DNA of 55,882 bases from a virus. The DNA is taken from positions 1-55,882 of IMG/VR virus record IMGVR_UViG_3300007363_000002; one strand, 5' to 3'. Shown in pieces: positions 1 through 55,882 of the stretch; the first letter of the stretch is position 1; every line of letters starts with the position of its first letter. The position numbers and the translations under genes were made by a program. The notes beneath the pieces were generated by a model that saw only the letters and a program-made list of their open reading frames with translations, made no database searches and was not told where the DNA came from.

Positions 1-120
1 GTCCGTATTCAGTCATTTCACCAATTCCAGATATTTGAGTTCGAGGGAGCATATGGCTTTCAATGCCACAGCTTGTTCAATCGTCCGCGTAAACTGCCCA
101 TCTTCATCCGTGTCGTGCCG
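1..120. repeat. Direct terminal repeat, left copy
   Basis: These 120 bases are identical to 55763-55882. The overlap shows that the sequence is circular or circularly permuted and complete, with 55,762 unique bases. The repeat lies inside coding sequence: the end of the HTH gene and the start of the next leftward gene. A redundancy created by assembling a circular molecule is therefore more likely than a physical terminal repeat of the virion DNA. Confidence 0.95.
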
Positions 121-348
121 CGTCAGTTCGCATACCATAATCAAGCGGAACAGCTTTTCGACGGCTACCGAACACGCCTTGCCTTTCAGTATTCTGGACA
201 ACGTTTCAGGCTCCACGCAAAGCATCCGCGCAATATCTTGCTTCTTTATTTTTGCCTTCTCGATGAAGGCTGCCCATTCCTCTGGCTTGAGCCTAGAAGG
301 GCTTGTCAGTCGCTCAATATCGGCGTGTATGCGTCCGTATTCAGTCAT
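13..348 (-). CDS. Small helix-turn-helix protein
   Basis: This 111-residue protein begins MTEYGRIH. Residues ~22-72 look like an XRE/Cro-type helix-turn-helix: an AAFIEKAKI helix, then DIARMLCVEPETLSRILKG as turn and recognition helix. It may bind DNA as a small regulator of the leftward block, but no operator is evident. Its ATG overlaps the stop of the upstream 44-residue gene, and its TGA overlaps the ATG of the following gene (55778, reached through the circular junction); both overlaps are ATGA. The first eight residues are identical to those of that following gene. The HTH assignment is by eye. Confidence 0.75.
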   Translation of the reverse strand: MTEYGRIHADIERLTSPSRLKPEEWAAFIEKAKIKKQDIARMLCVEPETLSRILKGKACSVAVEKLFRLIMVCELTRHDTDEDGQFTRTIEQAVALKAICSLELKYLELVK

Positions 349-479
349 TTCATTAACCAGTGCATAATGGCGTCGTACAGGTCGTACTTGCTGTCGCCAA
401 AGTTCCAGAAGAGGAGGAAGCAGGTTCCGATGAACCCAACCCCACTGTTCACGTTCACTTCGTTCTTGTTGCCGCTCAT
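345..479 (-). CDS. Tiny single-pass membrane peptide (44 aa)
   Basis: The peptide begins MSGNKNEVNVNSG and then has a hydrophobic segment GVGFIGTCFLLFWNF that could span a membrane. A short polar C-terminus ends in HWLMK. It resembles the very small N-V-N-rich, one-helix proteins often found in phage early operons, whose function is unknown. Both ends are fixed by ATGA overlaps: its ATG with the stop of the 476-685 gene, and its TGA with the ATG of the HTH gene. That is strong evidence that the frame is translated. Confidence 0.7.
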   Translation of the reverse strand: MSGNKNEVNVNSGVGFIGTCFLLFWNFGDSKYDLYDAIMHWLMK

Positions 480-685
480 TGCTTCGCCGCCTCTTCCACG
501 GTCACCTTGGGGCAACGGTCACTCGGCACAACCTCAATGCTCTCAATGGCGTAGTAGCTAGGGCCGCACTCCACGATACCATGAAGCTCATGCAGTTCCT
601 CAACCCTAACCATAGTGCTGCGCGGCCCGTCGTCATGGCGATAGGTTATCTTAACTGACCAGCGTGGTTCGTTTGTTTTAATCAT
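476..685 (-). CDS. Hypothetical early protein (69 aa)
   Basis: I do not recognise this protein. It is a small soluble polypeptide with a beta-like N-terminal half (WSVKITYRHD) and an acidic C-terminal tail (VTVEEAAKQ). The start ATG overlaps the end of the 678-899 gene by 8 bases. A purine-rich stretch AGGAGAAGAAG lies just before the ATG in the upstream coding sequence. Its stop overlaps the next ATG as ATGA, so it sits in a translationally coupled chain of tiny accessory genes. Confidence 0.75.
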   Translation of the reverse strand: MIKTNEPRWSVKITYRHDDGPRSTMVRVEELHELHGIVECGPSYYAIESIEVVPSDRCPKVTVEEAAKQ

Positions 686-899
686 CTTCTTCTCCTAATG
701 CCCTACGGGCAATCTTTGCGGCTGTTGCATCGCCAAGTTCAATCACATCCAGAAGCGCATCTTCCAAAGCCTCTATCCGGTCATTCGCTCGCCAGAAAGC
801 GGTGTTGGCAACCTCATAAGGGGACATGTTTGGATGCTCGTCACGGATTTTCGTAATAAACACTAACCCTGTTATTGCTGAACTTTTACGCATCGCCAT
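678..899 (-). CDS. Hypothetical early protein (73 aa)
   Basis: Unrecognised. The start at 899 (MAMRKSSAI) is chosen because GAGGAG lies 8 bases upstream, inside the end of the preceding gene. A longer frame to 959 has no comparable ribosome-binding site. The C-terminal half is helical and acidic (RIEALEDALLDVIELGD...ALGEEDD). The first ~20 residues after the start are mildly hydrophobic (SAITGLVFITKI), possibly a membrane-associated or buried strand. It overlaps the upstream gene by 14 bases and the downstream gene by 8. Confidence 0.65.
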   Translation of the reverse strand: MAMRKSSAITGLVFITKIRDEHPNMSPYEVANTAFWRANDRIEALEDALLDVIELGDATAAKIARRALGEEDD

Positions 900-1062
900 T
901 TGCTTGCTCCTCTTCCTCTCGCGAACGCCGCCGCACTTCAATCTCAATCCCCAGAACATAGCCCATGCTGGCGAGCATTATCCAGCTACCGTGGTGCTTC
1001 TCTGGTATGTCGTATTCTTTGCAAAACGCATCGAACCGCTCCCATATCCGCGTGTCAGTCAT
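886..1062 (-). CDS. Hypothetical early protein (58 aa)
   Basis: The start ATG at 1062 (MTDTRIWERF) has GGAG 10 bases upstream; an in-frame extension to 1155 would overlap most of the neighbouring gene. The C-terminus is strongly charged (EIEVRRRSREEEEQ). The same bases encode both that Glu-rich run and the GAGGAG ribosome-binding site of the next gene. I do not recognise a family. It is part of the overlapping early gene chain. Confidence 0.6.
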   Translation of the reverse strand: MTDTRIWERFDAFCKEYDIPEKHHGSWIMLASMGYVLGIEIEVRRRSREEEEQANGDA

Positions 1063-1243
1063 GTGTACTTTGCTCCAGTAGGTAGCTGTATATGTGGGCC
1101 AACACTTCACGGGTGGGAGCCAGCGGCTCTCCGCAAATATCACATTCGCGGCCATATTCGATGTCGTGTTCAGTGACCACTTTTATGGACCGACGGCCTT
1201 TCGGCGCGTCGAAACAGGGGTGCATCATGTATTCAAATGCCAT
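1055..1243 (-). CDS. Small zinc-ribbon-like protein (62 aa)
   Basis: A C-x-x-C knuckle (ECDICGEPL, residues ~34-42) with a further His and Cys near the N-terminus (MMHPCFDAP) suggests a small metal-binding fold. No known family is evident. The leader AAGGAAAAAGAACG directly before the ATG closely resembles the leaders of the genes starting at 1449 and 1873. Its 3' end overlaps the next gene by 8 bases. Confidence 0.7.
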   Translation of the reverse strand: MAFEYMMHPCFDAPKGRRSIKVVTEHDIEYGRECDICGEPLAPTREVLAHIYSYLLEQSTHD

Positions 1244-1260
1244 CGTTCTTTTTCCTTCAC

Positions 1261-1449
1261 TTAAAAATGTTTTTTATAAAATTCCGCTATTACAGCTTCA
1301 AAAGCTGCGGCGGAAAAATAGCCGCCCTCCCCGCTGGCGTCCTCAATCGGGTAGGTGTATATAGCCACGCTATCGGGGTCCGCTCCGCAAGGTTCCTCTA
1401 TTACAAATTCACCAATCCGTATCCGCCCAATCACAACGGTGTCATCCAT
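1261..1449 (-). CDS. Hypothetical early protein (62 aa)
   Basis: A compact acidic, beta-rich sequence (TVVIGRIRIGEFVIEEP) is followed by an alpha-helical C-terminus (AAFEAVIAEFYKKHF). The start is fixed by AAGGGAAAAGAACG immediately upstream, which is formed by the last codons of the preceding gene (encoding IREKNDG). No family recognised. It overlaps the upstream gene by 8 bases. Confidence 0.7.
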   Translation of the reverse strand: MDDTVVIGRIRIGEFVIEEPCGADPDSVAIYTYPIEDASGEGGYFSAAAFEAVIAEFYKKHF

Positions 1450-1873
1450 CGTTCTTTTCCCTTATCTCCAGCCCACGGGCATCCAGTGTTTCGTTGATGC
1501 GGTTCGCCATTAACTCAATCCCAGAACGATCTTTCGCCATCCCCAAATCCCACAGAACATCGAATAGCGGGTCGGGTTCGGGCTTGGGGATAATGAGGGC
1601 TTTAAGTTTTTCCCAATCATCTGGCCCACCACATGCGTAGACGTAGTGATGCACAATATCGCTCACCTCTTGCCGGAAGTCGGCAAGCTCCTGCTTGACG
1701 CCCTGCAACTCCTTCTTGATCTTTTCGTGCAGTTGGATGGAGCGGATGAAGGCACTAACTTCGGGGGTGTTGATTGCCAGCCAGTCGATTGGCTTAAAGC
1801 CCCCTCGCACACGATATTCGTTAATGAGGTCTACGCCAATTTGCCTAAATGCTTCTTTTTCAGTGTCGGCCAT
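1442..1873 (-). CDS. Hypothetical coiled-coil early protein (143 aa)
   Basis: The middle of the protein (residues ~48-75, HEKIKKELQGVKQELADF) is a predicted coiled coil. The C-terminal ~45 residues (KPEPDPLFDVL... ending LEIREKNDG) resemble the C-terminus of the neighbouring 1860-2111 product (KPDPLVAAL... ending FEIREKNDGRH). This points to a partial duplication. The shared last codons also supply the ribosome-binding site of the next gene in both cases. The function is unknown. Confidence 0.75.
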   Translation of the reverse strand: MADTEKEAFRQIGVDLINEYRVRGGFKPIDWLAINTPEVSAFIRSIQLHEKIKKELQGVKQELADFRQEVSDIVHHYVYACGGPDDWEKLKALIIPKPEPDPLFDVLWDLGMAKDRSGIELMANRINETLDARGLEIREKNDG

Positions 1874-2111
1874 CGTTCTTTTCCCTTATCTCAAAGCCAA
1901 GTTTGTCCAGTGCGGCGCGGATGGTCTTGGCGTCGTTGGGTGGGTAATGGTCGAACGTCACACCCTCTAACGCAGCCACCAGCGGGTCAGGTTTCCCCAC
2001 ACCGCCGCCACCCCCTGTTTGCCGCCCACAACAATATGGGCAGAGCGAAAGCACGGGCTGCAAACCGGGGCCGCCTCCGCCTCCTTGGCGGAATTTGTGT
2101 TCAGTTGTCAT
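1860..2111 (-). CDS. Hypothetical early protein with Cys pair and Gly-rich linkers (83 aa)
   Basis: The start at 2111 (MTTEHKFRQ) overlaps the stop of the upstream gene as ATGA. The sequence has a GGGGGPG linker, a LCPYCCGRQ cysteine knuckle, a second GGGGGVG linker, and then the C-terminal module shared with the 1442-1873 product (DPLVAALEGV...EIREKNDG). The layout suggests a metal-binding N-terminal part joined to a small helical domain. Function unknown. Confidence 0.65.
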   Translation of the reverse strand: MTTEHKFRQGGGGGPGLQPVLSLCPYCCGRQTGGGGGVGKPDPLVAALEGVTFDHYPPNDAKTIRAALDKLGFEIREKNDGRH

Positions 2112-2293
2112 TTTAACCTCGTTATGAAAGTGACGCCATTGATCGTGCGGCACTTGAAGACCTTGCCGTGGCGGATGCCGTACTGGCTGACGTTCCGAGA
2201 CGTGCGCTTTATCGAACCCTTCTTGTCGGCTGGCATGCTGGCGACCTCGCCGACCTCCAGCGCTCCCATTGGGTATATCATCGGTCTGGGCAT
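2108..2293 (-). CDS. Hypothetical basic early protein (61 aa)
   Basis: This is a small basic, beta-rich protein (GSIKRTSRNVSQYGIRHGKVFKCRTINGVTFITRLK). Its start ATG overlaps the upstream stop as TAATG and its stop overlaps the next ATG as ATGA, so the frame is well supported. No family recognised. A small nucleic-acid-binding or SH3-like fold is possible but only a guess. Confidence 0.65.
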   Translation of the reverse strand: MPRPMIYPMGALEVGEVASMPADKKGSIKRTSRNVSQYGIRHGKVFKCRTINGVTFITRLK

Positions 2294-2472
2294 TAGTTGC
2301 CCCCCGCTTGAAGCATAAGGTCCGCCACCTTGTAGGCTCGCTCGGTAATATCCCTTGGCGTTTGGGTTCGGTAGTATTCGGTGATCAAAGCAGGTAGCGC
2401 TTGCCCAGCAAAGTAGTCGCGCAGGGTCATGCCGCGGTCAAAATAACTGCCGAATGCTTTTAAGTTGCTCAT
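2293..2472 (-). CDS. Short conserved phage early protein (59 aa)
   Basis: The sequence begins MSNLKAFGSYFD and contains MTLRDYFAGQALPALI, then an ALA-rich helix ending AYKVADLMLQAGGN. The MTLRDYFA...ALPALI...AY..AD.ML arrangement recalls a small protein widespread in phages of Proteobacteria with no assigned role. That is recall, not a search. The start ATG at 2472 follows TGGAGAAACACA. Its TAA overlaps the following ATG (TAATG). Confidence 0.7.
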   Translation of the reverse strand: MSNLKAFGSYFDRGMTLRDYFAGQALPALITEYYRTQTPRDITERAYKVADLMLQAGGN

Positions 2473-2491
2473 TGTGTTTCTCCAGTTAAAG

Positions 2492-2755
2492 TTATTCGCC
2501 GCAAGTGTCGCAGCCGTCTGGTGATTTAATCTCGACCGTGAAGCCCGCGTCGCGTAGGACGCCGACGGTCAGGCAGTTGGTCAGGTAGAGGGAACGCTCG
2601 CGCTCCATAACCAAATCTTTCTCCGTCTCCAGCTTGCTGCGGCGCTCGCGCTCCAGCTCGGCGGCGTGCCGCTCGACCTGCTCGATCAGCCGGTCAATCT
2701 TCCACTGAAGCTCGTCTGGGCCGCCTGCGGGTGTGTCTTCGGTGATGGCGGTCAT
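2492..2755 (-). CDS. Hypothetical coiled-coil early protein (87 aa)
   Basis: Residues ~16-55 form a charged coiled coil (KIDRLIEQVERHAAELERER...). A short hydrophobic stretch follows (LTNCLTVGVLRDAG), and the protein ends in a C-x-x-C tail (DGCDTCGE). The ATG overlaps the stop of the upstream gene by four bases. Small proteins with this coiled coil/Cys tail layout are common in phage early operons. Function unknown. Confidence 0.7.
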   Translation of the reverse strand: MTAITEDTPAGGPDELQWKIDRLIEQVERHAAELERERRSKLETEKDLVMERERSLYLTNCLTVGVLRDAGFTVEIKSPDGCDTCGE

Positions 2756-3147
2756 GCTGGGTCTCCAGTTGGGGCGGCGCGTTCATATGCGGCAGCGGCG
2801 GCGACATAAACCGCACGGGCGGCGTCGTAGGCGGTGTAGGCTTCGAGGGCAGCAGCGCGGGCGACGTCGTCGGTTGCTGGGTCGGGTGTCGTGGTCGGCG
2901 GCTCCGTGGCCGTCGCCTCTTCCTCACCGGTCAGAACCGCTCCGAACAACCAATTCTCGCGCACCCTAAACTCAAGGCTTGTGTTAGGCCCAAAAACGCA
3001 CCCGCGAGCAATAAGCTCTTTTCGGACGGCCATTTCGATAAACAAATCCAAGACTGTTATTTCGGTCGTGGTGCGGGTCGTGGTCGTTATTGAGATGTCG
3101 GTCCGGATGTTGTGACCCTCAATTACTTTGTGCTTTTTCTTGCTCAT
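2752..3147 (-). CDS. Hypothetical early protein with Ala/Thr-rich tail (131 aa)
   Basis: The N-terminus is basic and beta-rich, with a Thr run (ISITTTTRTTTEITVLD). The middle (VRKELIARG...FRVRENWLFGAV) looks folded. The last ~50 residues are a Thr/Pro linker followed by an Ala-rich helix. Both ends overlap neighbours by four bases. No family recognised. The low-complexity tail is encoded by GC-rich, repeat-like sequence. Confidence 0.65.
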   Translation of the reverse strand: MSKKKHKVIEGHNIRTDISITTTTRTTTEITVLDLFIEMAVRKELIARGCVFGPNTSLEFRVRENWLFGAVLTGEEEATATEPPTTTPDPATDDVARAAALEAYTAYDAARAVYVAAAAAYERAAPTGDPA

Positions 3148-3404
3148 GCTGCCTTCTCCTGTTGGTGGACGTACAGTGCCTCGTCGAGCAGCTCCTCGCG
3201 CAGCGTGTGCAGCGCAGCCAGTCGGTCAAAGTGGGTGGTGCGGTCGGCGACGCAGGCCAGCGTGTCGTTGGGATAGTCGCGACCGTTTGGCGTGGCACCC
3301 TTGAGGGCGTCGATGACCTCGTCGATCAGGGCCATCGCATTGCGGCGCGGGTTGATGAGGTCAAAGGCGTCTGAGCCGTTGATGTTGAGTGTTGGTCGTA
3401 TCAT
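3144..3404 (-). CDS. Hypothetical early protein (86 aa)
   Basis: A small, mostly helical protein (ALIDEVIDALKGA...FDRLAALHTLREELLDEALYV). Upstream of the ATG the sequence reads AAAGGACCAACAACATG: a Shine-Dalgarno element and a copy of the ACCAACAAC box seen in the leftward promoters. TTTAAT seven bases before the box could be a -10 element, without a good -35. No function assigned. Confidence 0.7.
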   Translation of the reverse strand: MIRPTLNINGSDAFDLINPRRNAMALIDEVIDALKGATPNGRDYPNDTLACVADRTTHFDRLAALHTLREELLDEALYVHQQEKAA

Positions 3405-3421
3405 GTTGTTGGTCCTTTCAA

Positions 3422-3604
3422 TTAAATGGCTTGCAGACCGGCGATGGCGGCGCGCTTGGTGCGGTATGTCTGCAGGTACAGGCGGGCGTTATTGTCGAAA
3501 TAGTAAGTGTTCCACAGGCCGTGCTGGTCAATCTCAACGTCGTACTCAACGCCTTTGAACCATGCGGTGTAGAGGCCTTGTGCGATGCGCTTGGTCTTAA
3601 TCAT
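3422..3604 (-). CDS. Hypothetical early protein (60 aa)
   Basis: A beta-rich small protein (YTAWFKGVEYDVEIDQHG...YYFDNNARLYLQTY) with a basic C-terminal helix (RTKRAAIAGLQAI). The start at 3604 is set by GAAGGGATTACGAA just upstream, the same leader as the 3716-3970 gene. It is the first gene after the candidate promoter at 3634-3662. A longer reading to 3676 would run through that promoter. Function unknown. Confidence 0.75.
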   Translation of the reverse strand: MIKTKRIAQGLYTAWFKGVEYDVEIDQHGLWNTYYFDNNARLYLQTYRTKRAAIAGLQAI

Positions 3605-3620
3605 TTCGTAATCCCTTCTG

Positions 3621-3662
3621 TGTTGGTGAAGCCACCAATAAAGCATTTGAGGGTATATGCAA
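3621..3662 (-). promoter_or_regulatory. Leftward promoter P2 with ACCAACA box
   Basis: The minus strand reads -35 TTGCAT (3662-3657), a 16-base spacer and a weak -10 TATTGG (3640-3635), then ACCAACA (3627-3621) near the expected start of the transcript. An ACCCTCAAATGC element inside the spacer is shared with P1. It is one of six similar arrays. Confidence 0.55.
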
Positions 3663-3680
3663 CCACTAAATTGCATTTAT

Positions 3681-3709
3681 TTGAAAAAAGTTTGTGGGGC
3701 CGAAGCCCC
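3681..3709 (-). terminator. Leftward terminator hairpin
   Basis: On the minus strand a GGGGC-TTCG-GCCCC stem-loop (3709-3696) with a stable tetraloop is followed by ACAAACTTTTTT. It lies between the stop of the 3716-3970 gene and promoter P2, so it would end the first leftward transcript. The T run starts about five bases after the stem, so termination may be partial. Confidence 0.6.
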
Positions 3710-3715
3710 CTGTGA

Positions 3716-3970
3716 TTAAAAACGTACGCCGCGATTGCGGAACCAATCGGCGACAACCTTGTTGCCTTCGCCGCAAGCCAAAAGGTCGCCGATGCTGGCC
3801 AGCGCCAGTGCGTTCCACTCTGCACCGAAGTACTCATGGCCAGCGCGGTTTTGTTCGGCGAATGTATCGGAAGCGTTAGTCTCGCCCGAACCGATCAGAC
3901 CTTCAACGGCCCAACGATTAGCGCGGCTCTTGATATTGGCGGCTTGCTTGTAGAGGTCTGCAATGGTCAT
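3716..3970 (-). CDS. First leftward early gene, hypothetical (84 aa)
   Basis: This 84-residue soluble protein is mostly helical (LYKQAANIKSRANRWAVEGL...NALALASIGDLLACG) and ends DWFRNRGVRF. It is the first gene behind promoter P1 and is followed by a terminator-like hairpin, so it is its own short transcription unit, probably among the first genes expressed. No family recognised. The ribosome-binding site is GAAGGGATTACGAA before the ATG. Confidence 0.75.
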   Translation of the reverse strand: MTIADLYKQAANIKSRANRWAVEGLIGSGETNASDTFAEQNRAGHEYFGAEWNALALASIGDLLACGEGNKVVADWFRNRGVRF

Positions 3971-3986
3971 TTCGTAATCCCTTCTG

Positions 3987-4029
3987 TGTTGGTGACACCA
4001 TCCTTAGAGGGCATTTGAGGGTATGTAAA
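3987..4029 (-). promoter_or_regulatory. Leftward promoter P1 with ACCAACA box
   Basis: The minus strand has -35 TTTACA (4029-4024), a 17-base spacer, and -10 TAAGGA (4006-4001). ACCAACA (3993-3987) begins about seven bases after the -10. The spacer contains ACCCTCAAATGC, shared with P2. It is positioned to start the leftward block. Confidence 0.7.
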
Positions 4030-4167
4030 CCCCTATGTGTAAAAAAATGCAAGTTGTTACATTTGTTTGCAATCATGTGGTTTACACCGTGTCCCGTGAT
4101 GTCCCGTGGTGCAGCTAGTCCCGTGGTGCAATCTACCCAAAAGGCTTGACCCACCCGCTTCGTCTCA

Positions 4168-4197
4168 GGGGGTATGTATATATCTATATACATCCCC
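4168..4197. repeat. AT-rich palindrome, candidate operator
   Basis: Perfect 9-base arms ATGTATATA and TATATACAT are separated by TC, with GGGG on the left and CCCC on the right; one extra T interrupts the extended stem. The palindrome lies between the divergent promoters, about 60-85 bases upstream of the rightward -35. It could be a dimeric repressor site or form a cruciform. I see no second perfect copy. Confidence 0.55.
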
Positions 4198-4253
4198 AGA
4201 CGGTGCGGTGGTGCAATGGGCGGGATTTTCGTGGGATAATTTCGTGGGGCGGA

Positions 4254-4282
4254 TTGACTTCGAGATACCCCTCGGATATGTA
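4254..4282 (+). promoter_or_regulatory. Rightward (late block) promoter
   Basis: TTGACT (4254-4259), a 17-base spacer and TATGTA (4277-4282) match a sigma70-type promoter. It lies 62 bases upstream of the first rightward gene and is the only good match I see for this block. Confidence 0.65.
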
Positions 4283-4343
4283 AGGGCCGCGCGGATAGCC
4301 GTCCACGCAGCCCAATCAACACCGTCAGTGAGGACAGGTGCCA

Positions 4344-5108
4344 ATGACTAAAGACTTACCACGCGGCGTCACATATAAAAAGGCCCGCCGCAAATATATT
4401 GCTCGCATCGGTGTGCGCGGCAAGAGTATCTCCCTCGGCAGTTTCGATACCGCTGCGGAGGCAGAGGCCGCCTATGCCGCTGCCGTTGAGGTTTACGGCC
4501 CGCGAGACAATATCGGCCTGACGGATGAGCAGAAGGCCAAACACCGCCGCTGGGTTGAACAGCGGCCCACCATCGCCAAAAGTTTTGCCGCCATCGGCGC
4601 GTTCGATCCAGACAACCCGTGGCCTGTTGAGACCACCCGCGTCACGCTGCCGACCAAAGAGGTGTTGGTGTTGGATCACTACACGCGGCAGGTTAATGTT
4701 TACGGCGATCACCTGACCGTTGCGCATTTCAGGGGGAAGTGCGACTTCGGTAAGACGTTGGGCAGCCGCTGCGGCGCGAAAGTGCTCACGCCGTACTGGC
4801 TGGATGGCAGCGACCGACCGGGCGCGATATGGCGGCGGTGTGAGGCCCACGCAAAGAAGAGTTCTCTGCGGTCCTACCACGGTTTTGTAGCGGGGTGGGA
4901 CGCCGCGCACGCCAGTGTGGGTAGGTGCCGCATCGCGGATGGCCCACTGCCTGACAGCGAACGTCGGCCCATGGGACAGCGCGCAAGATATTACCGTGAG
5001 AAATATAATTTGCTCATGGATCTTATCTATGAAAGCTACAGTGATGTTCCAAGCGATTGGTGGCGCAGCCTTCCGCCGTATGTTGTGGCCCCTTGCGCAG
5101 ACGAATGA
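4344..5108 (+). CDS. AP2-domain DNA-binding protein, first rightward gene
   Basis: This 254-residue protein has an AP2/ERF-type DNA-binding domain at residues ~8-50 (GVTYKKARRKYIARI, then ISLGSFDTAAEAEAAY). This fold is usually found fused to phage HNH homing endonucleases. Here the rest has no HNH signature. It has a cysteine-bearing central region (FRGKCDFGKTLGSRCG...WRRCEAHAKK), possibly a zinc site, and an aromatic C-terminus. The start at 4344 is set by GAGGACAGG upstream. Standing first in the rightward block, it could regulate that block or be a domesticated homing enzyme; both are inference. Confidence 0.7.
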   Translation: MTKDLPRGVTYKKARRKYIARIGVRGKSISLGSFDTAAEAEAAYAAAVEVYGPRDNIGLTDEQKAKHRRWVEQRPTIAKSFAAIGAFDPDNPWPVETTRVTLPTKEVLVLDHYTRQVNVYGDHLTVAHFRGKCDFGKTLGSRCGAKVLTPYWLDGSDRPGAIWRRCEAHAKKSSLRSYHGFVAGWDAAHASVGRCRIADGPLPDSERRPMGQRARYYREKYNLLMDLIYESYSDVPSDWWRSLPPYVVAPCADE

Positions 5109-5168
5109 CAGGTGCTATTTGGGCGTCGTGACTGGTAGCACTGTGTAAACGAACGGAGCATGCAGACG

Positions 5169-5621
5169 ATGCCGTACCCGGCGAAGAAGAGTGACAAGTT
5201 GATAGCGGAGGTGCTTGATCGCCTGTCGCTCGGCGAGACTATGACGTCCATCAGCCGCGACTTGAAGTTCAGCACGATGTCGTGGAGCCGGTGGCTCGAA
5301 GAGGACAAAGAGTTGTCGGCCGCCCACGCGCGAGCCAGAGCGGTCGGCGCAGACGCCGTGGCCGACCACGTCATGGAGATCGTGGACGCACCACCAGAGC
5401 GGCACGACGGCAAGATCGACAACGGCTCTATAGCATGGGCGCGCAACCGCGCCGAGTATCGGCTGAAGCTGCTCGGCCACTGGCGGCCGGACAAGTACGG
5501 CACGAAGACCACCACCGAGATCACCGGCAAGGACGGCAAAGAGATTAACCTGATCGACGCGCAGGAACTGGCGCTGCGCCTCGGCGAACGCCTTCGCGCA
5601 TCGAAGCGTGACGCCGAATGA
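5169..5621 (+). CDS. terS: Terminase small subunit
   Basis: The 150-residue product begins with a helix-turn-helix-like region (LIAEVLDRLSLGETMTSISRDLKF.TMSWSRWL). A helical part ends in RNRAEYRLKLLGHWRPDKYG, the R-x-E-x-R-x-K-L-LGxW-P-KYG pattern typical of small terminases that recognise DNA and recruit the large subunit. It lies three genes before terL. An ATG at 5160 is also in frame, but it is one base from the GGAG element; 5169 has a 10-base spacing and is preferred. Confidence 0.85.
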   Translation: MPYPAKKSDKLIAEVLDRLSLGETMTSISRDLKFSTMSWSRWLEEDKELSAAHARARAVGADAVADHVMEIVDAPPERHDGKIDNGSIAWARNRAEYRLKLLGHWRPDKYGTKTTTEITGKDGKEINLIDAQELALRLGERLRASKRDAE

Positions 5622-5634
5622 AGGGGGAGGGACA

Positions 5635-5976
5635 ATGATACACTTCACCAAAGAGGGCGAGCATCTCAAGCTCGGCCTTAACGTGCGTCGCGCTGCCGGA
5701 GGCTTCGTGTTGATCTGGGCGTGGTACGACATGCCTACCAACACGGTGACAGGGTATCGCTTCCGCTTTAGGCGTCACATCAAGCCGCGCATTTTATTCG
5801 ACAAGGATAGCTGGAACGTCGTTGATAACGAGATGATGTTGGCGGACACGGTCATCGTGCGTAAGGAATATCTAACGGACCTACTCGCTTCACAGCGCGA
5901 TATGGTAAACCATACGAACCGCCAGAGCCTTCTCAAAACGGAAGCATCGCAGTGCGAGCTACTGGACGCGCAATGA
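5635..5976 (+). CDS. Hypothetical protein between terS and terL (113 aa)
   Basis: I do not recognise this protein. It starts MIHFTKEGEHLKL with a good ribosome-binding site (GGGGGAGGGACA). It has a beta-rich aromatic N-terminal part (GGFVLIWAWYDM...YRFRFRRHIK) and a helical C-terminal end. Its TGA overlaps the ATG of the next gene as ATGA, tying it to the packaging operon. Confidence 0.7.
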   Translation: MIHFTKEGEHLKLGLNVRRAAGGFVLIWAWYDMPTNTVTGYRFRFRRHIKPRILFDKDSWNVVDNEMMLADTVIVRKEYLTDLLASQRDMVNHTNRQSLLKTEASQCELLDAQ

Positions 5977-6158
5977 AGCTGGCCCTGTTCACCAACCCAT
6001 GGCGTCGCGTCCGCGAACTTGAGGCCGAGGCGAAGCATCACGCGACCGAGAAGTACGCGCTCAACCACGCGCTGCATCTGGCGAACGAGCGGTACGACAA
6101 GATACGCGCGGCCAACGCCGAACTGCGTGAGACGCTGACACTCTATCGCGATGCTTGA
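5973..6158 (+). CDS. Small coiled-coil protein before terL (61 aa)
   Basis: A basic start (MKLALFTNPWRRV) leads into one long helix with coiled-coil character (RELEAEAKHHATEKYALNHALHL...RAANAELRETL). It is joined to the previous gene by an ATGA overlap and runs 8 bases into terL, so terL translation is probably coupled to it. Function unknown. Confidence 0.7.
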   Translation: MKLALFTNPWRRVRELEAEAKHHATEKYALNHALHLANERYDKIRAANAELRETLTLYRDA

Positions 6159-8409
6159 CGTCCTCGATCCTGCGGTCGTCGCGACACTGCCACCCGAGCT
6201 GCGGGTCTATGTCGACTGGCAGGAGCGCTGGTCGGCCACGGCGCGACCGAACCAGATCCCGCAGGAAGACTTCAGCGAGTGCGGCTTCATGGCCGGGCGC
6301 GGCTTCGGTAAGACACGCATCGGTGCCGAGTGGCTGGGCGCGAAGGCGGCCGAAGTGCCGAACACCTTCTGCGCCGTGATCGCGCCGACCTACGCCGACG
6401 TCAAGCACACGTGCTTCGAAGGTGAGAGCGGCCTGCTCAACGTCATACCCGAGGGGTTGATCAAGCGATACAACAGCTCGGATCTCGTACTCGAGATGAA
6501 GAGCGGAACGACGATACGCGGCTTCACGTCCGAGAAGCCAGCGCGTCTGCGCGGCCCCCAACACGAGTTTATTTGGTGCTTTATCGCGGGCACGCTTGTC
6601 CGCACGCCGTCCGGCGATGCGCCTATCGAGACGCTGCGCCCCGGCGACGTTGTCATGACGCGACGTGGACCGCGAGCCGTGCTGGCCAACAGCCGCCGCG
6701 ATGATCAGCCTGTTGGCGAAGTATCGTTCGACAACGGTGCGAAACTTGTTGGCACGGCGGACCATCCCGTGTATCTTAAATCCGGTTGGACGAGAATGGA
6801 CCAACTACAGATAGGAGATACGGCATGTGCGATCAGTGCATCGAGTGGGGCGGCAAGCGGTGGCACAAATACCGCAGCGGGTATTACGAGCGGACTGACA
6901 AGTCTGTTAAGCCTAAGCGCACGCTTCGCCTTCACCGCGAAGTCTGGCTTGACGCGCACGGCGAAATACCTGCGGGACACGACATCCATCACGTCAATGG
7001 CGACAAGGGCGACAACAGTCTGGACAACCTTGAGTGCCTATCTCACGGCGCACACAAGGCGCACCATATCGCCGACGATCCTATCCCTCGCTGCGACTGG
7101 ACCGCACGACCCGACATCACGTTGGCCTGCGTCGATTGCAAGTGCGAACTTATCCGCAAGCGGGCCACAACCAACCCGCGCTGCCGCAAGTGCGCTCAGG
7201 TCGCAGGTGACGACAAGCGGAAAGTTAAACGCATCTGCCAGTGTTGCGGCACCGAGTTCGTCTCCCGCGCCGGTAACTTCTGTAGCCAGCGTTGCGTCAA
7301 CGTGGCAACCGCAGGGGCGACAGTCCGTGTACTGCCTGAAGGTCGACAGCGAGCCTGAATACTTCGCCAACGGCATCCTCGTCCACAACTGCGACGAGCT
7401 GGCCGCGTGGCAGAACGCCAACGAAACATGGGACATGGCCATGATGGGCCTGCGTCTCGGTAAGGCTCCACAAGTTGTGTGGACCACGACCCCCCGCCCC
7501 GTGGAGCTGGTGCGCAAGCTGATCGTGCCGAAGGCTGGCCGCGTCGTGATCAGCGGCGCGACGTTCGACAACAAGGACAACCTGCCTGACCGCTTCTTCG
7601 AGCAGCTCGAGCAGTACGAGGGCACGACCATCGGCCGGCAGGAACTGTACGGCGAGCTGATCGATCCGGAAGAGAGCGGCGTCATCAAGCGGAGCTGGCT
7701 CAAGTTGTGGCCCGCGAAGAAGCCGCTGCCCGCCTTCGACTGGATCATCATGTCCCTCGACACCGCATACACCGAGGCGACCCGCGACAAGAAGAGCGGC
7801 GAGGCCGACTACACGGCATGCAGCGTCTGGGGCGTGTTCCAGCACGAAACCAAAGGCTACACCATCCTGCTGGACTGCTGGCAGGAGCAGCTCGGCATGC
7901 CCGACCTGATCAAGCGCGTGAAGAAGGAAATGAACACGGCATACGGCGACGATCAGGACGTCGCGTTGATCAAGCCCATGTACGGCAGCGCAAAGCCGCT
8001 GACGTCAGGGCGCAAGCCAGACATCCTGCTGATCGAGGACAAGGGGAGCGGCATCAGCTTGAGACAGATGCTCGAACGCGAGGGCATATTGGCGCACGCC
8101 TATAACCCCGGTCGGGCAGACAAGCTGGCGCGCCTGCACGTGGTCAGCCCGGTGTTCGCCCGGCGCAGGGTGTTCCTGCCCGAGAGCGACAAGTTCCCCG
8201 GCAAGCCGCGCGTCTGGTCCGACCCGCTGGTGGCGCAGCTATGCAGCTTCACCGGCAAGGGGAGCATCAAGCACGACGACTTCGTGGACAGCACGACGCA
8301 GGCCTTCCGCCTCATGATGGACAAGGGCATGCTCGGCACGCTGATCGACAAGCGGCGAGAGATAGACAAACCACCGCCGAAGGTGATACAGAACCCGTAC
8401 GGGCAATAA
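6151..8409 (+). CDS. terL: Terminase large subunit precursor, interrupted by an intein
   Basis: The 752-residue precursor gives a 481-residue terminase after removal of 271 intein residues. The ATPase has Walker A GRGFGKT (49-55). Its Walker B reads FIW|CDEL, with the intein inserted exactly before the Cys that precedes the catalytic Asp-Glu; after it come AAWQNANETWD and the coupling motif TTTPRP. The C-terminal nuclease domain has IIMSLDTAY, ILLIEDKGSG and HDDFVDS acidic sites, as in the Terminase_6 C-terminal family. The enzyme packages DNA through the portal. Without splicing, Walker B would be broken, so packaging should depend on the intein. Confidence 0.95.
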   Translation: MLDVLDPAVVATLPPELRVYVDWQERWSATARPNQIPQEDFSECGFMAGRGFGKTRIGAEWLGAKAAEVPNTFCAVIAPTYADVKHTCFEGESGLLNVIPEGLIKRYNSSDLVLEMKSGTTIRGFTSEKPARLRGPQHEFIWCFIAGTLVRTPSGDAPIETLRPGDVVMTRRGPRAVLANSRRDDQPVGEVSFDNGAKLVGTADHPVYLKSGWTRMDQLQIGDTACAISASSGAASGGTNTAAGITSGLTSLLSLSARFAFTAKSGLTRTAKYLRDTTSITSMATRATTVWTTLSAYLTAHTRRTISPTILSLAATGPHDPTSRWPASIASANLSASGPQPTRAAASALRSQVTTSGKLNASASVAAPSSSPAPVTSVASVASTWQPQGRQSVYCLKVDSEPEYFANGILVHNCDELAAWQNANETWDMAMMGLRLGKAPQVVWTTTPRPVELVRKLIVPKAGRVVISGATFDNKDNLPDRFFEQLEQYEGTTIGRQELYGELIDPEESGVIKRSWLKLWPAKKPLPAFDWIIMSLDTAYTEATRDKKSGEADYTACSVWGVFQHETKGYTILLDCWQEQLGMPDLIKRVKKEMNTAYGDDQDVALIKPMYGSAKPLTSGRKPDILLIEDKGSGISLRQMLEREGILAHAYNPGRADKLARLHVVSPVFARRRVFLPESDKFPGKPRVWSDPLVAQLCSFTGKGSIKHDDFVDSTTQAFRLMMDKGMLGTLIDKRREIDKPPPKVIQNPYGQ
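6577..7389 (+). mobile_element. Intein in terL Walker B, without an in-frame endonuclease
   Basis: These 271 codons form a Hint-type intein. Block A starts with Cys1 (CFIAGTLVRTPSGDAPIETL...PGDVV). Block B is GTADHPVY (Thr at 6754, His at 6763). Block F is VYCLKV...EYFANGILV and block G is HN, followed by Cys+1 at 7390. All standard splicing residues (Cys1, T-x-x-H, penultimate His, Asn, Cys+1) are visible. Between about 6825 and 7325 the intein frame encodes only a Ser/Thr/Ala-rich, low-complexity linker with no LAGLIDADG or HNH motif. That segment is the HNH gene in another frame. Blocks A and B upstream and F and G downstream are in one frame, so one DNA error could not explain the arrangement. 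Confidence 0.92.
6825..7358 (+). CDS. HNH homing endonuclease nested out of frame inside the intein
   Basis: This 177-residue protein is read +2 relative to terL. Its ATG has AGGAG at 6813-6817, seven bases upstream; an in-frame TTG at 6786 is a weaker alternative start. The HNH core lies at residues ~35-80: LHREVWLDAHGEIPAGH, DIHHVNGD, NSLDNLECLS and AHKAHH. This is the HNH_3 pattern, with the expected His-His, Asn and His positions. An N-terminal CDQC and two C-terminal zinc knuckles (CVDC...CRKC; CQCC...CSQRC) would bind metal. It presumably cuts intein-free terL alleles to spread the intein. Its final ten codons overlap splicing block F, and it ends 31 bases before the intein does. Confidence 0.9.
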   Translation: MCDQCIEWGGKRWHKYRSGYYERTDKSVKPKRTLRLHREVWLDAHGEIPAGHDIHHVNGDKGDNSLDNLECLSHGAHKAHHIADDPIPRCDWTARPDITLACVDCKCELIRKRATTNPRCRKCAQVAGDDKRKVKRICQCCGTEFVSRAGNFCSQRCVNVATAGATVRVLPEGRQRA

Positions 8410-8419
8410 GGATTAGGCA

Positions 8420-10981
8420 ATGATCGAAGACGAAGAAACTCTCGAAGGCGAGATGGTTGAGTTCGATGGCGAGGAAGTCAGCGACGTTGAGGACACCGAG
8501 GACGGTGGCGCTATCGTCACGCTTGAGGAACTCGGACCGGCCGCAGGCGACAGTGAGTTCTACGACAACCTCGCCGAGACTATGCCCGAACCGGACCTAA
8601 AGTCACTGGCGTCGAAGTTCCTCGAACTGATCAGCAAGGACAAAGAGGCGCGCAAGAAGCGCGACGAGCAGTACGAAGAAGGCATCCGCCGCACAGGTCT
8701 GGGCGACGACGCCCCCGGCGGCGCACAATTCAACGGCGCATCGAAGGTCGTCCACCCGATGATGACCGAGGCGTGCATCGACTTCGCATCACGCGCCATC
8801 AAGGAGCTGCTGCCCCCGCAAGGTCCGGCCAAGGATCTGATCGAGGGCGAGGCCACGGTCGAGAAGATCCAGAAGGCGAAGCGCAAGACGTCCCTCATGA
8901 ACTGGCAGCTCACGGTGCAGAGCCAAGAGTTCCGCTCCGAGCTTGAGCAGCTCCTGACGCAGGTGCCGCTCGGCGGCGCGCAGTACTTGAAGCTGTCGTG
9001 GGACGAGGCGCGCAACCGCCCCGGCTTCCTTGCCGTCATGATCGACGACATGTACCTGCCCTTCGCGGCGACCAACTTCTACACCGCGCAGCGCAAGACG
9101 CACGTGCAGTACCTGACGCAGCTCGACTATGAGCAGCGCGTCCAGAGCGGCATGTATCGCGACGTCGACCTGTCGCCCGTCGGTCTTGAGCCTGACCGCT
9201 CGGCCGCCGACATCGCCAACGACAAGATCGAGGGACGCACCGACACCAGTTACAACGAGGATGGACTGCGCACCGTGTTCGAGTGCCACGTCATCGCCGA
9301 CGTCGAGGGTGACGGCAACGCGCCGTACATCATCACCATCGACAAGCCGTCGAGCAAGGTGCTCGCGATCTACCGCAACTGGGACGAAGAGGACGAGAGC
9401 CGCGAGCCGCTAGACTGGTTCGTCGAGTTCCCGTTCATCCCATGGCGCGGCGCGTACCCAATCGGCCTGCCGCACATGATCGGCGGCCTGTCCGCTGCCG
9501 CGACCGGCGCACTGCGCGCACTGATGGACAGCGCGCACATCCAGAACATCCCGACGATGCTCAAGCTGAAGGGCGGCACACGCGGCGGCCAGTCGCTGAA
9601 CATCCAGCCGACGCAAGTCGAGGAGATTGAGGGCGGCCTGAACGTCGACGACGTCCGCAAGCTGGCCATGCCCATCCCCTTCAACCCGCCATCGCCGACC
9701 CTGTTCCAGTTGCTGGGCTTCGTGGTCGACGCAGGCAAGGGCGTGGTCCGCACGTCAATGGACAACCTTGCCGACCAGAACCCGAACGCGCCTGTCGGCA
9801 CGACGCTCGCCCTGATCCAAGAGGGCATGACCGTGTTCTCGTCGATCCACGCGCGCCTGCACAATTCGATGGCCCGCACGCTGCGCATCCTGCATCGCCT
9901 CAATGCGATGTATCTGGACGACGCGGACGTGAAGCACGAGGTCGGCGAAGTGCTGGCCTCACGCGCAGACTTCGAAGGCCCGATGGACGTCGTGCCCGTG
10001 TCCGACCCGTCGATCTTCAGTGAGGCGCAGCGCTTCGCGCAGGTGCAGGCCGTGTCGCAGCGCGCCGCCGCACTGCCGCAACTGTACGATCAGCGCAAGG
10101 TTGAGGAGCGTCTGCTCGAGACACTGCGCATCCCGAACCCGCAGGATCTGCTCGTCGCGCCGCTGGAGCCGAAGGCGCAGAACGCAGTCAACGAGAACGT
10201 CGCGGCCACAATGGGCCGACCGATTGTCGCCTTCCCCGAGCAGGACCACATCGCCCACCTCAAGACGCACTTGGCGTACATGACGAACCCCGCGCTCGGC
10301 GGCAGCCAGCTCATAGCGCCGACGTACCTGCCGGGGATACTCGAGCACATCAAGGAGCACCTTGCCCTGTGGTACGCGGCGACCGTGCTTGAACTGGCCG
10401 AGGACACGTCCGGCATCGACATCAGCGAGGACATGAAGAACCTCAAGGACGACGAGGCCAAGCGTGCGTTCGACCGCATGCTCGCCGAGGCGTCGCAGAC
10501 TGTGGTTACCGACGCAACCGAAGTGTTCGCCGCGCTGCCGCCTGTCATTGCGCAGGCCATGGATATGATGCAGCAGCTCGCACCGCAGCCGCCACAAGAC
10601 CCGCGCACCGCGCTTGAGGGTCAGAAGCTACAGGCACAGCAACAGCGCGATCAGGCGCAGATGCAGCTCGACGGCCAGAAGATGCAGATGCAGATGCAGA
10701 AGGACCAGACGGCCATGCAGATCGAGGGTCAGAAGATGCAGGCCGACGCGATGCAGAGCCAAGCCGAGATGCAGCTTCAGGCACAGAAGCTACAGATCGA
10801 GCAGCAGCTTGAGCAGATGAAGCAGGACCGCGAGGACGCCCGCAAGTCAGCCGAACTGAACGCTCGCATGACCATGAATGCACAAGACAATCAGACAGCC
10901 ATGCAGCTTGCGCAGGCCGAGATCATGTCTGGCGAACGCATCGCGGTGTCAACAGGCACCGGGATAAACCCGAACCCGTAA
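8420..10981 (+). CDS. Portal protein
   Basis: At 853 residues this is a large podovirus-type portal, the dodecameric head-tail connector and DNA entry channel. It starts with an acidic tail (EDEETLEGEMVEFDGEEVSD). The core has SKVVHPMMTEACIDFASRAI, GAQYLKLSWDEARNRPGF and PFIPWRGAYPIGLPHMI, followed by PVGTTLALIQEGMTVF. The last ~130 residues are a Gln/Met-rich coiled coil with repeated GQKMQ/QAQKLQ units, perhaps forming a barrel reaching into the head. It follows terL by ten bases. Confidence 0.9.
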   Translation: MIEDEETLEGEMVEFDGEEVSDVEDTEDGGAIVTLEELGPAAGDSEFYDNLAETMPEPDLKSLASKFLELISKDKEARKKRDEQYEEGIRRTGLGDDAPGGAQFNGASKVVHPMMTEACIDFASRAIKELLPPQGPAKDLIEGEATVEKIQKAKRKTSLMNWQLTVQSQEFRSELEQLLTQVPLGGAQYLKLSWDEARNRPGFLAVMIDDMYLPFAATNFYTAQRKTHVQYLTQLDYEQRVQSGMYRDVDLSPVGLEPDRSAADIANDKIEGRTDTSYNEDGLRTVFECHVIADVEGDGNAPYIITIDKPSSKVLAIYRNWDEEDESREPLDWFVEFPFIPWRGAYPIGLPHMIGGLSAAATGALRALMDSAHIQNIPTMLKLKGGTRGGQSLNIQPTQVEEIEGGLNVDDVRKLAMPIPFNPPSPTLFQLLGFVVDAGKGVVRTSMDNLADQNPNAPVGTTLALIQEGMTVFSSIHARLHNSMARTLRILHRLNAMYLDDADVKHEVGEVLASRADFEGPMDVVPVSDPSIFSEAQRFAQVQAVSQRAAALPQLYDQRKVEERLLETLRIPNPQDLLVAPLEPKAQNAVNENVAATMGRPIVAFPEQDHIAHLKTHLAYMTNPALGGSQLIAPTYLPGILEHIKEHLALWYAATVLELAEDTSGIDISEDMKNLKDDEAKRAFDRMLAEASQTVVTDATEVFAALPPVIAQAMDMMQQLAPQPPQDPRTALEGQKLQAQQQRDQAQMQLDGQKMQMQMQKDQTAMQIEGQKMQADAMQSQAEMQLQAQKLQIEQQLEQMKQDREDARKSAELNARMTMNAQDNQTAMQLAQAEIMSGERIAVSTGTGINPNP

Positions 10982-10991
10982 GGAAATCCAT

Positions 10992-11126
10992 ATGGCAAAC
11001 AATGCAACAACCGCGACACCGAAGGGCCACAGCCCAAAGGCGAGCGACAAGTTTATCCCCATGCACAAGAAAATGGCAATGGGCGTCATGCCTCCTGTTG
11101 GTAAGTCACCCAAGACACCAGCATGA
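10992..11126 (+). CDS. Small hypothetical protein downstream of portal (44 aa)
   Basis: A short basic peptide (MANNATTATPKGHSPKASDK, then FIPMHKKMAMGVMPPVGKSP). AAGGAAATCCAT precedes the ATG, and the TGA overlaps the next ATG (ATGA), which supports translation. No family recognised. Its position suggests a head-associated or assembly role. Confidence 0.6.
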   Translation: MANNATTATPKGHSPKASDKFIPMHKKMAMGVMPPVGKSPKTPA

Positions 11127-11311
11127 GAATAGAAACCCTCCTCCAGCGTCTCGAGACAGAACAGGCAGCGATGGCTGTTGAGACGATGGAGAGGCCGTCC
11201 GGCAAGACCGAGTTCGATTATGGACGCGCCGTTGGCCTGTACGCTGGATTGCAGCGGGCCAAGGAAATCCTGATCGACACGGTCGCGGAGGACAACAAAC
11301 GTGAATTTTAG
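11123..11311 (+). CDS. Hypothetical protein (62 aa)
   Basis: A small helical protein (MRIETLLQRLETEQAAMAVETM... DYGRAVGLYAGLQRAKEILIDTVAEDN). The pattern of two helices joined by a FDYGRAVGLYAGL segment looks like a conserved small phage protein, but I cannot name it. It sits between the portal and the GroES-like gene and is coupled to the previous gene by ATGA. Confidence 0.7.
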   Translation: MRIETLLQRLETEQAAMAVETMERPSGKTEFDYGRAVGLYAGLQRAKEILIDTVAEDNKREF

Positions 11312-11319
11312 GAGCACAC

Positions 11320-11745
11320 ATGCAGATAAATGGAAACAGCGTCGAGTTTAGTTACGACGGCCTCGACGAGGCATTCCCACCCTGTGACGCAGGCGTGAAG
11401 CCCTTCGGCTCTCGCGTACTGGTACAGATCCGTACGCCAAAGACGAAGACGAAGGGTGGCATCATCCTGACGGGCGACGTCCGCGAGACGGAGCACTACA
11501 ACACGCAGGTCGCCAAGGTCATCGACGTTGGCAGCCTCGCGTTCAAGAACCGCAACACAATGGAACATTGGCCCGAAGGGTCGTGGTGCGAAGTCGGCGA
11601 CTTCGTCCGCGTGCCCCGCTACGGCGGTGACCGTTGGTCGGTAAAGACCGATGATGGAGAAGAGGCCATCGTCGTAATCTTCAACGATCTTGATTTGGTG
11701 GGTAAGGTCACTGGTGACCCGCTTGCCGTCAAGGCATTCCTCTAG
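11320..11745 (+). CDS. GroES-like co-chaperonin
   Basis: The 141-residue protein has a Cpn10-like core: PFGSRVLVQIRTPKTKTKGG followed by IIL, a variable mobile-loop-like part, YNTQVAKVIDVG, then GDFVRVPRYGGD...VVIFNDLDLVG. This parallels the RVLV...K..GGI.L...GxVxAVG...GDxVxF pattern of GroES. Such phage proteins are thought to pair with host GroEL to fold the capsid protein. It stands among the head genes just before the scaffold-like gene, which fits. The family call is by pattern only. Confidence 0.75.
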   Translation: MQINGNSVEFSYDGLDEAFPPCDAGVKPFGSRVLVQIRTPKTKTKGGIILTGDVRETEHYNTQVAKVIDVGSLAFKNRNTMEHWPEGSWCEVGDFVRVPRYGGDRWSVKTDDGEEAIVVIFNDLDLVGKVTGDPLAVKAFL

Positions 11746-11755
11746 GAGCATGAAT

Positions 11756-12700
11756 ATGGCTGACAACCAACTTACAGAAAATGACGGTGAAGACGAGTTT
11801 GAAATCATCGAAGGCGAGGCACCCGTAGAGGAGGCCGAGGCCGAAGAAGCTGACGACAGCGACGACGACGAGGACGAAGGCGACGGGCGGCTTGGCGACA
11901 GCGAAGACGACAGCGACGAGGAAATCGCCAGTAAGAGCCGCAGCAACGTCAAGCGCCAGAAACAGCGCGAGCGGCAGCGGCGCGCCAAGGAGCACGCAGA
12001 TCGCGAGCTTGCCTTGCTGCGTGAGCAGAACGATGCGCTACTGCGCCGCGTATCTGTCATCGAGGGCAACACCCTCGCCAGCAACGTAAACGCCATCGAC
12101 CAACGCATCGCTCAGGCTCAGGCCGACGTGAAGCAGGCCGAGGCGATCATCGCACGCGCAGTCGAGGCCGGTAACGGCGACGACGTGGCAACGGCGATGC
12201 GCCTGCGTGACGAAGCGCAGTACGAGGCGCAGCAACTGTGGCAGCAGAAGCAGCAAGTGGAGCAGGTCCGCCAGCAACACGCCAACCCCGGCCCTGACCC
12301 GCGCGTAGTAAACTACGCGAAGGAATGGATGAACGCGAACCCATGGTACGACCCGAGCGGCCGTGACGAGGACAGCGCCATCACGAAGGTCATCGACAAC
12401 CAGCTCGCCGCCGAGGGGTACAACCCCAAGGACGCCGATTACTGGCACGAACTGACCCGCCGCGTGGCCGCACGCATTGGTGACGACGAAGCGGTTGAAA
12501 CCCGCGCAAGTACTAGCAAACGTAAGGCACCACCGACCGGAACGACGCGTGAGCACGCGCCCGTTTCGACTAAGAAAGAAATCTACGTGACACCCGAACG
12601 AAAGCAAGCTATGATAGACGCAGGTATTTGGGATGACGTTCCACGTCGTAACCAGATGCTCAAGGCTTATCAGGCTTACGACAAAAGTTCGGCTCGCTGA
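11756..12700 (+). CDS. Scaffold-like head assembly protein
   Basis: This 314-residue protein begins with a very acidic stretch (residues ~8-65, many Asp/Glu). A basic coiled coil (KSRSNVKRQKQRERQRRAKE...LREQNDALL), further helices, and a basic C-terminus with KKEIYVTPERKQAMIDAG follow. Acidic, helical, coiled-coil proteins between the portal and capsid genes are usually scaffolding proteins that guide procapsid assembly and are then lost. The start at 11756 is seven bases after AGGAG. The sequence itself is not recognisable as a named scaffold. Confidence 0.7.
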   Translation: MADNQLTENDGEDEFEIIEGEAPVEEAEAEEADDSDDDEDEGDGRLGDSEDDSDEEIASKSRSNVKRQKQRERQRRAKEHADRELALLREQNDALLRRVSVIEGNTLASNVNAIDQRIAQAQADVKQAEAIIARAVEAGNGDDVATAMRLRDEAQYEAQQLWQQKQQVEQVRQQHANPGPDPRVVNYAKEWMNANPWYDPSGRDEDSAITKVIDNQLAAEGYNPKDADYWHELTRRVAARIGDDEAVETRASTSKRKAPPTGTTREHAPVSTKKEIYVTPERKQAMIDAGIWDDVPRRNQMLKAYQAYDKSSAR

Positions 12701-12718
12701 AAACTGGAGTGAGACAAC

Positions 12719-13258
12719 ATGACAAATAGTACTGATGAGCGTTTGAAGAAGGAACTCGGTGTAGGACGGCAGTCACGCGAAATGGAGGACCGACAGGTCA
12801 CCGAAAATCGCGAAGTGACTGATGACGACCGGCTCGAGATGTTCCGGGCGCAGTTATTTAATGACGCACTACCTGATCTACCGAATATACCGGGGTATCA
12901 CGTGTGCTGGCTCACGACGACGAACCCTCGTGACCCTATCCACCGTCGCATTCAGCTCGGATACGAGCCGATTAAAGCGTCGGAGGTGCCGGGCATGGAG
13001 TTCGCCTCAGTCAAAACCGGCGAATGGGCCGGAATGGTTGGGGTAAACGAGATGATCGCGTTTAAGCTGCCCGAAACCTTGTATCAAAGGTTTATGCAGG
13101 AAGCTCACCACGATGCTCCGTTACGTGAAGAGAACAAACTGGCCGAGACCGCAGAGATCATGCGGCAACAGGCAGAAGGTTCGGGCAGCACGTTGTTCGA
13201 GGGTGACGGGATGATGGAGATGCGTGAGCATAACCCGCGCATTGGTCTTTTCGACTGA
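12719..13258 (+). CDS. Hypothetical head-region protein (179 aa)
   Basis: After an acidic N-terminus, a conserved-looking domain contains PNIPGYHVCWLTTTNPRDPI followed by HRRIQLGYEPI. The sequence then has a WAGMVGVNEMIAFKLPETLYQRFM helical end and a Met-rich tail. Proteins with this GYHVCWLTTTN segment occur beside the capsid gene in several marine and freshwater podoviruses, as I recall. No function is known. Its position between the scaffold and capsid genes suggests a role in head assembly. Confidence 0.7.
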   Translation: MTNSTDERLKKELGVGRQSREMEDRQVTENREVTDDDRLEMFRAQLFNDALPDLPNIPGYHVCWLTTTNPRDPIHRRIQLGYEPIKASEVPGMEFASVKTGEWAGMVGVNEMIAFKLPETLYQRFMQEAHHDAPLREENKLAETAEIMRQQAEGSGSTLFEGDGMMEMREHNPRIGLFD

Positions 13259-13294
13259 TAGCGGGTCCACCCAACCAACAAGAGGTTTAAGGCT

Positions 13295-13861
13295 ATGTCT
13301 TCGGTATCACAACCGTTCGGCCTACGTCCTGTATACTCGCCAAGCGGTGTGGTTCGTCCTACCGCCTACTCGATCCTTACAGGCTACGCGTCGAACATTC
13401 TACAGAACCAGCCAGTCAAGATTGTAACATCTTCGACCGGCGAAGGCACCATCGCTGCGGCCGCCATCGGCGACCGCTTCATCGGCACCTTCCAAGGCGT
13501 TGAGTTCACGGACACAGACGGTCGCCGTCGCGTTTCCAACAAGTGGACTGCATCGCTCGCAGCGACTGACATCGTTGCGTACGTCACGCTCGACCCGACC
13601 ATCGTTTACGAAATCCAGAGCAACGCTGCTCTGACCGTAGCCGACATCGGTAAGCAGTACGACTTCACCACCATCGGTACTGGTTCGACTGTTGTCGGCA
13701 TCAGCCAGATGATGCTTGACGTCGCTTCGGCTGCTGCGAACGCGTCGTTCCGCCTGATCGGTATCACACCCGGTCCCGACAACAACTGGGGTGACACATA
13801 CGTCATCGCTCAGGTCCAAATCAGCGAACATCAGAACGTCGCTGACGTGGCCGCATACTAA
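13295..13861 (+). CDS. Probable head decoration or minor structural protein (188 aa)
   Basis: A beta-rich, Thr/Ser/Ala-rich sequence starts SQPFGLRPVYSPSG and continues with GDRFIGTFQGVEFTDTDGRR, IVAYVTLDPTIVYEIQ and a C-terminal WGDTYVIAQVQISEHQN. It immediately precedes the major capsid gene with 13 bases between them and has an AAGAGG ribosome-binding site. The beta-barrel look, composition and position fit a capsid-stabilising protein. This is inference. Confidence 0.65.
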   Translation: MSSVSQPFGLRPVYSPSGVVRPTAYSILTGYASNILQNQPVKIVTSSTGEGTIAAAAIGDRFIGTFQGVEFTDTDGRRRVSNKWTASLAATDIVAYVTLDPTIVYEIQSNAALTVADIGKQYDFTTIGTGSTVVGISQMMLDVASAAANASFRLIGITPGPDNNWGDTYVIAQVQISEHQNVADVAAY

Positions 13862-13874
13862 GGAGGGCTGAACT

Positions 13875-14789
13875 ATGGCTACCCCAATGCGGAGTACAGA
13901 CTTCCGCTCAATCGTTGAGCCGATCCTGAACGAAGAGTTCAACGGCATCTATGATCAACGCGCTGATGAATGGGCGCAGGTCTTCAAAGAGTTTAAGGGT
14001 ATTCCCCGTAACTACCACGAAGAGCCTGTCCTGTTCGGCTTTGGTGCTGCGCCAGAATTGCCAGACGGCATGCCTGTCACGTATCAATCCGGCGGCGTGC
14101 TGTTCATTCAGCGCTACGTGTATCGCGTCTACGGCCTCGCCTTTGCATTGACAAAGGTTCTGGTGGAAGATGGCGATCACATCCGTATCGGTCAGACCTA
14201 TGCTCGTCACCTTGCACAGTCGCTGATCGAAACCAAGGAAACCCTTGGTGCCAACATCCTGAACCGCGCCTTCAACAGCGCGTATGCAGGCGGCGACGGC
14301 GTATCGTTGGTCAACACGGCTCACCCAATCGCAACTGGTACGTTCTCGAACCAGCTTTCGACCGCAGCCAACCTGTCGCAGACCTCGCTTGAGCAGATGC
14401 TCATTCAGATCCGCAACGCAGTAGACAACAACGGCAAGCGCATCCGCTTGACACCTAAGAAGATCGTTTCCGGTCCTTCGAACGTGTTCCAAGCTGAAGT
14501 ATTGCTGAAGTCCACACTGCGCGCAGGCACCGCGAACAACGACATCAACCCTGTCAATTCGATGGGACTTTTGAGCGAAGGCCAAGCCAACCTTTCGCGT
14601 ATCACCTCGACCACTGCATGGTGGGTACAGACTGATGCGCCAGAAGGCTTGAAGCTCGCTATGCGTCGTGGTCTTGAGAAGAGCATGGAAGGCGACTTCG
14701 AAACCGACAGCATGCGCTACAAGGCTACCGAGCGTTATGCGTTCGGTTGGACCGATCCACGTGGCGTATACGGTACGGCTGGCATCTAA
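13875..14789 (+). CDS. Major capsid protein
   Basis: The 304-residue product has the look of a Mu-type/HK97-fold head protein. It shows a helical N-terminus (DFRSIVEPILNEEFNGIYDQ), VLVEDGDHIRIGQTYARHLA, then NTAHPIATGTFSNQ, close to the S/N-x-H-P-x-x-x-G signature of this family. RLTPKKIVSGPSNVFQAEVL and TERYAFGWTDPRGVYGTAG follow. The ribosome-binding site AAGGAGGG is among the strongest in the window, as expected for the most abundant protein. A TTCG-capped hairpin follows its stop. Confidence 0.9.
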   Translation: MATPMRSTDFRSIVEPILNEEFNGIYDQRADEWAQVFKEFKGIPRNYHEEPVLFGFGAAPELPDGMPVTYQSGGVLFIQRYVYRVYGLAFALTKVLVEDGDHIRIGQTYARHLAQSLIETKETLGANILNRAFNSAYAGGDGVSLVNTAHPIATGTFSNQLSTAANLSQTSLEQMLIQIRNAVDNNGKRIRLTPKKIVSGPSNVFQAEVLLKSTLRAGTANNDINPVNSMGLLSEGQANLSRITSTTAWWVQTDAPEGLKLAMRRGLEKSMEGDFETDSMRYKATERYAFGWTDPRGVYGTAGI

Positions 14790-14796
14790 TTGGGTT

Positions 14797-14820
14797 GGGG
14801 GGCTTCGGCTCCCCTCCCTT
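14797..14820 (+). terminator. TTCG-capped hairpin after the capsid gene
   Basis: GGGGGGC-TTCG-GCTCCCC forms a seven-pair stem (one G-T pair) with a stable tetraloop, followed by a pyrimidine stretch TCCCTTCTCT rather than a clean T run. It could be a partial terminator or a 3' stabiliser that keeps capsid mRNA abundant relative to downstream genes. Confidence 0.5.
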
Positions 14821-14838
14821 CTCTAAAGGAGAAACTAA

Positions 14839-15282
14839 ATGTCACAAACTACTTGGAGCGGACCTCTTGCCTCCGGCGATATTAACGCCGGTAAGACAGG
14901 CGGCCCGAACATCGGCCTCGCGGTTCTTTCACAGACTGTGTTGATCGACTTCGACGCGACACTCGTGCAAAACAAAACGGTCTATTTGCCTTTCGGCTCG
15001 CAGATCGTTGACGTCATTGTTGACGAGCTTGTTGCGTTCAACAGCGCAACGTCGGCCACTCTCTCGGTGGGCACAACCTCTGGCGGTACTGAGTACGTCA
15101 GCGGCGTGAACGTCAAGACGACCGGCCGCAAGTCAAACAGCTATTCGGCTGCCCAGCTTGCTGCGATGGACAACATCGGATCAAACGGAACTGTCGTTGC
15201 GACAGTAACGTCCGTTGGTCAGCCTACGGCTGGTCAAGTCCGCGTCACGTACTTGTACGTGCAGACAACGGCTAATGACTAA
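14839..15282 (+). CDS. Probable capsid accessory/decoration protein (147 aa)
   Basis: A beta-rich, Thr/Ser/Gly-rich protein (SGDINAGKTGGPNIGLAVLS, KTVYLPFGSQIVDVIVDEL, QVRVTYLYVQTT) of the type often found just downstream of capsid genes. Such proteins are usually virion components. It has its own AAAGGAGAAACTAA ribosome-binding site and is isolated between two TTCG hairpins, which suggests its dose is controlled separately. No family assigned. Confidence 0.65.
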   Translation: MSQTTWSGPLASGDINAGKTGGPNIGLAVLSQTVLIDFDATLVQNKTVYLPFGSQIVDVIVDELVAFNSATSATLSVGTTSGGTEYVSGVNVKTTGRKSNSYSAAQLAAMDNIGSNGTVVATVTSVGQPTAGQVRVTYLYVQTTAND

Positions 15283-15305
15283 GCATTAGTCTTATGATAT
15301 AAGAG

Positions 15306-15327
15306 GGGGTCGCCTTCGGGTGGCCCC
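15306..15327 (+). terminator. Second TTCG-capped hairpin
   Basis: GGGGTCGCC-TTCG-GGTGGCCCC forms a nine-pair stem (two G-T pairs) with the same tetraloop as the hairpin after the capsid gene, again without a good T run. It separates the 14839-15282 gene from the next. Likely an attenuator or an mRNA-end stabiliser. Confidence 0.5.
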
Positions 15328-15348
15328 TGATTATCAAGGAATATACAG

Positions 15349-15756
15349 ATGGCAGATGCAGTAGCAACACAGATCCTGTTCGATGGCGAGCGTATGGCCA
15401 TCATGAAATTTACGAACATCTCCGACGGCACTGGCGAGACCAAAGTGACCAAGGTTGATGTCTCGACCCTTACTCCAAGCTCCTTCGACAAGGCTTGCGA
15501 CGGCGTCACGATCACTAAGATCCACGCCATGACGCACGGGATGGAAGTTGACATGTACTGGGACGCCACAACCGATGTGCTTATCGACGTAATCCCCCAG
15601 AACCAAATGTACTCAATGGACCTGACGCAGTTCGGCGGTCTGTGGAACAACGCAGGCGCGGGCAAGACTGGCGATGTCCTGTTCTCAACTCGCGACGCGA
15701 GCACCGGCGATACGTACACTATCATCCTCGAGATGGTTAAGTCCTACGCAGATTGA
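15349..15756 (+). CDS. Probable virion structural protein (135 aa)
   Basis: The sequence (TQILFDGERMAIMKFTNISD, THGMEVDMYWDATTDVLIDV, LTQFGGLWNNAGAGKTGDV) looks like a compact beta-sandwich, as in small head or fibre-attachment proteins. It has DGTGET and FSTRDASTGDTY turn-rich segments. The stop overlaps the next ATG by one base (TGATG). I recall similar sequences in environmental podovirus genomes without function. Confidence 0.65.
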   Translation: MADAVATQILFDGERMAIMKFTNISDGTGETKVTKVDVSTLTPSSFDKACDGVTITKIHAMTHGMEVDMYWDATTDVLIDVIPQNQMYSMDLTQFGGLWNNAGAGKTGDVLFSTRDASTGDTYTIILEMVKSYAD

Positions 15757-16613
15757 TGGTGGACAACGCCTTCGACCTCCGGCTGTTTAAGGCCAAGAAC
15801 CACATAGACGACGCGCTGGGCGTGGCCAAGCGCGGACGGCAGCCAATGCAACCCCCGCCTAACCCGCGCATGCCCAATATCGGGCCGGTGCCTAACCAAC
15901 AGCCGACAAACATACCGGGCAACCCGCAGCTTACCCCACAGGGCGTTGCGGTCTCCGGCCAACAGCAGGTCGGTCCCGGCATGATCAGCGGCGGCGCGAT
16001 GGTCGGCCCGCAAGGGTTTGAAGGCGGTGGCGTTAATTACGGGATGCCCGTTGCGGGCGGTCAATTCAATGTCGGCGCGTCAATGGATCCAAACATGGAA
16101 CTGGCTCAGGTGCAGGCGCAGTATGAGAACGGTCCGTTCAGCGTAGGCGCGCAGTATCAGCCCGGCGGCGGCGTTTCTGGCAGTGTTGGTTATCGGCAGG
16201 CATTCGCCAAGGGCGGTCTGGCTGTCAAAAAGGGCTACCAAGAAGGTGGCCTCGCCTCTTCCTTGCCCAACGCCAAAGAAACACGCGACGCCGACGTCGA
16301 GTTCCTGAACACCCGCAATCTGCATCTGCGTGACGTGGCAGGCTTGCCTCGCGCAAAGGGTGGAGCTGCATGGACGCGCAAGGAAGGCAAGAACCCAGAG
16401 GGCGGCCTCAACGCTAAGGGCCGCGCGTCATTGAAGGCGCAGGGTCACGACATCAAGCCACCCGTCAGCGCCAAGCAGGCGAAGAAATCACCCAAGGCAG
16501 CCGCACGCCGCAAGAGCTTCTGCGCACGGATGTCGGGTATGCCGGGGCCGATGGAGGACGACAAGGGTCGCCCGACACGCAAGGCACTTTCACTACGCAA
16601 ATGGGATTGCTGA
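15756..16613 (+). CDS. Gly/Pro-rich structural protein with KGG motifs (285 aa)
   Basis: The N-terminus is short and helical (DNAFDLRLFKAKNHIDDALG). A Pro/Gln/Gly-rich disordered part (residues ~28-100) follows, then repeats with FAKGGLAVKKGYQEGGLA, and a basic C-terminal domain (RDVAGLPRAKGGAAWTRKEG ... RKSFCARMSGMPGPMEDDKG). The C-terminal part, with KSFCARMSGMPGPM, resembles a small conserved phage domain (DUF6321-like), as I recall. It is likely packaged or head-associated. Function unknown. Confidence 0.65.
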   Translation: MVDNAFDLRLFKAKNHIDDALGVAKRGRQPMQPPPNPRMPNIGPVPNQQPTNIPGNPQLTPQGVAVSGQQQVGPGMISGGAMVGPQGFEGGGVNYGMPVAGGQFNVGASMDPNMELAQVQAQYENGPFSVGAQYQPGGGVSGSVGYRQAFAKGGLAVKKGYQEGGLASSLPNAKETRDADVEFLNTRNLHLRDVAGLPRAKGGAAWTRKEGKNPEGGLNAKGRASLKAQGHDIKPPVSAKQAKKSPKAAARRKSFCARMSGMPGPMEDDKGRPTRKALSLRKWDC

Positions 16614-16614
16614 T

Positions 16615-16791
16615 ATGAGCGACTTTGCCGTAAAACCTGTCTGGGACAAGAAACGACCAAAAGACCTCGGCAAGCCGAAGGGTTTATCGGTCAAGAAAAA
16701 GAAATCCGCCAAGGCCCGCGCCAAAGCGGCCGGACGACCTTATCCAAATTTAATTGATAATATGGCTGCGGCCCGAAAGAAAGGTAAGTAA
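16615..16791 (+). CDS. Small basic protein (58 aa)
   Basis: A Lys-rich peptide (DKKRPKDLGKPKGLSVKKKK, then SAKARAKAAGRPYPNLIDNM, then AAARKKGK). It fits between two genes with a one-base gap before and after. The GRPYPNLIDN..AA.KKG ending looks like a conserved small phage motif. It is strongly positive and so probably binds nucleic acid. Its coordinates come directly from reading the bases, since it is short. Confidence 0.65.
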   Translation: MSDFAVKPVWDKKRPKDLGKPKGLSVKKKKSAKARAKAAGRPYPNLIDNMAAARKKGK

Positions 16792-16792
16792 A

Positions 16793-17443
16793 ATGGACGG
16801 TTTCAAGAACTCCACCAAAACCCAGTACATGAAGGGCGGCTCCTGTGATGGTTACGCCAAGGGCGGCAAGGTCAAGGGCGCAGCCAAAATCAACAAGGTC
16901 ATGGGTGAGTTTAAGCGTGGCGAACTGCACAGCGGCTCAAAGAAGGGTCCGGAAGTAACCAGCAAAAAGCAAGCCACGGCCATCGCCATGAGCGAAGCCC
17001 GCAAGGCTGGCGCAAAAATGAAGTACATGTGTGGCGGCCCAGTGCGTAAGGCTACGGGCGGCGTGATTAAGTCTGTAGCACCAAAAGGTGTGATGAAGTC
17101 TGCGGCATCCGCCAAACAACTGCCCACACCGGAAGTTGCTTCGAAGCGTCAAGTACAGCCAACGCCGCCAAAGGACGTAGTCCGTGAAGCACCTCGGCCA
17201 ACGATGGAACCGAAGCGTCAAGTACAACCAACGCCGCCAAAGGACGCTAAGACCATTGGTGGTGCGCCAAAGGACGCAAAGACCATTGGTGGCGCTGCTC
17301 AGACCATGGGTGGTGCTTCAAGGGACGCTAAGGCCATAGGTTCTGTAGGCGTGGTCAAGAAGGGTGTACCAGTCGCCAGCAACAAACCGATGATCGGTCT
17401 CAAAACGGGCGGCCACGTCTCGAAGTCAATGACTAAGTGGTAA
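16793..17443 (+). CDS. DUF6496-like basic head-region protein (216 aa)
   Basis: The N-terminal third contains KVMGEFKRGELHSGSKKGPE followed by VTSKKQATAIAMSEARKAG, which matches the DUF6496 pattern found in many phage and bacterial proteins. Two MKGG/AKGG motifs precede it. The middle has tandem repeats (KRQVQPTPPKD twice; APKDAKTIGG-type units), and the protein ends GGHVSKSMTKW, an ending echoed in the next gene. The start at 16793 is one base after the previous stop. Probably a DNA-associated virion protein; inference. Confidence 0.7.
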   Translation: MDGFKNSTKTQYMKGGSCDGYAKGGKVKGAAKINKVMGEFKRGELHSGSKKGPEVTSKKQATAIAMSEARKAGAKMKYMCGGPVRKATGGVIKSVAPKGVMKSAASAKQLPTPEVASKRQVQPTPPKDVVREAPRPTMEPKRQVQPTPPKDAKTIGGAPKDAKTIGGAAQTMGGASRDAKAIGSVGVVKKGVPVASNKPMIGLKTGGHVSKSMTKW

Positions 17444-17528
17444 TAAAACGCGAGGGTGTGGTGGCGTCTGAAGGCGTCGCCACGCACGCCGTGAACAAAG
17501 TTCGCGGCAAGCAAGAAAGGCGAATATC

Positions 17529-17960
17529 ATGACTAGTATACCAGTACGATCAAAGTTTGCTACAGACGCTATTGCTCGTTACGCAAAGGCGACTAAGGCC
17601 ACGGATGGCGGCGCAAAGTTTGGGGTGGCTTACGACAAAGCCAAGCAAGCAAGAACGGCTACGGCAACTTCAGCAACTGCTAGGCCAGCGGCTACGACAA
17701 CGGCAACTTCAGCAACTGCTAGGCCAGCGGCTACGACAACGGCGACTTCAGCAACGGCCAAACCGGCGGCGAAATCAATGGTGAGCGACGCCAGACGCGC
17801 AGAGTTATCCGCTAACTATAAGAAGAGTTACGCGGCGGCTACAAGCGCAGCGAAAGCAGCGTCCATGGCTCGCACAGCGGCCAAGAAAACAACGGGCGCA
17901 ACAACGGCGGTCCAGAAAGCAACCGGCGGCTACGTCACGAAGTCATCATTTAAGTGGTAA
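17529..17960 (+). CDS. Ala/Thr-rich repeat protein (143 aa)
   Basis: The core carries nearly three copies of a 13-residue unit TATSATARPAATT, followed by a basic Ala-rich helix (YKKSYAAATSAAKAASMART). The ending GGYVTKSSFKW matches the GG-x-V-x-KS-x-x-KW ending of the preceding gene product. Composition resembles histone H1-like or KU-type DNA-binding tails, so DNA condensation in the head is possible. A strong terminator follows immediately. Confidence 0.6.
   Translation: MTSIPVRSKFATDAIARYAKATKATDGGAKFGVAYDKAKQARTATATSATARPAATTTATSATARPAATTTATSATAKPAAKSMVSDARRAELSANYKKSYAAATSAAKAASMARTAAKKTTGATTAVQKATGGYVTKSSFKW
17661..17771 (+). repeat. 39-base tandem repeat (about 2.8 copies)
   Basis: Two exact 39-base units (17661-17699 and 17700-17738) and a third diverged partial unit encode the TATSATARPAATT repeat of the 17529-17960 protein. 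Identical units imply recent expansion and a length that can vary by slippage. Confidence 0.85.
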
Positions 17961-17962
17961 TA

Positions 17963-18009
17963 TAGCGCAAGCGAACTGCCCGCCTTGCTGGTGGGCAGTT
18001 TTTGCGCTA
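17963..18009 (+). terminator. Strong bipartite terminator between head and tail genes
   Basis: An inner stem AACTGCCC/GGGCAGTT (17974-17981 with 17993-18000) is nested in an outer stem TAGCGCAA/TTGCGCTA (17963-17970 with 18002-18009). A T run (17999-18003) immediately follows the inner stem. This is a good intrinsic terminator for rightward transcripts and marks the end of the head module. No clear promoter is visible just downstream, so read-through probably feeds the tail genes. Confidence 0.75.
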
Positions 18010-18077
18010 TACCACCAACGCTAGAGGTGCTTGCTGACATCGGCTTGCTGCTGCGATAACAATGCGAGCACATCCTT

Positions 18078-19064
18078 ATGGCGTTTTCTAACACAGTTTC
18101 ACAGACGAATTTTAACACGCGGCGCGTTATCGACAACGCGATCCGCCGCTGTAAACTGACGGCGCAGCAAATCACTGCCGAACACATCGACATCGCCAAC
18201 GACCAGCTATACCTGTTCCTCTCCGACTTGGCCAACCAAGGCGCGCCTCTCTGGTGCATCGAGAAGCAGATTTACCCGCTGTACGACGGCGTGGGCGACA
18301 TCACGATGACCGACGGCACCGTCGACATCCTGAACAGCAACTTCCGCTGGCTTCAAGAAGTGTCCGGCACTAACGTCGACACGTCAACGACGCGCACAGT
18401 CACGTTCACCACCGACACTTTCGTGGCCAACGTCGGCATTTACTGGACGGCCGCCGCTGTGCCCATCGCTCTCGAGCGCTCGGACGACAACATAGTCTGG
18501 ACCACGATCCAAACCGAAACGCCAACGGCCACCGCAGGCCAGTGGACGTGGTTCGATCTGGACAGCAGCGTGGCTGCGCGGTATTTCCGCGTCCGCGCAA
18601 CGTCAGGCACGCTTAGTTTCAGCCAAATTTATTTGGCAAACACGCCGACCGAGATCCCATTGGCGCGCATGAACCGCGACGACTACACGAATTTGCCAAA
18701 TAAGGCGTTTCAGTCGAACCGCCCGCTGCAATACTGGTTCGACCGTCAGGTCAACAACCCAATTATGCACATGTGGCCGGTGCCAAATCTGGCCGCGACC
18801 GTCTGCCAGATCGTTGTGTGGCGTCAGCGCTACATTATGGACGTCGGCACGATGACACAGGACGTTGAAGTGCCCCAGCGCTGGCTCGAGGCCATTGTTT
18901 CGGGTCTGGCGGCCAAAATGGCGCTTGAATTGACCGAAGTTGACCCCAGTTTAATCCCGATTTTGGACCAAAAGGCTGCGATTTCGCTGAATATCGCGCA
19001 AATGGAAGAGCGTGACAACAGCCCGATGATGATCGCGCCCAACATCTCGCCGTACACGAGGTAG
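18078..19064 (+). CDS. Head-tail adaptor (P22 gp4-like) with discoidin-like insertion
   Basis: The 328-residue protein starts NFNTRRVIDNAIRRCKLTAQ and continues with EHIDIANDQLYLFLSDLANQ and PLWCIEKQ. This helical pattern is typical of podovirus adaptor proteins that sit under the portal. Residues ~108-195 (RTVTFTTDTFVANVGIYWTA ... WFDLDSSVAARYFRVRAT..LSFSQIYLAN) look like an inserted F5/8 type C (discoidin) carbohydrate-binding sandwich. The C-terminal part (WPVPNLAATVCQIVVWRQRY) returns to the adaptor domain. The insertion could give the tail machine a sugar-binding surface. Confidence 0.75.
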   Translation: MAFSNTVSQTNFNTRRVIDNAIRRCKLTAQQITAEHIDIANDQLYLFLSDLANQGAPLWCIEKQIYPLYDGVGDITMTDGTVDILNSNFRWLQEVSGTNVDTSTTRTVTFTTDTFVANVGIYWTAAAVPIALERSDDNIVWTTIQTETPTATAGQWTWFDLDSSVAARYFRVRATSGTLSFSQIYLANTPTEIPLARMNRDDYTNLPNKAFQSNRPLQYWFDRQVNNPIMHMWPVPNLAATVCQIVVWRQRYIMDVGTMTQDVEVPQRWLEAIVSGLAAKMALELTEVDPSLIPILDQKAAISLNIAQMEERDNSPMMIAPNISPYTR

Positions 19065-19068
19065 GATC

Positions 19069-19302
19069 ATGCCTGTCGAGGGTTACATCAACACCATCGG
19101 GCGAAACCACCTTGGCATCGGCATTTGTGACCGCTGCAAGCGTAAATTCCCCATTGATGACCTGTACAGCGACCGGAATATACCGGGCCTGAAGGTCTGC
19201 CTCGACGACGTGGACGACTTCGACCCGTGGCGTGAGCCTGCTCGGCAGCCAGAGGACATCACACTGCGCTTTCCGCGCCCAGACGTGGCACTGGACGGCT
19301 GA
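19069..19302 (+). CDS. Zinc-ribbon protein, tandem copy 1 (77 aa)
   Basis: Contains GIGICDRCKRKFPIDDLYSD, then GLKVC and a C-terminal REPARQPEDITLRFPRPDV. Three cysteines (C-x-x-C and a third) and acidic residues could hold a metal. It is clearly homologous to the next gene product (GIGICGRCSIKMPLGDLLPD; PARQPDNIVLPFTRPDA), so the pair arose by tandem duplication. The stop and the next ATG overlap by one base (TGATG). Role unknown, probably tail-associated by position. Confidence 0.7.
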   Translation: MPVEGYINTIGRNHLGIGICDRCKRKFPIDDLYSDRNIPGLKVCLDDVDDFDPWREPARQPEDITLRFPRPDVALDG

Positions 19303-19604
19303 TGCCCCGCTATCTCAACACACGCGGCAACACGACGCTGGCAATCGGCATATGCGGACGCTGCTCCATCAAGATGCCGCTCGGCGACTTGCTGCCCGAC
19401 CCCAACTCGCCGGGCCTGTTGGTCTGCGAGAAGGACCGCGATCAGTACGATCCGTATCGCCTCCCCGCTCGCCAGCCGGACAACATTGTGCTACCATTCA
19501 CGCGACCAGATGCACCCATCGGGACCGATCCCGCCGGTGTCATAACGCAAGACGACAACTACTTCCTCATCACCGAGGACGGAGAGGATTACCTTGAGCC
19601 ATGA
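19302..19604 (+). CDS. Zinc-ribbon protein, tandem copy 2 (100 aa)
   Basis: Homologue of the 19069-19302 protein, with the same CGRC...GLLVC and RLPARQPDNIVLPFTRPDA elements. It has an added ~25-residue acidic tail (QDDNYFLITEDGEDYLEP). Its ATG follows on from copy 1 by TGATG, and its TGA overlaps the fibre gene start as ATGA, so the three are translationally coupled. Possibly a fibre-assembly or attachment factor; inference from position only. Confidence 0.7.
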   Translation: MPRYLNTRGNTTLAIGICGRCSIKMPLGDLLPDPNSPGLLVCEKDRDQYDPYRLPARQPDNIVLPFTRPDAPIGTDPAGVITQDDNYFLITEDGEDYLEP

Positions 19605-21859
19605 GTGATGTACCTAGCAACCTCATCCCGACCCGCATCACGGGTCTGCCAGAGTATCTGGGCACGAGCACGCTCGGCTACCTGCCGTATGTGATCGAGG
19701 GGAACACGTACAAGGTTCAGTTCGCGAACATCGCCGCCGTCGGTGCGGTGCCGTCAACGCGTCAAATCAACACAGGCACGGGCTTGGGCGGCGGCGGAGA
19801 CCTGTCGGCCAACCGCACGCTCTACATATTGCCAGAGGGCGTCGATGACAGCCGCCTGACCACCACGGGCGTTACGGCAGACACCTACGGCTCTGCCGAA
19901 AACGTGCCGGTCTTCACCGTCAACGCGCAGGGCCGCGTGACGGGCGTCACAGAGACGCCCATCGTTCTTTCGAATTACGTCCCCACCAGCCGCACAATCA
20001 CGGCTGGCGCGGGCTTAACGGGCGGCGGAAACCTCTCCGCCAACCGCACTTTTGCAGTAAACTTTTCATCTACAACGCCTGAGCCTCTCGGTCCCGGATC
20101 TTCCGGTGTCTCGACTGTTGCCGCGCGTGAAGATCACGTCCACCCTGCGGTGGACCTGAGCGACACCACGGAAACTCAAGGCGTGCTCCCCTTGTCCCGT
20201 GGAGGCACCGGCAACAGTCTGTCTCCTGTTGTCGGTGCCATCGCATACTCCAGCAATGACGCGCTGTATCTGACGCCTACGTCTGGTAACGCAGGCGATA
20301 TTCTGGTGTCGGGTGGTGGCGTGGCTCCGCCATTTTGGCAGGCACCTATCGGCGGCGGCACAGTCACCAGCATCAACGCCAGCGGCGGCACAACAGGGTT
20401 GACGTTCACCGGCGGCCCAATCACCACATTCGGCACACTCACACTCGGCGGCACGCTTGCCGTTGCAAATGGCGGCACCGGCGCGAGCGTAGCGGGCACT
20501 GCGCGCACGAACCTCGGCGCGGCGGCCTCCGGAGCCAACACCGACATCACGTCGATTGCGCTGACCACGGGCACGATCAGCGCAACACCGACAAACGGCA
20601 CCGACATCGTTAACAAGACGTATGCCGACAGCATCGCGGCGGGCATCAACTTCCACCAGTCCGTGCGCTTGGCAACGGCTGCGGCTTTGCCTGCGAACAC
20701 ATACAATAACGGCTCCAGTGGCGTTGGCGCAACGCTCACGGGTAACGCCAACGGCGCACTGAGCGTTGACGGCGTGGCTGTCGTTGTGGGCAACCGCATC
20801 TTGGTCAAGAACGAGGTGGCTGGGGCCAACAACGGCGTCTACACCGTTACGCAAGTCGGCAACGGCTCAACGCCATATATCCTCACCCGCGCCACCGATT
20901 TCGATACTCCGGGCACTGGCGTAAACCAGATCGACGCAGGCGACTTCTTCCTCGTCACGGCGGGATCGACGCAGTCCAATACCTCATGGGTGCAACAGAC
21001 ACCGCTGCCAATCACAGTCGGCACGACGGCGCTGGTCTTCACGCAGTTCGCCGCGCCAGTTCTATACTCGGCGGGCACCGGCCTGACGCTTACCGGCACG
21101 GTCTTCAGCATCACGAATACGGGCGTAAGCGCGTCGACCTACGGCAGCGCGTCGTCCGTGCCCGTTCTGGCCGTCAACGCGCAAGGTCAGATCACATCGG
21201 CCTCCGCATCGTCCATCGCTATCGCCGCGTCGCAAGTCACGTCTGGCACGTTCACAGTGGTGCAGGGTGGCACAGGAGCCACGGACGCAGCCACCGCCCT
21301 GACGAACCTCGGAGCGTATCCAGCGAGCAACCCCAACGGTTACACGTCGAACGTAGGTACGGTTACCAGCATCAACTTGACAGCGGGCACTGGCATTAGC
21401 GTTTCTGGCGGTCCGATAACGTCCTCCGGTTCCATCAACGTCGTCAACACCGCGCCGGATCAGGTCGTCTCGTTGACAGGCGCAGGCACAACGGTTGTCA
21501 CAGGCACCTACCCGAACTTCACGATTACATCGAACGACCAATACTCCGGCACCGTGACCTCCGTTGCCGCTTCGGGCGGCACAACAGGGCTGACGTTCTC
21601 AGGCTCACCAATCACGAGCAGCGGTACTTTGACGCTCGGTGGCACGCTGGCTGTGTCCAACGGCGGCACAGGCGCAACTTCGCTCACGGCGAACAACGTC
21701 CTGTTAGGCAACGGCACGAGCGCAGTTCAAGTGGTTGCTCCGGGCACTTCAGGCAACGTCCTGACCAGCAACGGCACGACGTGGACATCTTCAGCGCCAG
21801 CGGCGGCGGGTGTCACTGTTGGACAAAGTATTGTACTAAGCATGGTTTTTGGATTGTAA
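19601..21859 (+). CDS. Tail fibre protein with repeated beta segments (752 aa)
   Basis: The protein has a short N-terminal anchor (IPTRITGLPEYLGTSTLGYL) and then many degenerate repeats of the types TGTGLGGGGDLSANRT, GGTTGLTFTGGPITT.GTLTLG, LAVANGGTGASVAGTARTNL and YGSASSVPVLAVNAQGQI. These Gly/Thr/Ser-rich beta repeats are typical of long trimeric phage fibres that bind the host surface. An insert (SVRLATAAALPANTYNNGSS ... GNRILVKNEVAGANNGVYTV) matches a common fibre domain. No chaperone domain is visible. Repeat homology makes this a likely site of recombination. Confidence 0.85.
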   Translation: MSDVPSNLIPTRITGLPEYLGTSTLGYLPYVIEGNTYKVQFANIAAVGAVPSTRQINTGTGLGGGGDLSANRTLYILPEGVDDSRLTTTGVTADTYGSAENVPVFTVNAQGRVTGVTETPIVLSNYVPTSRTITAGAGLTGGGNLSANRTFAVNFSSTTPEPLGPGSSGVSTVAAREDHVHPAVDLSDTTETQGVLPLSRGGTGNSLSPVVGAIAYSSNDALYLTPTSGNAGDILVSGGGVAPPFWQAPIGGGTVTSINASGGTTGLTFTGGPITTFGTLTLGGTLAVANGGTGASVAGTARTNLGAAASGANTDITSIALTTGTISATPTNGTDIVNKTYADSIAAGINFHQSVRLATAAALPANTYNNGSSGVGATLTGNANGALSVDGVAVVVGNRILVKNEVAGANNGVYTVTQVGNGSTPYILTRATDFDTPGTGVNQIDAGDFFLVTAGSTQSNTSWVQQTPLPITVGTTALVFTQFAAPVLYSAGTGLTLTGTVFSITNTGVSASTYGSASSVPVLAVNAQGQITSASASSIAIAASQVTSGTFTVVQGGTGATDAATALTNLGAYPASNPNGYTSNVGTVTSINLTAGTGISVSGGPITSSGSINVVNTAPDQVVSLTGAGTTVVTGTYPNFTITSNDQYSGTVTSVAASGGTTGLTFSGSPITSSGTLTLGGTLAVSNGGTGATSLTANNVLLGNGTSAVQVVAPGTSGNVLTSNGTTWTSSAPAAAGVTVGQSIVLSMVFGL

Positions 21860-21868
21860 GGAAGCAAC

Positions 21869-22246
21869 ATGGCTAACCCAAATCTCGCAGGCGTCACCGC
21901 CATCTACGGCAACAACTCTAGCACGGCGTTGTCCTCGACCAGCGCGACCTCTATCGTCAGCAACGCCGCGTCAAGCGGTAAGGTGTTCAAGATCAACACC
22001 ATCATGGTCGCCAACGTGGACGGCGCGGCAGCGGCTGACATCACGATCAACAAGTATAGCGCAGCGGCTCTGGGCGGTACGGCCTTCCCGATTGCTTCGA
22101 CAATCTCTGTTCCCGCCGACGCTACGTTAATCGTAGTTGACAAGACAACGTCGTTCTACCTCAAGGAAAACGAAAGCGTCGGGGCTACGGCTGGCACGGC
22201 GAATGACCTCGTCGTCACCTGCTCGTGGGAAGAACTCAACTCGTAA
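21869..22246 (+). CDS. Probable fibre-associated virion protein (125 aa)
   Basis: Starts MANPNLAGVTAIYGNNSS and contains KVFKINTIMVANVDGAAAAD, PADATLIVVDKTTSFYLKEN and LVVTCSWEELNS. This small beta-sandwich layout is common in phage genomes next to fibre genes and recurs in T4-like cyanophages, as I recall, without a known role. It has its own AAGGAAG ribosome-binding site. Function inferred from position only. Confidence 0.7.
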   Translation: MANPNLAGVTAIYGNNSSTALSSTSATSIVSNAASSGKVFKINTIMVANVDGAAAADITINKYSAAALGGTAFPIASTISVPADATLIVVDKTTSFYLKENESVGATAGTANDLVVTCSWEELNS

Positions 22247-22255
22247 GGACGTTGG

Positions 22256-23128
22256 ATGTTTAGGCGTTATCCTCGCAGCATCATTACGGCTAGTTTGCTT
22301 ACGGGCACTTCGGGTGTCTACGACATAAGCGAGCGTTTCCAAACTCCACCCGCGCCGTACGATGCTACACTCCTTATTATTGCTGGTGCTGGTGGCGGTG
22401 GTGGATACGGCGGCGGCGGTGGCGGTGCGGGTGGTGTTGTTAGCGCGACCTTTAGCGCCCTTGTGGCGGGTACCGTTTACACGGTTACTGTTGGTGCTGG
22501 TGGCGCGGGCGGCGGTATTTTTGCCACTGGTACTAGCGGTGCAGATAGTTCCGTTACAGGAGCGACTACTGCGGTGGGCGGCGGTGCGGGCGCTGGAGCC
22601 TTTGGTTCCCCGTTAAGTGGCGGGTCTGGTGGTGGTAGCAGCACAGGTACCAGTGCTTCGGGGACATCGGGGCAAGGTTTTGCTGGTGGAACAAGTCCTA
22701 CAACATATATCGGCGGCGGCGGGGGCGGCTCTGGTGGTGTTGGCGGTAACGCTGTTGCTAGTAGTACAGGCGGTAGCGGCGGTGCTTCTACTACTTCAAC
22801 GATTACAGGTACTTCGGTATCTCGTGCTGGCGGAGGAGGTGGTGGCACATCTTCTGCCGTCGCCGCAGCGGCAGGGGGCGGAGGAGGCGCAGGGGATGGC
22901 GGCACATCTTCCTTAGCGGCTACCGCTGGTACGGTTAACACAGGAAGCGGCGGTGGAGGGGCTGGCTCTGCGGGCGACAACACAGGCAAAGCGGGCGGCT
23001 CTGGCGTGGTCATCATCTCAGTGCCAACTGCGTATTACAGCGGTGTCACCACAGGTTCACCCACGGTTACGACCAGCGGTTCGAACACTATTATGCAATT
23101 CAATTCATCGGGAAGCTACACAGCATGA
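22256..23128 (+). CDS. Glycine-rich tail adhesin A (290 aa)
   Basis: After a short N-terminal part with LLIIAGAGGGGGYGGGGGG, the protein is built of poly-Gly stretches separated by short loops. This recalls the polyglycine-helix adhesins that form receptor-binding tips (for example the phage S16 gp38 fold). The loops (PTTYIGGG, TGTSVSRAGGGGGG) would carry specificity. The last ~45 residues (GGSGVVIISVPTAYYSGVTT...FNSSGSYTA) are nearly identical to the end of the 23468-25285 product. The stop overlaps the next ATG as ATGA. Confidence 0.8.
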   Translation: MFRRYPRSIITASLLTGTSGVYDISERFQTPPAPYDATLLIIAGAGGGGGYGGGGGGAGGVVSATFSALVAGTVYTVTVGAGGAGGGIFATGTSGADSSVTGATTAVGGGAGAGAFGSPLSGGSGGGSSTGTSASGTSGQGFAGGTSPTTYIGGGGGGSGGVGGNAVASSTGGSGGASTTSTITGTSVSRAGGGGGGTSSAVAAAAGGGGGAGDGGTSSLAATAGTVNTGSGGGGAGSAGDNTGKAGGSGVVIISVPTAYYSGVTTGSPTVTTSGSNTIMQFNSSGSYTA

Positions 23129-23478
23129 GCCATTTCGCAAAAGTCATCGACGGCATCGTCACTGAAGTTCTGGTCATCGAGCAGGATGTTATCGACACAG
23201 GGTTGTTCGGAGACCCTACACTTTGGGTGCAGACCTCATACAACACGTATGGTGGGCAACACCCTGAAGGACGCCCGCTACGCAAGAACTATGCTGGTGT
23301 CGGCTATACCTATGACCCAGAGCGCAATGCGTTTTATGCGCCACAGCCGTTTGCCTCATGGACACTCAACGAGAACACATGCCTGTGGGACGCGCCAACA
23401 CCGTACCCAGACGATGGTAAACCCTATTACTGGGACGAGGCCACACTGGCTTGGGTAGAGGTTCCAAATGGCGAATAG
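23125..23478 (+). CDS. Small fibre-accessory protein (117 aa)
   Basis: Begins MSHFAKVIDGIVTEVLVIEQ and contains WVQTSYNTYGG, RKNYAGVGYTYDPERNAFYA, PQPFASWTLNENTCLWDAPT and a YYWDEATLAWVE end. This is a frequently seen small phage protein located beside fibre genes, especially in aquatic phages; its role is unknown. It sits between two glycine-rich adhesins, and the next gene overlaps its end by 11 bases. Confidence 0.75.
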   Translation: MSHFAKVIDGIVTEVLVIEQDVIDTGLFGDPTLWVQTSYNTYGGQHPEGRPLRKNYAGVGYTYDPERNAFYAPQPFASWTLNENTCLWDAPTPYPDDGKPYYWDEATLAWVEVPNGE

Positions 23479-25285
23479 GTGGCCCGGAGGGCTTATCCGT
23501 AAAACACCAGTAACCCCGACCACTTCTGCGGCTCCGGGGATTTGGACATTAGCGGAGGCCGCATACTGGAAAAAGCAGGGGTTATGGCCGACGGCCATAG
23601 CAACCAAAACTGTGTTTCGGACAACGAGCGGCACGTTTACGGTCCCCTCAGATTGGACTGCACCTTGGTCCATCGAAGTCATCGGGGGCGGAGCAGGTGG
23701 CAACACTGCCCGTGCGGGGTCGGGTGGCGGAGGCTATTCTAAGATAACAAATGCAGACGCCACTGTTACCGCAGGGCAGACTGTCTATTCCGTGGTAGGT
23801 GCTGGGGGTGCAACATCCGCCAGTGGTGCCGATACATGGCTTAACCGTACTTCAAACGCGGCTCCCGCTGCTACAACCGACGGCGTATTGGCCAAGGGTG
23901 GCTCTGTTGGCGTCACGACAACCGTAGGCGCAGGTGGCGCGGCAGCTTCTGGTGTTGGCTCTACTAAGTTTTCAGGTGGTACTGGCGGCGCTATCAGCGG
24001 CACGGCAAATGCTGGCGGTGGTGGCGGCGCGGCTGGTACTGGCGGAGACGGTGGTAACGGTGGTCAGGCCAGTGCGACATCCACTACAGGTGGCGGCGGT
24101 GGCGGCTCTAGCGGATATACAACAGGCAATGGCAGCACGGGTAATGCCGGTCAGGCGACCGCTGGTGGTTCGGGCGGGAACGCAAGCGACGGAACAGGCG
24201 GCGGCGCGGGTGCGACATCTTCTACTAATGCTGTTGCTGGCACGGCAGGCACAGGGGCTGGTGGCGGTGGTGGCTTCGGAAGCTCCGCCCGAGGTGGCGC
24301 TAACGGCGGCACGGGTTCCATCTGGGTGCAGACCTCAGACAGCGCGACTGCTGGTCCGGGTGGCGGTGGTGGTGGCGGTGTGGGTTCTGGAAGTGTTGGC
24401 GGAAGCGGCGCATTGTATGGCGGTGCAGGGGGCGGTGCATCAACAGGCGCGGGTGGCAACACAGGCGGTCAGGGTATAATTGTCCTTACGTACGCCGTCG
24501 GTGTGCCAATTACCGCACTAGTCATTGCTGGCGGTGCTAGTGGCGGTCGGAGCAATGGTGGTGGTGGTGGTGCCGGTGGCTATCTCACAAGCACTACAGC
24601 CCTTACCCCGGGGGCGGTATACACCGTAACCGTCGGTGCTGGCGGCGCGTCGGCTAGCGGAACATCACAAGGTAACGACGGCAGCAACTCTGTTCTTTCA
24701 GGAACTGGCCTAAGTGTCACTTCGACTGGCGGCGGTGGCGGCGGAACTCAAAATGGGACCAGCACAGGACGCAATGGCGGCTCCGGTGGCGGTGGCGCTT
24801 ATCCAAGTGGCACAGGCGGTAGCCCCGCATCAGGACAAGGGTTTGCTGGCGGTACCGGCGCGTCCGCGAGCGGTAATGGTGCTGGCGGCGGCGGTGCATC
24901 GGCTGTCGGTATCGGCGCGGATGCTGGGACGAACCCGTGCAAGGGTGGCGACGGCATTGCGTCGTCTATTACCGGCACTTCGGTTACACGCGCTGGCGGC
25001 GGTGGTGGCGGCGGCTTAGACCGCTTTGGCGCTGGCGGTGCTGGCGGCGGCGGCGCAGGCGCTCGGACTTCGGACGCAGTGGCGGGAACTGCTAACACTG
25101 GCGGCGGCGGTGGCGGTGGAAGCAGCGGCCTTGGGACCAATAGCGGCGCAGGCGGCTCTGGCGTGGTCATTATTTCCGTGCCAACAGCCAATTACACTGG
25201 TATAACAACAGGAAGCCCAACGGTAACCACCAGCGGCTCGAACACTATTCTACAGTTTAATTCGTCTGGGAGTTACACAGCATGA
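23468..25285 (+). CDS. Glycine-rich tail adhesin B (605 aa)
   Basis: This is a longer relative of the 22256-23128 product. The N-terminus (NRWPGGLIRKTPVTPTTSAA; GIWTLAEAAYWKKQGLWP) is followed by SGTFTVPSDWTAPWSIEVIG and two large poly-Gly blocks with short variable loops. It ends in the same GGSGVVIISVPTANYTGITT ... FNSSGSYTA tail. The two blocks (around residues 80-340 and 350-555) look like an internal duplication. It probably forms a receptor-binding polyglycine sandwich. AGAGG seven bases before ATG 23468 sets the start. Confidence 0.8.
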   Translation: MANRWPGGLIRKTPVTPTTSAAPGIWTLAEAAYWKKQGLWPTAIATKTVFRTTSGTFTVPSDWTAPWSIEVIGGGAGGNTARAGSGGGGYSKITNADATVTAGQTVYSVVGAGGATSASGADTWLNRTSNAAPAATTDGVLAKGGSVGVTTTVGAGGAAASGVGSTKFSGGTGGAISGTANAGGGGGAAGTGGDGGNGGQASATSTTGGGGGGSSGYTTGNGSTGNAGQATAGGSGGNASDGTGGGAGATSSTNAVAGTAGTGAGGGGGFGSSARGGANGGTGSIWVQTSDSATAGPGGGGGGGVGSGSVGGSGALYGGAGGGASTGAGGNTGGQGIIVLTYAVGVPITALVIAGGASGGRSNGGGGGAGGYLTSTTALTPGAVYTVTVGAGGASASGTSQGNDGSNSVLSGTGLSVTSTGGGGGGTQNGTSTGRNGGSGGGGAYPSGTGGSPASGQGFAGGTGASASGNGAGGGGASAVGIGADAGTNPCKGGDGIASSITGTSVTRAGGGGGGGLDRFGAGGAGGGGAGARTSDAVAGTANTGGGGGGGSSGLGTNSGAGGSGVVIISVPTANYTGITTGSPTVTTSGSNTILQFNSSGSYTA

Positions 25286-25644
25286 TCGAGGAACTTATTA
25301 GCCGCGTGTTTTACGCACGCAACGTGGCGCACTTTGAGCATTGGCGCGCCAAGGGCGACGGCAGCTTCGCAAAGCATATGTCACTGGGCGACTTCTACGA
25401 CGACGTGATCGACGCCATCGACAAGCTCGTGGAGGCCTACCAAGGCGCGTTTGAGCTAATCGGCAACATACCCGCCCCGAAGGTATCCGAGCGTGACGTG
25501 CTGAAGCTCCTAGAGGCTGACGCGGACTGGATTGAAGAGAACCACGAAAGCATCTGCAAACGCAATCGCGCCGTGGGCAACCTCGTCGACGGCGTTACAG
25601 ACACGTATCTGACCACCATATACAAGCTGCGGAACTTAAAATGA
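25282..25644 (+). CDS. DUF5856-like helical protein (120 aa)
   Basis: The helical sequence (EELISRVFYARNVAHFEHWR; HMSLGDFYDDVIDAIDKLVE; AYQGAFELIG) matches my memory of the DUF5856 phage family, a four-helix, ferritin/Dps-like fold with conserved His and Asp/Glu residues. A role in metal or DNA protection is speculative. Its ATG overlaps the adhesin stop as ATGA, and its TGA overlaps the next ATG. Confidence 0.7.
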   Translation: MIEELISRVFYARNVAHFEHWRAKGDGSFAKHMSLGDFYDDVIDAIDKLVEAYQGAFELIGNIPAPKVSERDVLKLLEADADWIEENHESICKRNRAVGNLVDGVTDTYLTTIYKLRNLK

Positions 25645-25973
25645 GCGAGGACGTATTCTCTGTCAAGCTCGACGCACTGCACAAAGATGTCGGCGAAGTT
25701 AAGAACGCGCTGAACAAGTTGTCGGACGCAATCACGAAACTCGCCCTCGTCGAACAGCAACAAGGCCAGATAGCCGCCGCGCTGGAGCGGGCATTCAAGG
25801 CAATCAGCAACGTCGAGGACGCGCTCTCCAAGGACTTAAACGCACTCGACGCGCGCGTGACCGAGGTCGAACGGGCGCAACCTAAACACAACAGCGCCGC
25901 CCTCTGGGTCGACCGCGCGTTGGTTGGCCTCGCTGGCGCGGGCATGGCGTTAATAGCTAAGGGCGTAATATGA
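25641..25973 (+). CDS. Coiled-coil protein with C-terminal membrane segment (110 aa)
   Basis: Two heptad-rich helices (KLDALHKDVGEVKNALNKLS and NVEDALSKDLNALDARVTEV) end in a hydrophobic stretch (ALVGLAGAGMALIAKGVI). It directly precedes the endolysin with an ATGA overlap, so it is probably part of the lysis cassette. It could be a holin-like or membrane-tethered accessory protein. No family is assigned with confidence. Confidence 0.65.
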   Translation: MSEDVFSVKLDALHKDVGEVKNALNKLSDAITKLALVEQQQGQIAAALERAFKAISNVEDALSKDLNALDARVTEVERAQPKHNSAALWVDRALVGLAGAGMALIAKGVI

Positions 25974-26452
25974 CCGAACCAAGGTGGCTAAAGGTCGCGG
26001 AAACCTACATCGGCTTGTCCGAGATCCGTGGGCCAAAGCACAACTCGAAAATTATTGGCTGGCTTGAAAAGCTGGGCGCGTGGTGGCGCGACGATGAAAC
26101 CCCTTGGTGCGGCGTCTTTGCGGCGCACTGCATGAAGGACGTCGGCCTGCCTTACCCCAAGTACTACATGCGCGCGAAGGCATGGTCTGACTACGGCTCG
26201 CTGCTGCGTTCCGACCGCCTTGCGCCGGGCGCAATTCTCGTGTTCGACCGCGCCGGTGGTGGCCACGTCGGCTTCTACGTCGGCGAGGACGCCGAGCATT
26301 ATTACGTTCTGGGCGGCAATCAGAAAAATTCTGTCAAGGTAATGAAGTTGGGCAAAAGCCGTTTGGAAACATCGCGCTGGCCAAAGGGCGAGCCGGTGAT
26401 CGGCAAGCCTGTTTATTTGAAGGGTGGGGATGTCTCCACAGATGAAGCATGA
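25970..26452 (+). CDS. Endolysin, NlpC/P60-CHAP-like (TIGR02594 type)
   Basis: This 160-residue protein has the catalytic pattern of TIGR02594-type cell-wall hydrolases: Cys47 in ETPWCGVFAAHC, His99 in GGGHVGFYVGED and Asn117 in LGGNQKNSVKV. It would cleave a peptide bond in peptidoglycan at lysis. There is no signal peptide, so release through a holin is expected, and a holin-like gene follows with an ATGA overlap. The identification is strong by motif. Confidence 0.88.
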   Translation: MTEPRWLKVAETYIGLSEIRGPKHNSKIIGWLEKLGAWWRDDETPWCGVFAAHCMKDVGLPYPKYYMRAKAWSDYGSLLRSDRLAPGAILVFDRAGGGHVGFYVGEDAEHYYVLGGNQKNSVKVMKLGKSRLETSRWPKGEPVIGKPVYLKGGDVSTDEA

Positions 26453-26709
26453 GCATTAAAGCCAGCTTTCTTGCCGCACAAGAGGCCGCTCTGTGCGCCA
26501 TCCGTAAGTGGTGGCGTCCGATTACGTGTATCTGGATCGCAGGAACAATGGCGGTGCATGGCGTAATACTGCCTTTGCTGATGTTTTTCCGCAAGGGTGA
26601 GATGCCCACAGACCTGACAGGTCTTTCACTGCTAGTGACAGCCATAGCAGGCGCATTCGCGGTGCGCGAGTGGGGCAAGATTAAAGGGGTGTCAAACAAT
26701 GATGCTTAA
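26449..26709 (+). CDS. Holin-like membrane protein (86 aa)
   Basis: After an amphipathic start, two hydrophobic segments (ITCIWIAGTMAVHGVILPLL and LSLLVTAIAGAFAVREWGKI) suggest two or three membrane passes. The layout resembles the Holin_3TMs family found in Proteobacteria phages. It lies between endolysin and spanins, as a holin should. It would open the inner membrane to release the endolysin. Confidence 0.75.
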   Translation: MSIKASFLAAQEAALCAIRKWWRPITCIWIAGTMAVHGVILPLLMFFRKGEMPTDLTGLSLLVTAIAGAFAVREWGKIKGVSNNDA

Positions 26710-27094
26710 GCCCTTCCTGCCATACATCGCGGCGGCCGCGCTTGTCGTTAGCGCAGCTTCTGGCTACAAAGTCCGCGATTGGCAGTGCGACGCCGCATAC
26801 GCGAAGGCTTTGGAAAAAGCCGGAAAGCTCAATGCCAAAAAACAAGAGGTCTTAGACAATGTTTCGCAAGCCTACGAAATTGAACGGAATAAAGCCGATG
26901 TGGTGGCAACCGAACGAACCAACACCATTCGTGAAATATACAAAACGGTTCCTGCCGTTCCTGTTGATTGTGCTGCTCCTGATGCTTTGCGGAGGCTGCT
27001 CGAAAGCAGTGTCCGTGACGCCAATGCCGCTGCCGCCAGCCAACTTGGCGTCACCGTGCCAAACACTGCAAACCCCGCCAACGGTGTTGATTGA
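26699..27094 (+). CDS. Inner-membrane spanin (Rz-like)
   Basis: The 131-residue protein has an N-terminal membrane anchor (FLPYIAAAALVVSAASGYKV) followed by a long charged helix (KALEKAGKLNAKKQEVLDNV...EIERNKADVVATERTNTIRE). This is the classic Rz topology. The o-spanin gene overlaps its 3' half in another frame. The start overlaps the holin end by 11 bases; ATG codons at 26699 and 26702 are both possible. Confidence 0.8.
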   Translation: MMLKPFLPYIAAAALVVSAASGYKVRDWQCDAAYAKALEKAGKLNAKKQEVLDNVSQAYEIERNKADVVATERTNTIREIYKTVPAVPVDCAAPDALRRLLESSVRDANAAAASQLGVTVPNTANPANGVD

Positions 27095-27203
27095 CCCAGA
27101 AAGAGCACTTTGGGAAGCCGACATTATCGCAAAATACGCAGATTGCAGCCTAAAGCATCGCTTGACAATCAAAGCGTGGGGAGACGCCGCACGCGTCAAG
27201 TGA
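26859..27203 (+). CDS. Outer-membrane lipoprotein spanin (Rz1-like), nested in Rz frame
   Basis: Read +1 relative to the Rz-like gene and overlapping it for 236 bases. It has a signal sequence RFLPFLLIVLLLMLCGGCSK with a lipobox-like LCGGC, then a Pro-rich part (TPMPLPPANLASPCQTLQTP). A lipidated Cys would anchor it in the outer membrane and pair with Rz to fuse the membranes. An internal ATG at 26898 would shorten the N-terminus to a more usual signal-peptide length. Confidence 0.78.
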   Translation: MFRKPTKLNGIKPMWWQPNEPTPFVKYTKRFLPFLLIVLLLMLCGGCSKAVSVTPMPLPPANLASPCQTLQTPPTVLIDPERALWEADIIAKYADCSLKHRLTIKAWGDAARVK

Positions 27204-27232
27204 CGTAAACGCTACCGCTCGAAAGGTCTCTA

Positions 27233-28414
27233 ATGCCTAAAATCATAAAAGTAGACGAGAAGCTCTTTGACTACTGTACGGAAAACCAGCGCAAAGTCCT
27301 CGACGCGATAATCCTTCACGGCGGCGCGAAGGCCGCCGATGGCGCGCTTGGCCTGTACAAAGGCGGCGCGTCGGAGATATACAACAACGTCAAGAACAAG
27401 GCCGCGAAGGCCGGATACGCACCCGAATTTGACTTTACGCGGCCCGTGCCCGACGGCTTTATCGCCAAGGGCGTGTCCAGCTATTACAAGGCAACGGAAA
27501 CCCAACCCGCGCAGTGGGTCAAGGCCTCTCTCGACGCGGCTCGGCAGCAGGAGATATTCAAGGCTGCCGTCGAAGCGATGTCGAGCACCTTGCCGCGCCT
27601 CGAGCCTATCGTCGCGCCGGAGCAATTCAACGCCGATTTGCTGACGCTGTACACGCTAACCGACGCGCACATCGGCATGTTGGCATGGCATCGCGAGAAC
27701 ATGCAAGCCGACTGGGATTTGCAGATCGCCGAGGCCGTCATCGTTGGCTGCTTTGAGCAGATCATTAAATGCTCGCCAGACAGCGAGACAGCCGTGCTGA
27801 ACCAACTCGGCGACTTGCTGCACTATGACGGCCTGTCGGCTGTTACGCCCACCAGCGGACACGTATTGGACGCTGACGGTCGCTTCACCAAGATGGTCGA
27901 AGTCGCCGTTCGGGTTCTGCGCCGCATCATCAATATGCTGCTCGCCAAGCACAAGACCGTCCATATAATCCTCGCCGAAGGCAACCACGACATGGCGTCG
28001 TCCGTCTGGCTGCGCACGATGTTTAAGGCGCTGTACGAGAACGAGCCGCGCATCACCGTGGACGACAGCGCGCTGCCGTATTACGCGTACGAATTTGGCG
28101 ACGTCATGCTCACCTTCCACCACAGCCATTTGAAGAAGTTTGGCGCGATGCGCGAGATCATTCCGGCCATGTTCGCCGAGATATGGGGTCGTACGAAGAA
28201 ACGCTACTGCCACACCGGAAACTACCACCACACCAAGGAAGAAGAGCACGCGGGCATGAAGGTGTTCCAACACCCGACACTGGCCGCTCGCGATGCCTAC
28301 GCCTCTCGCGGCGCGTGGTTCTCGGACAGGGAAGTTTGCTCGATCACGTACCATAAAAAGTTCGGTCAGGGACTGCGTGTGTACGCTTGCCCTGAAATGC
28401 TGGATGCCGTATGA
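27233..28414 (+). CDS. Metallophosphoesterase with N-terminal HTH-like region (393 aa)
   Basis: The N-terminus (KLFDYCTENQRKVLDAIILH ... GASEIYNNVKNKA) resembles a winged-helix DNA-binding segment. The catalytic part has calcineurin-type metal motifs: TDAHIG (~142), LGDLLHYDG, EGNHD (~250), FHHSH and the late TGNYHH. These ligands normally hold two metals for phosphoester cleavage. It sits between lysis and adaptor genes, and substrates may be nucleic acid ends; the real target is unknown. Similar HTH-phosphatase fusions occur in other phages, as I recall. Confidence 0.82.
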   Translation: MPKIIKVDEKLFDYCTENQRKVLDAIILHGGAKAADGALGLYKGGASEIYNNVKNKAAKAGYAPEFDFTRPVPDGFIAKGVSSYYKATETQPAQWVKASLDAARQQEIFKAAVEAMSSTLPRLEPIVAPEQFNADLLTLYTLTDAHIGMLAWHRENMQADWDLQIAEAVIVGCFEQIIKCSPDSETAVLNQLGDLLHYDGLSAVTPTSGHVLDADGRFTKMVEVAVRVLRRIINMLLAKHKTVHIILAEGNHDMASSVWLRTMFKALYENEPRITVDDSALPYYAYEFGDVMLTFHHSHLKKFGAMREIIPAMFAEIWGRTKKRYCHTGNYHHTKEEEHAGMKVFQHPTLAARDAYASRGAWFSDREVCSITYHKKFGQGLRVYACPEMLDAV

Positions 28415-28468
28415 TGAATGCGGGTTTTCTGGTGCGCAAAACATAAAAATCTGATATAGGGGCGAGCT

Positions 28469-29122
28469 ATGGCCACTACGATGACATTCGCGACGTTGAA
28501 ACAAGACGTGCAACGCTACCTTGAGCGCGGCAACACGCTTGCGTCTGACCCCATTGTCTTTGAGCAAATCCCCCGCTTAATCAACCTCGCCGAGCGTCGC
28601 ATCGCTCGCGAGCTTAAAATTGAGGGCTTCATCAACGTCGTAACCGGCACGCTCTCTGCGGGCCAATCCGTATACCCCAAGCCCGACCGCTGGCGCGATA
28701 CGGTGTCGATGAGCATTGGCACCGGCACGGGGAACAACACTCGCAAAGTCCTGTTCTCCCGCGTGTACGAATATCTGCGGTCCTACTGGCCGAATGCCTT
28801 AGAGACGGACGTGCCCCTCTTCTACAGCGACTATGACTACAGCCACTGGTTGCTGGCCCCGACACCGGACGCCGACTACCCGTTTGAGATCCTGTACTAC
28901 GAACTGCCGCCGCTGCTCGATGAGAGCGTGCAGACCAACTGGATCACCGAATACGCCCCGCAGCTCTTGCTCTATGGCACGCTGGTTGAGGCAACGCCGT
29001 TCCTGAAGAACGACGAACGCATCCCAGTTTGGCAGAACATGTACGACCGCGCGGCGGCAATGTTGAACGGCGAAGACCTCGCCAAAATCCTAGACCGATC
29101 CGCCGTGCGCAAGGAGGCGTAA
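28469..29122 (+). CDS. Second adaptor/tail tube-like protein (217 aa)
   Basis: The helical start (TFATLKQDVQRYLERGNTLA, then FEQIPRLINLAERRIARELK) is followed by GQSVYPKPDRWRDTVSMSIG, LFYSDYDYSHWLLAPTPDAD and LLLYGTLVEATPFLKNDERI. This matches the general adaptor or tail-completion protein pattern of podoviruses: helical bundle plus beta hairpins and a C-terminal helix. It probably links the connector to tail parts. A 54-base non-coding gap with GATATAGG precedes it. The ATG is preceded by GGGGCGAGCT. Confidence 0.7.
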   Translation: MATTMTFATLKQDVQRYLERGNTLASDPIVFEQIPRLINLAERRIARELKIEGFINVVTGTLSAGQSVYPKPDRWRDTVSMSIGTGTGNNTRKVLFSRVYEYLRSYWPNALETDVPLFYSDYDYSHWLLAPTPDADYPFEILYYELPPLLDESVQTNWITEYAPQLLLYGTLVEATPFLKNDERIPVWQNMYDRAAAMLNGEDLAKILDRSAVRKEA

Positions 29123-29124
29123 CA

Positions 29125-30813
29125 ATGTCCACGTCATTTACTCAAGTCTTCGGCGGTACGACAATCTACCCCTCGGACGTGTCGTATCTCGCCCTACCGC
29201 TGACCGCCAACACCACCCTCCAGTGGCCGCTTGAGGCCACCACGGGGAACAACATCGTCGCACGCATCATCGACGTCACACCGACGGGCGCGTACACCAT
29301 AACGATGCCAGACGCGACCGAGGTGGGTGTCGGCCAGACGGTCCTGTTCAACAACCTCGGGCCGAGCACCATCAGCGTCAACAGCGCCTCCGGCACCCCA
29401 ATTCTGAGCATTGCTGCGGGCGAGCAGTGGCAGTGCTATCTTATCAACAATACGACTGTCGGCGGCACGTGGCGCACGTTCCGCTACGGCGCTGCGGTAG
29501 CTCAGGCTCAGGCCGCCGCTCTGGCTGGCGCTGGTTTAGTCGCGGACGGCTCAACCCTCGCGCAGAATTACGACGTCGCTGACTTCTCCGTTACGCCGTA
29601 CAATTCAACGACTGCCGACCGCGCCAAGGTCTTTGTCTGGACTGGCGGCCTTGGCACCTTCAATTTGCCGACTGCCGTCTCCGCTGGCGACGGCTGGTTT
29701 GTTCAGTTACGCAACGGCGGCCAAGGCGACCTGACCGTCGATCCTTCCGGCTCCGAGCTTATCAACGCCGCGTCCACGCTCCTCTTGCAACCGGGCGACA
29801 GCGCCGTGGTCGTAAGCGACGGCGTCCAGTGGTACACAATCGGCCTCGGCCAACAGGCGGTCTTCGCCTTCGACTATACGTCGATTGCCGTCACCGGCGG
29901 CACGTACACGCTCGCTGGCTCTGAGCTGAACCGTATCGCGTACAAGTTCACGGGCACGCTGGCGTCCAACGCCGAAATCGTCGTGCCCGCAACGGTGCAG
30001 CAGTACTGGGTCAACAACGCCACGACCGGCGCGTTCACGCTCGGCGTGAAAACTGCCAGCGGCGCTGCCACTTTGGTGGACCAAGGTTCAACGGCCATCC
30101 TGTACTGCGACGGCACGAACATCATCTCGGCGACCACTTCGGCAGCCTTTGCGGGCATCTTGCCTGTAACGCAGGGCGGAACAGGCGCGACTACCGCGTC
30201 CGGTGCGCGCACCAACCTCGGAGCGACAGGTGTTGGCTCCGCGCTGTTCACCGCCGCGTCCGCCGGAAGCGCGCGTTCGACCATCTCGGCGGCGGCCTCT
30301 GGGGCCAACAGCGACATCACGTCACTGACGGGCCTCACAACGCCACTGAGCGTTGCGCAGGGCGGCACGGGCGCATCGACTGCGGGTGGCGCGTTGACTA
30401 ACCTCGGCGCGGCTGCCTCTGGCGCGAACACTGACATCACCGCACTCGACCAAGACGTGACGATCACAGCCACGGGGACCATCGCGGCGGGCACTCTCGG
30501 CTATCGCGGATTGCCGCAGAACGCCCAGACCGGCGCTTACACGCTGGCGCTGTCTGACGCGGGCAAGCAGGTTGCCAACACGACCGGCGGCTGGGTTATC
30601 CCTGCCAACGCCTCTGTCGCGTTCCCTATCGGAACAGCGGTCGTCCTCTATAACGACAGCGGAAGCAGCCAAACGGTGTCCATCACCTCGGACACGTTGC
30701 GCCAAGCTGGAACTGCCAACACAGGAACTCGCACACTTGCGCAATATGGCCTAGCAACGTGCACCAAAGTGTCCTCAACGACTTGGGTTATCACCGGCGC
30801 GGGTCTCAGCTAA
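29125..30813 (+). CDS. Tail fibre protein 2 (562 aa)
   Basis: The start at 29125 follows AAGGAGGCGTAAC. The N-terminal domain (TQVFGGTTIYPSDVSYLALP; TNTTLQWP-like) is typical of fibres that attach to podovirus tails. Repeats then include LPVTQGGTGATTASGARTNL, LSVAQGGTGASTAGGALTNL and AAASGANTDIT, shared with the 19601-21859 fibre. A C-terminal domain resembles common fibre tips (QNAQTGAYTLALSDAGKQVA; TQTVSITS-like). It probably mediates host adsorption. Confidence 0.82.
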   Translation: MSTSFTQVFGGTTIYPSDVSYLALPLTANTTLQWPLEATTGNNIVARIIDVTPTGAYTITMPDATEVGVGQTVLFNNLGPSTISVNSASGTPILSIAAGEQWQCYLINNTTVGGTWRTFRYGAAVAQAQAAALAGAGLVADGSTLAQNYDVADFSVTPYNSTTADRAKVFVWTGGLGTFNLPTAVSAGDGWFVQLRNGGQGDLTVDPSGSELINAASTLLLQPGDSAVVVSDGVQWYTIGLGQQAVFAFDYTSIAVTGGTYTLAGSELNRIAYKFTGTLASNAEIVVPATVQQYWVNNATTGAFTLGVKTASGAATLVDQGSTAILYCDGTNIISATTSAAFAGILPVTQGGTGATTASGARTNLGATGVGSALFTAASAGSARSTISAAASGANSDITSLTGLTTPLSVAQGGTGASTAGGALTNLGAAASGANTDITALDQDVTITATGTIAAGTLGYRGLPQNAQTGAYTLALSDAGKQVANTTGGWVIPANASVAFPIGTAVVLYNDSGSSQTVSITSDTLRQAGTANTGTRTLAQYGLATCTKVSSTTWVITGAGLS

Positions 30814-31214
30814 TGACTGGGGTTATATGCGCTCTGGCTGGAAGCGGCGGCTCGGTATATGCCGGAACCGCAACGGTAACTGTTGGCTACTTAGCGGCAG
30901 GTTCTTTTTACAGCTACGGTTTTGGTGCCGGTGGTCAAGGAAGTATCGACCCAGCGACGTGGGCGAATAGCGGCCTGAATGTCGCTGAACTTAAAGATGT
31001 GTATTTTAATTTTAATCCAATTTATCTATTCTTTAGCGTATCAGGAAGCGCGCCTAATTCTGGATGGGAAACGCTGACTGTTGGCGGCACTACGTTAAAC
31101 CGCGTTGATGCTTCTTACGCCAACAACGGGTCGGTAACGTCATGGACATTTAACGGTGCGCCCACCGTGTTCGGCACGACCGTTGGCGACACGAGGTCAA
31201 TCGTATGGGCATAA
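30813..31214 (+). CDS. Fibre-tip or adhesin-like protein (133 aa)
   Basis: Starts MTGVICALAGSGGSVYAGTA from an ATG that overlaps the fibre stop (TAATG). It is a beta-rich protein with VTVGYLAAGSFYSYGFGAGG, LNVAELKDVYFNFNPIYLFF and FNGAPTVFGTTVGDTRSIVW. It resembles small C-terminal fibre domains encoded as separate genes, as I recall. It could be a detachable adhesin or attachment accessory. Confidence 0.65.
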   Translation: MTGVICALAGSGGSVYAGTATVTVGYLAAGSFYSYGFGAGGQGSIDPATWANSGLNVAELKDVYFNFNPIYLFFSVSGSAPNSGWETLTVGGTTLNRVDASYANNGSVTSWTFNGAPTVFGTTVGDTRSIVWA

Positions 31215-31381
31215 CGATCTTCTATCCAGCAAATGAAGCTGAATGGTACGCCAAGGGTACGTTTGAGGACGGCACCTACTTTGAAGTGCCTGCGGTGTTC
31301 AACCCAGATGGCACTTGTGATACGGCCGCTACTGACGTTAAAGTGCAGCTCCTAATCTTTGCCTTGAGTGAAAAAAGCTAA
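31205..31381 (+). CDS. Small hypothetical protein (58 aa)
   Basis: MGITIFYPANEAEWYAKGTF, then EDGTYFEVPAVFNPDGTCDT and a short C-terminal strand. It overlaps the previous gene by 10 bases and its TAA overlaps the next ATG (TAATG). The frame is continuous and fits the coupled gene chain. Probably a small structural or fibre-associated protein. Function unknown. Confidence 0.6.
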   Translation: MGITIFYPANEAEWYAKGTFEDGTYFEVPAVFNPDGTCDTAATDVKVQLLIFALSEKS

Positions 31382-33156
31382 TGGCCGAACAGATCGTACA
31401 GATTAAATCGCTGCCCGGCATCAAGCGGGACGGGACGAAGTTCGAGGGCGACCAGTACGTCGACGGGCAGTGGGTGCGCTTCCAGCGCGGCCTGCCGCGT
31501 AAGATCGGCGGCTACCGCTCGATCAACAAGTTCCTGCGCGGCCTGCCGCGTGCGCTGCACGAATACACGCAGGATCTGCTGACCTACGTCCACGCCGGAT
31601 CGGCTGACCGCCTCGAGCGCTTCTTCATCGACAGCACGTACAACACGAGCGTCATCACCGACCGCACGCCCTCGTCGGGCTTTACGGTTGCCGACGGCAA
31701 CCTCTGGCAGTTCGCCACGGCGTACGACACGACGAACGGCAACCAGATCGTCGCGCAAGTCGCACCGAACCTCGGCTGCATCTGCAACAGCGACGGCGGC
31801 GCACTCTTCGTCGGCGACCTCCTCGGCACGTCTGCCCTGACGCAAGTCACCACGGTGCCCTCGAACTTCAGCGTCACGGGCGGTGTTGTGTCTCTGCCGC
31901 CGTACACGTTCGCCTTCGGCAACGACGGCTACGCGGCGTGGTCCGTTCCCAACAAGCCGAGCGACTTTACCGGCTCCGGCGCGGGCAACGCGTACATCAC
32001 CGGCCAGAAGGTCGTTAAGGCGATGCCGCTGCGCGGCGGCCCCGGCAACAGCCCGTCCGGCCTCTTCTGGTCGGCGGACAGCCTCATTCGCGGCACGTAC
32101 GTCGGCGGCACGCCGGTGTTCCAGTTCGACACAATTAGCGCGCAGTCGTCCATCCTGTCGGCCGCGTCCGTCATTGAGTACGACGGCATCTTCTATTGGA
32201 TCGGCACCGACCGCTTCCTGATGTTCAACGGCGTCGTGCGCGAAGTCGAGAACAACATGAACATCAACTTCTTCTTCGACAACCTGAACTATGCGCAGCG
32301 CCAGAAGGTGTTCGCATACAAGGTTCCGCGCTTCGGCGAGATCTGGTGGTGCTTCCCGTTCGGCGACAGTCTCGAGCCAAACCACGCCGTCATCTATAAC
32401 GTGCGCGAGAACTCATGGTACGACACCGCACTGCCCAACGGCGGACGCGGCGCGGGCCTATTCCCCTCCGTGTTTAGCAAGCCGCTCCTGTCTGGCGTTG
32501 AGCCGCAAGAGGCCCAAGCAGTCAGCGTCGCCATCAACGCGGCGGGAACCGGCTACACCGCAGGCGACACGCTCGACGTCGTGGGTGGTCTCGGCCCGAT
32601 TACGACCGAACTGACGGTGACAACCGTCAACGGCTCAGGCGGCGTTACTGGCGTAACAATCAGCAACGCGGGTCAATACGCTGAGATACCCACCAGCCCC
32701 GTCAGCGTGACTGGCGGATCGGGCAGCGCGGCCACGTTCGACCTGACGTTCGACAACCCCTACAAGTTCTGGGTTCACGAGGTCGGCACCGACGAAATCG
32801 ACGGCCTGACGCTCAACCCGATACAGTCGTACTTTGAGACGGCCGACCTGTCCTTGCCCGTCACGTCCGGCATCAACAAGTCCATGCAGGTCTTGATGCT
32901 TGAGCCGGACTTCGTGCAGAGCGGCGACATGACTGTGCAGGTCATGGGCCGAGCCAACGCCCGCGCCCAAGAGGTCAACGGCGAGATTATGACGTTTGTG
33001 GAGACGCCGCAGACGCCGCAGGAGCAGGTCGTCTTCCTCAAGACACAGCGGCGCGAGCTGCGCTTCCGCTTTGAGAGCAACACCCTCGGCGGCAACTATC
33101 AGATGGGCCTTGTGCTTGCGCACGTCCAGCCCGGCGACGGGACGACACTGGGATGA
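31381..33156 (+). CDS. Tail hub / DNA stabilisation protein (P22 gp10-like)
   Basis: The 591-residue protein starts QIVQIKSLPGIKRDGTKFEG, then GQWVRFQRGLPRKIGGYRSI. It has repeated beta-propeller-like blocks (FAFGNDGYAAWSVPNKPSDF; GLFWSADSLIRGTYVGG; IFYWIGTDRFLMFNGVVREV; EIWWCFPFGDSLEPNHAVIY), characteristic of gp10-like hubs that plug the tail end and bind fibres. Residues ~380-465 (VSVAINAAGTGYTAGDTLDV ... VSVTGGSGSAATF) look like an inserted beta domain found in several phage proteins. Confidence 0.8.
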   Translation: MAEQIVQIKSLPGIKRDGTKFEGDQYVDGQWVRFQRGLPRKIGGYRSINKFLRGLPRALHEYTQDLLTYVHAGSADRLERFFIDSTYNTSVITDRTPSSGFTVADGNLWQFATAYDTTNGNQIVAQVAPNLGCICNSDGGALFVGDLLGTSALTQVTTVPSNFSVTGGVVSLPPYTFAFGNDGYAAWSVPNKPSDFTGSGAGNAYITGQKVVKAMPLRGGPGNSPSGLFWSADSLIRGTYVGGTPVFQFDTISAQSSILSAASVIEYDGIFYWIGTDRFLMFNGVVREVENNMNINFFFDNLNYAQRQKVFAYKVPRFGEIWWCFPFGDSLEPNHAVIYNVRENSWYDTALPNGGRGAGLFPSVFSKPLLSGVEPQEAQAVSVAINAAGTGYTAGDTLDVVGGLGPITTELTVTTVNGSGGVTGVTISNAGQYAEIPTSPVSVTGGSGSAATFDLTFDNPYKFWVHEVGTDEIDGLTLNPIQSYFETADLSLPVTSGINKSMQVLMLEPDFVQSGDMTVQVMGRANARAQEVNGEIMTFVETPQTPQEQVVFLKTQRRELRFRFESNTLGGNYQMGLVLAHVQPGDGTTLG

Positions 33157-33389
33157 TCGACCCTCGCGGCATGACATGGGACGACTGGGCGGCTTCAGTT
33201 ATCCTGTCGGTCAACGACGCGTGGTCGTTCGGCGTCCCACCCGAAGAGGCCGAGTGGCAAGGCTGGGCTATAGGGCTGCTGCGTGCCTCCCCATTTACGC
33301 AACAAATTATTCCCGACCCATACCAGTTCTCTGATTGGCGTGAGTGGGGAATGCGTGTATATCCAATGCTCGAAGGTACAAGCTCATGA
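33153..33389 (+). CDS. Small acidic/aromatic protein (78 aa)
   Basis: MIDPRGMTWDDWAASVILSV and AWSFGVPPEEAEWQGWAIGL, with many Trp residues, ending YPMLEGTSS. It is joined to the gp10-like gene and to the next gene by ATGA overlaps, so it belongs to the tail operon. The sequence looks like a short conserved phage protein without a name. Possibly a tail completion or internal protein adaptor. Confidence 0.65.
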   Translation: MIDPRGMTWDDWAASVILSVNDAWSFGVPPEEAEWQGWAIGLLRASPFTQQIIPDPYQFSDWREWGMRVYPMLEGTSS

Positions 33390-35473
33390 ACTACATCCCC
33401 GGCTTCAGTAACTACTTGGAGGCTTCCGTGCCTGAGTACGGGCCTGCGCCAATCGTGGACGCGGAGCCTGTCACGCCACAGCGGGCGATGGTTGAGCCGA
33501 TGACGCAGGAGGCTGTTGCCCCTTACGACCTGAGCGGCTTAGGCCTGTCTGAAGCAGATTTGGCGAAGTTGTACGCTCTGTCGGCAAACAACGCTGGCGG
33601 CTCATCGGGCGGTATGGCGGGGCTGCCATCTATGGGCGGTCTGGGCGCAAACTATGTAGATATGTCTGGCGCGCAGCTTATCACTGCGCCTACCTCAAAC
33701 AAGGGCAACCCAACTGCGTATGGCGCGGACAATCAGTTCTACGTTCAGCCAAACGAATTGGTGCGCGTTGTTGATCGCAGCACCAACAGCGTTATTTTTG
33801 AAGGCGTTGGTCCGGACGCCGCCCGTGAGGCGGTTAAGATAGGTCAGAACATGACCGACACGATGGGTCGCAAAGCTGACTATCAAATTCAGGCGGGCCT
33901 CACCCCAGATAATTACCAACCTGTCACGAACGAAAAGTACAATAAAAGCACGGCGGGCAAGATTGCGGGTGCCGTCGGCACCGCACTGCCTCTGGCAATG
34001 GCGTTTGTGCCGGGTCTTAATCTTGGCGTTCTCGGCTCTATCGGAGCTGGGGCAGGCGTTGGCGGTGCGAGTGCCGCGCTTAAGGGTGACAACATTCTAA
34101 AAGGCGCGGCGATGGGCGGCCTATCTGCCGCTGGCGGACAGCTTCTCGGACCTGTTATCGGCGACGCCGCTAACGTAGGTCTCAGGGCTGGAACGGCAAT
34201 CGGTACGGGCATTGGCTCTACCGCAGGCGGCGTGCTTACCGGCCAGAGCCTTAAAAACGCTTTGCTCGGCGGTGTTGTATCCGGCGGCCTTAGCTACCTC
34301 GCGCCTGACGTAACTAAAGGTTTAGGAATTGGTGGAGGCTCAAGTGTCAACGCCAGCACCGGCGGCGATGGTTTTACCGGCATAAATGTCGTAGGATCTG
34401 CTCCCGCCAGCATAAGCACCTCTCTCGGTGGCTCGCAGAATAAAATCCAACAAGCGTTGAAACCAAAAACCGAAGCCCCGTACGACGGCCTCACCGTCAC
34501 CGGCGGCAAGTTCGGTAGTGTTGGTTTTGGCGGCGACCAGTTCGGCACGCCCGGACAAGACACGTCCGCGTTTGAGAAGATGTACTCTGAGCCTTACGAC
34601 CCGAACGAAATCCTCGTTAAAGCAAGTCCGCTTGAACAGGCCGCGCCAGTTTCCGTCCCAATCACGGGCGCTCTCGATACCGACATTGTCGTTAATGCAC
34701 TTGGCAAAGAAAAAGGTTTGCCTGAAGGTTCCGTCCTCGCGGATCTCGGCATACCGCAAGTGCCAGCACCAGATCCGGCGCTGACGAAAAAACCCCTCGG
34801 CATTGAGGACTACCTGTCTATCGCTGGTAAGATCGTACCCCTACTCGGTGCCGGTGGCGGCAAAGATGGGTCGGACCAAACCGGCACCTACGGCGGCGCG
34901 GGCAACGGCCGCTTGAACCCAATCTTCTCGGCCAAACTGCCAGCCGCAGGTGGCCTCGGCGCTGTCGGCGTAAACCGCACCTTGCGCCCTGTGGGCGAGC
35001 AAGACTGGCTGACGTACGGCGAGCGGCCTGAGCTTAACTTCTACGACTACGTGGCGCGTCCCAACCCCGCGCCTGTCGCGCAGCCAGCCATCTCCGCGCC
35101 AGTCACAACACCGGTACTCGGCAACCCTGCTGGTCCGGCGATGTACGCCCCCGACACTGACAACATGCGTTTCGCCGAAGGTGGCGCGATGCCAGCGAAG
35201 CACGGCGGCCGGTCGCAACGCACTGAATTTGCGGTCAACGGCCCCGGCACTGGCCGCAGCGACGACATCCCTGCGGTGCTGTCCGACGGCGAATATGTCA
35301 TCGACGCCGAGACTGTCGCCCTACTCGGCGACGGATCGAGCAAGGCGGGCGCAAAGAAGTTAGACGACCTGCGGGTCAAAGTTCGTAAACATAAGGGTAA
35401 GAAGTTGGCAAAAGGCCGTTTTAGTGCTAATGCCAAGAAGCCCGAAGCGTATCTGTCCGGAGGACGTATTTAA
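33386..35473 (+). CDS. Internal virion / ejection protein A (695 aa)
   Basis: The start at 33386 overlaps the previous stop. The N-terminus is Pro/Glu-rich. A long Gly/Ala-rich hydrophobic region follows (AGAVGTALPLAMAFVPGLNL; GVLGSIGAGAGVGGASAAL), which could insert into membranes. The C-terminal ~110 residues (FAEGGAMPAKHGG ... GRSDDIPAVLSDGEYVIDAE ... AKKLDDLRVKVRKHKGKK ... YLSGGRI) match a conserved terminal module I recall from marine podovirus virion proteins. Probably ejected with the DNA. No lytic domain is visible. Confidence 0.65.
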   Translation: MNYIPGFSNYLEASVPEYGPAPIVDAEPVTPQRAMVEPMTQEAVAPYDLSGLGLSEADLAKLYALSANNAGGSSGGMAGLPSMGGLGANYVDMSGAQLITAPTSNKGNPTAYGADNQFYVQPNELVRVVDRSTNSVIFEGVGPDAAREAVKIGQNMTDTMGRKADYQIQAGLTPDNYQPVTNEKYNKSTAGKIAGAVGTALPLAMAFVPGLNLGVLGSIGAGAGVGGASAALKGDNILKGAAMGGLSAAGGQLLGPVIGDAANVGLRAGTAIGTGIGSTAGGVLTGQSLKNALLGGVVSGGLSYLAPDVTKGLGIGGGSSVNASTGGDGFTGINVVGSAPASISTSLGGSQNKIQQALKPKTEAPYDGLTVTGGKFGSVGFGGDQFGTPGQDTSAFEKMYSEPYDPNEILVKASPLEQAAPVSVPITGALDTDIVVNALGKEKGLPEGSVLADLGIPQVPAPDPALTKKPLGIEDYLSIAGKIVPLLGAGGGKDGSDQTGTYGGAGNGRLNPIFSAKLPAAGGLGAVGVNRTLRPVGEQDWLTYGERPELNFYDYVARPNPAPVAQPAISAPVTTPVLGNPAGPAMYAPDTDNMRFAEGGAMPAKHGGRSQRTEFAVNGPGTGRSDDIPAVLSDGEYVIDAETVALLGDGSSKAGAKKLDDLRVKVRKHKGKKLAKGRFSANAKKPEAYLSGGRI

Positions 35474-36540
35474 TGGCTAACCCTAATCTCAGCTCATTCA
35501 TGGCCGAAGGGGCTGCAATCCCACAAGGTTCCGCCCTGACGGACATGACCAAACAGACGGTGATGCCTGATTGGTACACCAACTACGCGATGGACATCCT
35601 GTCGGGTCAGAGCGCCATCGCCAACCGTCCGTACGAAACCGCGCCAATGCCGCGCGTCGCTGGCTTCACGCCAGCGCAGCGGCGGGCATTCGACATGACT
35701 GGCACGGCCGCCACGGCATACCAGCCGATGCTCGATCAAGCCACGCAAGCCGCGCAGGCAGCCGCGAACGCGCCGGGCGCGCTTAACGTCGCGCAGCCTT
35801 ACTTAACGCAGGCGGGTCAGACATCCGTGTCGAACATCGGCTCGTACATGAACCCGTTCAACGATGCTGTCACCAATCGCATCGCCGAGCTGGGCACACG
35901 CAACCTCACCGAAAACATCTTGCCTGAAGTTGAGGGTCGCTACATCAAGGCGGGTCAGCTCGGCTTCGGCGGACGCGGTGGCTTAGGCGGCACGCCGTCG
36001 GGTATGATGACCGACACTTCACGCGCCGTCCGTGACGTCAGCGCCGACATCCTCGCGCAGCAGGCGAAGGCTCTCCAGTCCGGCTACTCTGAGGCCGCCG
36101 GGCTTGCGGGCACCGACCTTACCCGCTTTGGCAACTTGGCCGCAACGGCGGGCAATCTGGCGCAGACGCAACAGGAACAGCAGCTCGCCGCATCCGGTGC
36201 CTTGTCGGCCCTCGGTTCGAAGGCGCAGGAACTCGGCCTCACTGGCGCGGGTGCCGTCGGCAGCGTCGGCGCACTGGAACAGCAGCAGGGCCAGAAGAAC
36301 CTCGACGTGGCGTACGGCGACTTCCTGCGTCAGCAGGGCTACCCGCAGGAGCAGATTAACAACATGGTGAACGCGCTCAAGGGCGTCGCCACTGGTGTTC
36401 CGAGCGCGACGCAAGAGTACGGCATATCGCCCTCGGGCGTCAAACAGGAATACCCTGCGAGCACGGCTTCGCAGATTGGTGGTGCCTTAACTGGCGCGGC
36501 GGGCATAATTGCCGACCTTAAAAAAGCAGGGATCTTTTAA
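35473..36540 (+). CDS. Internal virion / ejection protein B (355 aa)
   Basis: The sequence is Ala/Gln-rich and helical, with ALNVAQPYLTQAGQTSVSNI, SYMNPFNDAVTNRIAELGTR, RNLTENILPEVEGRYIKAGQ and GGRGGLGGTPSG. The YMNPF.DAVT..I..LG pattern and Q-rich coiled coil (LAQTQQEQQLAASGALSALG) recall a widespread podovirus internal-protein family. Start and stop both overlap neighbours as TAATG, implying coordinated expression of the ejection set. Confidence 0.7.
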   Translation: MANPNLSSFMAEGAAIPQGSALTDMTKQTVMPDWYTNYAMDILSGQSAIANRPYETAPMPRVAGFTPAQRRAFDMTGTAATAYQPMLDQATQAAQAAANAPGALNVAQPYLTQAGQTSVSNIGSYMNPFNDAVTNRIAELGTRNLTENILPEVEGRYIKAGQLGFGGRGGLGGTPSGMMTDTSRAVRDVSADILAQQAKALQSGYSEAAGLAGTDLTRFGNLAATAGNLAQTQQEQQLAASGALSALGSKAQELGLTGAGAVGSVGALEQQQGQKNLDVAYGDFLRQQGYPQEQINNMVNALKGVATGVPSATQEYGISPSGVKQEYPASTASQIGGALTGAAGIIADLKKAGIF

Positions 36541-37187
36541 TGGCTGGGCTAGATACCTTAAACGAGGTCGAGAACGAGATTGACGGCGAAGACACCGCAG
36601 ACGCTGGCGGCCTGTCAGTATACAACGACCCCAATGTTCAGGCGGCAGTCGCCGAGCGCAACAAGCTCAACAACGACTACAAGAAGTACTACGACGACCT
36701 GACCGCGAAGATAACGGCCCAGCGCACCGGCCCGTCGTTCAGCGAGCGTATGTATCAACTGTCTTCCGCGCTCTTTGCGCCGACAAGCACGCGGGGCCTC
36801 AGCGGTGTCATGGGTAATGTCATGCCTGTCTTGCAGCAGCAGCAGCAAGCCCAGCGCGAAGGTGAAGTCAAGCGTAAGGACGCCCTCAGCGCGCTGCAAG
36901 CCGCCCAGCTCACACAGCGGGCTGGCCTCGCCAATCAGGACGTATCAACGGCGGTTGCTATGGCGAAGTTGGCGAAGCAAGGCACCGGTCCCGGTCAATG
37001 GTCGGAAAGGTTTGGACGGTTTATCCCGAAGGATCGCCCTGTTCCTGTAAAGTCCGGCGTTTTAGGTGGACGGCGTATCGTCACTTTATCTGACGGTATG
37101 AGTAAGTTATACGGCTTTGGCGGCAACCCCAAGGCGTATGAAATCCTCGATGCGGCTGGCAATGTCATCGGTCAGGAGACGGAATAA
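36540..37187 (+). CDS. Internal virion / ejection protein C (215 aa)
   Basis: An acidic N-terminus leads into a coiled coil (NKLNNDYKKYYDDLTAKITA). FSERMYQLSSALFAPTSTRG and a Gln-rich helix (VLQQQQQAQREGEVKRKDAL) follow, then a beta-rich C-terminus (GGRRIVTLSDGMSKLYGFGG). This type of protein usually sits between two larger ejection proteins. It is coupled to both neighbours by TAATG overlaps. Assignment is from position and composition. Confidence 0.62.
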   Translation: MAGLDTLNEVENEIDGEDTADAGGLSVYNDPNVQAAVAERNKLNNDYKKYYDDLTAKITAQRTGPSFSERMYQLSSALFAPTSTRGLSGVMGNVMPVLQQQQQAQREGEVKRKDALSALQAAQLTQRAGLANQDVSTAVAMAKLAKQGTGPGQWSERFGRFIPKDRPVPVKSGVLGGRRIVTLSDGMSKLYGFGGNPKAYEILDAAGNVIGQETE

Positions 37188-40123
37188 TGGTACAGAGCTA
37201 TAATCTCGACGACGTCAAATGGTCAGGCCCAGCGGCGACTGAGCAGTCAGCGGCCCGCGCCGACGTTAGGCAAAGCGGGGCATCCGCTGCGTCGTCAGAG
37301 GCCACGGCAGCGCGCACAACTGCGCTCACGCCGCTTGAAGTGGATAAGTTGCAGCAAGACGTTATTAAACTGCAACTCGAAAATGATCGTGCAGCGCGAG
37401 AGGCGAAAGAAGGCCCGCAAAAGAACGTAGAGCAACAGACGACGGAGACGCGCGTCCTCGGCGACCTGAACACCGCCGTGGATGCCATCAACCTGTTGAC
37501 CAAACAGTTCAACAAAAACTTAGCAGGGCAGGGCCTCATCAAATCCACGCTGGAGTACTTCCCGACGCAAGAGAAGGGCGCGATAAACTCAACCGCTGCG
37601 GGCCTTGCGGACGTTGGTTTATCTCTCTTCAAAATACCGGGCATGGGTTCACAGTCGGACGCCGATGCCGCGCGTTTCGTGCAGGCCAACCAGCCGTCAA
37701 CGTCAGATTTCGATCTTACCTTTCTCGGTAAGGTGTACAACCTACGCCGCCGCATCGACGCCAAAGCGCGGTCGATGGGCCTAGCGCCCATCAAGTGGGC
37801 CGAGCCTGTAGAAATCGCGGCGCAGCAGTATCTCGCCCTCCCAGAGAGCGAGCGCAGCAAGCTGGGCGTCCGTGAAGTAGGCACGTTCAAGGACATACCG
37901 CCTGAATTGGACAGCCTTCAGACGGCGGCCCCAGCGCAGGCGGACGCATCCACCGCGCTTCCTGACAACGCCGCGTTTGCCCAACCAATTGAGATGTCGG
38001 CGGCCGCGTCCGACGCCGAGAAGAAGAGCATGCCCATCCCGCCAGAGATGCAGGCGGAGATGAACGCTTGGCTTGCGGAACACCCTCGCGGATCTGTGGG
38101 CCTGAAGGAATACGCCAACGTCCGCCGCGCTCTTGACGCAAAGTACGGCTTCCGCCCAGACTTGCCTTATGAAGACGATCCTCGCACCGTCGAGTATCTG
38201 AAGCAGTACAACGACCCTAAACAGCCCGTGAACGTCACGATACCTCCAGTGACCGTCGATGACACGCGCAACATGTTAGAGCGGGCGGCGGGCACGGCCG
38301 TGATGTCCCCAGTCGGCACCGCCGCTGCGACGGGCATCTCGGGCTTAGGTTTGAATGCTGCGGACGCGTTGCTGCCCCAAATGGCGGCACTTCGCGAACT
38401 TAACCCTAACGCCGCCATGGCAGGCGACATCCTCGGCTCTATCGGCGGTAGCTCGGCTCTTGCGAAGCTCGGCGGCGCAAGCGCGTCCAAACTGTTAGCC
38501 CAAGCACCCGAACTGCAAAAGTACATCACGTCCGGCGGCAAGGGCGCGACCTTCTTGCGCAACCTACTCAGCGACGCCACGCAAGGCGCGGCCTACGGTG
38601 CCGCCGTTGAGGGTGATGGCACCACTGGCGCTATATCAGGCGCTGGCGGTACTCTGCTCGGAAAGACCCTCGGCAACGCGGGCGACTTCATCCTGCGCGG
38701 CGCGGATCGCGCGCCCACAGTCCAGAAACTGATCGACCGCTACGGTGTGGAAAATCTCACCATTGGCCAGCAACTGGGCGGCGCGCCGAAGTCAATCGAG
38801 GACGCGGCCACTTCTATTCCTATCGTGGGTGACGTAATCAACGCACGACGTGGTGAAAGCATCGCCGACCTAAACAAAGCGGCATTCCGTGAAGTTGGCG
38901 GCCAGCCTATGGGCTACGGCGACGAGGGTATGGCTGCGCTGAAAGCGGCGCGGGCGAAGGCGTACGACGACGCCGTTGCGGGCAAGCAATTCGACCTGAA
39001 TGACCCACTGTTCACGCAGGACATGGTTGACGCCCTCGCCACACGCAGCAGGCTGACGGGTGAGTTCGCGGACAAATTCGATCTGGCGGTCAAGAACAGC
39101 ATCATAAATACACCAATCGGTCGTAGCGGCACCATGTCCGGCTCTGATTACCAGCAGGCGCAGCGCAGCCTTAGCGGGTACAAGGGCGAGACCACGAAGC
39201 CCGGTTTCGAGAAAGACTACAGGGACGCCCTTGGCGGCGTCGGCAACGTCTTGCGCGAGACGGTAGAGCGGCAAGATCCCACCCTTGTGCCTCTGCTCCG
39301 CGAAGCCGACACGATGTATCGCGGCGAGAAGATACTGGCCGACGCCATAGAGCGCGCGAAGATGGATCCAACGGGCCTCGGTGCCGACGTGTTCACGCCG
39401 GGCAACCTCACGCAAGCCGTGTCTGCTAGTGGGCGTAAATACCCCGGCACACCCCCACTGAAGGAGCTTTCGCGGTTGGCGCAGAACGTCATCCCGTCGA
39501 AAATGCCAGACAGCGGCACAGCCCGTCGTGCGGCGTTGACCGGATTGGGTCTTGCTGGCGCTGGTGGCGTTGCTGGCGGCGGCCTCGGTTACAACCAAGA
39601 AACTGGTCTTTCCGGTGAGGACGCGCTCTACGGCGCGGCCACAACGCTGACCCCACTCGCCCTTCTCAGCCTGTTAGGTTCTCGCGGCGGGCAGCGTGGC
39701 TTGTCGAAGTTCATGTTTGATCGCCCCGCTGTCGGCGGCAATATCGCAGACCTCGTCGAGAAGTACACGCCTGATCGGGTGTTGGCTCCGGGCCTTATCC
39801 CAACTCTGGTGCCCGAAGCGCGGGAAGAGCCGGTACTTGCGTCACCGACTGAAGTTGCACCCGTCGTTGAAACAGCGGTCGCGAAGGCAGCGCCCATCCC
39901 CGAGGAAGGGGCGGTAATGTTCGGGGACAAGGCTATTGAATACGACCCTGAGACGGACACGTTCGTCGAACTGGCTACAGGCCGCCGTGTCAAAGAACTC
40001 GCGGACCTCGCAAAGCCCGTAAAAGGTAAGTATCGTGGTGGCCGCGTTCAGCCGTTCAAAAAGGGCGGCAAGGCAACCATCTCCGACATGGCGCGCCACT
40101 ATGGCGCTAAAGGGAAGAAATAA
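37187..40123 (+). CDS. Large internal virion / ejection protein D (978 aa)
   Basis: The longest rightward protein. Its N-terminus is Ala-rich with a coiled coil (DKLQQDVIKLQLENDRAARE). There is a folded helical domain with INLLTKQFNKNLAGQGLIKS and LGKVYNLRRRIDAKARSMGL. A middle acidic/Pro linker precedes hydrophobic Gly/Ala segments (AAGTAVMSPVGTAAATGISG; GLGLAGAGGVAGGGLGYNQE) that could form membrane channels. The basic C-terminus is KGKYRGGRVQPFKKGGKATI. Large ejection proteins like this form the trans-envelope tunnel in podoviruses. I see no transglycosylase motif. Confidence 0.65.
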   Translation: MVQSYNLDDVKWSGPAATEQSAARADVRQSGASAASSEATAARTTALTPLEVDKLQQDVIKLQLENDRAAREAKEGPQKNVEQQTTETRVLGDLNTAVDAINLLTKQFNKNLAGQGLIKSTLEYFPTQEKGAINSTAAGLADVGLSLFKIPGMGSQSDADAARFVQANQPSTSDFDLTFLGKVYNLRRRIDAKARSMGLAPIKWAEPVEIAAQQYLALPESERSKLGVREVGTFKDIPPELDSLQTAAPAQADASTALPDNAAFAQPIEMSAAASDAEKKSMPIPPEMQAEMNAWLAEHPRGSVGLKEYANVRRALDAKYGFRPDLPYEDDPRTVEYLKQYNDPKQPVNVTIPPVTVDDTRNMLERAAGTAVMSPVGTAAATGISGLGLNAADALLPQMAALRELNPNAAMAGDILGSIGGSSALAKLGGASASKLLAQAPELQKYITSGGKGATFLRNLLSDATQGAAYGAAVEGDGTTGAISGAGGTLLGKTLGNAGDFILRGADRAPTVQKLIDRYGVENLTIGQQLGGAPKSIEDAATSIPIVGDVINARRGESIADLNKAAFREVGGQPMGYGDEGMAALKAARAKAYDDAVAGKQFDLNDPLFTQDMVDALATRSRLTGEFADKFDLAVKNSIINTPIGRSGTMSGSDYQQAQRSLSGYKGETTKPGFEKDYRDALGGVGNVLRETVERQDPTLVPLLREADTMYRGEKILADAIERAKMDPTGLGADVFTPGNLTQAVSASGRKYPGTPPLKELSRLAQNVIPSKMPDSGTARRAALTGLGLAGAGGVAGGGLGYNQETGLSGEDALYGAATTLTPLALLSLLGSRGGQRGLSKFMFDRPAVGGNIADLVEKYTPDRVLAPGLIPTLVPEAREEPVLASPTEVAPVVETAVAKAAPIPEEGAVMFGDKAIEYDPETDTFVELATGRRVKELADLAKPVKGKYRGGRVQPFKKGGKATISDMARHYGAKGKK

Positions 40124-41925
40124 TGGCTGGTAGCGACGGGTTTGGGCTTGAGGTTTATGACGACGCGACGGGTCGGTACGTGCGCGTACCAGATCCTTCG
40201 GCAAAGCCTCTTGCGGTGCGCAAGAAAAAGGCCGCTCAGGCAAAGGAGCCTTCCGCTGGCGATTATCTGAATACGCTCGGTGACATGCTTGTCGTAAATC
40301 CGCGCAACTCGGCAGCGGCCACGCTTGGCGGTGCCGCGTACGATTATGCAGTAAAGTCCACGCCGCAGAGCGTCAGGAACGACATCGTCAGGGCGGGGCA
40401 AGATGCGTATTCATGGCTGCGCAAAGAGAACAAACCTCTCCGCGAGACGCCGATTAAGGAAAGTCTGCGGCTGCTCAAGGCTGGGTTCATCGACCCGCTG
40501 GCCGATCCGTACCGCGTTTTTAAGCAGGCGGCGACTGAACGGGCGCGCGGCAATGAAGTTGGCGGCAAGAAACTCGCCGCTATGGTTCCTCTCGCCGTGG
40601 CGGGTGTGCTCCCCCAAGGTCGTGGCGCAGGTAAACTCGCCACGAAGGCGGGCGTAGAGGCCGCTGAAACGGCGGCTACTAAAGCGGCCACGAAGGCCGT
40701 GACAAAGACCGCAGAGAAAAAGATCGTAAAGAAGGCGGCCACGAAAACCGCGACGAAGGGTGTCGAGAAGACGGCTGTTAAAAGCGCGGTGCGTGGGGCC
40801 GAAGAAGCGGGCATCCGCGACCTATCCAAGGCGGTATTTGACCCAAGCATCTACGGTTTACGTAAAAAGACCGAAGTGCCCGCATTAAAAGATTTTGTCG
40901 TTAAGACCGAACAGCGGCAACCCGCGCCAGATGGGCCTGTACTTGGCATAGACGACATTACAGGACGGCCAATTATGGTTGGTATGTCTGACCGTCTTGG
41001 GTCGGGCGAGACCATAACGCACGTCGGCAACAACGCATTAGATATTCCTGTTAACGAGTACGGGGGGCAGGATTTCGCATACCACAACCCTTACGCTTGG
41101 GCGGTATCAACACCGCAGACCGCTACCGCGATGATGAACACTGCGGCAGCCCTGAAAAAGAAGTATGGGGTCAATCCTCTTTGGGCACCATATCGCATGG
41201 GCGGAACCGGAACCGATTTCTCCAAGACTACCGGCGAACTGATGATGTCGCAAGCTAACTCGGCTCTTGGCGGCGGCGACCGTAAAAATGTCGATGCACT
41301 TATCCGCCAGTTCATTCCTGACTTTAAGGGAATTGACAATCCCGTAGGTTACGAACAGTTTGGGGCACTTGGGGGTGACGAGCGCAAAGCCTTACAAGCC
41401 GCGTTAGCCGACCGTTTTGCTGGTGAAGGTGGCCTTTCATTGCCGATCACGCGAGCGCTTATCGCGGCTCCTGACCAGCGCGCAAAGCCTAGTTTTTTCT
41501 TACAGAATGTTATGGAGATTGATCCAGACAAGGAAGTTGTGTTCGACCCCAGCGCTAACCCCACCTACGGCTATAACATACCCGGTAAAATCGTTGGCAC
41601 TCTTGGGCCTGACATTAACGCTGCCGAAGTGGTCGGTCCTATGTTGGGCAAAAAGTACGCAGACCTCGGAGACCTATCTGTGTTTCGCGGCCAGAACACT
41701 CCGCTTTCTGAAGGGGAGTGGCGCAGGCAGCAAAAAGAATACGCAGCCGAAAAAGCCGCCTACGACGCTAAAGTTGCAGCAGGTATGACACCTAAAAAGC
41801 CGCCGCGTGAGCCTGTCCGCATGGGCAACACATCCAAGTTTATGCAAGCAGGAACCTTTGGCTTTTTAAACGATGACGCCGCGCAAGCCATCGCGGACAG
41901 GCTCGCAAAGCTATCCGGCGAATAG
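40123..41925 (+). CDS. Internal virion protein E, possible packaged effector (600 aa)
   Basis: The last rightward gene. Residues ~180-230 are a Lys/Ala/Thr-rich helix (ETAATKAATKAVTKTAEKKI ... TKTATKGVEKTAVKSAVRG) like nucleic-acid-binding linkers. The C-terminal ~330 residues look folded (GRPIMVGMSDRLGSGETITH; YHNPYAWAVSTPQTATAMMN; FFLQNVMEIDPDKEVVFDPS), with a possible enzyme-like core I cannot name. The architecture suggests a virion protein injected with the DNA. It overlaps the convergent 41911 gene by 15 bases. Confidence 0.6.
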   Translation: MAGSDGFGLEVYDDATGRYVRVPDPSAKPLAVRKKKAAQAKEPSAGDYLNTLGDMLVVNPRNSAAATLGGAAYDYAVKSTPQSVRNDIVRAGQDAYSWLRKENKPLRETPIKESLRLLKAGFIDPLADPYRVFKQAATERARGNEVGGKKLAAMVPLAVAGVLPQGRGAGKLATKAGVEAAETAATKAATKAVTKTAEKKIVKKAATKTATKGVEKTAVKSAVRGAEEAGIRDLSKAVFDPSIYGLRKKTEVPALKDFVVKTEQRQPAPDGPVLGIDDITGRPIMVGMSDRLGSGETITHVGNNALDIPVNEYGGQDFAYHNPYAWAVSTPQTATAMMNTAAALKKKYGVNPLWAPYRMGGTGTDFSKTTGELMMSQANSALGGGDRKNVDALIRQFIPDFKGIDNPVGYEQFGALGGDERKALQAALADRFAGEGGLSLPITRALIAAPDQRAKPSFFLQNVMEIDPDKEVVFDPSANPTYGYNIPGKIVGTLGPDINAAEVVGPMLGKKYADLGDLSVFRGQNTPLSEGEWRRQQKEYAAEKAAYDAKVAAGMTPKKPPREPVRMGNTSKFMQAGTFGFLNDDAAQAIADRLAKLSGE

Positions 41926-42129
41926 TAAGTAATAGTCCCTGAAATCATCCGCTACGTGGCTGAACGGGGTCGTTCGGATAAAGACGCGCACCTGTTCCGC
42001 AGTCATTGTGGCTTCCGGTTTATCGCTGTACTCAACCATAAGAAGCATAAGAGCTTCGGCCATGTCATCCGGCATATTTGCCCCTGCGAGGATCGGATAC
42101 AGAAGTTCTGTCGTCTCTCCCGCGCTCAA
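41911..42129 (-). CDS. Last leftward gene, hypothetical (72 aa)
   Basis: An acidic small protein (MSAGETTELLYPILAGANMP, EALMLLMVEYSDKPEATMTA, DDFRDYYLLFAG). The start overlaps the upstream DUF6378-like gene (TGA/ATG). Its end overlaps the end of the rightward block by 15 bases, so the two blocks meet tail to tail without a spacer or a visible shared terminator. Function unknown. Confidence 0.65.
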   Translation of the reverse strand: MSAGETTELLYPILAGANMPDDMAEALMLLMVEYSDKPEATMTAEQVRVFIRTTPFSHVADDFRDYYLLFAG

Positions 42130-42506
42130 CGTCCGTCTCCCTTGGCTTCGGCCAGCAACGCGGCGTAGGCGATGTTATCCTCGGCGCTGTCGGCGTGGTA
42201 GTCGCTGCGCGTAAACAGGCGCACCAGCTTGACTTGCTGCATAAACATCCAGCCCTCGCTCTCGGACAGGTCGCGGCCTGTGATGGCGTTGAATGCCGTC
42301 ACGATCTTGCCCATCGACCGCTCGCCCTCTGGCTCGTCGTACGTCTGCCCGCGTTCGTGCATCAGGGCTGCGGCCCGACCAAGCAGCTCGGAGGCCTTTG
42401 GTTCAGGCATCTTGGCTTGTTCATGTGAATTGAAACACTCCAGCGCCCTCGACAGTGTGTCGTGCTCGACACAGCATGTGCTGCATATAAAGCTCTTGTC
42501 GCTCAT
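42126..42506 (-). CDS. DUF6378-like protein (126 aa)
   Basis: The N-terminus has a CSTCCVEH cysteine cluster and a SRALECFNSHEQ helix. The C-terminal ~80 residues (LLGRAAALMHERGQTYDEPE; MGKIVTAFNAITGRDLSESE; QVKLVRLFTRSDYHADSAED) match the DUF6378 pattern common in phages of Proteobacteria, of unknown role. That family may relate to MazG-like helical folds, which is a guess. ATGA overlap with the helicase gene. Confidence 0.75.
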   Translation of the reverse strand: MSDKSFICSTCCVEHDTLSRALECFNSHEQAKMPEPKASELLGRAAALMHERGQTYDEPEGERSMGKIVTAFNAITGRDLSESEGWMFMQQVKLVRLFTRSDYHADSAEDNIAYAALLAEAKGDGR

Positions 42507-43870
42507 TTTCTTTTCCTTCGTTTCATTGCTTCTATTAAAACCTCTTGGACGCTGCGCTTGCTTGACAGGCGCTCCATGACGACATCGTCCACGGTGTCGC
42601 GCGCCAGTATCGGGTACACCAGCACAGGGCGGTCATGCCCCGCCTGCTTCTGCCTCATGGGGCCGATGCGTTCGATGATCTGCATGTGCTCTTCTAAGTT
42701 CCAGTTGACGCCGAAGAACGCGAGGATGTTGCCCCCGTCCGCGAGGTTGAGGCCGTGCCCCGCCGACGCAGGGTGAGCGAATAGTATCGGCACCCGTCCG
42801 GCGTTCCAGTCCCTGATCGTATCAGGGTTAGCGTCCAGCACCCGACCGTGCTTGAAACGCGCCTGTAGACGCTGAAGGTCGTGCTTGAAATTGTAGGCCA
42901 CCAGCACGGGCGCGCCGTTAGCCTCCTCAATAATGCTTTCCAGCGCATCCAGCTTGGCATTATGAATAGTCTCCCACTTACCCTCGTCGTCCACGTACAT
43001 CGCGCCGTTGGCGATCTGCAACAGCTTCTGCGTCCGCACGGCCGCGTTGGCCGCCTCGACCTCGTTCTCCGCGAGCTGCGCGAACAGGCTGTCCTCCATC
43101 GACTTGTACAGTTGGCGCACGGACGGGATGAAGTCGACGTACACCGGAACCACGTTCGGCTCCTCAACCGACAGCGCGCGCACGGTCAGGCAGACGTCGC
43201 GCAGCTTCTCCTCGATCTCGTGCTGCGTGTGCTCGTACGGCACGAGGCTGTAGCCGTCGTACCCCTTGCGGAACCAGCGCTGCTCGAAGGCGCTGAACGT
43301 GCGGCCCAGCCGCTCGCCCTTGTCGATGAACCATATCTGCCCCCACAGATCCTTGACGCCGTTTGGCGCAGGCGTCCCTGTGAGGCCGATGAAGCGGCTT
43401 CCCTCACCGTGGGCCACCTGACCCAGCAATCGTGCCCTAGAGCCGCCCTGACGCAGCCTGTAGGACTTTAGGCGCGTGAACTCGTCGGACACGATTGTTT
43501 TGAACGGCCACGCGCCGCCCAACTGGTCGCGCAGCCATTTAATGTTGTCGTAGTTCATGGTGTAGATGTCGGCATCGGCAGCCAGCGCACGCTCGCGCTG
43601 CTTCGGCGTGCCGGTGATGACACTGACGCGCAGGTGCGACAGGTGGCCCCACTTGCCGACCTCCTCGGGCCACGTCGACTTCGCGACGCGCAGCGGGGCC
43701 AGCACAAGCACGGGATAGATGTCATCCACGACGGACATGTTGTCCAGCGCCGTCAGCGTCGTGACGGTCTTCCCGCCGCCCATGGGCATCCACAGGGCGC
43801 AGCGCGGCACGTCATAGAGGAAGCGCATGGCGTCCACCTGATAGTCGTGCGGCTTAAATGTTCGTGTCAT
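42503..43870 (-). CDS. SNF2/DEAD-type helicase
   Basis: This 455-residue helicase has RecA-like motifs: Walker A MPMGGGKTVTTL, motif II VSDEFTRLKS (a DEFT variant), motif III GLTGTPAPNGVKDLW, and C-terminal PASAGHGLNLADGG, NWNLEEHMQIIERIGPMRQK and VYPILARDTVDDVVMERL. The VAYNFKHDLQRLQARFKHG strand is typical of phage SNF2-like helicases paired with VRR-NUC and family A polymerase. It probably remodels or unwinds DNA during replication or recombination. The ATG at 43870 has GAGGA seven bases upstream and overlaps the previous stop (TAATG). Confidence 0.88.
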   Translation of the reverse strand: MTRTFKPHDYQVDAMRFLYDVPRCALWMPMGGGKTVTTLTALDNMSVVDDIYPVLVLAPLRVAKSTWPEEVGKWGHLSHLRVSVITGTPKQRERALAADADIYTMNYDNIKWLRDQLGGAWPFKTIVSDEFTRLKSYRLRQGGSRARLLGQVAHGEGSRFIGLTGTPAPNGVKDLWGQIWFIDKGERLGRTFSAFEQRWFRKGYDGYSLVPYEHTQHEIEEKLRDVCLTVRALSVEEPNVVPVYVDFIPSVRQLYKSMEDSLFAQLAENEVEAANAAVRTQKLLQIANGAMYVDDEGKWETIHNAKLDALESIIEEANGAPVLVAYNFKHDLQRLQARFKHGRVLDANPDTIRDWNAGRVPILFAHPASAGHGLNLADGGNILAFFGVNWNLEEHMQIIERIGPMRQKQAGHDRPVLVYPILARDTVDDVVMERLSSKRSVQEVLIEAMKRRKRK

Positions 43871-44034
43871 TACCATTTCCTCGGCGTAGGGTTCTTCTCC
43901 CACGAGTGGCGCTCAATCGCACCTAGCTGATCCCACGGCAAGCGTGGAAGCCGAGTTCCATCAACGCGAGGCAAGTAAAATGGCTGACGCAACACATCTT
44001 GTTCGTAGGCAATCTGTCCGGGTGTTTTTGTCAT
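43870..44034 (-). CDS. Small hypothetical protein before the helicase (54 aa)
   Basis: MTKTPGQIAYEQDVLRQPFY, LPRVDGTRLPRLPWDQLGAI and a basic end KNPTPRKW. Its W-rich short sequence resembles small phage proteins upstream of helicases, with no known function. It is the first gene after promoter P3, and AAGGA lies nine bases before the ATG. The stop overlaps the helicase start. Confidence 0.65.
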   Translation of the reverse strand: MTKTPGQIAYEQDVLRQPFYLPRVDGTRLPRLPWDQLGAIERHSWEKNPTPRKW

Positions 44035-44050
44035 GGCGGTAGTTCCTTCG

Positions 44051-44093
44051 TTGTTGGTGAAGCCTTATTGGCACAACAACTAAGTGGTTGCAA
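44051..44093 (-). promoter_or_regulatory. Leftward promoter P3 with ACCAACAA box
   Basis: The minus strand has -35 TTGCAA (44093-44088), a 17-base spacer, -10 CAATAA (44070-44065) and the box ACCAACAA (44058-44051). The -35 lies inside the last codons of the VRR-NUC gene. P3 would give the helicase group its own transcript. Confidence 0.6.
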
Positions 44094-44376
44094 CCCCGTT
44101 TCGCACTTTTTCCACAATCTCGTCGATTTCTTCGATTGTACGCGCGATGTACACCGGCACGCCGTGCGCCCGCATGCGTAAAATCTCGCGTTCCTGTATC
44201 GTGCTGACGCGGTCGCCGAAGGCCTTGATCTCGATGAAGGCGACGTGTGGCCAGTCCCACCACACAAAGCAGTCAGGGCAGCCGTTGCGGCCTTCCCAGC
44301 GCACCTTGCGGTATTGCCCCCCGCTCTTCTGCACCTTCTGCTTGAGGTGGTCCTGTAGCTTGCCTGCGGGCGTCAA
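44080..44376 (-). CDS. VRR-NUC domain nuclease (98 aa)
   Basis: A minimal VRR-NUC (PD-D/ExK superfamily) nuclease: RWEGRNGCPDCFVWWDWPHV with the catalytic Asp, then AFIEIKAFGDRVSTIQEREI with the E-x-K, and a final VPVYIARTIEEID strand-helix. Such stand-alone domains act as Holliday-junction or structure-specific nucleases. The only plausible start is TTG at 44376, overlapping the previous TGA; use of TTG may keep the nuclease level low. Confidence 0.85.
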   Translation of the reverse strand: MTPAGKLQDHLKQKVQKSGGQYRKVRWEGRNGCPDCFVWWDWPHVAFIEIKAFGDRVSTIQEREILRMRAHGVPVYIARTIEEIDEIVEKVRNGVATT

Positions 44377-44651
44377 TCTAATTCACTCGGCTGCAAGTCA
44401 ACGGGCTTGTCGTCAAGCCAACAGTCGATGACGTAGTGTAGGTACGCGCGATCAGCATCGCACTTAGCCTTGGGCTTTCCGTCCTTGACCAGCACAGTCG
44501 CCGTGTCGGCGTTGGCGGCCCCGAAGCACCGCTCTTTGGTCAGGATCAGCTTGCGGGGCATGTCGGCGTTGAAACTGAACGATGCACCACCGTCTGGCTC
44601 CATAAATCCGTACAGAAATGTGATGTTGTAGGGGTTGTATTCGGCTGCCAT
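44373..44651 (-). CDS. Hypothetical protein between polymerase and nuclease (92 aa)
   Basis: Starts MAAEYNPYNITFLYGFMEPD and contains RKLILTKERCFGAANADTAT and CDADRAYLHYVIDCWLDDKP. The sequence is beta-rich then helical. It lies four bases after the polymerase stop. No family recognised. The conserved position between polymerase and VRR-NUC suggests a replication accessory role. Confidence 0.65.
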   Translation of the reverse strand: MAAEYNPYNITFLYGFMEPDGGASFSFNADMPRKLILTKERCFGAANADTATVLVKDGKPKAKCDADRAYLHYVIDCWLDDKPVDLQPSELD

Positions 44652-44655
44652 AATC

Positions 44656-46623
44656 TCAATCCTTCTTGTAGCGGTGGGTCTCGAACCCAGCCGCAGCCAG
44701 CGGCAGGCCGACGGCCCACGACGGGTTGGTGGCCATGATCGACGCAAGCTGCGCCACACTGTATTCGGGCGTGTCCGGCGTCTCGGTAATCAGCTCGTCA
44801 TGCACGCGGATGCAGACTTCGTAGCCGTGCTCCTCCGCGCCGACCATGCCGGTCATGAAGACGTCGCGGGCGACGGCCTGAACGATGTTCTCCACCAGCT
44901 TGCCGCCGTACGTCTCGATGCGCTCCCACTTCTTAGTGTACTGGTTCACGCCCTCAAACGTGACGCGCGCGTCCTCGATCTTGGCGTTGCGGTAGGACAG
45001 GTAGCGCCCGCTGGGCAGCTTGATGCGCAGCCATCCGTCCTTCATGTCGAAGTGGAGCAGGCCGCGCACGTCGAAGCTCTCGCCCTTGCCGCGCACTGCC
45101 GCGCGCGCCGCGCCCTCGACGTCGTACCAGAGGCTCTTTGTCGCAGAGTGCGCCGTGCGCCACGCGGTCACCAGCGGCTTGATCTCGTCGTCCGTCATGG
45201 CCGCGACCGCAGGGCCGCCCATCGTGCGGAAGGCTCCGACGCCGCCCTGATAGCCGCACGCCAGCTCCATCGTCTTGCCGTACTGGCGCATGGACCCGTC
45301 GCCGTTCTTCTTGTTATCGACCACCACTTCGGGGTCGACGTTGAAGCCCTTGGCGTAGGCGACCACGTACAGGTCGTGCCCGATGCCACGGTCGAAGTCG
45401 TAGAAGGCCTTAATCTTCCAGTCCTCACCGGCCAGCCACGCAAGCACGCGGCCCTCGATGTTGGACAAGTCGGCGATGACCAGCTTGCGGCCCGCAGGGG
45501 CCACCAGACAGCCGCGCACGGCGGACGAACACAGGTCGGTCACGTTGTCGAACAGCAGATCTTCACAGTCCAGCTTCATGGCGGAGATGCCGGTCTCGAT
45601 CTCGTCGGCGTCCATCACGGGGCGCGGCAGGTTCTGCGGCTGGAATATCCGCCCCGCGTCGCGGCCTGTGCGCGATGCGCCGCAGAACTGGAGCGTGCCG
45701 CGCAGGCGACCGTCGGACGACGTGGCGTCGAGCAGCACCTTATATTTTGCCGGTGAGGTGGCCGCCGCCTGCTGCCGGATCTCCAACAGCTCACGCACGA
45801 AGGGCGTCAGGCTGCTGCTGCGGAGCAGTTCGGCGACGGTGGACTTAGTCAGGTTCTCCGGCGTGAAATTGTGGTAGTCCCGCAGGTACTGTAGGAAGCG
45901 CGCGCCCTGCGTCAGCTTCGTTACGTGGCCGCCTGTTAGATCGGCTGCACGAGCGGCCAGAGTTCCTGAAGTTCTTCGAAAAGCTCGAAGGGCTGCGTGG
46001 GCGAGTTCAAGGTCGATGGCGATGCCACGGTCATTAACTCTTTGGTCAATTCGCCAAAGGTTCCGCTCACTCCGACTATTGTTCCAATTCGGCAGGCGTC
46101 CATATACGTCTCGCATCGCGTCCACATCGAGGCGGGCGTATTCGATGAACTCGTTCCATTCGGTGGGGTGACTGACACTGTCCGCTCTCCTCAACTTCAT
46201 ATTCTTCGGCCGTGGCTTCGTGAATAAGTGTATCAGCTTTTTGCCTGCCTTGTCTTTAGCTTTGTCGGTAGGCACACCCAATACGTCGCACAGCGTGCCC
46301 AGCGAACCGGGAAGGCTGTGGGCGAGCGCCTGCACCATCGTGTCGCGGATCTTCTCGACGGGTATGTTTACGCCGCAGTGGCGCAGCACGGTGCGGTCGA
46401 AGTGACTGTTGTGGATAACAACGGTGTCGGCATGATCAACAGCCCACTGCAACGTGCCCATCCATTTGTCCCACCCCTCGGTGGCGCAGTCTAAGACGGT
46501 CACCGGCTCGTCGTCCCAAGCGAAGGCAACCAGCAGCACTTCCGCCTCTTCGGCGTAGCGATGCGTCCCGTGCGTGATCGGCACTTCGCTGTAGGTCTCA
46601 ATATCCAAAAAGAGTACGGTCAT
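44656..46623 (-). CDS. DNA polymerase, family A, with 3'-5' exonuclease
   Basis: The 655-residue enzyme replicates the phage genome. The exonuclease domain has LFLDIETYSEV (Exo I), VVIHNSHFDRTVL (Exo II) and EYARLDVDAMRDV (Exo III). The polymerase domain has VIADLSNIEGRVLAWLAG (motif A, ~383), RQYGKTMELACGYQGGVG (motif B) and VCIRVHDELITETP (motif C, ~605). There is no 5'-3' exonuclease. In motif A, DLSNIEGR replaces the usual DYSQIELR, a change seen in many phage family A enzymes. The ATG at 46623 overlaps the stop of an HNH endonuclease gene. Confidence 0.92.
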   Translation of the reverse strand: MTVLFLDIETYSEVPITHGTHRYAEEAEVLLVAFAWDDEPVTVLDCATEGWDKWMGTLQWAVDHADTVVIHNSHFDRTVLRHCGVNIPVEKIRDTMVQALAHSLPGSLGTLCDVLGVPTDKAKDKAGKKLIHLFTKPRPKNMKLRRADSVSHPTEWNEFIEYARLDVDAMRDVYGRLPNWNNSRSERNLWRIDQRVNDRGIAIDLELAHAALRAFRRTSGTLAARAADLTGGHVTKLTQGARFLQYLRDYHNFTPENLTKSTVAELLRSSSLTPFVRELLEIRQQAAATSPAKYKVLLDATSSDGRLRGTLQFCGASRTGRDAGRIFQPQNLPRPVMDADEIETGISAMKLDCEDLLFDNVTDLCSSAVRGCLVAPAGRKLVIADLSNIEGRVLAWLAGEDWKIKAFYDFDRGIGHDLYVVAYAKGFNVDPEVVVDNKKNGDGSMRQYGKTMELACGYQGGVGAFRTMGGPAVAAMTDDEIKPLVTAWRTAHSATKSLWYDVEGAARAAVRGKGESFDVRGLLHFDMKDGWLRIKLPSGRYLSYRNAKIEDARVTFEGVNQYTKKWERIETYGGKLVENIVQAVARDVFMTGMVGAEEHGYEVCIRVHDELITETPDTPEYSVAQLASIMATNPSWAVGLPLAAAGFETHRYKKD

Positions 46624-47030
46624 TTCCAGCGCGCCCCAATCAACCAATGTGGGTAAGGCCTATTGCCAGCAGCGTAATCCATGCGCATATTTTCGCTGCG
46701 AGTGCCGTATTTTAAATTAGACGCGCAGTTGTCAGCAGGGTCGTGGTTCAAATGCAAAACTTCACACCCAGCAGGGCACCGCCCAACAAAGGCTTCCATC
46801 ACTAGTTGATGCACAAGGCGGCTATTACCTTTGCCTATCGCTACGGATAGGTGTCCGCTACGTGTCCGCCCCGGACGCAACAAGCGCGAAGGAACCCGCC
46901 TAGTCGTTTCACCAGCTTGTTTCGTCACTAGACGTACGCGGCGCTCTAACGAACGGACGCGACCTTGATCGCTAACTTCGTACGCACTTTCAGCACCCAC
47001 AACGGGTTTCCAAGTTTCTAAGATGGTCAT
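46620..47030 (-). CDS. HNH homing endonuclease with NUMOD4 domain (136 aa)
   Basis: The N-terminal NUMOD4 module (ETWKPVVGAESAYEVSDQGR, VRSL) binds DNA. The middle (GHLSVAIGKGNSRLVHQLVM EAF) and end (CEVLHLNHDPADNCASNLKY, GTRSENMRMDYAAGN) carry the HNH core. It is a free-standing selfish gene wedged directly before the polymerase, with ATGA and TGATG overlaps on its two sides. Such enzymes often cut near conserved genes of related phages to spread. The catalytic pattern looks intact. Confidence 0.85.
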   Translation of the reverse strand: MTILETWKPVVGAESAYEVSDQGRVRSLERRVRLVTKQAGETTRRVPSRLLRPGRTRSGHLSVAIGKGNSRLVHQLVMEAFVGRCPAGCEVLHLNHDPADNCASNLKYGTRSENMRMDYAAGNRPYPHWLIGARWK

Positions 47031-47326
47031 CAACGCTTCCCGTGCAAGATCTCGCTGACGCGGCCCGGATTGATGTTATGCGCTTCGGCAATCTCTTGAT
47101 GCGACGCGTCGGGGTTGGCTGCCGCCATGGCGCGGACAGACGCGCGCACGTCAGCCGTGATGCGCCTGTTCTTCACGGGCGTGCGCGTGTAGCTGCGGCG
47201 GTACGTCTCCTGCATCAACGCGTTGATGCGCAAGTTTATCGCGTACTGACGACGGGCTAACTTTGTGCCTTCATCAGTCAGCTCGGCGATTAAGTCGCGG
47301 ATCTGGGGTATGGTAAGTTTGGTCAT
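47030..47326 (-). CDS. Helix-turn-helix protein (98 aa)
   Basis: The N-terminal helices (IPQIRDLIAELTDEGTKLAR) precede a basic stretch (RRSYTRTPVKNRRI). A C-terminal HTH follows (ADVRASVRAMAAANPDASHQ, then EIAEAHNINPGRVSEILHGK). The ATG at 47326 follows TTGAGGGAGAATATC. A long stem-loop sits just upstream of the ribosome-binding site, which may regulate it. Possibly a regulator of the replication genes downstream. Confidence 0.72.
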   Translation of the reverse strand: MTKLTIPQIRDLIAELTDEGTKLARRQYAINLRINALMQETYRRSYTRTPVKNRRITADVRASVRAMAAANPDASHQEIAEAHNINPGRVSEILHGKR

Positions 47327-47343
47327 GATATTCTCCCTCAATT

Positions 47344-47414
47344 CTGGTGGACCGCGCCACGCTAGTTACCAACAACGGGAGAGGGATCACCCGGTGCGTG
47401 GCGCGGTCCGCCAG
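47344..47414. repeat. Long GC-rich inverted repeat (19-base arms)
   Basis: Arms 47344-47362 and 47396-47414 (CTGGTGGACCGCGCCACGC and its near-complement, one mismatch) flank a 33-base loop holding a plus-strand copy of ACCAACAAC. On the minus strand it ends about 18 bases before the HTH start codon, so it would form a leader hairpin in that mRNA. Confidence 0.8.
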
Positions 47415-47470
47415 AAAAGAGGGCGCGACGGTTGCTTCCAACTGATGCCGGAGCACCCAACCGTCGCGCC
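47415..47470 (-). terminator. Terminator-like hairpin after the GapR-like gene
   Basis: Perfect 13-base arms GGCGCGACGGTTG and CAACCGTCGCGCC (47422-47434 and 47458-47470) are followed on the minus strand by CTCTTTTCT. It lies just past the stop of the 47483-47740 gene, so it could end or attenuate leftward transcripts there. Confidence 0.6.
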
Positions 47471-47482
47471 GTCCCTATAGCG

Positions 47483-47740
47483 CTAAATTAGATCAAGTCC
47501 AATAGCTGACGCATATGCGTCGACAAGATAGCGTTCTTCCTGCCGCTTGTCGGGGTCTAACGCCCGCAGGCGCAGGACTTGCCGCATAATCTTGACGTCG
47601 TAGCCGCGAGACTTGCCCTCGGCGAACACGTCCTTGATGTCCTCGGCGATTTCCTTCTTCTGCTCTTCCATCTTTTCGATGCGTTCGAAGAGCAAGTTCA
47701 GTTCGTCACCGGCGACGAGGTTGTGCCCAATGTCCGACAT
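47483..47740 (-). CDS. GapR/DUF2312-like nucleoid protein (85 aa)
   Basis: The sequence NLLFERIEKMEEQKKEIAED, IKDVFAEGKSRGYDVKIMRQ, VLRLRALDP and EERYLVDAYASAIGL follows the DUF2312/GapR pattern. GapR proteins of Alphaproteobacteria clamp around overtwisted, AT-rich DNA and assist topoisomerases ahead of replication forks. A phage copy next to replication genes may help its own replication or alter host chromosome structure. Length is typical. TGATG overlap with the DUF2815 gene. Confidence 0.85.
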   Translation of the reverse strand: MSDIGHNLVAGDELNLLFERIEKMEEQKKEIAEDIKDVFAEGKSRGYDVKIMRQVLRLRALDPDKRQEERYLVDAYASAIGLDLI

Positions 47741-48306
47741 CAGAGCAGGTCTTCCGCGTCGACAGCGAAGTCAGCAAACTCGCTGGCCGATGCCGGTGCG
47801 CTGCCGCCGAAGTTCTCGCCGTCCTTGGCGAACATGACGCCACGCAAGGTGCAGTTAATGCGCTGACCCCACTTGTTGTCCTGAGGCCAAATGTCGACCG
47901 ACGCGTGGACGTAGCAGCCCGAATAAATCAGACGCTCAATTTCTGCGGTGCTTTTGACTTCGTTGCCGAGGCGGTCAACGACCGTAGGCTGTGTGCCTGC
48001 GTTGCGTGCGGACAGATAGAACTTGTCCTCAAAGCCCGCGTACGGCTGGCGTGTCTTCTTGTTGCGGTACTCGGCCTCGACGAAGCAGATCTTCTTGTCG
48101 TCGGTCAGGGCGTCGATTACGTCCTGCGCCTCGTCCTTCCACTTGTCCTTGGCTGCCTCCAAGATGGCGTCCTTAATCTGCTTCACGTGCTCACCCTTCG
48201 GGTCGACGATCAGCTTTGCTCCGTAGGCTGGCTCGCCCTCGCCGAAGGATTGCGGCGAACCCAGAGCTGGGAAGGCGATACGGATATTTTTAAGCATTAC
48301 TTGCAT
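47740..48306 (-). CDS. DUF2815 single-stranded DNA-binding protein (188 aa)
   Basis: Matches the DUF2815 family in pattern: LKNIRIAFPALGSPQSFGEG, YGAKLIVDP, DAILEAAKDKWKDEA, KICFVEAEYRNKKTRQPYAG, FYLSARNAGTQPTVVDR and YSGCYVHASVDIWPQDNKWG. The family has an OB-like fold and is regarded as the phage ssDNA-binding protein in modules with DUF2800, family A polymerase and VRR-NUC. All those partners are here. The acidic C-terminus (FADFAVDAEDLL) is typical of SSB-like tails. Confidence 0.87.
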   Translation of the reverse strand: MQVMLKNIRIAFPALGSPQSFGEGEPAYGAKLIVDPKGEHVKQIKDAILEAAKDKWKDEAQDVIDALTDDKKICFVEAEYRNKKTRQPYAGFEDKFYLSARNAGTQPTVVDRLGNEVKSTAEIERLIYSGCYVHASVDIWPQDNKWGQRINCTLRGVMFAKDGENFGGSAPASASEFADFAVDAEDLL

Positions 48307-48317
48307 TTTTCATTTCC

Positions 48318-49559
48318 TCAGTTTGCAGTTAAGTCACGGAAATCATCCATGACGGGTTTTACGACCATCTCTGGTCGCTTATCGGTGGCGGGTGCCACTG
48401 ATGGCTTGCCGTCGCTCCGAACGATCTGCTCTTGCAGGTTCGCCCAGCGCTTGGGGTTTTCTTTGAACACCTTCTCGGCCTTTGTGGGGCTGATTAGCTT
48501 GAAGTCATAGACCTGATCGTCGCGCATGCGGAAGGTCTTCTTCATCGTCTCCTCAACGGCCTTCGGGTCTTTCCAGTCGCGGTTGCCAGCGCGGCCTTGA
48601 ACCAGTTTGTAGCCGGTTACGGGCTGCCCCGCAAGCAGTCGGCGCTCCGTTTCCGCACGGACAGCCTTGCACCACTGCTCGACCATTTCAACCTTGGACA
48701 TGGCCACAGGCAGGTAGTTGTCGCTGGTCTCGGACGTAATCTCCTGCGGCACCAGATCGGCAAAGTCGCTTAGGTCTGCCGAACCGCCGACCACTTCGGC
48801 CATCTCGGCGCGCAGGGCTGGGCAGGTTGCCTTGGCCTTACAGAACTTGCACTGCTTCTCGCCGGGGTTAAACCACTCGCTGTAGTCAAGTGGAGGTCCG
48901 CCCGTATTTTTGTGGGCCATAGAACCAAAGGACGGCACACTGGCGATGCGCTTGGCTACGGTCCGCACCTCCTCTGCAAAGGCGAGTATTTCACTTACCG
49001 GAATGCTGTACTCGCTGACGTGGTTCAGGCGCGGCTGGTGGATGACCATCGTGACCGTGTCGAAGTCGCCGACAAGTTCGTACTCGTTCAGCGCGCCCAG
49101 CGCATATATCATGAGCTGCGGATTGGCGTTCGCATCGACACGCACGCCCATGCCGTACTTTAGGTCAATGATGATGATCTCACTGCCCTTGATGATGATT
49201 ACGTCGGACGTTCCGCCCGCGCCGTCCTCGCCGGTCAAGTGGCCTATGCCGACGCGCTGCTCAACCATAAGTTCACCACCCTCGGCGTACTCACGGACGA
49301 GCTTCATGTAGTCCTTGACGTGGTCGACCATGGTCTGGTCGATGGTGAAGTCGAAGCCGTCGACGGACGCTGGCTTGCCGATCAACAGCGCGGGATCTGC
49401 GCCGCTGATTAGGCATTCTGACGCAAGCTCGTGCGCCACTGTCCCCTCGGCAGCAAATTCGCTGCTGCTGTCGGGGTACTCGGCCTCAAGCTGGACGCTG
49501 GCGAGGCAGGCCATCCAGCGGTGCGCGCCGGACGGACTTAGTTTGGCGTGGGCGCTCAC
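48318..49559 (-). CDS. DUF2800 PD-(D/E)xK exonuclease (413 aa)
   Basis: Starts KLSPSGAHRWMACLASVQLE and has GTVAHELASECLI, TSDVIIIKGSEIIIIDLKYG (catalytic D and D-x-K), NPQLMIYALGAL and the CKFCKAKATCPALR cysteine cluster. Together with Cys in WMACLASV these could hold an iron-sulfur cluster, as in Cas4/AddB-type nucleases. This family is expected to work with DUF2815 in end resection and recombination. The ATG overlaps the previous stop as ATGA. Confidence 0.87.
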   Translation of the reverse strand: MSAHAKLSPSGAHRWMACLASVQLEAEYPDSSSEFAAEGTVAHELASECLISGADPALLIGKPASVDGFDFTIDQTMVDHVKDYMKLVREYAEGGELMVEQRVGIGHLTGEDGAGGTSDVIIIKGSEIIIIDLKYGMGVRVDANANPQLMIYALGALNEYELVGDFDTVTMVIHQPRLNHVSEYSIPVSEILAFAEEVRTVAKRIASVPSFGSMAHKNTGGPPLDYSEWFNPGEKQCKFCKAKATCPALRAEMAEVVGGSADLSDFADLVPQEITSETSDNYLPVAMSKVEMVEQWCKAVRAETERRLLAGQPVTGYKLVQGRAGNRDWKDPKAVEETMKKTFRMRDDQVYDFKLISPTKAEKVFKENPKRWANLQEQIVRSDGKPSVAPATDKRPEMVVKPVMDDFRDLTAN

Positions 49560-50050
49560 TTGCCCAGCGCCTCATTGCACAGGCCAACCAGTTCGGGCAG
49601 CAGGGCTGGCTCAATCATGGACGCCTTGGCCACACCGAAGCGGGACAGAAGCTCTTCCATAACTGGCTTGCCGCGCGCCGTAACGACCTTGAGGATCAGC
49701 GGCCGCACAACGGTTTCGAAGTCCAGCGTGTCGATAGGCAGGTCAACGACCTCCAGCTCTTCGTCTTCAGAGGCCGATGCCGCAGGTGCAGGGGTAGTAG
49801 ATGGTTCCTTCGTCGTTGGCTGGCTGGAGAGACCATCCACAGTGGTAGCACCAATGATGGAAGGGGAAGTAGGGTTTGCGGGTGCGGCTTCGGCGACCTC
49901 CGTCTTGGCGGCGTTACGTTTGGCTTGCGCTGCCTCCCGCGCCGCGTCATCCGCAGCGTTGATGGCCGCGCTGCGCAAGCTCGCGCCGATGGCCAACAGC
50001 TTGTCGGCCACTTCGGGGATGCTGTTTCCTGTTACTTCGATCTTAATCAT
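49556..50050 (-). CDS. Hypothetical replication-module protein (164 aa)
   Basis: The N-terminus (MIKIEVTGNSIPEVADKLLA, IGASL) is a conserved-looking small fold. A long Thr/Pro/Ala linker follows (residues ~50-100), then a C-terminal helical domain (VVRPLILKVVTARGKPVMEE, LLSRFGVAKASMIEPALLPE). The layout (conserved ends with a flexible linker) resembles some phage recombination or SSB-partner proteins, but I cannot name it. Adjacent to the DUF2800 gene with an overlap. Confidence 0.68.
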   Translation of the reverse strand: MIKIEVTGNSIPEVADKLLAIGASLRSAAINAADDAAREAAQAKRNAAKTEVAEAAPANPTSPSIIGATTVDGLSSQPTTKEPSTTPAPAASASEDEELEVVDLPIDTLDFETVVRPLILKVVTARGKPVMEELLSRFGVAKASMIEPALLPELVGLCNEALGK

Positions 50051-50053
50051 CTG

Positions 50054-50272
50054 TCAGTTTCCTTTTTTCATTTCGTTAATAGCTTTCTTGGCCTCATGGA
50101 TCGCGTTCAGCAACGGAATGTGGCATTCAACGCATACATCCTGCCAGCCCGTCATACCCATAGGACCACGGCCAATTTGCTGCATCGCAGTGCCGGAGAC
50201 TACGATCTGTGTCAGGCTGTTCATCTGCTTGCCGCAAATGTCGCAGGTGAGGGTCTGCTCAACCTTTAGCAC
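50054..50272 (-). CDS. Zinc-ribbon protein (72 aa)
   Basis: Two C-x-x-C knuckles (TCDICGKQM and DVCVECHIP) separated by ~35 residues form a treble-clef or ribbon site, followed by a basic helix (LLNAIHEAKKAINEMKKG). Small zinc-ribbon proteins in phage early regions often bind nucleic acid or host polymerase. Role not known. Confidence 0.72.
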   Translation of the reverse strand: MLKVEQTLTCDICGKQMNSLTQIVVSGTAMQQIGRGPMGMTGWQDVCVECHIPLLNAIHEAKKAINEMKKGN

Positions 50273-50286
50273 GCTGCCACCACTGG

Positions 50287-50583
50287 TTAACCTTCATTAT
50301 TCTGCTCTTTCAGTCGTTCGATAGTTTCGTCGCGCGTGGTAAGCATAAGTTCGAGCACGTCGATTTTATGTTGCAGCTCGCAGATCTCGTCGTCGAGCTT
50401 GTTCGCGTCGCGTTCAAAGTCGGCGGCGCGGTCTTTTAGGGCTTCAGTTTCCGCCTCGTACTCAACCCATACGGCCTCCAGACGCTCGCCCAGCACGATG
50501 GCCAGCTCTGCGTTGGGGTTGTAGCGGGCTTCCTCGAGAAGTTTGCTGTCCTCGCACATTCGGTATGTATTACGGTCTGTCAT
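50287..50583 (-). CDS. Coiled-coil protein (98 aa)
   Basis: The start at 50583 (MTDRNTYRMCEDSKLL) lies just after the stop of the previous gene (TGATATG). A long charged coiled coil spans residues ~30-95 (VEYEAETEALKDRAADFERD ... ELQHKIDVLELMLTTRDE). No family recognised. It may be a scaffold or regulator of early complexes. Confidence 0.7.
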   Translation of the reverse strand: MTDRNTYRMCEDSKLLEEARYNPNAELAIVLGERLEAVWVEYEAETEALKDRAADFERDANKLDDEICELQHKIDVLELMLTTRDETIERLKEQNNEG

Positions 50584-50584
50584 A

Positions 50585-50755
50585 TCAAAAGTTCCATTCT
50601 TTAGCGCCGCGCTCGGCGGCAATGCGGCGGGCGTCGCGTTTGTCCGCGACGACGATTGTCTCAACCTTAAAGGGCCGCCCGTCATCCCCGATGTGTTGGA
50701 TGTCCAGTTCCTTGCGGCCCTTGACGACATAGTAGCTGGCGCGAAGTTCGGACAT
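50585..50755 (-). CDS. Small hypothetical protein (56 aa)
   Basis: MSELRASYYVVKGRKELDIQ, IGDDGRPFKVETIVVADKRD, then an Arg-rich helix ending KEWNF. Fits exactly between its two neighbours with two-base gaps. A short beta hairpin plus helix is likely. Not recognised as a named family. Confidence 0.65.
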   Translation of the reverse strand: MSELRASYYVVKGRKELDIQHIGDDGRPFKVETIVVADKRDARRIAAERGAKEWNF

Positions 50756-50757
50756 GA

Positions 50758-51072
50758 TTATGCCTTTCTCGCCACGACCTTAACGGTCGTGTAGCCCTTG
50801 GCTACTTTCTGGTTCTTGCTGAACCACCGACCGTCGACGCCCAGCTCGCGGAGCTTGGCTTCGGCTGCCTTGGCGTCGAGCGACGAACGCTCGGCGACAA
50901 TGGAGACGGTGGCGCGGAAGGCGCGGCCGTCAATCGCGTCGGCACCGGCGTCGGTGATACGCGCAATCAGATCGGCCTCAACCTTCTTGAGGTCGGCGAT
51001 CTGGGCCTTGATGTCGCCCAGACGGTCGACGATGGCGGAGCTGAAGTCGATAGTATTAAAGGCGGTAGCCAT
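50758..51072 (-). CDS. Hypothetical early protein (104 aa)
   Basis: An N-terminal coiled coil (SSAIVDRLGDIKAQIADLKK, VEADLIARITDAG) precedes a beta-rich basic domain (GRAFRATVSIVAERSSLDAK; ELGVDGRWFSKNQKVAKGYT). This coiled coil plus DNA-binding-like C-terminus occurs in several phage early proteins of unknown role, as I recall. First gene behind promoter P4, with the AAAGGGATTACAAA leader shared with P1/P2 genes. Confidence 0.72.
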   Translation of the reverse strand: MATAFNTIDFSSAIVDRLGDIKAQIADLKKVEADLIARITDAGADAIDGRAFRATVSIVAERSSLDAKAAEAKLRELGVDGRWFSKNQKVAKGYTTVKVVARKA

Positions 51073-51090
51073 TTTGTAATCCCTTTCGTG

Positions 51091-51134
51091 TTGTTGGTGA
51101 CACGGTCTCTAAACTGCTTGGTTGCAGGGGTCAA
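51091..51134 (-). promoter_or_regulatory. Leftward promoter P4 with ACCAACAA box
   Basis: The minus strand has -35 TTGACC (51134-51129), a 17-base spacer containing TGCAACCAA, -10 TAGAGA (51111-51106) and ACCAACAA (51098-51091). It lies between the primase-helicase stop and the next gene. It aligns without gaps to P6. Confidence 0.7.
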
Positions 51135-51137
51135 GCA

Positions 51138-53198
51138 CTAAATGCAAAAAATTACATGTCCGTTCTTTATTTCGATCAGCGGGTCTTTGCGCTTGGCCAG
51201 CGACTGGATCGCACGGTCCAGATCGCGGCGGCGCAGGTCGCGCTTCGGTGCCTCTGGCTTGGTCATGGCGGCCAGACACTTGTCGAACAGCTCGCTCAGA
51301 GGTGCGCGCTCAACACCCTCGTACTCGCTCTCAATGATCTCAAGCACGTGACGCTCCTTCGGACCAAAGCGCTGGGCCTTGGTGCCGACTTCGACAAGTA
51401 CCGGCGACGGCACGTCAGCCTCAACGGCAACGCAGCTCGTGATGGGGTCGCCGTCAAGATCCGCGCCGACGACAATGGTCTCCAGACGGAAGCCCCACTT
51501 CAGCCCGTCGTCGCCGTCCTTCATCTTCGTGATGCGCAGCTCGCGGGTGCCGTTCTCGTACTTCAAAACTTCAAGCTCGGCGTCGGCCGCCGCGCGCTTG
51601 CCCGACCAGCCGCGCACGCCCTTCGACGCGTCCTTGCCGCTGTGGTCGACCATGATGATCGTTGCGCCCGTGGCTGTCTCCAGCGCACGCGCGTTGGCCA
51701 GCGCCAGACCGACGTCCTCGGAGCTGTTCTCGTTCGCCCCCGGCGTGACCTGCGCCATCGTGTCGACGATGATGACGTCAGCGCCGCCGGACGCGGCGAC
51801 GGCCGCAGCCAGTTCGGTCACGTCCTCGGACAGCAGGAAGTTCGGCGGCACGGTCAGCAGGCCGATGTCCGCGTCGTTCGGGTCGATCTTGTGATGCTTC
51901 AGGTACGCCTTCAGGCGCTTGCTCATGCCCTTGCCGCCCTCGGCGGCGATGATCAGCACGCGGCCCTTCTTTACGCGGTTGCCGCGCCACTGGACGCCCA
52001 TCGCGATGGCGTAGGCTAAGTCGATGGCCACGAAGGTCTTGCCGGAGCCTGACGCGCCGAAGAGCACGATCAGCCCAGCGTCGGGCAGCACGTTCTTGAT
52101 CAGCCAGCCGCCCGGTTCCAGCATGATACTAACCGACAGTGACGTGATTGGGAAGCGGCCGTTGTAATCTTCGGGCGTGAACATACCCAATGCAGGCGTG
52201 GCGGCAACCGCGCTCATTGCTGTGCGCAAGTCGTCAACAGTTGCCGCCAAGGTGGGGCGCGGGGTGGGCGCGCCTGCCTCCTTTGCCATCTTGAGAACGG
52301 ACGCCATGGTCACCTGACGGTGGCCCGAACCCTTGCGGCGTTCGAAGCTGTCCCACTGTGTCCGTAAACCTTCTTCGCTCGGATACTTCGATCCGTTCTC
52401 CGACCAGTCGTTCCAGATCTCGAAGCCTGTGTCGTCGCCGTCGCACTCGTGGTGCAGGGCCATGCCGACCCTGATCCAGTCCTCACGCGACATGTCCGCG
52501 TCGAGCACGGACAGCAGCTCCTCCATCTGGGAGACGGTCAGGCCAATCTTCGGCTCGCGGCCGACCATGAAGTCGTCGGGGTCAGCCTCGCGCTGTTGCG
52601 TCGGGGAAAAGCGCGCCGCGCAGAGCGGGGCGACCAGCGTGTCCAGATTGGCCACGGTGTCCTCAAGGCCGAGCAGGTCGGTGTAGGGCATGGCGTTGCC
52701 GGTGAAGGTCACGAAGCCGGAGCTGGTGAACGTCTCGAAGCCGTAGTCGTTGCCCTCGGTCGGCGACTTGCGATTGCCGTAAGAGCCACGCACGAAGGCA
52801 CGGATGCCCTTACCGCTGGGTGAGTACTCGGCGTAGGTCTGGCTGGCGATCTGCTCGATCTCTGGCGGCAGCTTGCCCTGCGCGTCGACGCAGTTGTCGA
52901 AGTCGAGGGCCGTGATGCCGAACTCGGGCATGAGCGCCAGACCGACGCCGGTGAAGCCACGCCGAGCGGCCGCGTCACGCGCAGCGGCGAAGGTGGTCAT
53001 GCGCCCACGGTCGTCAATGCCGCCCTGCTTGCCGTGGCGCTTACCGCCGTCGGCATAGTAGGGCACCTTCAGCGGCTTGCCGTTGGGGTTTTCGGCGTCT
53101 GGTTCGAACCGCCAAATCAGCCAGCCCTGTAGCTCCCGCAGCTCGGCGGGTGCCAACACGGACGCGTTGTGCGGTGTAATCGGCTGTACGTTGCCCAT
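51138..53198 (-). CDS. Primase-helicase (prim-pol-like N-terminus, RepA-type helicase)
   Basis: The start at 53198 (MGNVQPITPH) has GAGGGA eight bases upstream. The N-terminal domain (LQGWLIWRFEPDAENPNGKP; ITALDFDNCVD; YAEYSPSGKGIRAFVRG) is like the NrS-1/AEP primase-polymerase group with catalytic acidic residues. A PriCT-2-type middle (ELLSVLDADMSREDWIRVGM) follows. The RepA/AAA_25 helicase has Walker A FGASGSGKTFVAID (~378-390), IIVDTMAQVTPG and MVDHSGKDASKGVRGWSG. The C-terminus is winged-helix-like. It would prime and unwind at the phage fork. 686 residues is usual. Confidence 0.88.
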   Translation of the reverse strand: MGNVQPITPHNASVLAPAELRELQGWLIWRFEPDAENPNGKPLKVPYYADGGKRHGKQGGIDDRGRMTTFAAARDAAARRGFTGVGLALMPEFGITALDFDNCVDAQGKLPPEIEQIASQTYAEYSPSGKGIRAFVRGSYGNRKSPTEGNDYGFETFTSSGFVTFTGNAMPYTDLLGLEDTVANLDTLVAPLCAARFSPTQQREADPDDFMVGREPKIGLTVSQMEELLSVLDADMSREDWIRVGMALHHECDGDDTGFEIWNDWSENGSKYPSEEGLRTQWDSFERRKGSGHRQVTMASVLKMAKEAGAPTPRPTLAATVDDLRTAMSAVAATPALGMFTPEDYNGRFPITSLSVSIMLEPGGWLIKNVLPDAGLIVLFGASGSGKTFVAIDLAYAIAMGVQWRGNRVKKGRVLIIAAEGGKGMSKRLKAYLKHHKIDPNDADIGLLTVPPNFLLSEDVTELAAAVAASGGADVIIVDTMAQVTPGANENSSEDVGLALANARALETATGATIIMVDHSGKDASKGVRGWSGKRAAADAELEVLKYENGTRELRITKMKDGDDGLKWGFRLETIVVGADLDGDPITSCVAVEADVPSPVLVEVGTKAQRFGPKERHVLEIIESEYEGVERAPLSELFDKCLAAMTKPEAPKRDLRRRDLDRAIQSLAKRKDPLIEIKNGHVIFCI

Positions 53199-53223
53199 GG
53201 GCGGTCCCTCTTCGCTCACGGTT

Positions 53224-53442
53224 TTAATTGGATGTAAAGAGAGCGGCAAGCTCTGGCTTGAACAAATCTGCGCGTGGGATCTCAAACATTTTCTCAATCT
53301 CCAATGCGCGCTGGGCTGGCACCCAACCCTTGCGCAGCCAGACGTACACCGCCTGATGCGATACGCCAAGTTTTTCCGCGAGCGGATTTGCGCCGCCCGC
53401 GATGTCGATGGCTCTTTGGATGCCTGTCATTTCAATCTCCAT
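53224..53442 (-). CDS. Cro/YdaS-like HTH regulator (72 aa)
   Basis: GIQRAIDIAGGANPLAEKLG followed by VSHQAVYVWLRKGWVPAQRA and LEIEKMFEIPRADLFKPE is a close match to the Cro/YdaS-antitoxin HTH family. It may repress a promoter of the leftward or rightward block. No partner toxin or CI-type repressor is seen. The ATG overlaps the preceding stop (TAATG). Confidence 0.82.
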   Translation of the reverse strand: MEIEMTGIQRAIDIAGGANPLAEKLGVSHQAVYVWLRKGWVPAQRALEIEKMFEIPRADLFKPELAALFTSN

Positions 53443-53648
53443 TACGCGGCCAGCTTCTTGCCGATGCGCTGCTCAACGGCGTGCCGCAGCATGAGGGGCG
53501 ACGTGATCCATATCTTGGCCTCGACGCGGTAGCGCTGTGTGAGGCCGCTCAGTTCCTGATCGGCCTGCCGAAGTTGGGCGGCCAGACGGTCGCGCTTGAC
53601 CAGAGCCTTGCGCGCGTCGGACAGGATGGTGTCGAGTGTGTCGGTCAC
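53442..53648 (-). CDS. Small hypothetical protein (68 aa)
   Basis: Helical (TLDTILSDARKALVKRDRLA, AQLRQADQELSGLTQRYRVE) with a basic C-terminus (MLRHAVEQRIGKKLAA). Coupled by ATGA to the upstream gene and TAATG to the Cro-like gene. No family recognised. Confidence 0.68.
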   Translation of the reverse strand: MTDTLDTILSDARKALVKRDRLAAQLRQADQELSGLTQRYRVEAKIWITSPLMLRHAVEQRIGKKLAA

Positions 53649-53827
53649 TGGAACGTCTCCCCCTCGCGGCCAATGCGGCCGGTCTTCGGGTTGCGAAAGT
53701 GGCCTTGCGCAATCTTCGCGTTGGCGGCGTCAAGATCTTCGTAAAGGTCGCTAATGCGCGCGGCTTGGTACGCAATTACGATCTTTGCGCGGCGCAGTGC
53801 GCCCCATGGGTTGATAATGTCCAGCAC
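53645..53827 (-). CDS. Small hypothetical protein, GTG start (60 aa)
   Basis: The frame could extend to 53869, but GTG at 53827 has GGAGGG eight bases upstream and lies just after the stop of the tiny membrane gene. The product LDIINPWGALRRAKIVIAYQ, AARISDLYEDLDAANAKIAQ, GHFRNPKTGRIGREGETFQ is helical with a short, basic C-terminal tail. This pattern (INPWGALRR) is frequent in small phage proteins, as I recall. Confidence 0.65.
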   Translation of the reverse strand: MLDIINPWGALRRAKIVIAYQAARISDLYEDLDAANAKIAQGHFRNPKTGRIGREGETFQ

Positions 53828-53828
53828 G

Positions 53829-53915
53829 TCAGTTTCCCTCCACTGTGTGATAAATAGTCCAAACGGCAAATGCGAATGCCGCGATAAACGCGATGTTTAA
53901 AAGTGTGTGTAGCAT
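53829..53915 (-). CDS. Tiny membrane peptide (28 aa)
   Basis: MLHTLLNIAFIAAFAFAVWT then a short polar end (IYHTVEGN). It is almost entirely one hydrophobic helix, with GAGGGGACAGACC before the ATG. Its last codons contain the next gene's ribosome-binding site. Tiny one-helix proteins of this kind may alter the host membrane or exclude other phages; its real role is unknown. Confidence 0.6.
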   Translation of the reverse strand: MLHTLLNIAFIAAFAFAVWTIYHTVEGN

Positions 53916-53928
53916 GGTCTGTCCCCTC

Positions 53929-54093
53929 TCAATGCGTCGTGCCGTGCGGGTCGTTGGCGACATTGATCACCGCCTGCTGTATGGCCTCTTGGATGGTGAT
54001 TAGATCCTCGCTCTCGGCGACGATGTATGACGCTTCCGTGAGGATCTCGGCCAATATGGCGTTGGCGGCTTCGATGATTTCTTTTTCGTCCAT
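53929..54093 (-). CDS. Small acidic helical protein (54 aa)
   Basis: MDEKEIIEAANAILAEILTE, ASYIVAESEDLITIQEAIQQ, AVINVANDPHGTTH. Strongly acidic and helical, the first gene after promoter P5, with GAAGGGATACACAC before the ATG. An acidic small early protein could act as a DNA mimic, but this is only suggested by charge. Confidence 0.65.
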   Translation of the reverse strand: MDEKEIIEAANAILAEILTEASYIVAESEDLITIQEAIQQAVINVANDPHGTTH

Positions 54094-54108
54094 GTGTGTA
54101 TCCCTTCG

Positions 54109-54150
54109 TTGTTGGTCCGTCTGCAATACACAAGTTGATTGCGGATACAA
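54109..54150 (-). promoter_or_regulatory. Leftward promoter P5 with ACCAACAA box
   Basis: The minus strand has -35 TTGTAT (54150-54145), a 16-base spacer, -10 TATTGC (54128-54123) and ACCAACAA (54116-54109). It begins just after the stop of the 54155-54382 gene. Confidence 0.6.
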
Positions 54151-54154
54151 CCCC

Positions 54155-54382
54155 CTAGGGTAAAATAATTGATGACTTCGGCTGCGGGGCCTCTCCGCGA
54201 TGCAGATTGTCCTCAAGGCTCTCGATGATGCCGCCCACGAAGCCGCTGGCGAAGCGCAGGGTGCCGATGTCCGCAGGCCCAGCGGTGCGGGCAGCGACGT
54301 CTATGCCGCTCTGCATCGTTGTCAGCATCTCAATGACGGCGGCCTTCTCGGCCTCGACGGCGGCGGTTATCTTCTTACTCAT
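54155..54382 (-). CDS. Small hypothetical protein (75 aa)
   Basis: MSKKITAAVEAEKAAVIEML, TTMQSGIDVAARTAGPADIG, TLRFASGFVGGIIESLEDNL, ending KSSIILP. Two helices with a Gly-rich turn. The ATG overlaps the upstream stop as ATGA. No family recognised; promoter P5 starts directly behind its stop. Confidence 0.65.
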   Translation of the reverse strand: MSKKITAAVEAEKAAVIEMLTTMQSGIDVAARTAGPADIGTLRFASGFVGGIIESLEDNLHRGEAPQPKSSIILP

Positions 54383-54684
54383 TTCGATAGGTTCCAATCT
54401 GATAAGCGCAGCCTGCGCGGTGGTTCGTTGCGGACGCGCTGCGCGGTGATGCCCACGAACTTGACGCTGTGGGCGTACTCAATGGCGGCCGTCTGCTGCT
54501 CCTGCGTCATGGGGCCGTGCGTCTTGCCGGTGGCCAAGATCGCGGCGCACAGGTTCTTCGACCCGAAGAAGGCGTCGTCGATGATGTGGCGGGTCTTGGG
54601 GTCGATGCCAATCGGCGACGTGTCAACGTTGCTGGACGGCGTCTTGTCTTTCCTTTCGGCGGGTGAGATCTGGCGCTTACGCAT
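54379..54684 (-). CDS. Hypothetical protein (101 aa)
   Basis: A basic start (MRKRQISPAERKDKTPSSN) is followed by a folded part with GIDPKTRHIIDDAFFGSKNL, CAAILATGKTHGPMTQEQQT, AAIEYAHSVKFVGITAQRVR and a basic tail. It looks like a helical DNA-associated protein, unassigned. Its start overlaps the end of the DnaA-like gene by 8 bases. Confidence 0.65.
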   Translation of the reverse strand: MRKRQISPAERKDKTPSSNVDTSPIGIDPKTRHIIDDAFFGSKNLCAAILATGKTHGPMTQEQQTAAIEYAHSVKFVGITAQRVRNEPPRRLRLSDWNLSK

Positions 54685-55189
54685 CGAGGTGCGCCTCGAT
54701 GAACTCTTCGACCGTGGGCTGGTTGTGCCACTCTTCGAAGTCGTCGCAGTCCTCGCTGCGGTAATCGTTCCAGCGGTCGGCGAGATACTCGTCGCGGATC
54801 AGCTCCAGCTTGGCTTCGTGCTCAAGCGAGAACTCGTCTTCCGTGCGGAAGTGCGCAAGGATCTGCGGAAGCAGTGCCGTTACGCGTTCGTCTTTGGTCC
54901 AGTTAATCATTTTGTCATCCTTTTCTTGTTGGTCCAGTGGCCTTACAAGCAGTTGGTTGCACGTGTCAACAGGTTTATTTAACGCGTGGACGATTGTGCT
55001 GTGATCGCGGTCCATCACCCGGCCGATCTCGGTGGTTGAGTAGCCCTTCTCCCGGAGCATCAGGACGCACAGGCGGCGCACAGCCACCACGCGCTTGAGC
55101 CGCGACTTGCCGAGCATGTCGGCGGCCGTGTAGCCGTACTGCTTCGCGATGGCGTCGACGGCCTCTAGGTTCTTTTCCCGTGGTGTCAT
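54677..55189 (-). CDS. DnaA-type HTH protein fused to an acidic domain (170 aa)
   Basis: The N-terminal ~75 residues (NLEAVDAIAKQYGYTAADML, LKRVVAVRRLCVLMLREKGY, STTEIGRVMDRDHSTIVHAL) match the DnaA domain IV DNA-binding motif, including the RDHST signature. No AAA+ domain is present. It could bind DnaA boxes on phage or host DNA. The C-terminal ~77 residues (MINWTKDERVTALLPQILAH ... EFIEAHLDA) form an acidic helical part with its own ATG at 54910, preceded by AAAAGGATGACAAA and promoter P6. The short form may be made alone. Confidence 0.75.
   Translation of the reverse strand: MTPREKNLEAVDAIAKQYGYTAADMLGKSRLKRVVAVRRLCVLMLREKGYSTTEIGRVMDRDHSTIVHALNKPVDTCNQLLVRPLDQQEKDDKMINWTKDERVTALLPQILAHFRTEDEFSLEHEAKLELIRDEYLADRWNDYRSEDCDDFEEWHNQPTVEEFIEAHLDA
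54926..54969 (-). promoter_or_regulatory. Leftward promoter P6 inside the DnaA-like gene
   Basis: The minus strand has -35 TTGACA (54969-54964), an 18-base spacer with TGCAACCAA, -10 TAAGGC (54945-54940) and ACCAACAA (54933-54926). It lies wholly within the 54677-55189 frame, just upstream of the in-frame ATG at 54910. Confidence 0.68.
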
Positions 55190-55302
55190 GTCAGTCTTTC
55201 CTGTACTTTTCCGCACTTCGTGCATCTGCGCCTATGGTACGGAACCCAGCCCAACAGATATGGCGGCGTCCATTTCGACCATTTGTGGAACCAACAGGTC
55301 AT
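55186..55302 (-). CDS. Tiny Trp/Cys-rich zinc-ribbon-like peptide (38 aa)
   Basis: MTCWFHKWSKWTPPYLLGWV, PYHRRRCTKCGKVQERLT. Cys3, His6 and the CTKC knuckle could bind one zinc ion. The C/H-W pattern with a final RRC-x-x-CGK resembles tiny zinc-ribbon proteins in phage genomes, as I recall. Both ends are fixed by ATGA overlaps with neighbours. Confidence 0.65.
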   Translation of the reverse strand: MTCWFHKWSKWTPPYLLGWVPYHRRRCTKCGKVQERLT

Positions 55303-55778
55303 TTGCTTTGTTCCAGTGCCGCGATGGCCTTGGCCTCGGCCAGATCAAGGGCGGGCCACGGGTACACCCGTCCGCTGTCCCGGCGGACAGTTTCAGCGAA
55401 CCCAGTCTGACCGCAAACGGCGTGGAGCATGTCCACCAAAGCATCACGCAGCGCATCGTGCTGCACAATAGGGTTTGCGCAGCCCTCGTAATAGCCCCGG
55501 AGACGCTCCGCCAGTGCTTCAACACGCAGGGTTTCGATCTCCCTGAGCAGGGTGTCTACTTCGTTCACATGCTCGTTCGCTATCGACATTTGGCGTTCAA
55601 GGTCATGGCGTAGCTGCTTGTTCTCGGCTTGCAGGCGTTCAATGATGTCAGCGGCTTCGTCACAGTTGCAGTTCTCGGTGGTGCAACAATACTTTGTCCG
55701 CAATCGCTCAAGAATATCCGTCAAAGGCTGTCCACCGGAGCGGCTGCCGTCTGTGTGAATGCGTCCGTATTCAGTCAT
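55299..55778 (-). CDS. Coiled-coil early protein with Cys cluster (159 aa)
   Basis: The start at 55778 (MTEYGRIHTDGS) overlaps the stop of the HTH gene (same as base 16) as ATGA. The protein has a TKYCCTTENCNCDEAADIIE metal-site-like cluster, a coiled coil (RLQAENKQLRHDLERQMSIA ... DTLLREIETLRVEALAERL), then helical ends. Its first eight residues equal those of the HTH gene product. The CCTT..C.C.EAAD.IE pattern recalls a common small phage protein family, unnamed. Function unknown. Confidence 0.7.
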   Translation of the reverse strand: MTEYGRIHTDGSRSGGQPLTDILERLRTKYCCTTENCNCDEAADIIERLQAENKQLRHDLERQMSIANEHVNEVDTLLREIETLRVEALAERLRGYYEGCANPIVQHDALRDALVDMLHAVCGQTGFAETVRRDSGRVYPWPALDLAEAKAIAALEQSK

Positions 55779-55882
55779 TTCACCAATTCCAGATATTTGA
55801 GTTCGAGGGAGCATATGGCTTTCAATGCCACAGCTTGTTCAATCGTCCGCGTAAACTGCCCATCTTCATCCGTGTCGTGCCG
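55763..55882. repeat. Direct terminal repeat, right copy
   Basis: Exact copy of bases 1-120, marking the circular overlap. The leftward genes continue across this junction without interruption. Confidence 0.95.

Follow-up and report, generated by a model that had tools for sequence, protein, structure and literature searches.

The analyzed window comprises positions 1 to 55,882 of the IMG/VR virus record IMGVR_UViG_3300007363_000002 and contains a gene for the large terminase subunit (terL) whose single open frame encodes both exteins and an intein (Table 1). A profile search of the window placed terminase matches on both sides of the intein, which is inserted at RGPQHEFIW/CDELAAW in the Walker B region (here and below, the slash marks the insertion point). 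Blocks A, B, F and G, which the initial annotation had placed in the terL frame, are all present and include Cys1, block B GTADHPV with its T..H residues, block F VYCLKVDSEPEYFANG, block G ILVHN/C, the C-terminal His-Asn and C+1. The element is a class-1 type intein (C1...HN/C). Pfam profiles matched Hint_2 (1.6e-9) and Intein_splicing (6.8e-7, under its cut-off), and the NCBIfam model intein_Cterm exceeded its cut-off. Residues C1, T60 and H63 of the N-terminal half and H270 and N271 of the C-terminal half are invariant among relatives. The AF2 model of the intein shows a confident Hint fold, with PDB matches to gp41-1 (TMt 0.83-0.84), Mtu RecA (0.82) and DnaB inteins, and protein splicing is the predicted activity. 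The Ser/Thr/Ala-rich filler described earlier between blocks B and F was recovered as an open linker that is predicted to be disordered.

Table 1. Features of the terL locus. Positions refer to the window.
Feature	Position	Strand	Description
terL (large terminase)	6151..8409	+	one open frame with exteins and intein; Terminase_6N 6.2e-16, Terminase_6C 3.9e-5
Intein	6577..7389	+	271 aa, Cys1 to His-Asn; between W142 and C+1
N-terminal splicing half, Hint fold (blocks A, B)	6577..6834	+	intein residues 1-86; pLDDT 95-98
AGGAG, ribosome-binding-like	6814..6818	+	~7 nt upstream of the HNH ATG; made by codons of the conserved intein Gly-Asp
HNH homing-endonuclease gene, predicted	6825..7358	+	177 codons, ATG; HNH_3 1.7e-14; -1 (+2) frame relative to terL
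Intein-frame linker, Ser/Thr/Ala-rich	6844..7260	+	residues ~90-228; open, mostly disordered, pLDDT 32-64
C-terminal splicing half (blocks F, G)	7276..7389	+	residues 234-271; pLDDT 88-97

The linker DNA also contains a zinc-finger HNH gene, whose codons begin one base ahead of the terL codons (frame -1, equivalent to +2). The initial annotation of an intein that harbours this gene with its own AGGAG and ATG proved exact in coordinates and anatomy. Residues H37, H55, H56 and H77 and the zinc-type cysteines are invariant in 19 core relatives. AlphaFold predicted two folds from the two frames, with a pLDDT of 88.7 for the HNH protein and of at least 88 for the Hint halves around the disordered middle. 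The best PDB fold match of the HNH protein was the homing enzyme I-HmuI, which shares its HNH catalytic fold, although the two structures agree only in part overall (TM 0.37). A PDB sequence search with the HNH profile gave no match, and I-HmuI was obtained from the fold search only. I-HmuI is encoded in a group I intron and does not overlap an intein. The HNH motif, the catalytic and zinc residues, and the patchy site occupancy with empty alleles described below point to a homing endonuclease with predicted cleavage activity.

Viral contigs were searched twice independently, with an intein query and with an HNH query, and alignment-based searches added further loci. Both searches of the viral contigs gave overlapping loci with identical layout, and 90 distinct viral inteins were left once near-duplicates had been dropped. 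The HNH gene lies in the +2 (= -1) relative frame in all 90 viral inteins and in all 19 bacterial or archaeal inteins (18 bacterial, one archaeal). Homologues whose HNH shares the intein frame, which the initial annotation had named as a sign of an assembly artefact, were sought and found in none of the 109 HNH-bearing inteins of the viral and bacterial/archaeal searches. The same searches can detect in-frame endonucleases, as the in-frame LAGLIDADG intein L235 was recovered, and a frame-blind search with the HNH profile only agreed on the relative frame. The layout is present in the independently deposited Acinetobacter phage Highwayman, Tetrasphaera phage TJE1 and Rhodobacteraceae phage LS06-2018-MD07, where the copies are annotated merely as terminase large subunit. 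A first scan of bacterial and archaeal genome contigs with the HNH profile returned nothing and the inteins were found by the intein-profile scan; bacterial carriers include Beijerinckia mobilis, Frankia sp. AgB32, Rhizobium lusitanum and Bacteroides mediterraneensis. Insertion sites of the nested-HNH inteins are many and chiefly terminase-like motifs. The archaeal case (L227, 2501-3457) stems from a Methanimicrococcus MAG and contains TAG in both the intein and the HNH frame. As this genome encodes PylS (369 bits versus a cut-off of 178), TAG should be readable through, and the TAGs in both frames are probably read as pyrrolysine. Two nested-frame inteins on one contig were observed for L018, L026, L028 and L256.

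For a test of stop avoidance, synonymous codons were permuted within each HNH gene and intein-frame stops were counted over the HNH. The window alone contains no such stop versus 2.55 expected (P=0.02). This single case is only suggestive of a maintained frame, and such a value would also suit a relic or chance arrangement (a dead HNH and accidentally open frames) or an in-frame HNH intein that an assembly or frameshift artefact had altered. Among the 90 distinct viral inteins, no intein-frame stop was detected over the HNH versus 172 expected, which is overwhelming evidence for the openness of this frame at the family level; the joint probability is descriptive only, as the inteins have common ancestry. 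The set was limited to loci with both intein halves in one open reading frame, and HNH-bearing inteins thereby set aside were L040 (truly interrupted), L108 (open; its block G escaped the profile) and L227 (from the genome set, with TAG and pyrrolysine). Free-standing homologues of the nested HNH served as a control and contained 108 stops versus 109.8 expected, with an open frame in one of 11. An NTG codon followed by A, which creates TGA in the intein frame, occurs in 0/448 cases in nested HNH genes, compared with 43/158 in free-standing ones and 246/918 in terL exteins.

The coding capacity of the overlap was analyzed in six close pairs. Substitutions were distributed over HNH codon positions 1, 2 and 3 as 60, 60 and 218, and amino-acid identity was 0.915 for the HNH, 0.761 for the intein frame and 0.757 for the unused third frame. 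No amino-acid constraint beyond the third-frame level was seen in the intein frame of the overlap, and the alignment of the core relatives contained no invariant linker columns in this frame. The substitution pattern and the frame identities therefore show that purifying selection acts on the HNH at the protein level, whereas the intein frame is only kept open. In agreement with the AlphaFold models, this identifies the HNH reading frame as the one that codes for protein in the overlap; the intein frame there is an open linker, modeled as disordered within an intact Hint fold. The selection on both frames that had been proposed initially thus applies to the amino acids of the HNH and to the openness of the intein frame, but not to the amino acids of the intein frame. 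A relic, chance or artefact is refuted by the family data and its probability is considered negligible: the frame relation is common to 109 members, it is accompanied by stop avoidance and protein-level HNH constraint, and isolates from different sequencing groups have the same layout. The conservation of this relation in independently sequenced isolates also excludes the compensating indels that had been raised as a concern.

In the core group, the position of the HNH start varies little and lies 242-257 nt into the intein, and 89 of the 90 members have a usable start codon. An SD-like site was found ahead of a candidate start in 30 of the 90 members versus 16% expected under the same rule, a count that is confounded by the intein Gly-Asp codons; that only about a third have a clear SD counts against the explanation preferred below. 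A conserved SD, clear in the window, was consequently rejected as a family-wide feature. Alternatively, the HNH could be made as a fusion with the N-terminal parts of TerL and the intein via -1 ribosomal frameshifting, given the -1 frame of the HNH relative to terL and the many members in which this frame also stays open ahead of the start. However, in L002, L027 and L028 the codon just before the HNH start already closes this frame, which favours internal initiation over frameshifting. In addition, a slippery-site scan detected no canonical slippery heptamer in window positions 6770-6830, and the start codon is found at a conserved place. Frameshifting is considered very unlikely, and internal initiation is the preferred reading.

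An extein search yielded 80 terL relatives with 69-95% identity, of which 64 have an uninterrupted site and two contain the intein; ten more are uninterrupted but differ in the +1 residue, and four stop short of the site. Relative to the intein-less alleles, the insertion is precise. Mini-inteins without HNH were found at the same site and L011 keeps the last ~40 HNH residues, which would match the expected decay of a homing endonuclease. The loss of the HNH in close relatives, which had been proposed to argue against function, was thus indeed seen, as a homing life cycle predicts. Comparison of L011 and L013 revealed C-exteins with 99% identity and intein N-blocks with 63% identity. Between the window and L002, DNA identity amounts to 91% in the C-extein, 84% and 94% at the intein ends and 67% in the HNH overlap, which suggests that the nested HNH gene is replaceable separately from its intein. 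L016 has a highly divergent splicing domain (29-38% identity) and an HNH N-terminal half that is as close as others (55-60%). The HNH phylogeny showed no significant conflict with the extein grouping (AU p=0.50). No topological proof of transfer is therefore claimed, and the evidence for the proposed horizontal movement consists of the patchy presence and the intein/extein identity contrasts.

Free-standing HNH relatives adjoin terL, terS or portal genes, and HNH proteins are known in DNA packaging according to a citation in PMC12613952 (Kala et al. 2014). The nested HNH might accordingly be a packaging partner of the terminase that is stored in the intein by chance and has no homing role. This explanation appears unlikely, as both the intein and this HNH are absent from the site in most sister phages whose TerL is 90-95% identical, mini-inteins persist without HNH, the nested HNH is found at many different insertion sites, its best structural match is a homing enzyme and a different nuclease family is nested in other inteins.

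We consider it highly probable that the locus is a mobile intein built of two overlapping genes, with splicing and homing encoded separately. The observed basis for this explanation consists of the anatomy, the maintenance of both frames, the recurrence of the layout, the empty sites and the patchy presence, while splicing, HNH translation, cleavage and homing are predicted. The earlier proposal of separate overlapping genes is supported, and both frames are maintained; the nuclease and splicing activities are predictions. In the proposed mechanism, the terL frame would encode an ordinary Hint-fold intein in which an open, disordered linker fills the central endonuclease position, and the -1 frame of the linker DNA would encode, from its own start codon, the zinc-finger HNH homing endonuclease. 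Translation of terL would yield a TerL-intein precursor that is spliced to active TerL, and internal initiation would yield a separate HNH protein. This protein is expected to cut intein-less terL alleles at the conserved RGPQ..W/CDE coding site, and repair of the cut would copy in the whole intein together with the nested gene. As a protein apart from the intein, the HNH could be expressed, lost and replaced separately, provided that the intein frame stays stop-free.

The usual picture of an intein is a single polypeptide that combines two activities. Under the name 'fractured genes', Dassa et al. reportedly described in 2009 split inteins whose two halves flank a free-standing endonuclease gene. 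These share with the present locus an endonuclease encoded apart from the intein halves; their intein frame is interrupted, whereas the frame described here is continuous and overlaps the nuclease gene. Assignment to this type was rejected on account of the continuous frame in the window and in the 90 viral relatives, with an interruption only in L040. The mycobacteriophage TerL inteins BAKA and Bethlehem contain a LAGLIDADG endonuclease fused in frame (PMC5050341). The Hint splicing fold, the B-F position of the endonuclease and the insertion into a terminase active-site motif are shared with these classical mobile inteins, but here the nuclease has a gene of its own in a different reading frame, and the middle of the intein frame is predicted to be disordered. 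A classical in-frame architecture was rejected, as it is found in none of the HNH-bearing relatives. The closest prior art is the ShiLan domain and Pacc40 insertion, in which a zinc-finger HNH gene lies out of frame within a phage-gene insertion that is itself in frame and stop-free (Arsenault, Gosselin and Gogarten 2025, PMC11855218). For ShiLan, splicing domains and an RBS were not found and the host protein is thought to retain the insert (PMC11855218). An out-of-frame HNH in a stop-free insertion is common to both systems, whereas a complete intein surrounds the HNH in terL, and the complete splicing domains led to the rejection of a ShiLan-type element. Full-text searches of the literature found no report of a contiguous intein with an endonuclease in another frame; a 2025 preprint by Gosselin et al. 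(10.1101/2025.01.02.630785), with a title on Actinobacteriophage inteins and 'Non-Canonical Architecture', may overlap and may already describe some out-of-frame intein endonucleases. By kind, the locus represents a mobile intein whose gene architecture is new.

The nested layout is also used by other nucleases. In L088, L141, L231, L254 and L265, an open reading frame for a zinc-finger nuclease of the DUF559/PD-(D/E)XK type is nested in the +1 frame, with no intein-frame stops versus 7-13 expected in each; the insertion motif in L231, L254 and L265 is VDE/CH or similar and helicase-like. As this nuclease occupies the opposite frame, the nested layout arose at least twice. L012 contains a different HNH family nested in frame +2. 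In L040 (Vibrio phage 1.238.A, 1376-2461), the terL frame ends behind the N-terminal half of the intein and reopens, without a change of frame, at the C-terminal half, which is annotated separately as a 'hedgehog/hint domain protein'. The +2-frame HNH bridges the gap and overlaps both intein reading frames. L040 is possibly a natural intermediate from the nested to the fractured state, in which a split intein was derived from a nested one. On balance, nested-frame mobile inteins seem likely to be a widespread, unrecognised class with at least two origins (HNH in +2, mostly in terminase inteins, and DUF559/PD-(D/E)XK in +1, in helicase-type inteins), in which the endonuclease evolves as an independent gene overprinted on the linker and which leads on towards split inteins whose endonucleases are free-standing, as exemplified by Vibrio phage 1.238.A.

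A large family with both activities split into overlapping genes changes how mobile inteins have to be detected, as standard annotation presents nested-frame inteins as just TerL with an odd disordered insert. The more than 100 natural overlapping genes, with one frame constrained in sequence and the other only open, provide useful material for studies of overprinting, and the layout offers a route to split inteins. The nested HNHs also constitute a compact set of predicted free homing nucleases with conserved viral targets.

Acinetobacter phage BP10 contains a free-standing HNH adjoining terS (L273, 1498-2139) that is 50% identical to the terL-intein HNH of Highwayman (L041, 1420-2064); judged by their sequences, the two represent one nuclease lineage, outside and inside an intein. 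In the window, a second, weak HNH-profile match (E 2e-7) is located outside any intein at 46623-47075 on the minus strand. An open reading frame with a weak AP2-domain match (4338-5108), possibly another homing-type DNA-binding protein, lies immediately upstream of the terS-like open reading frame at 5160-5621.
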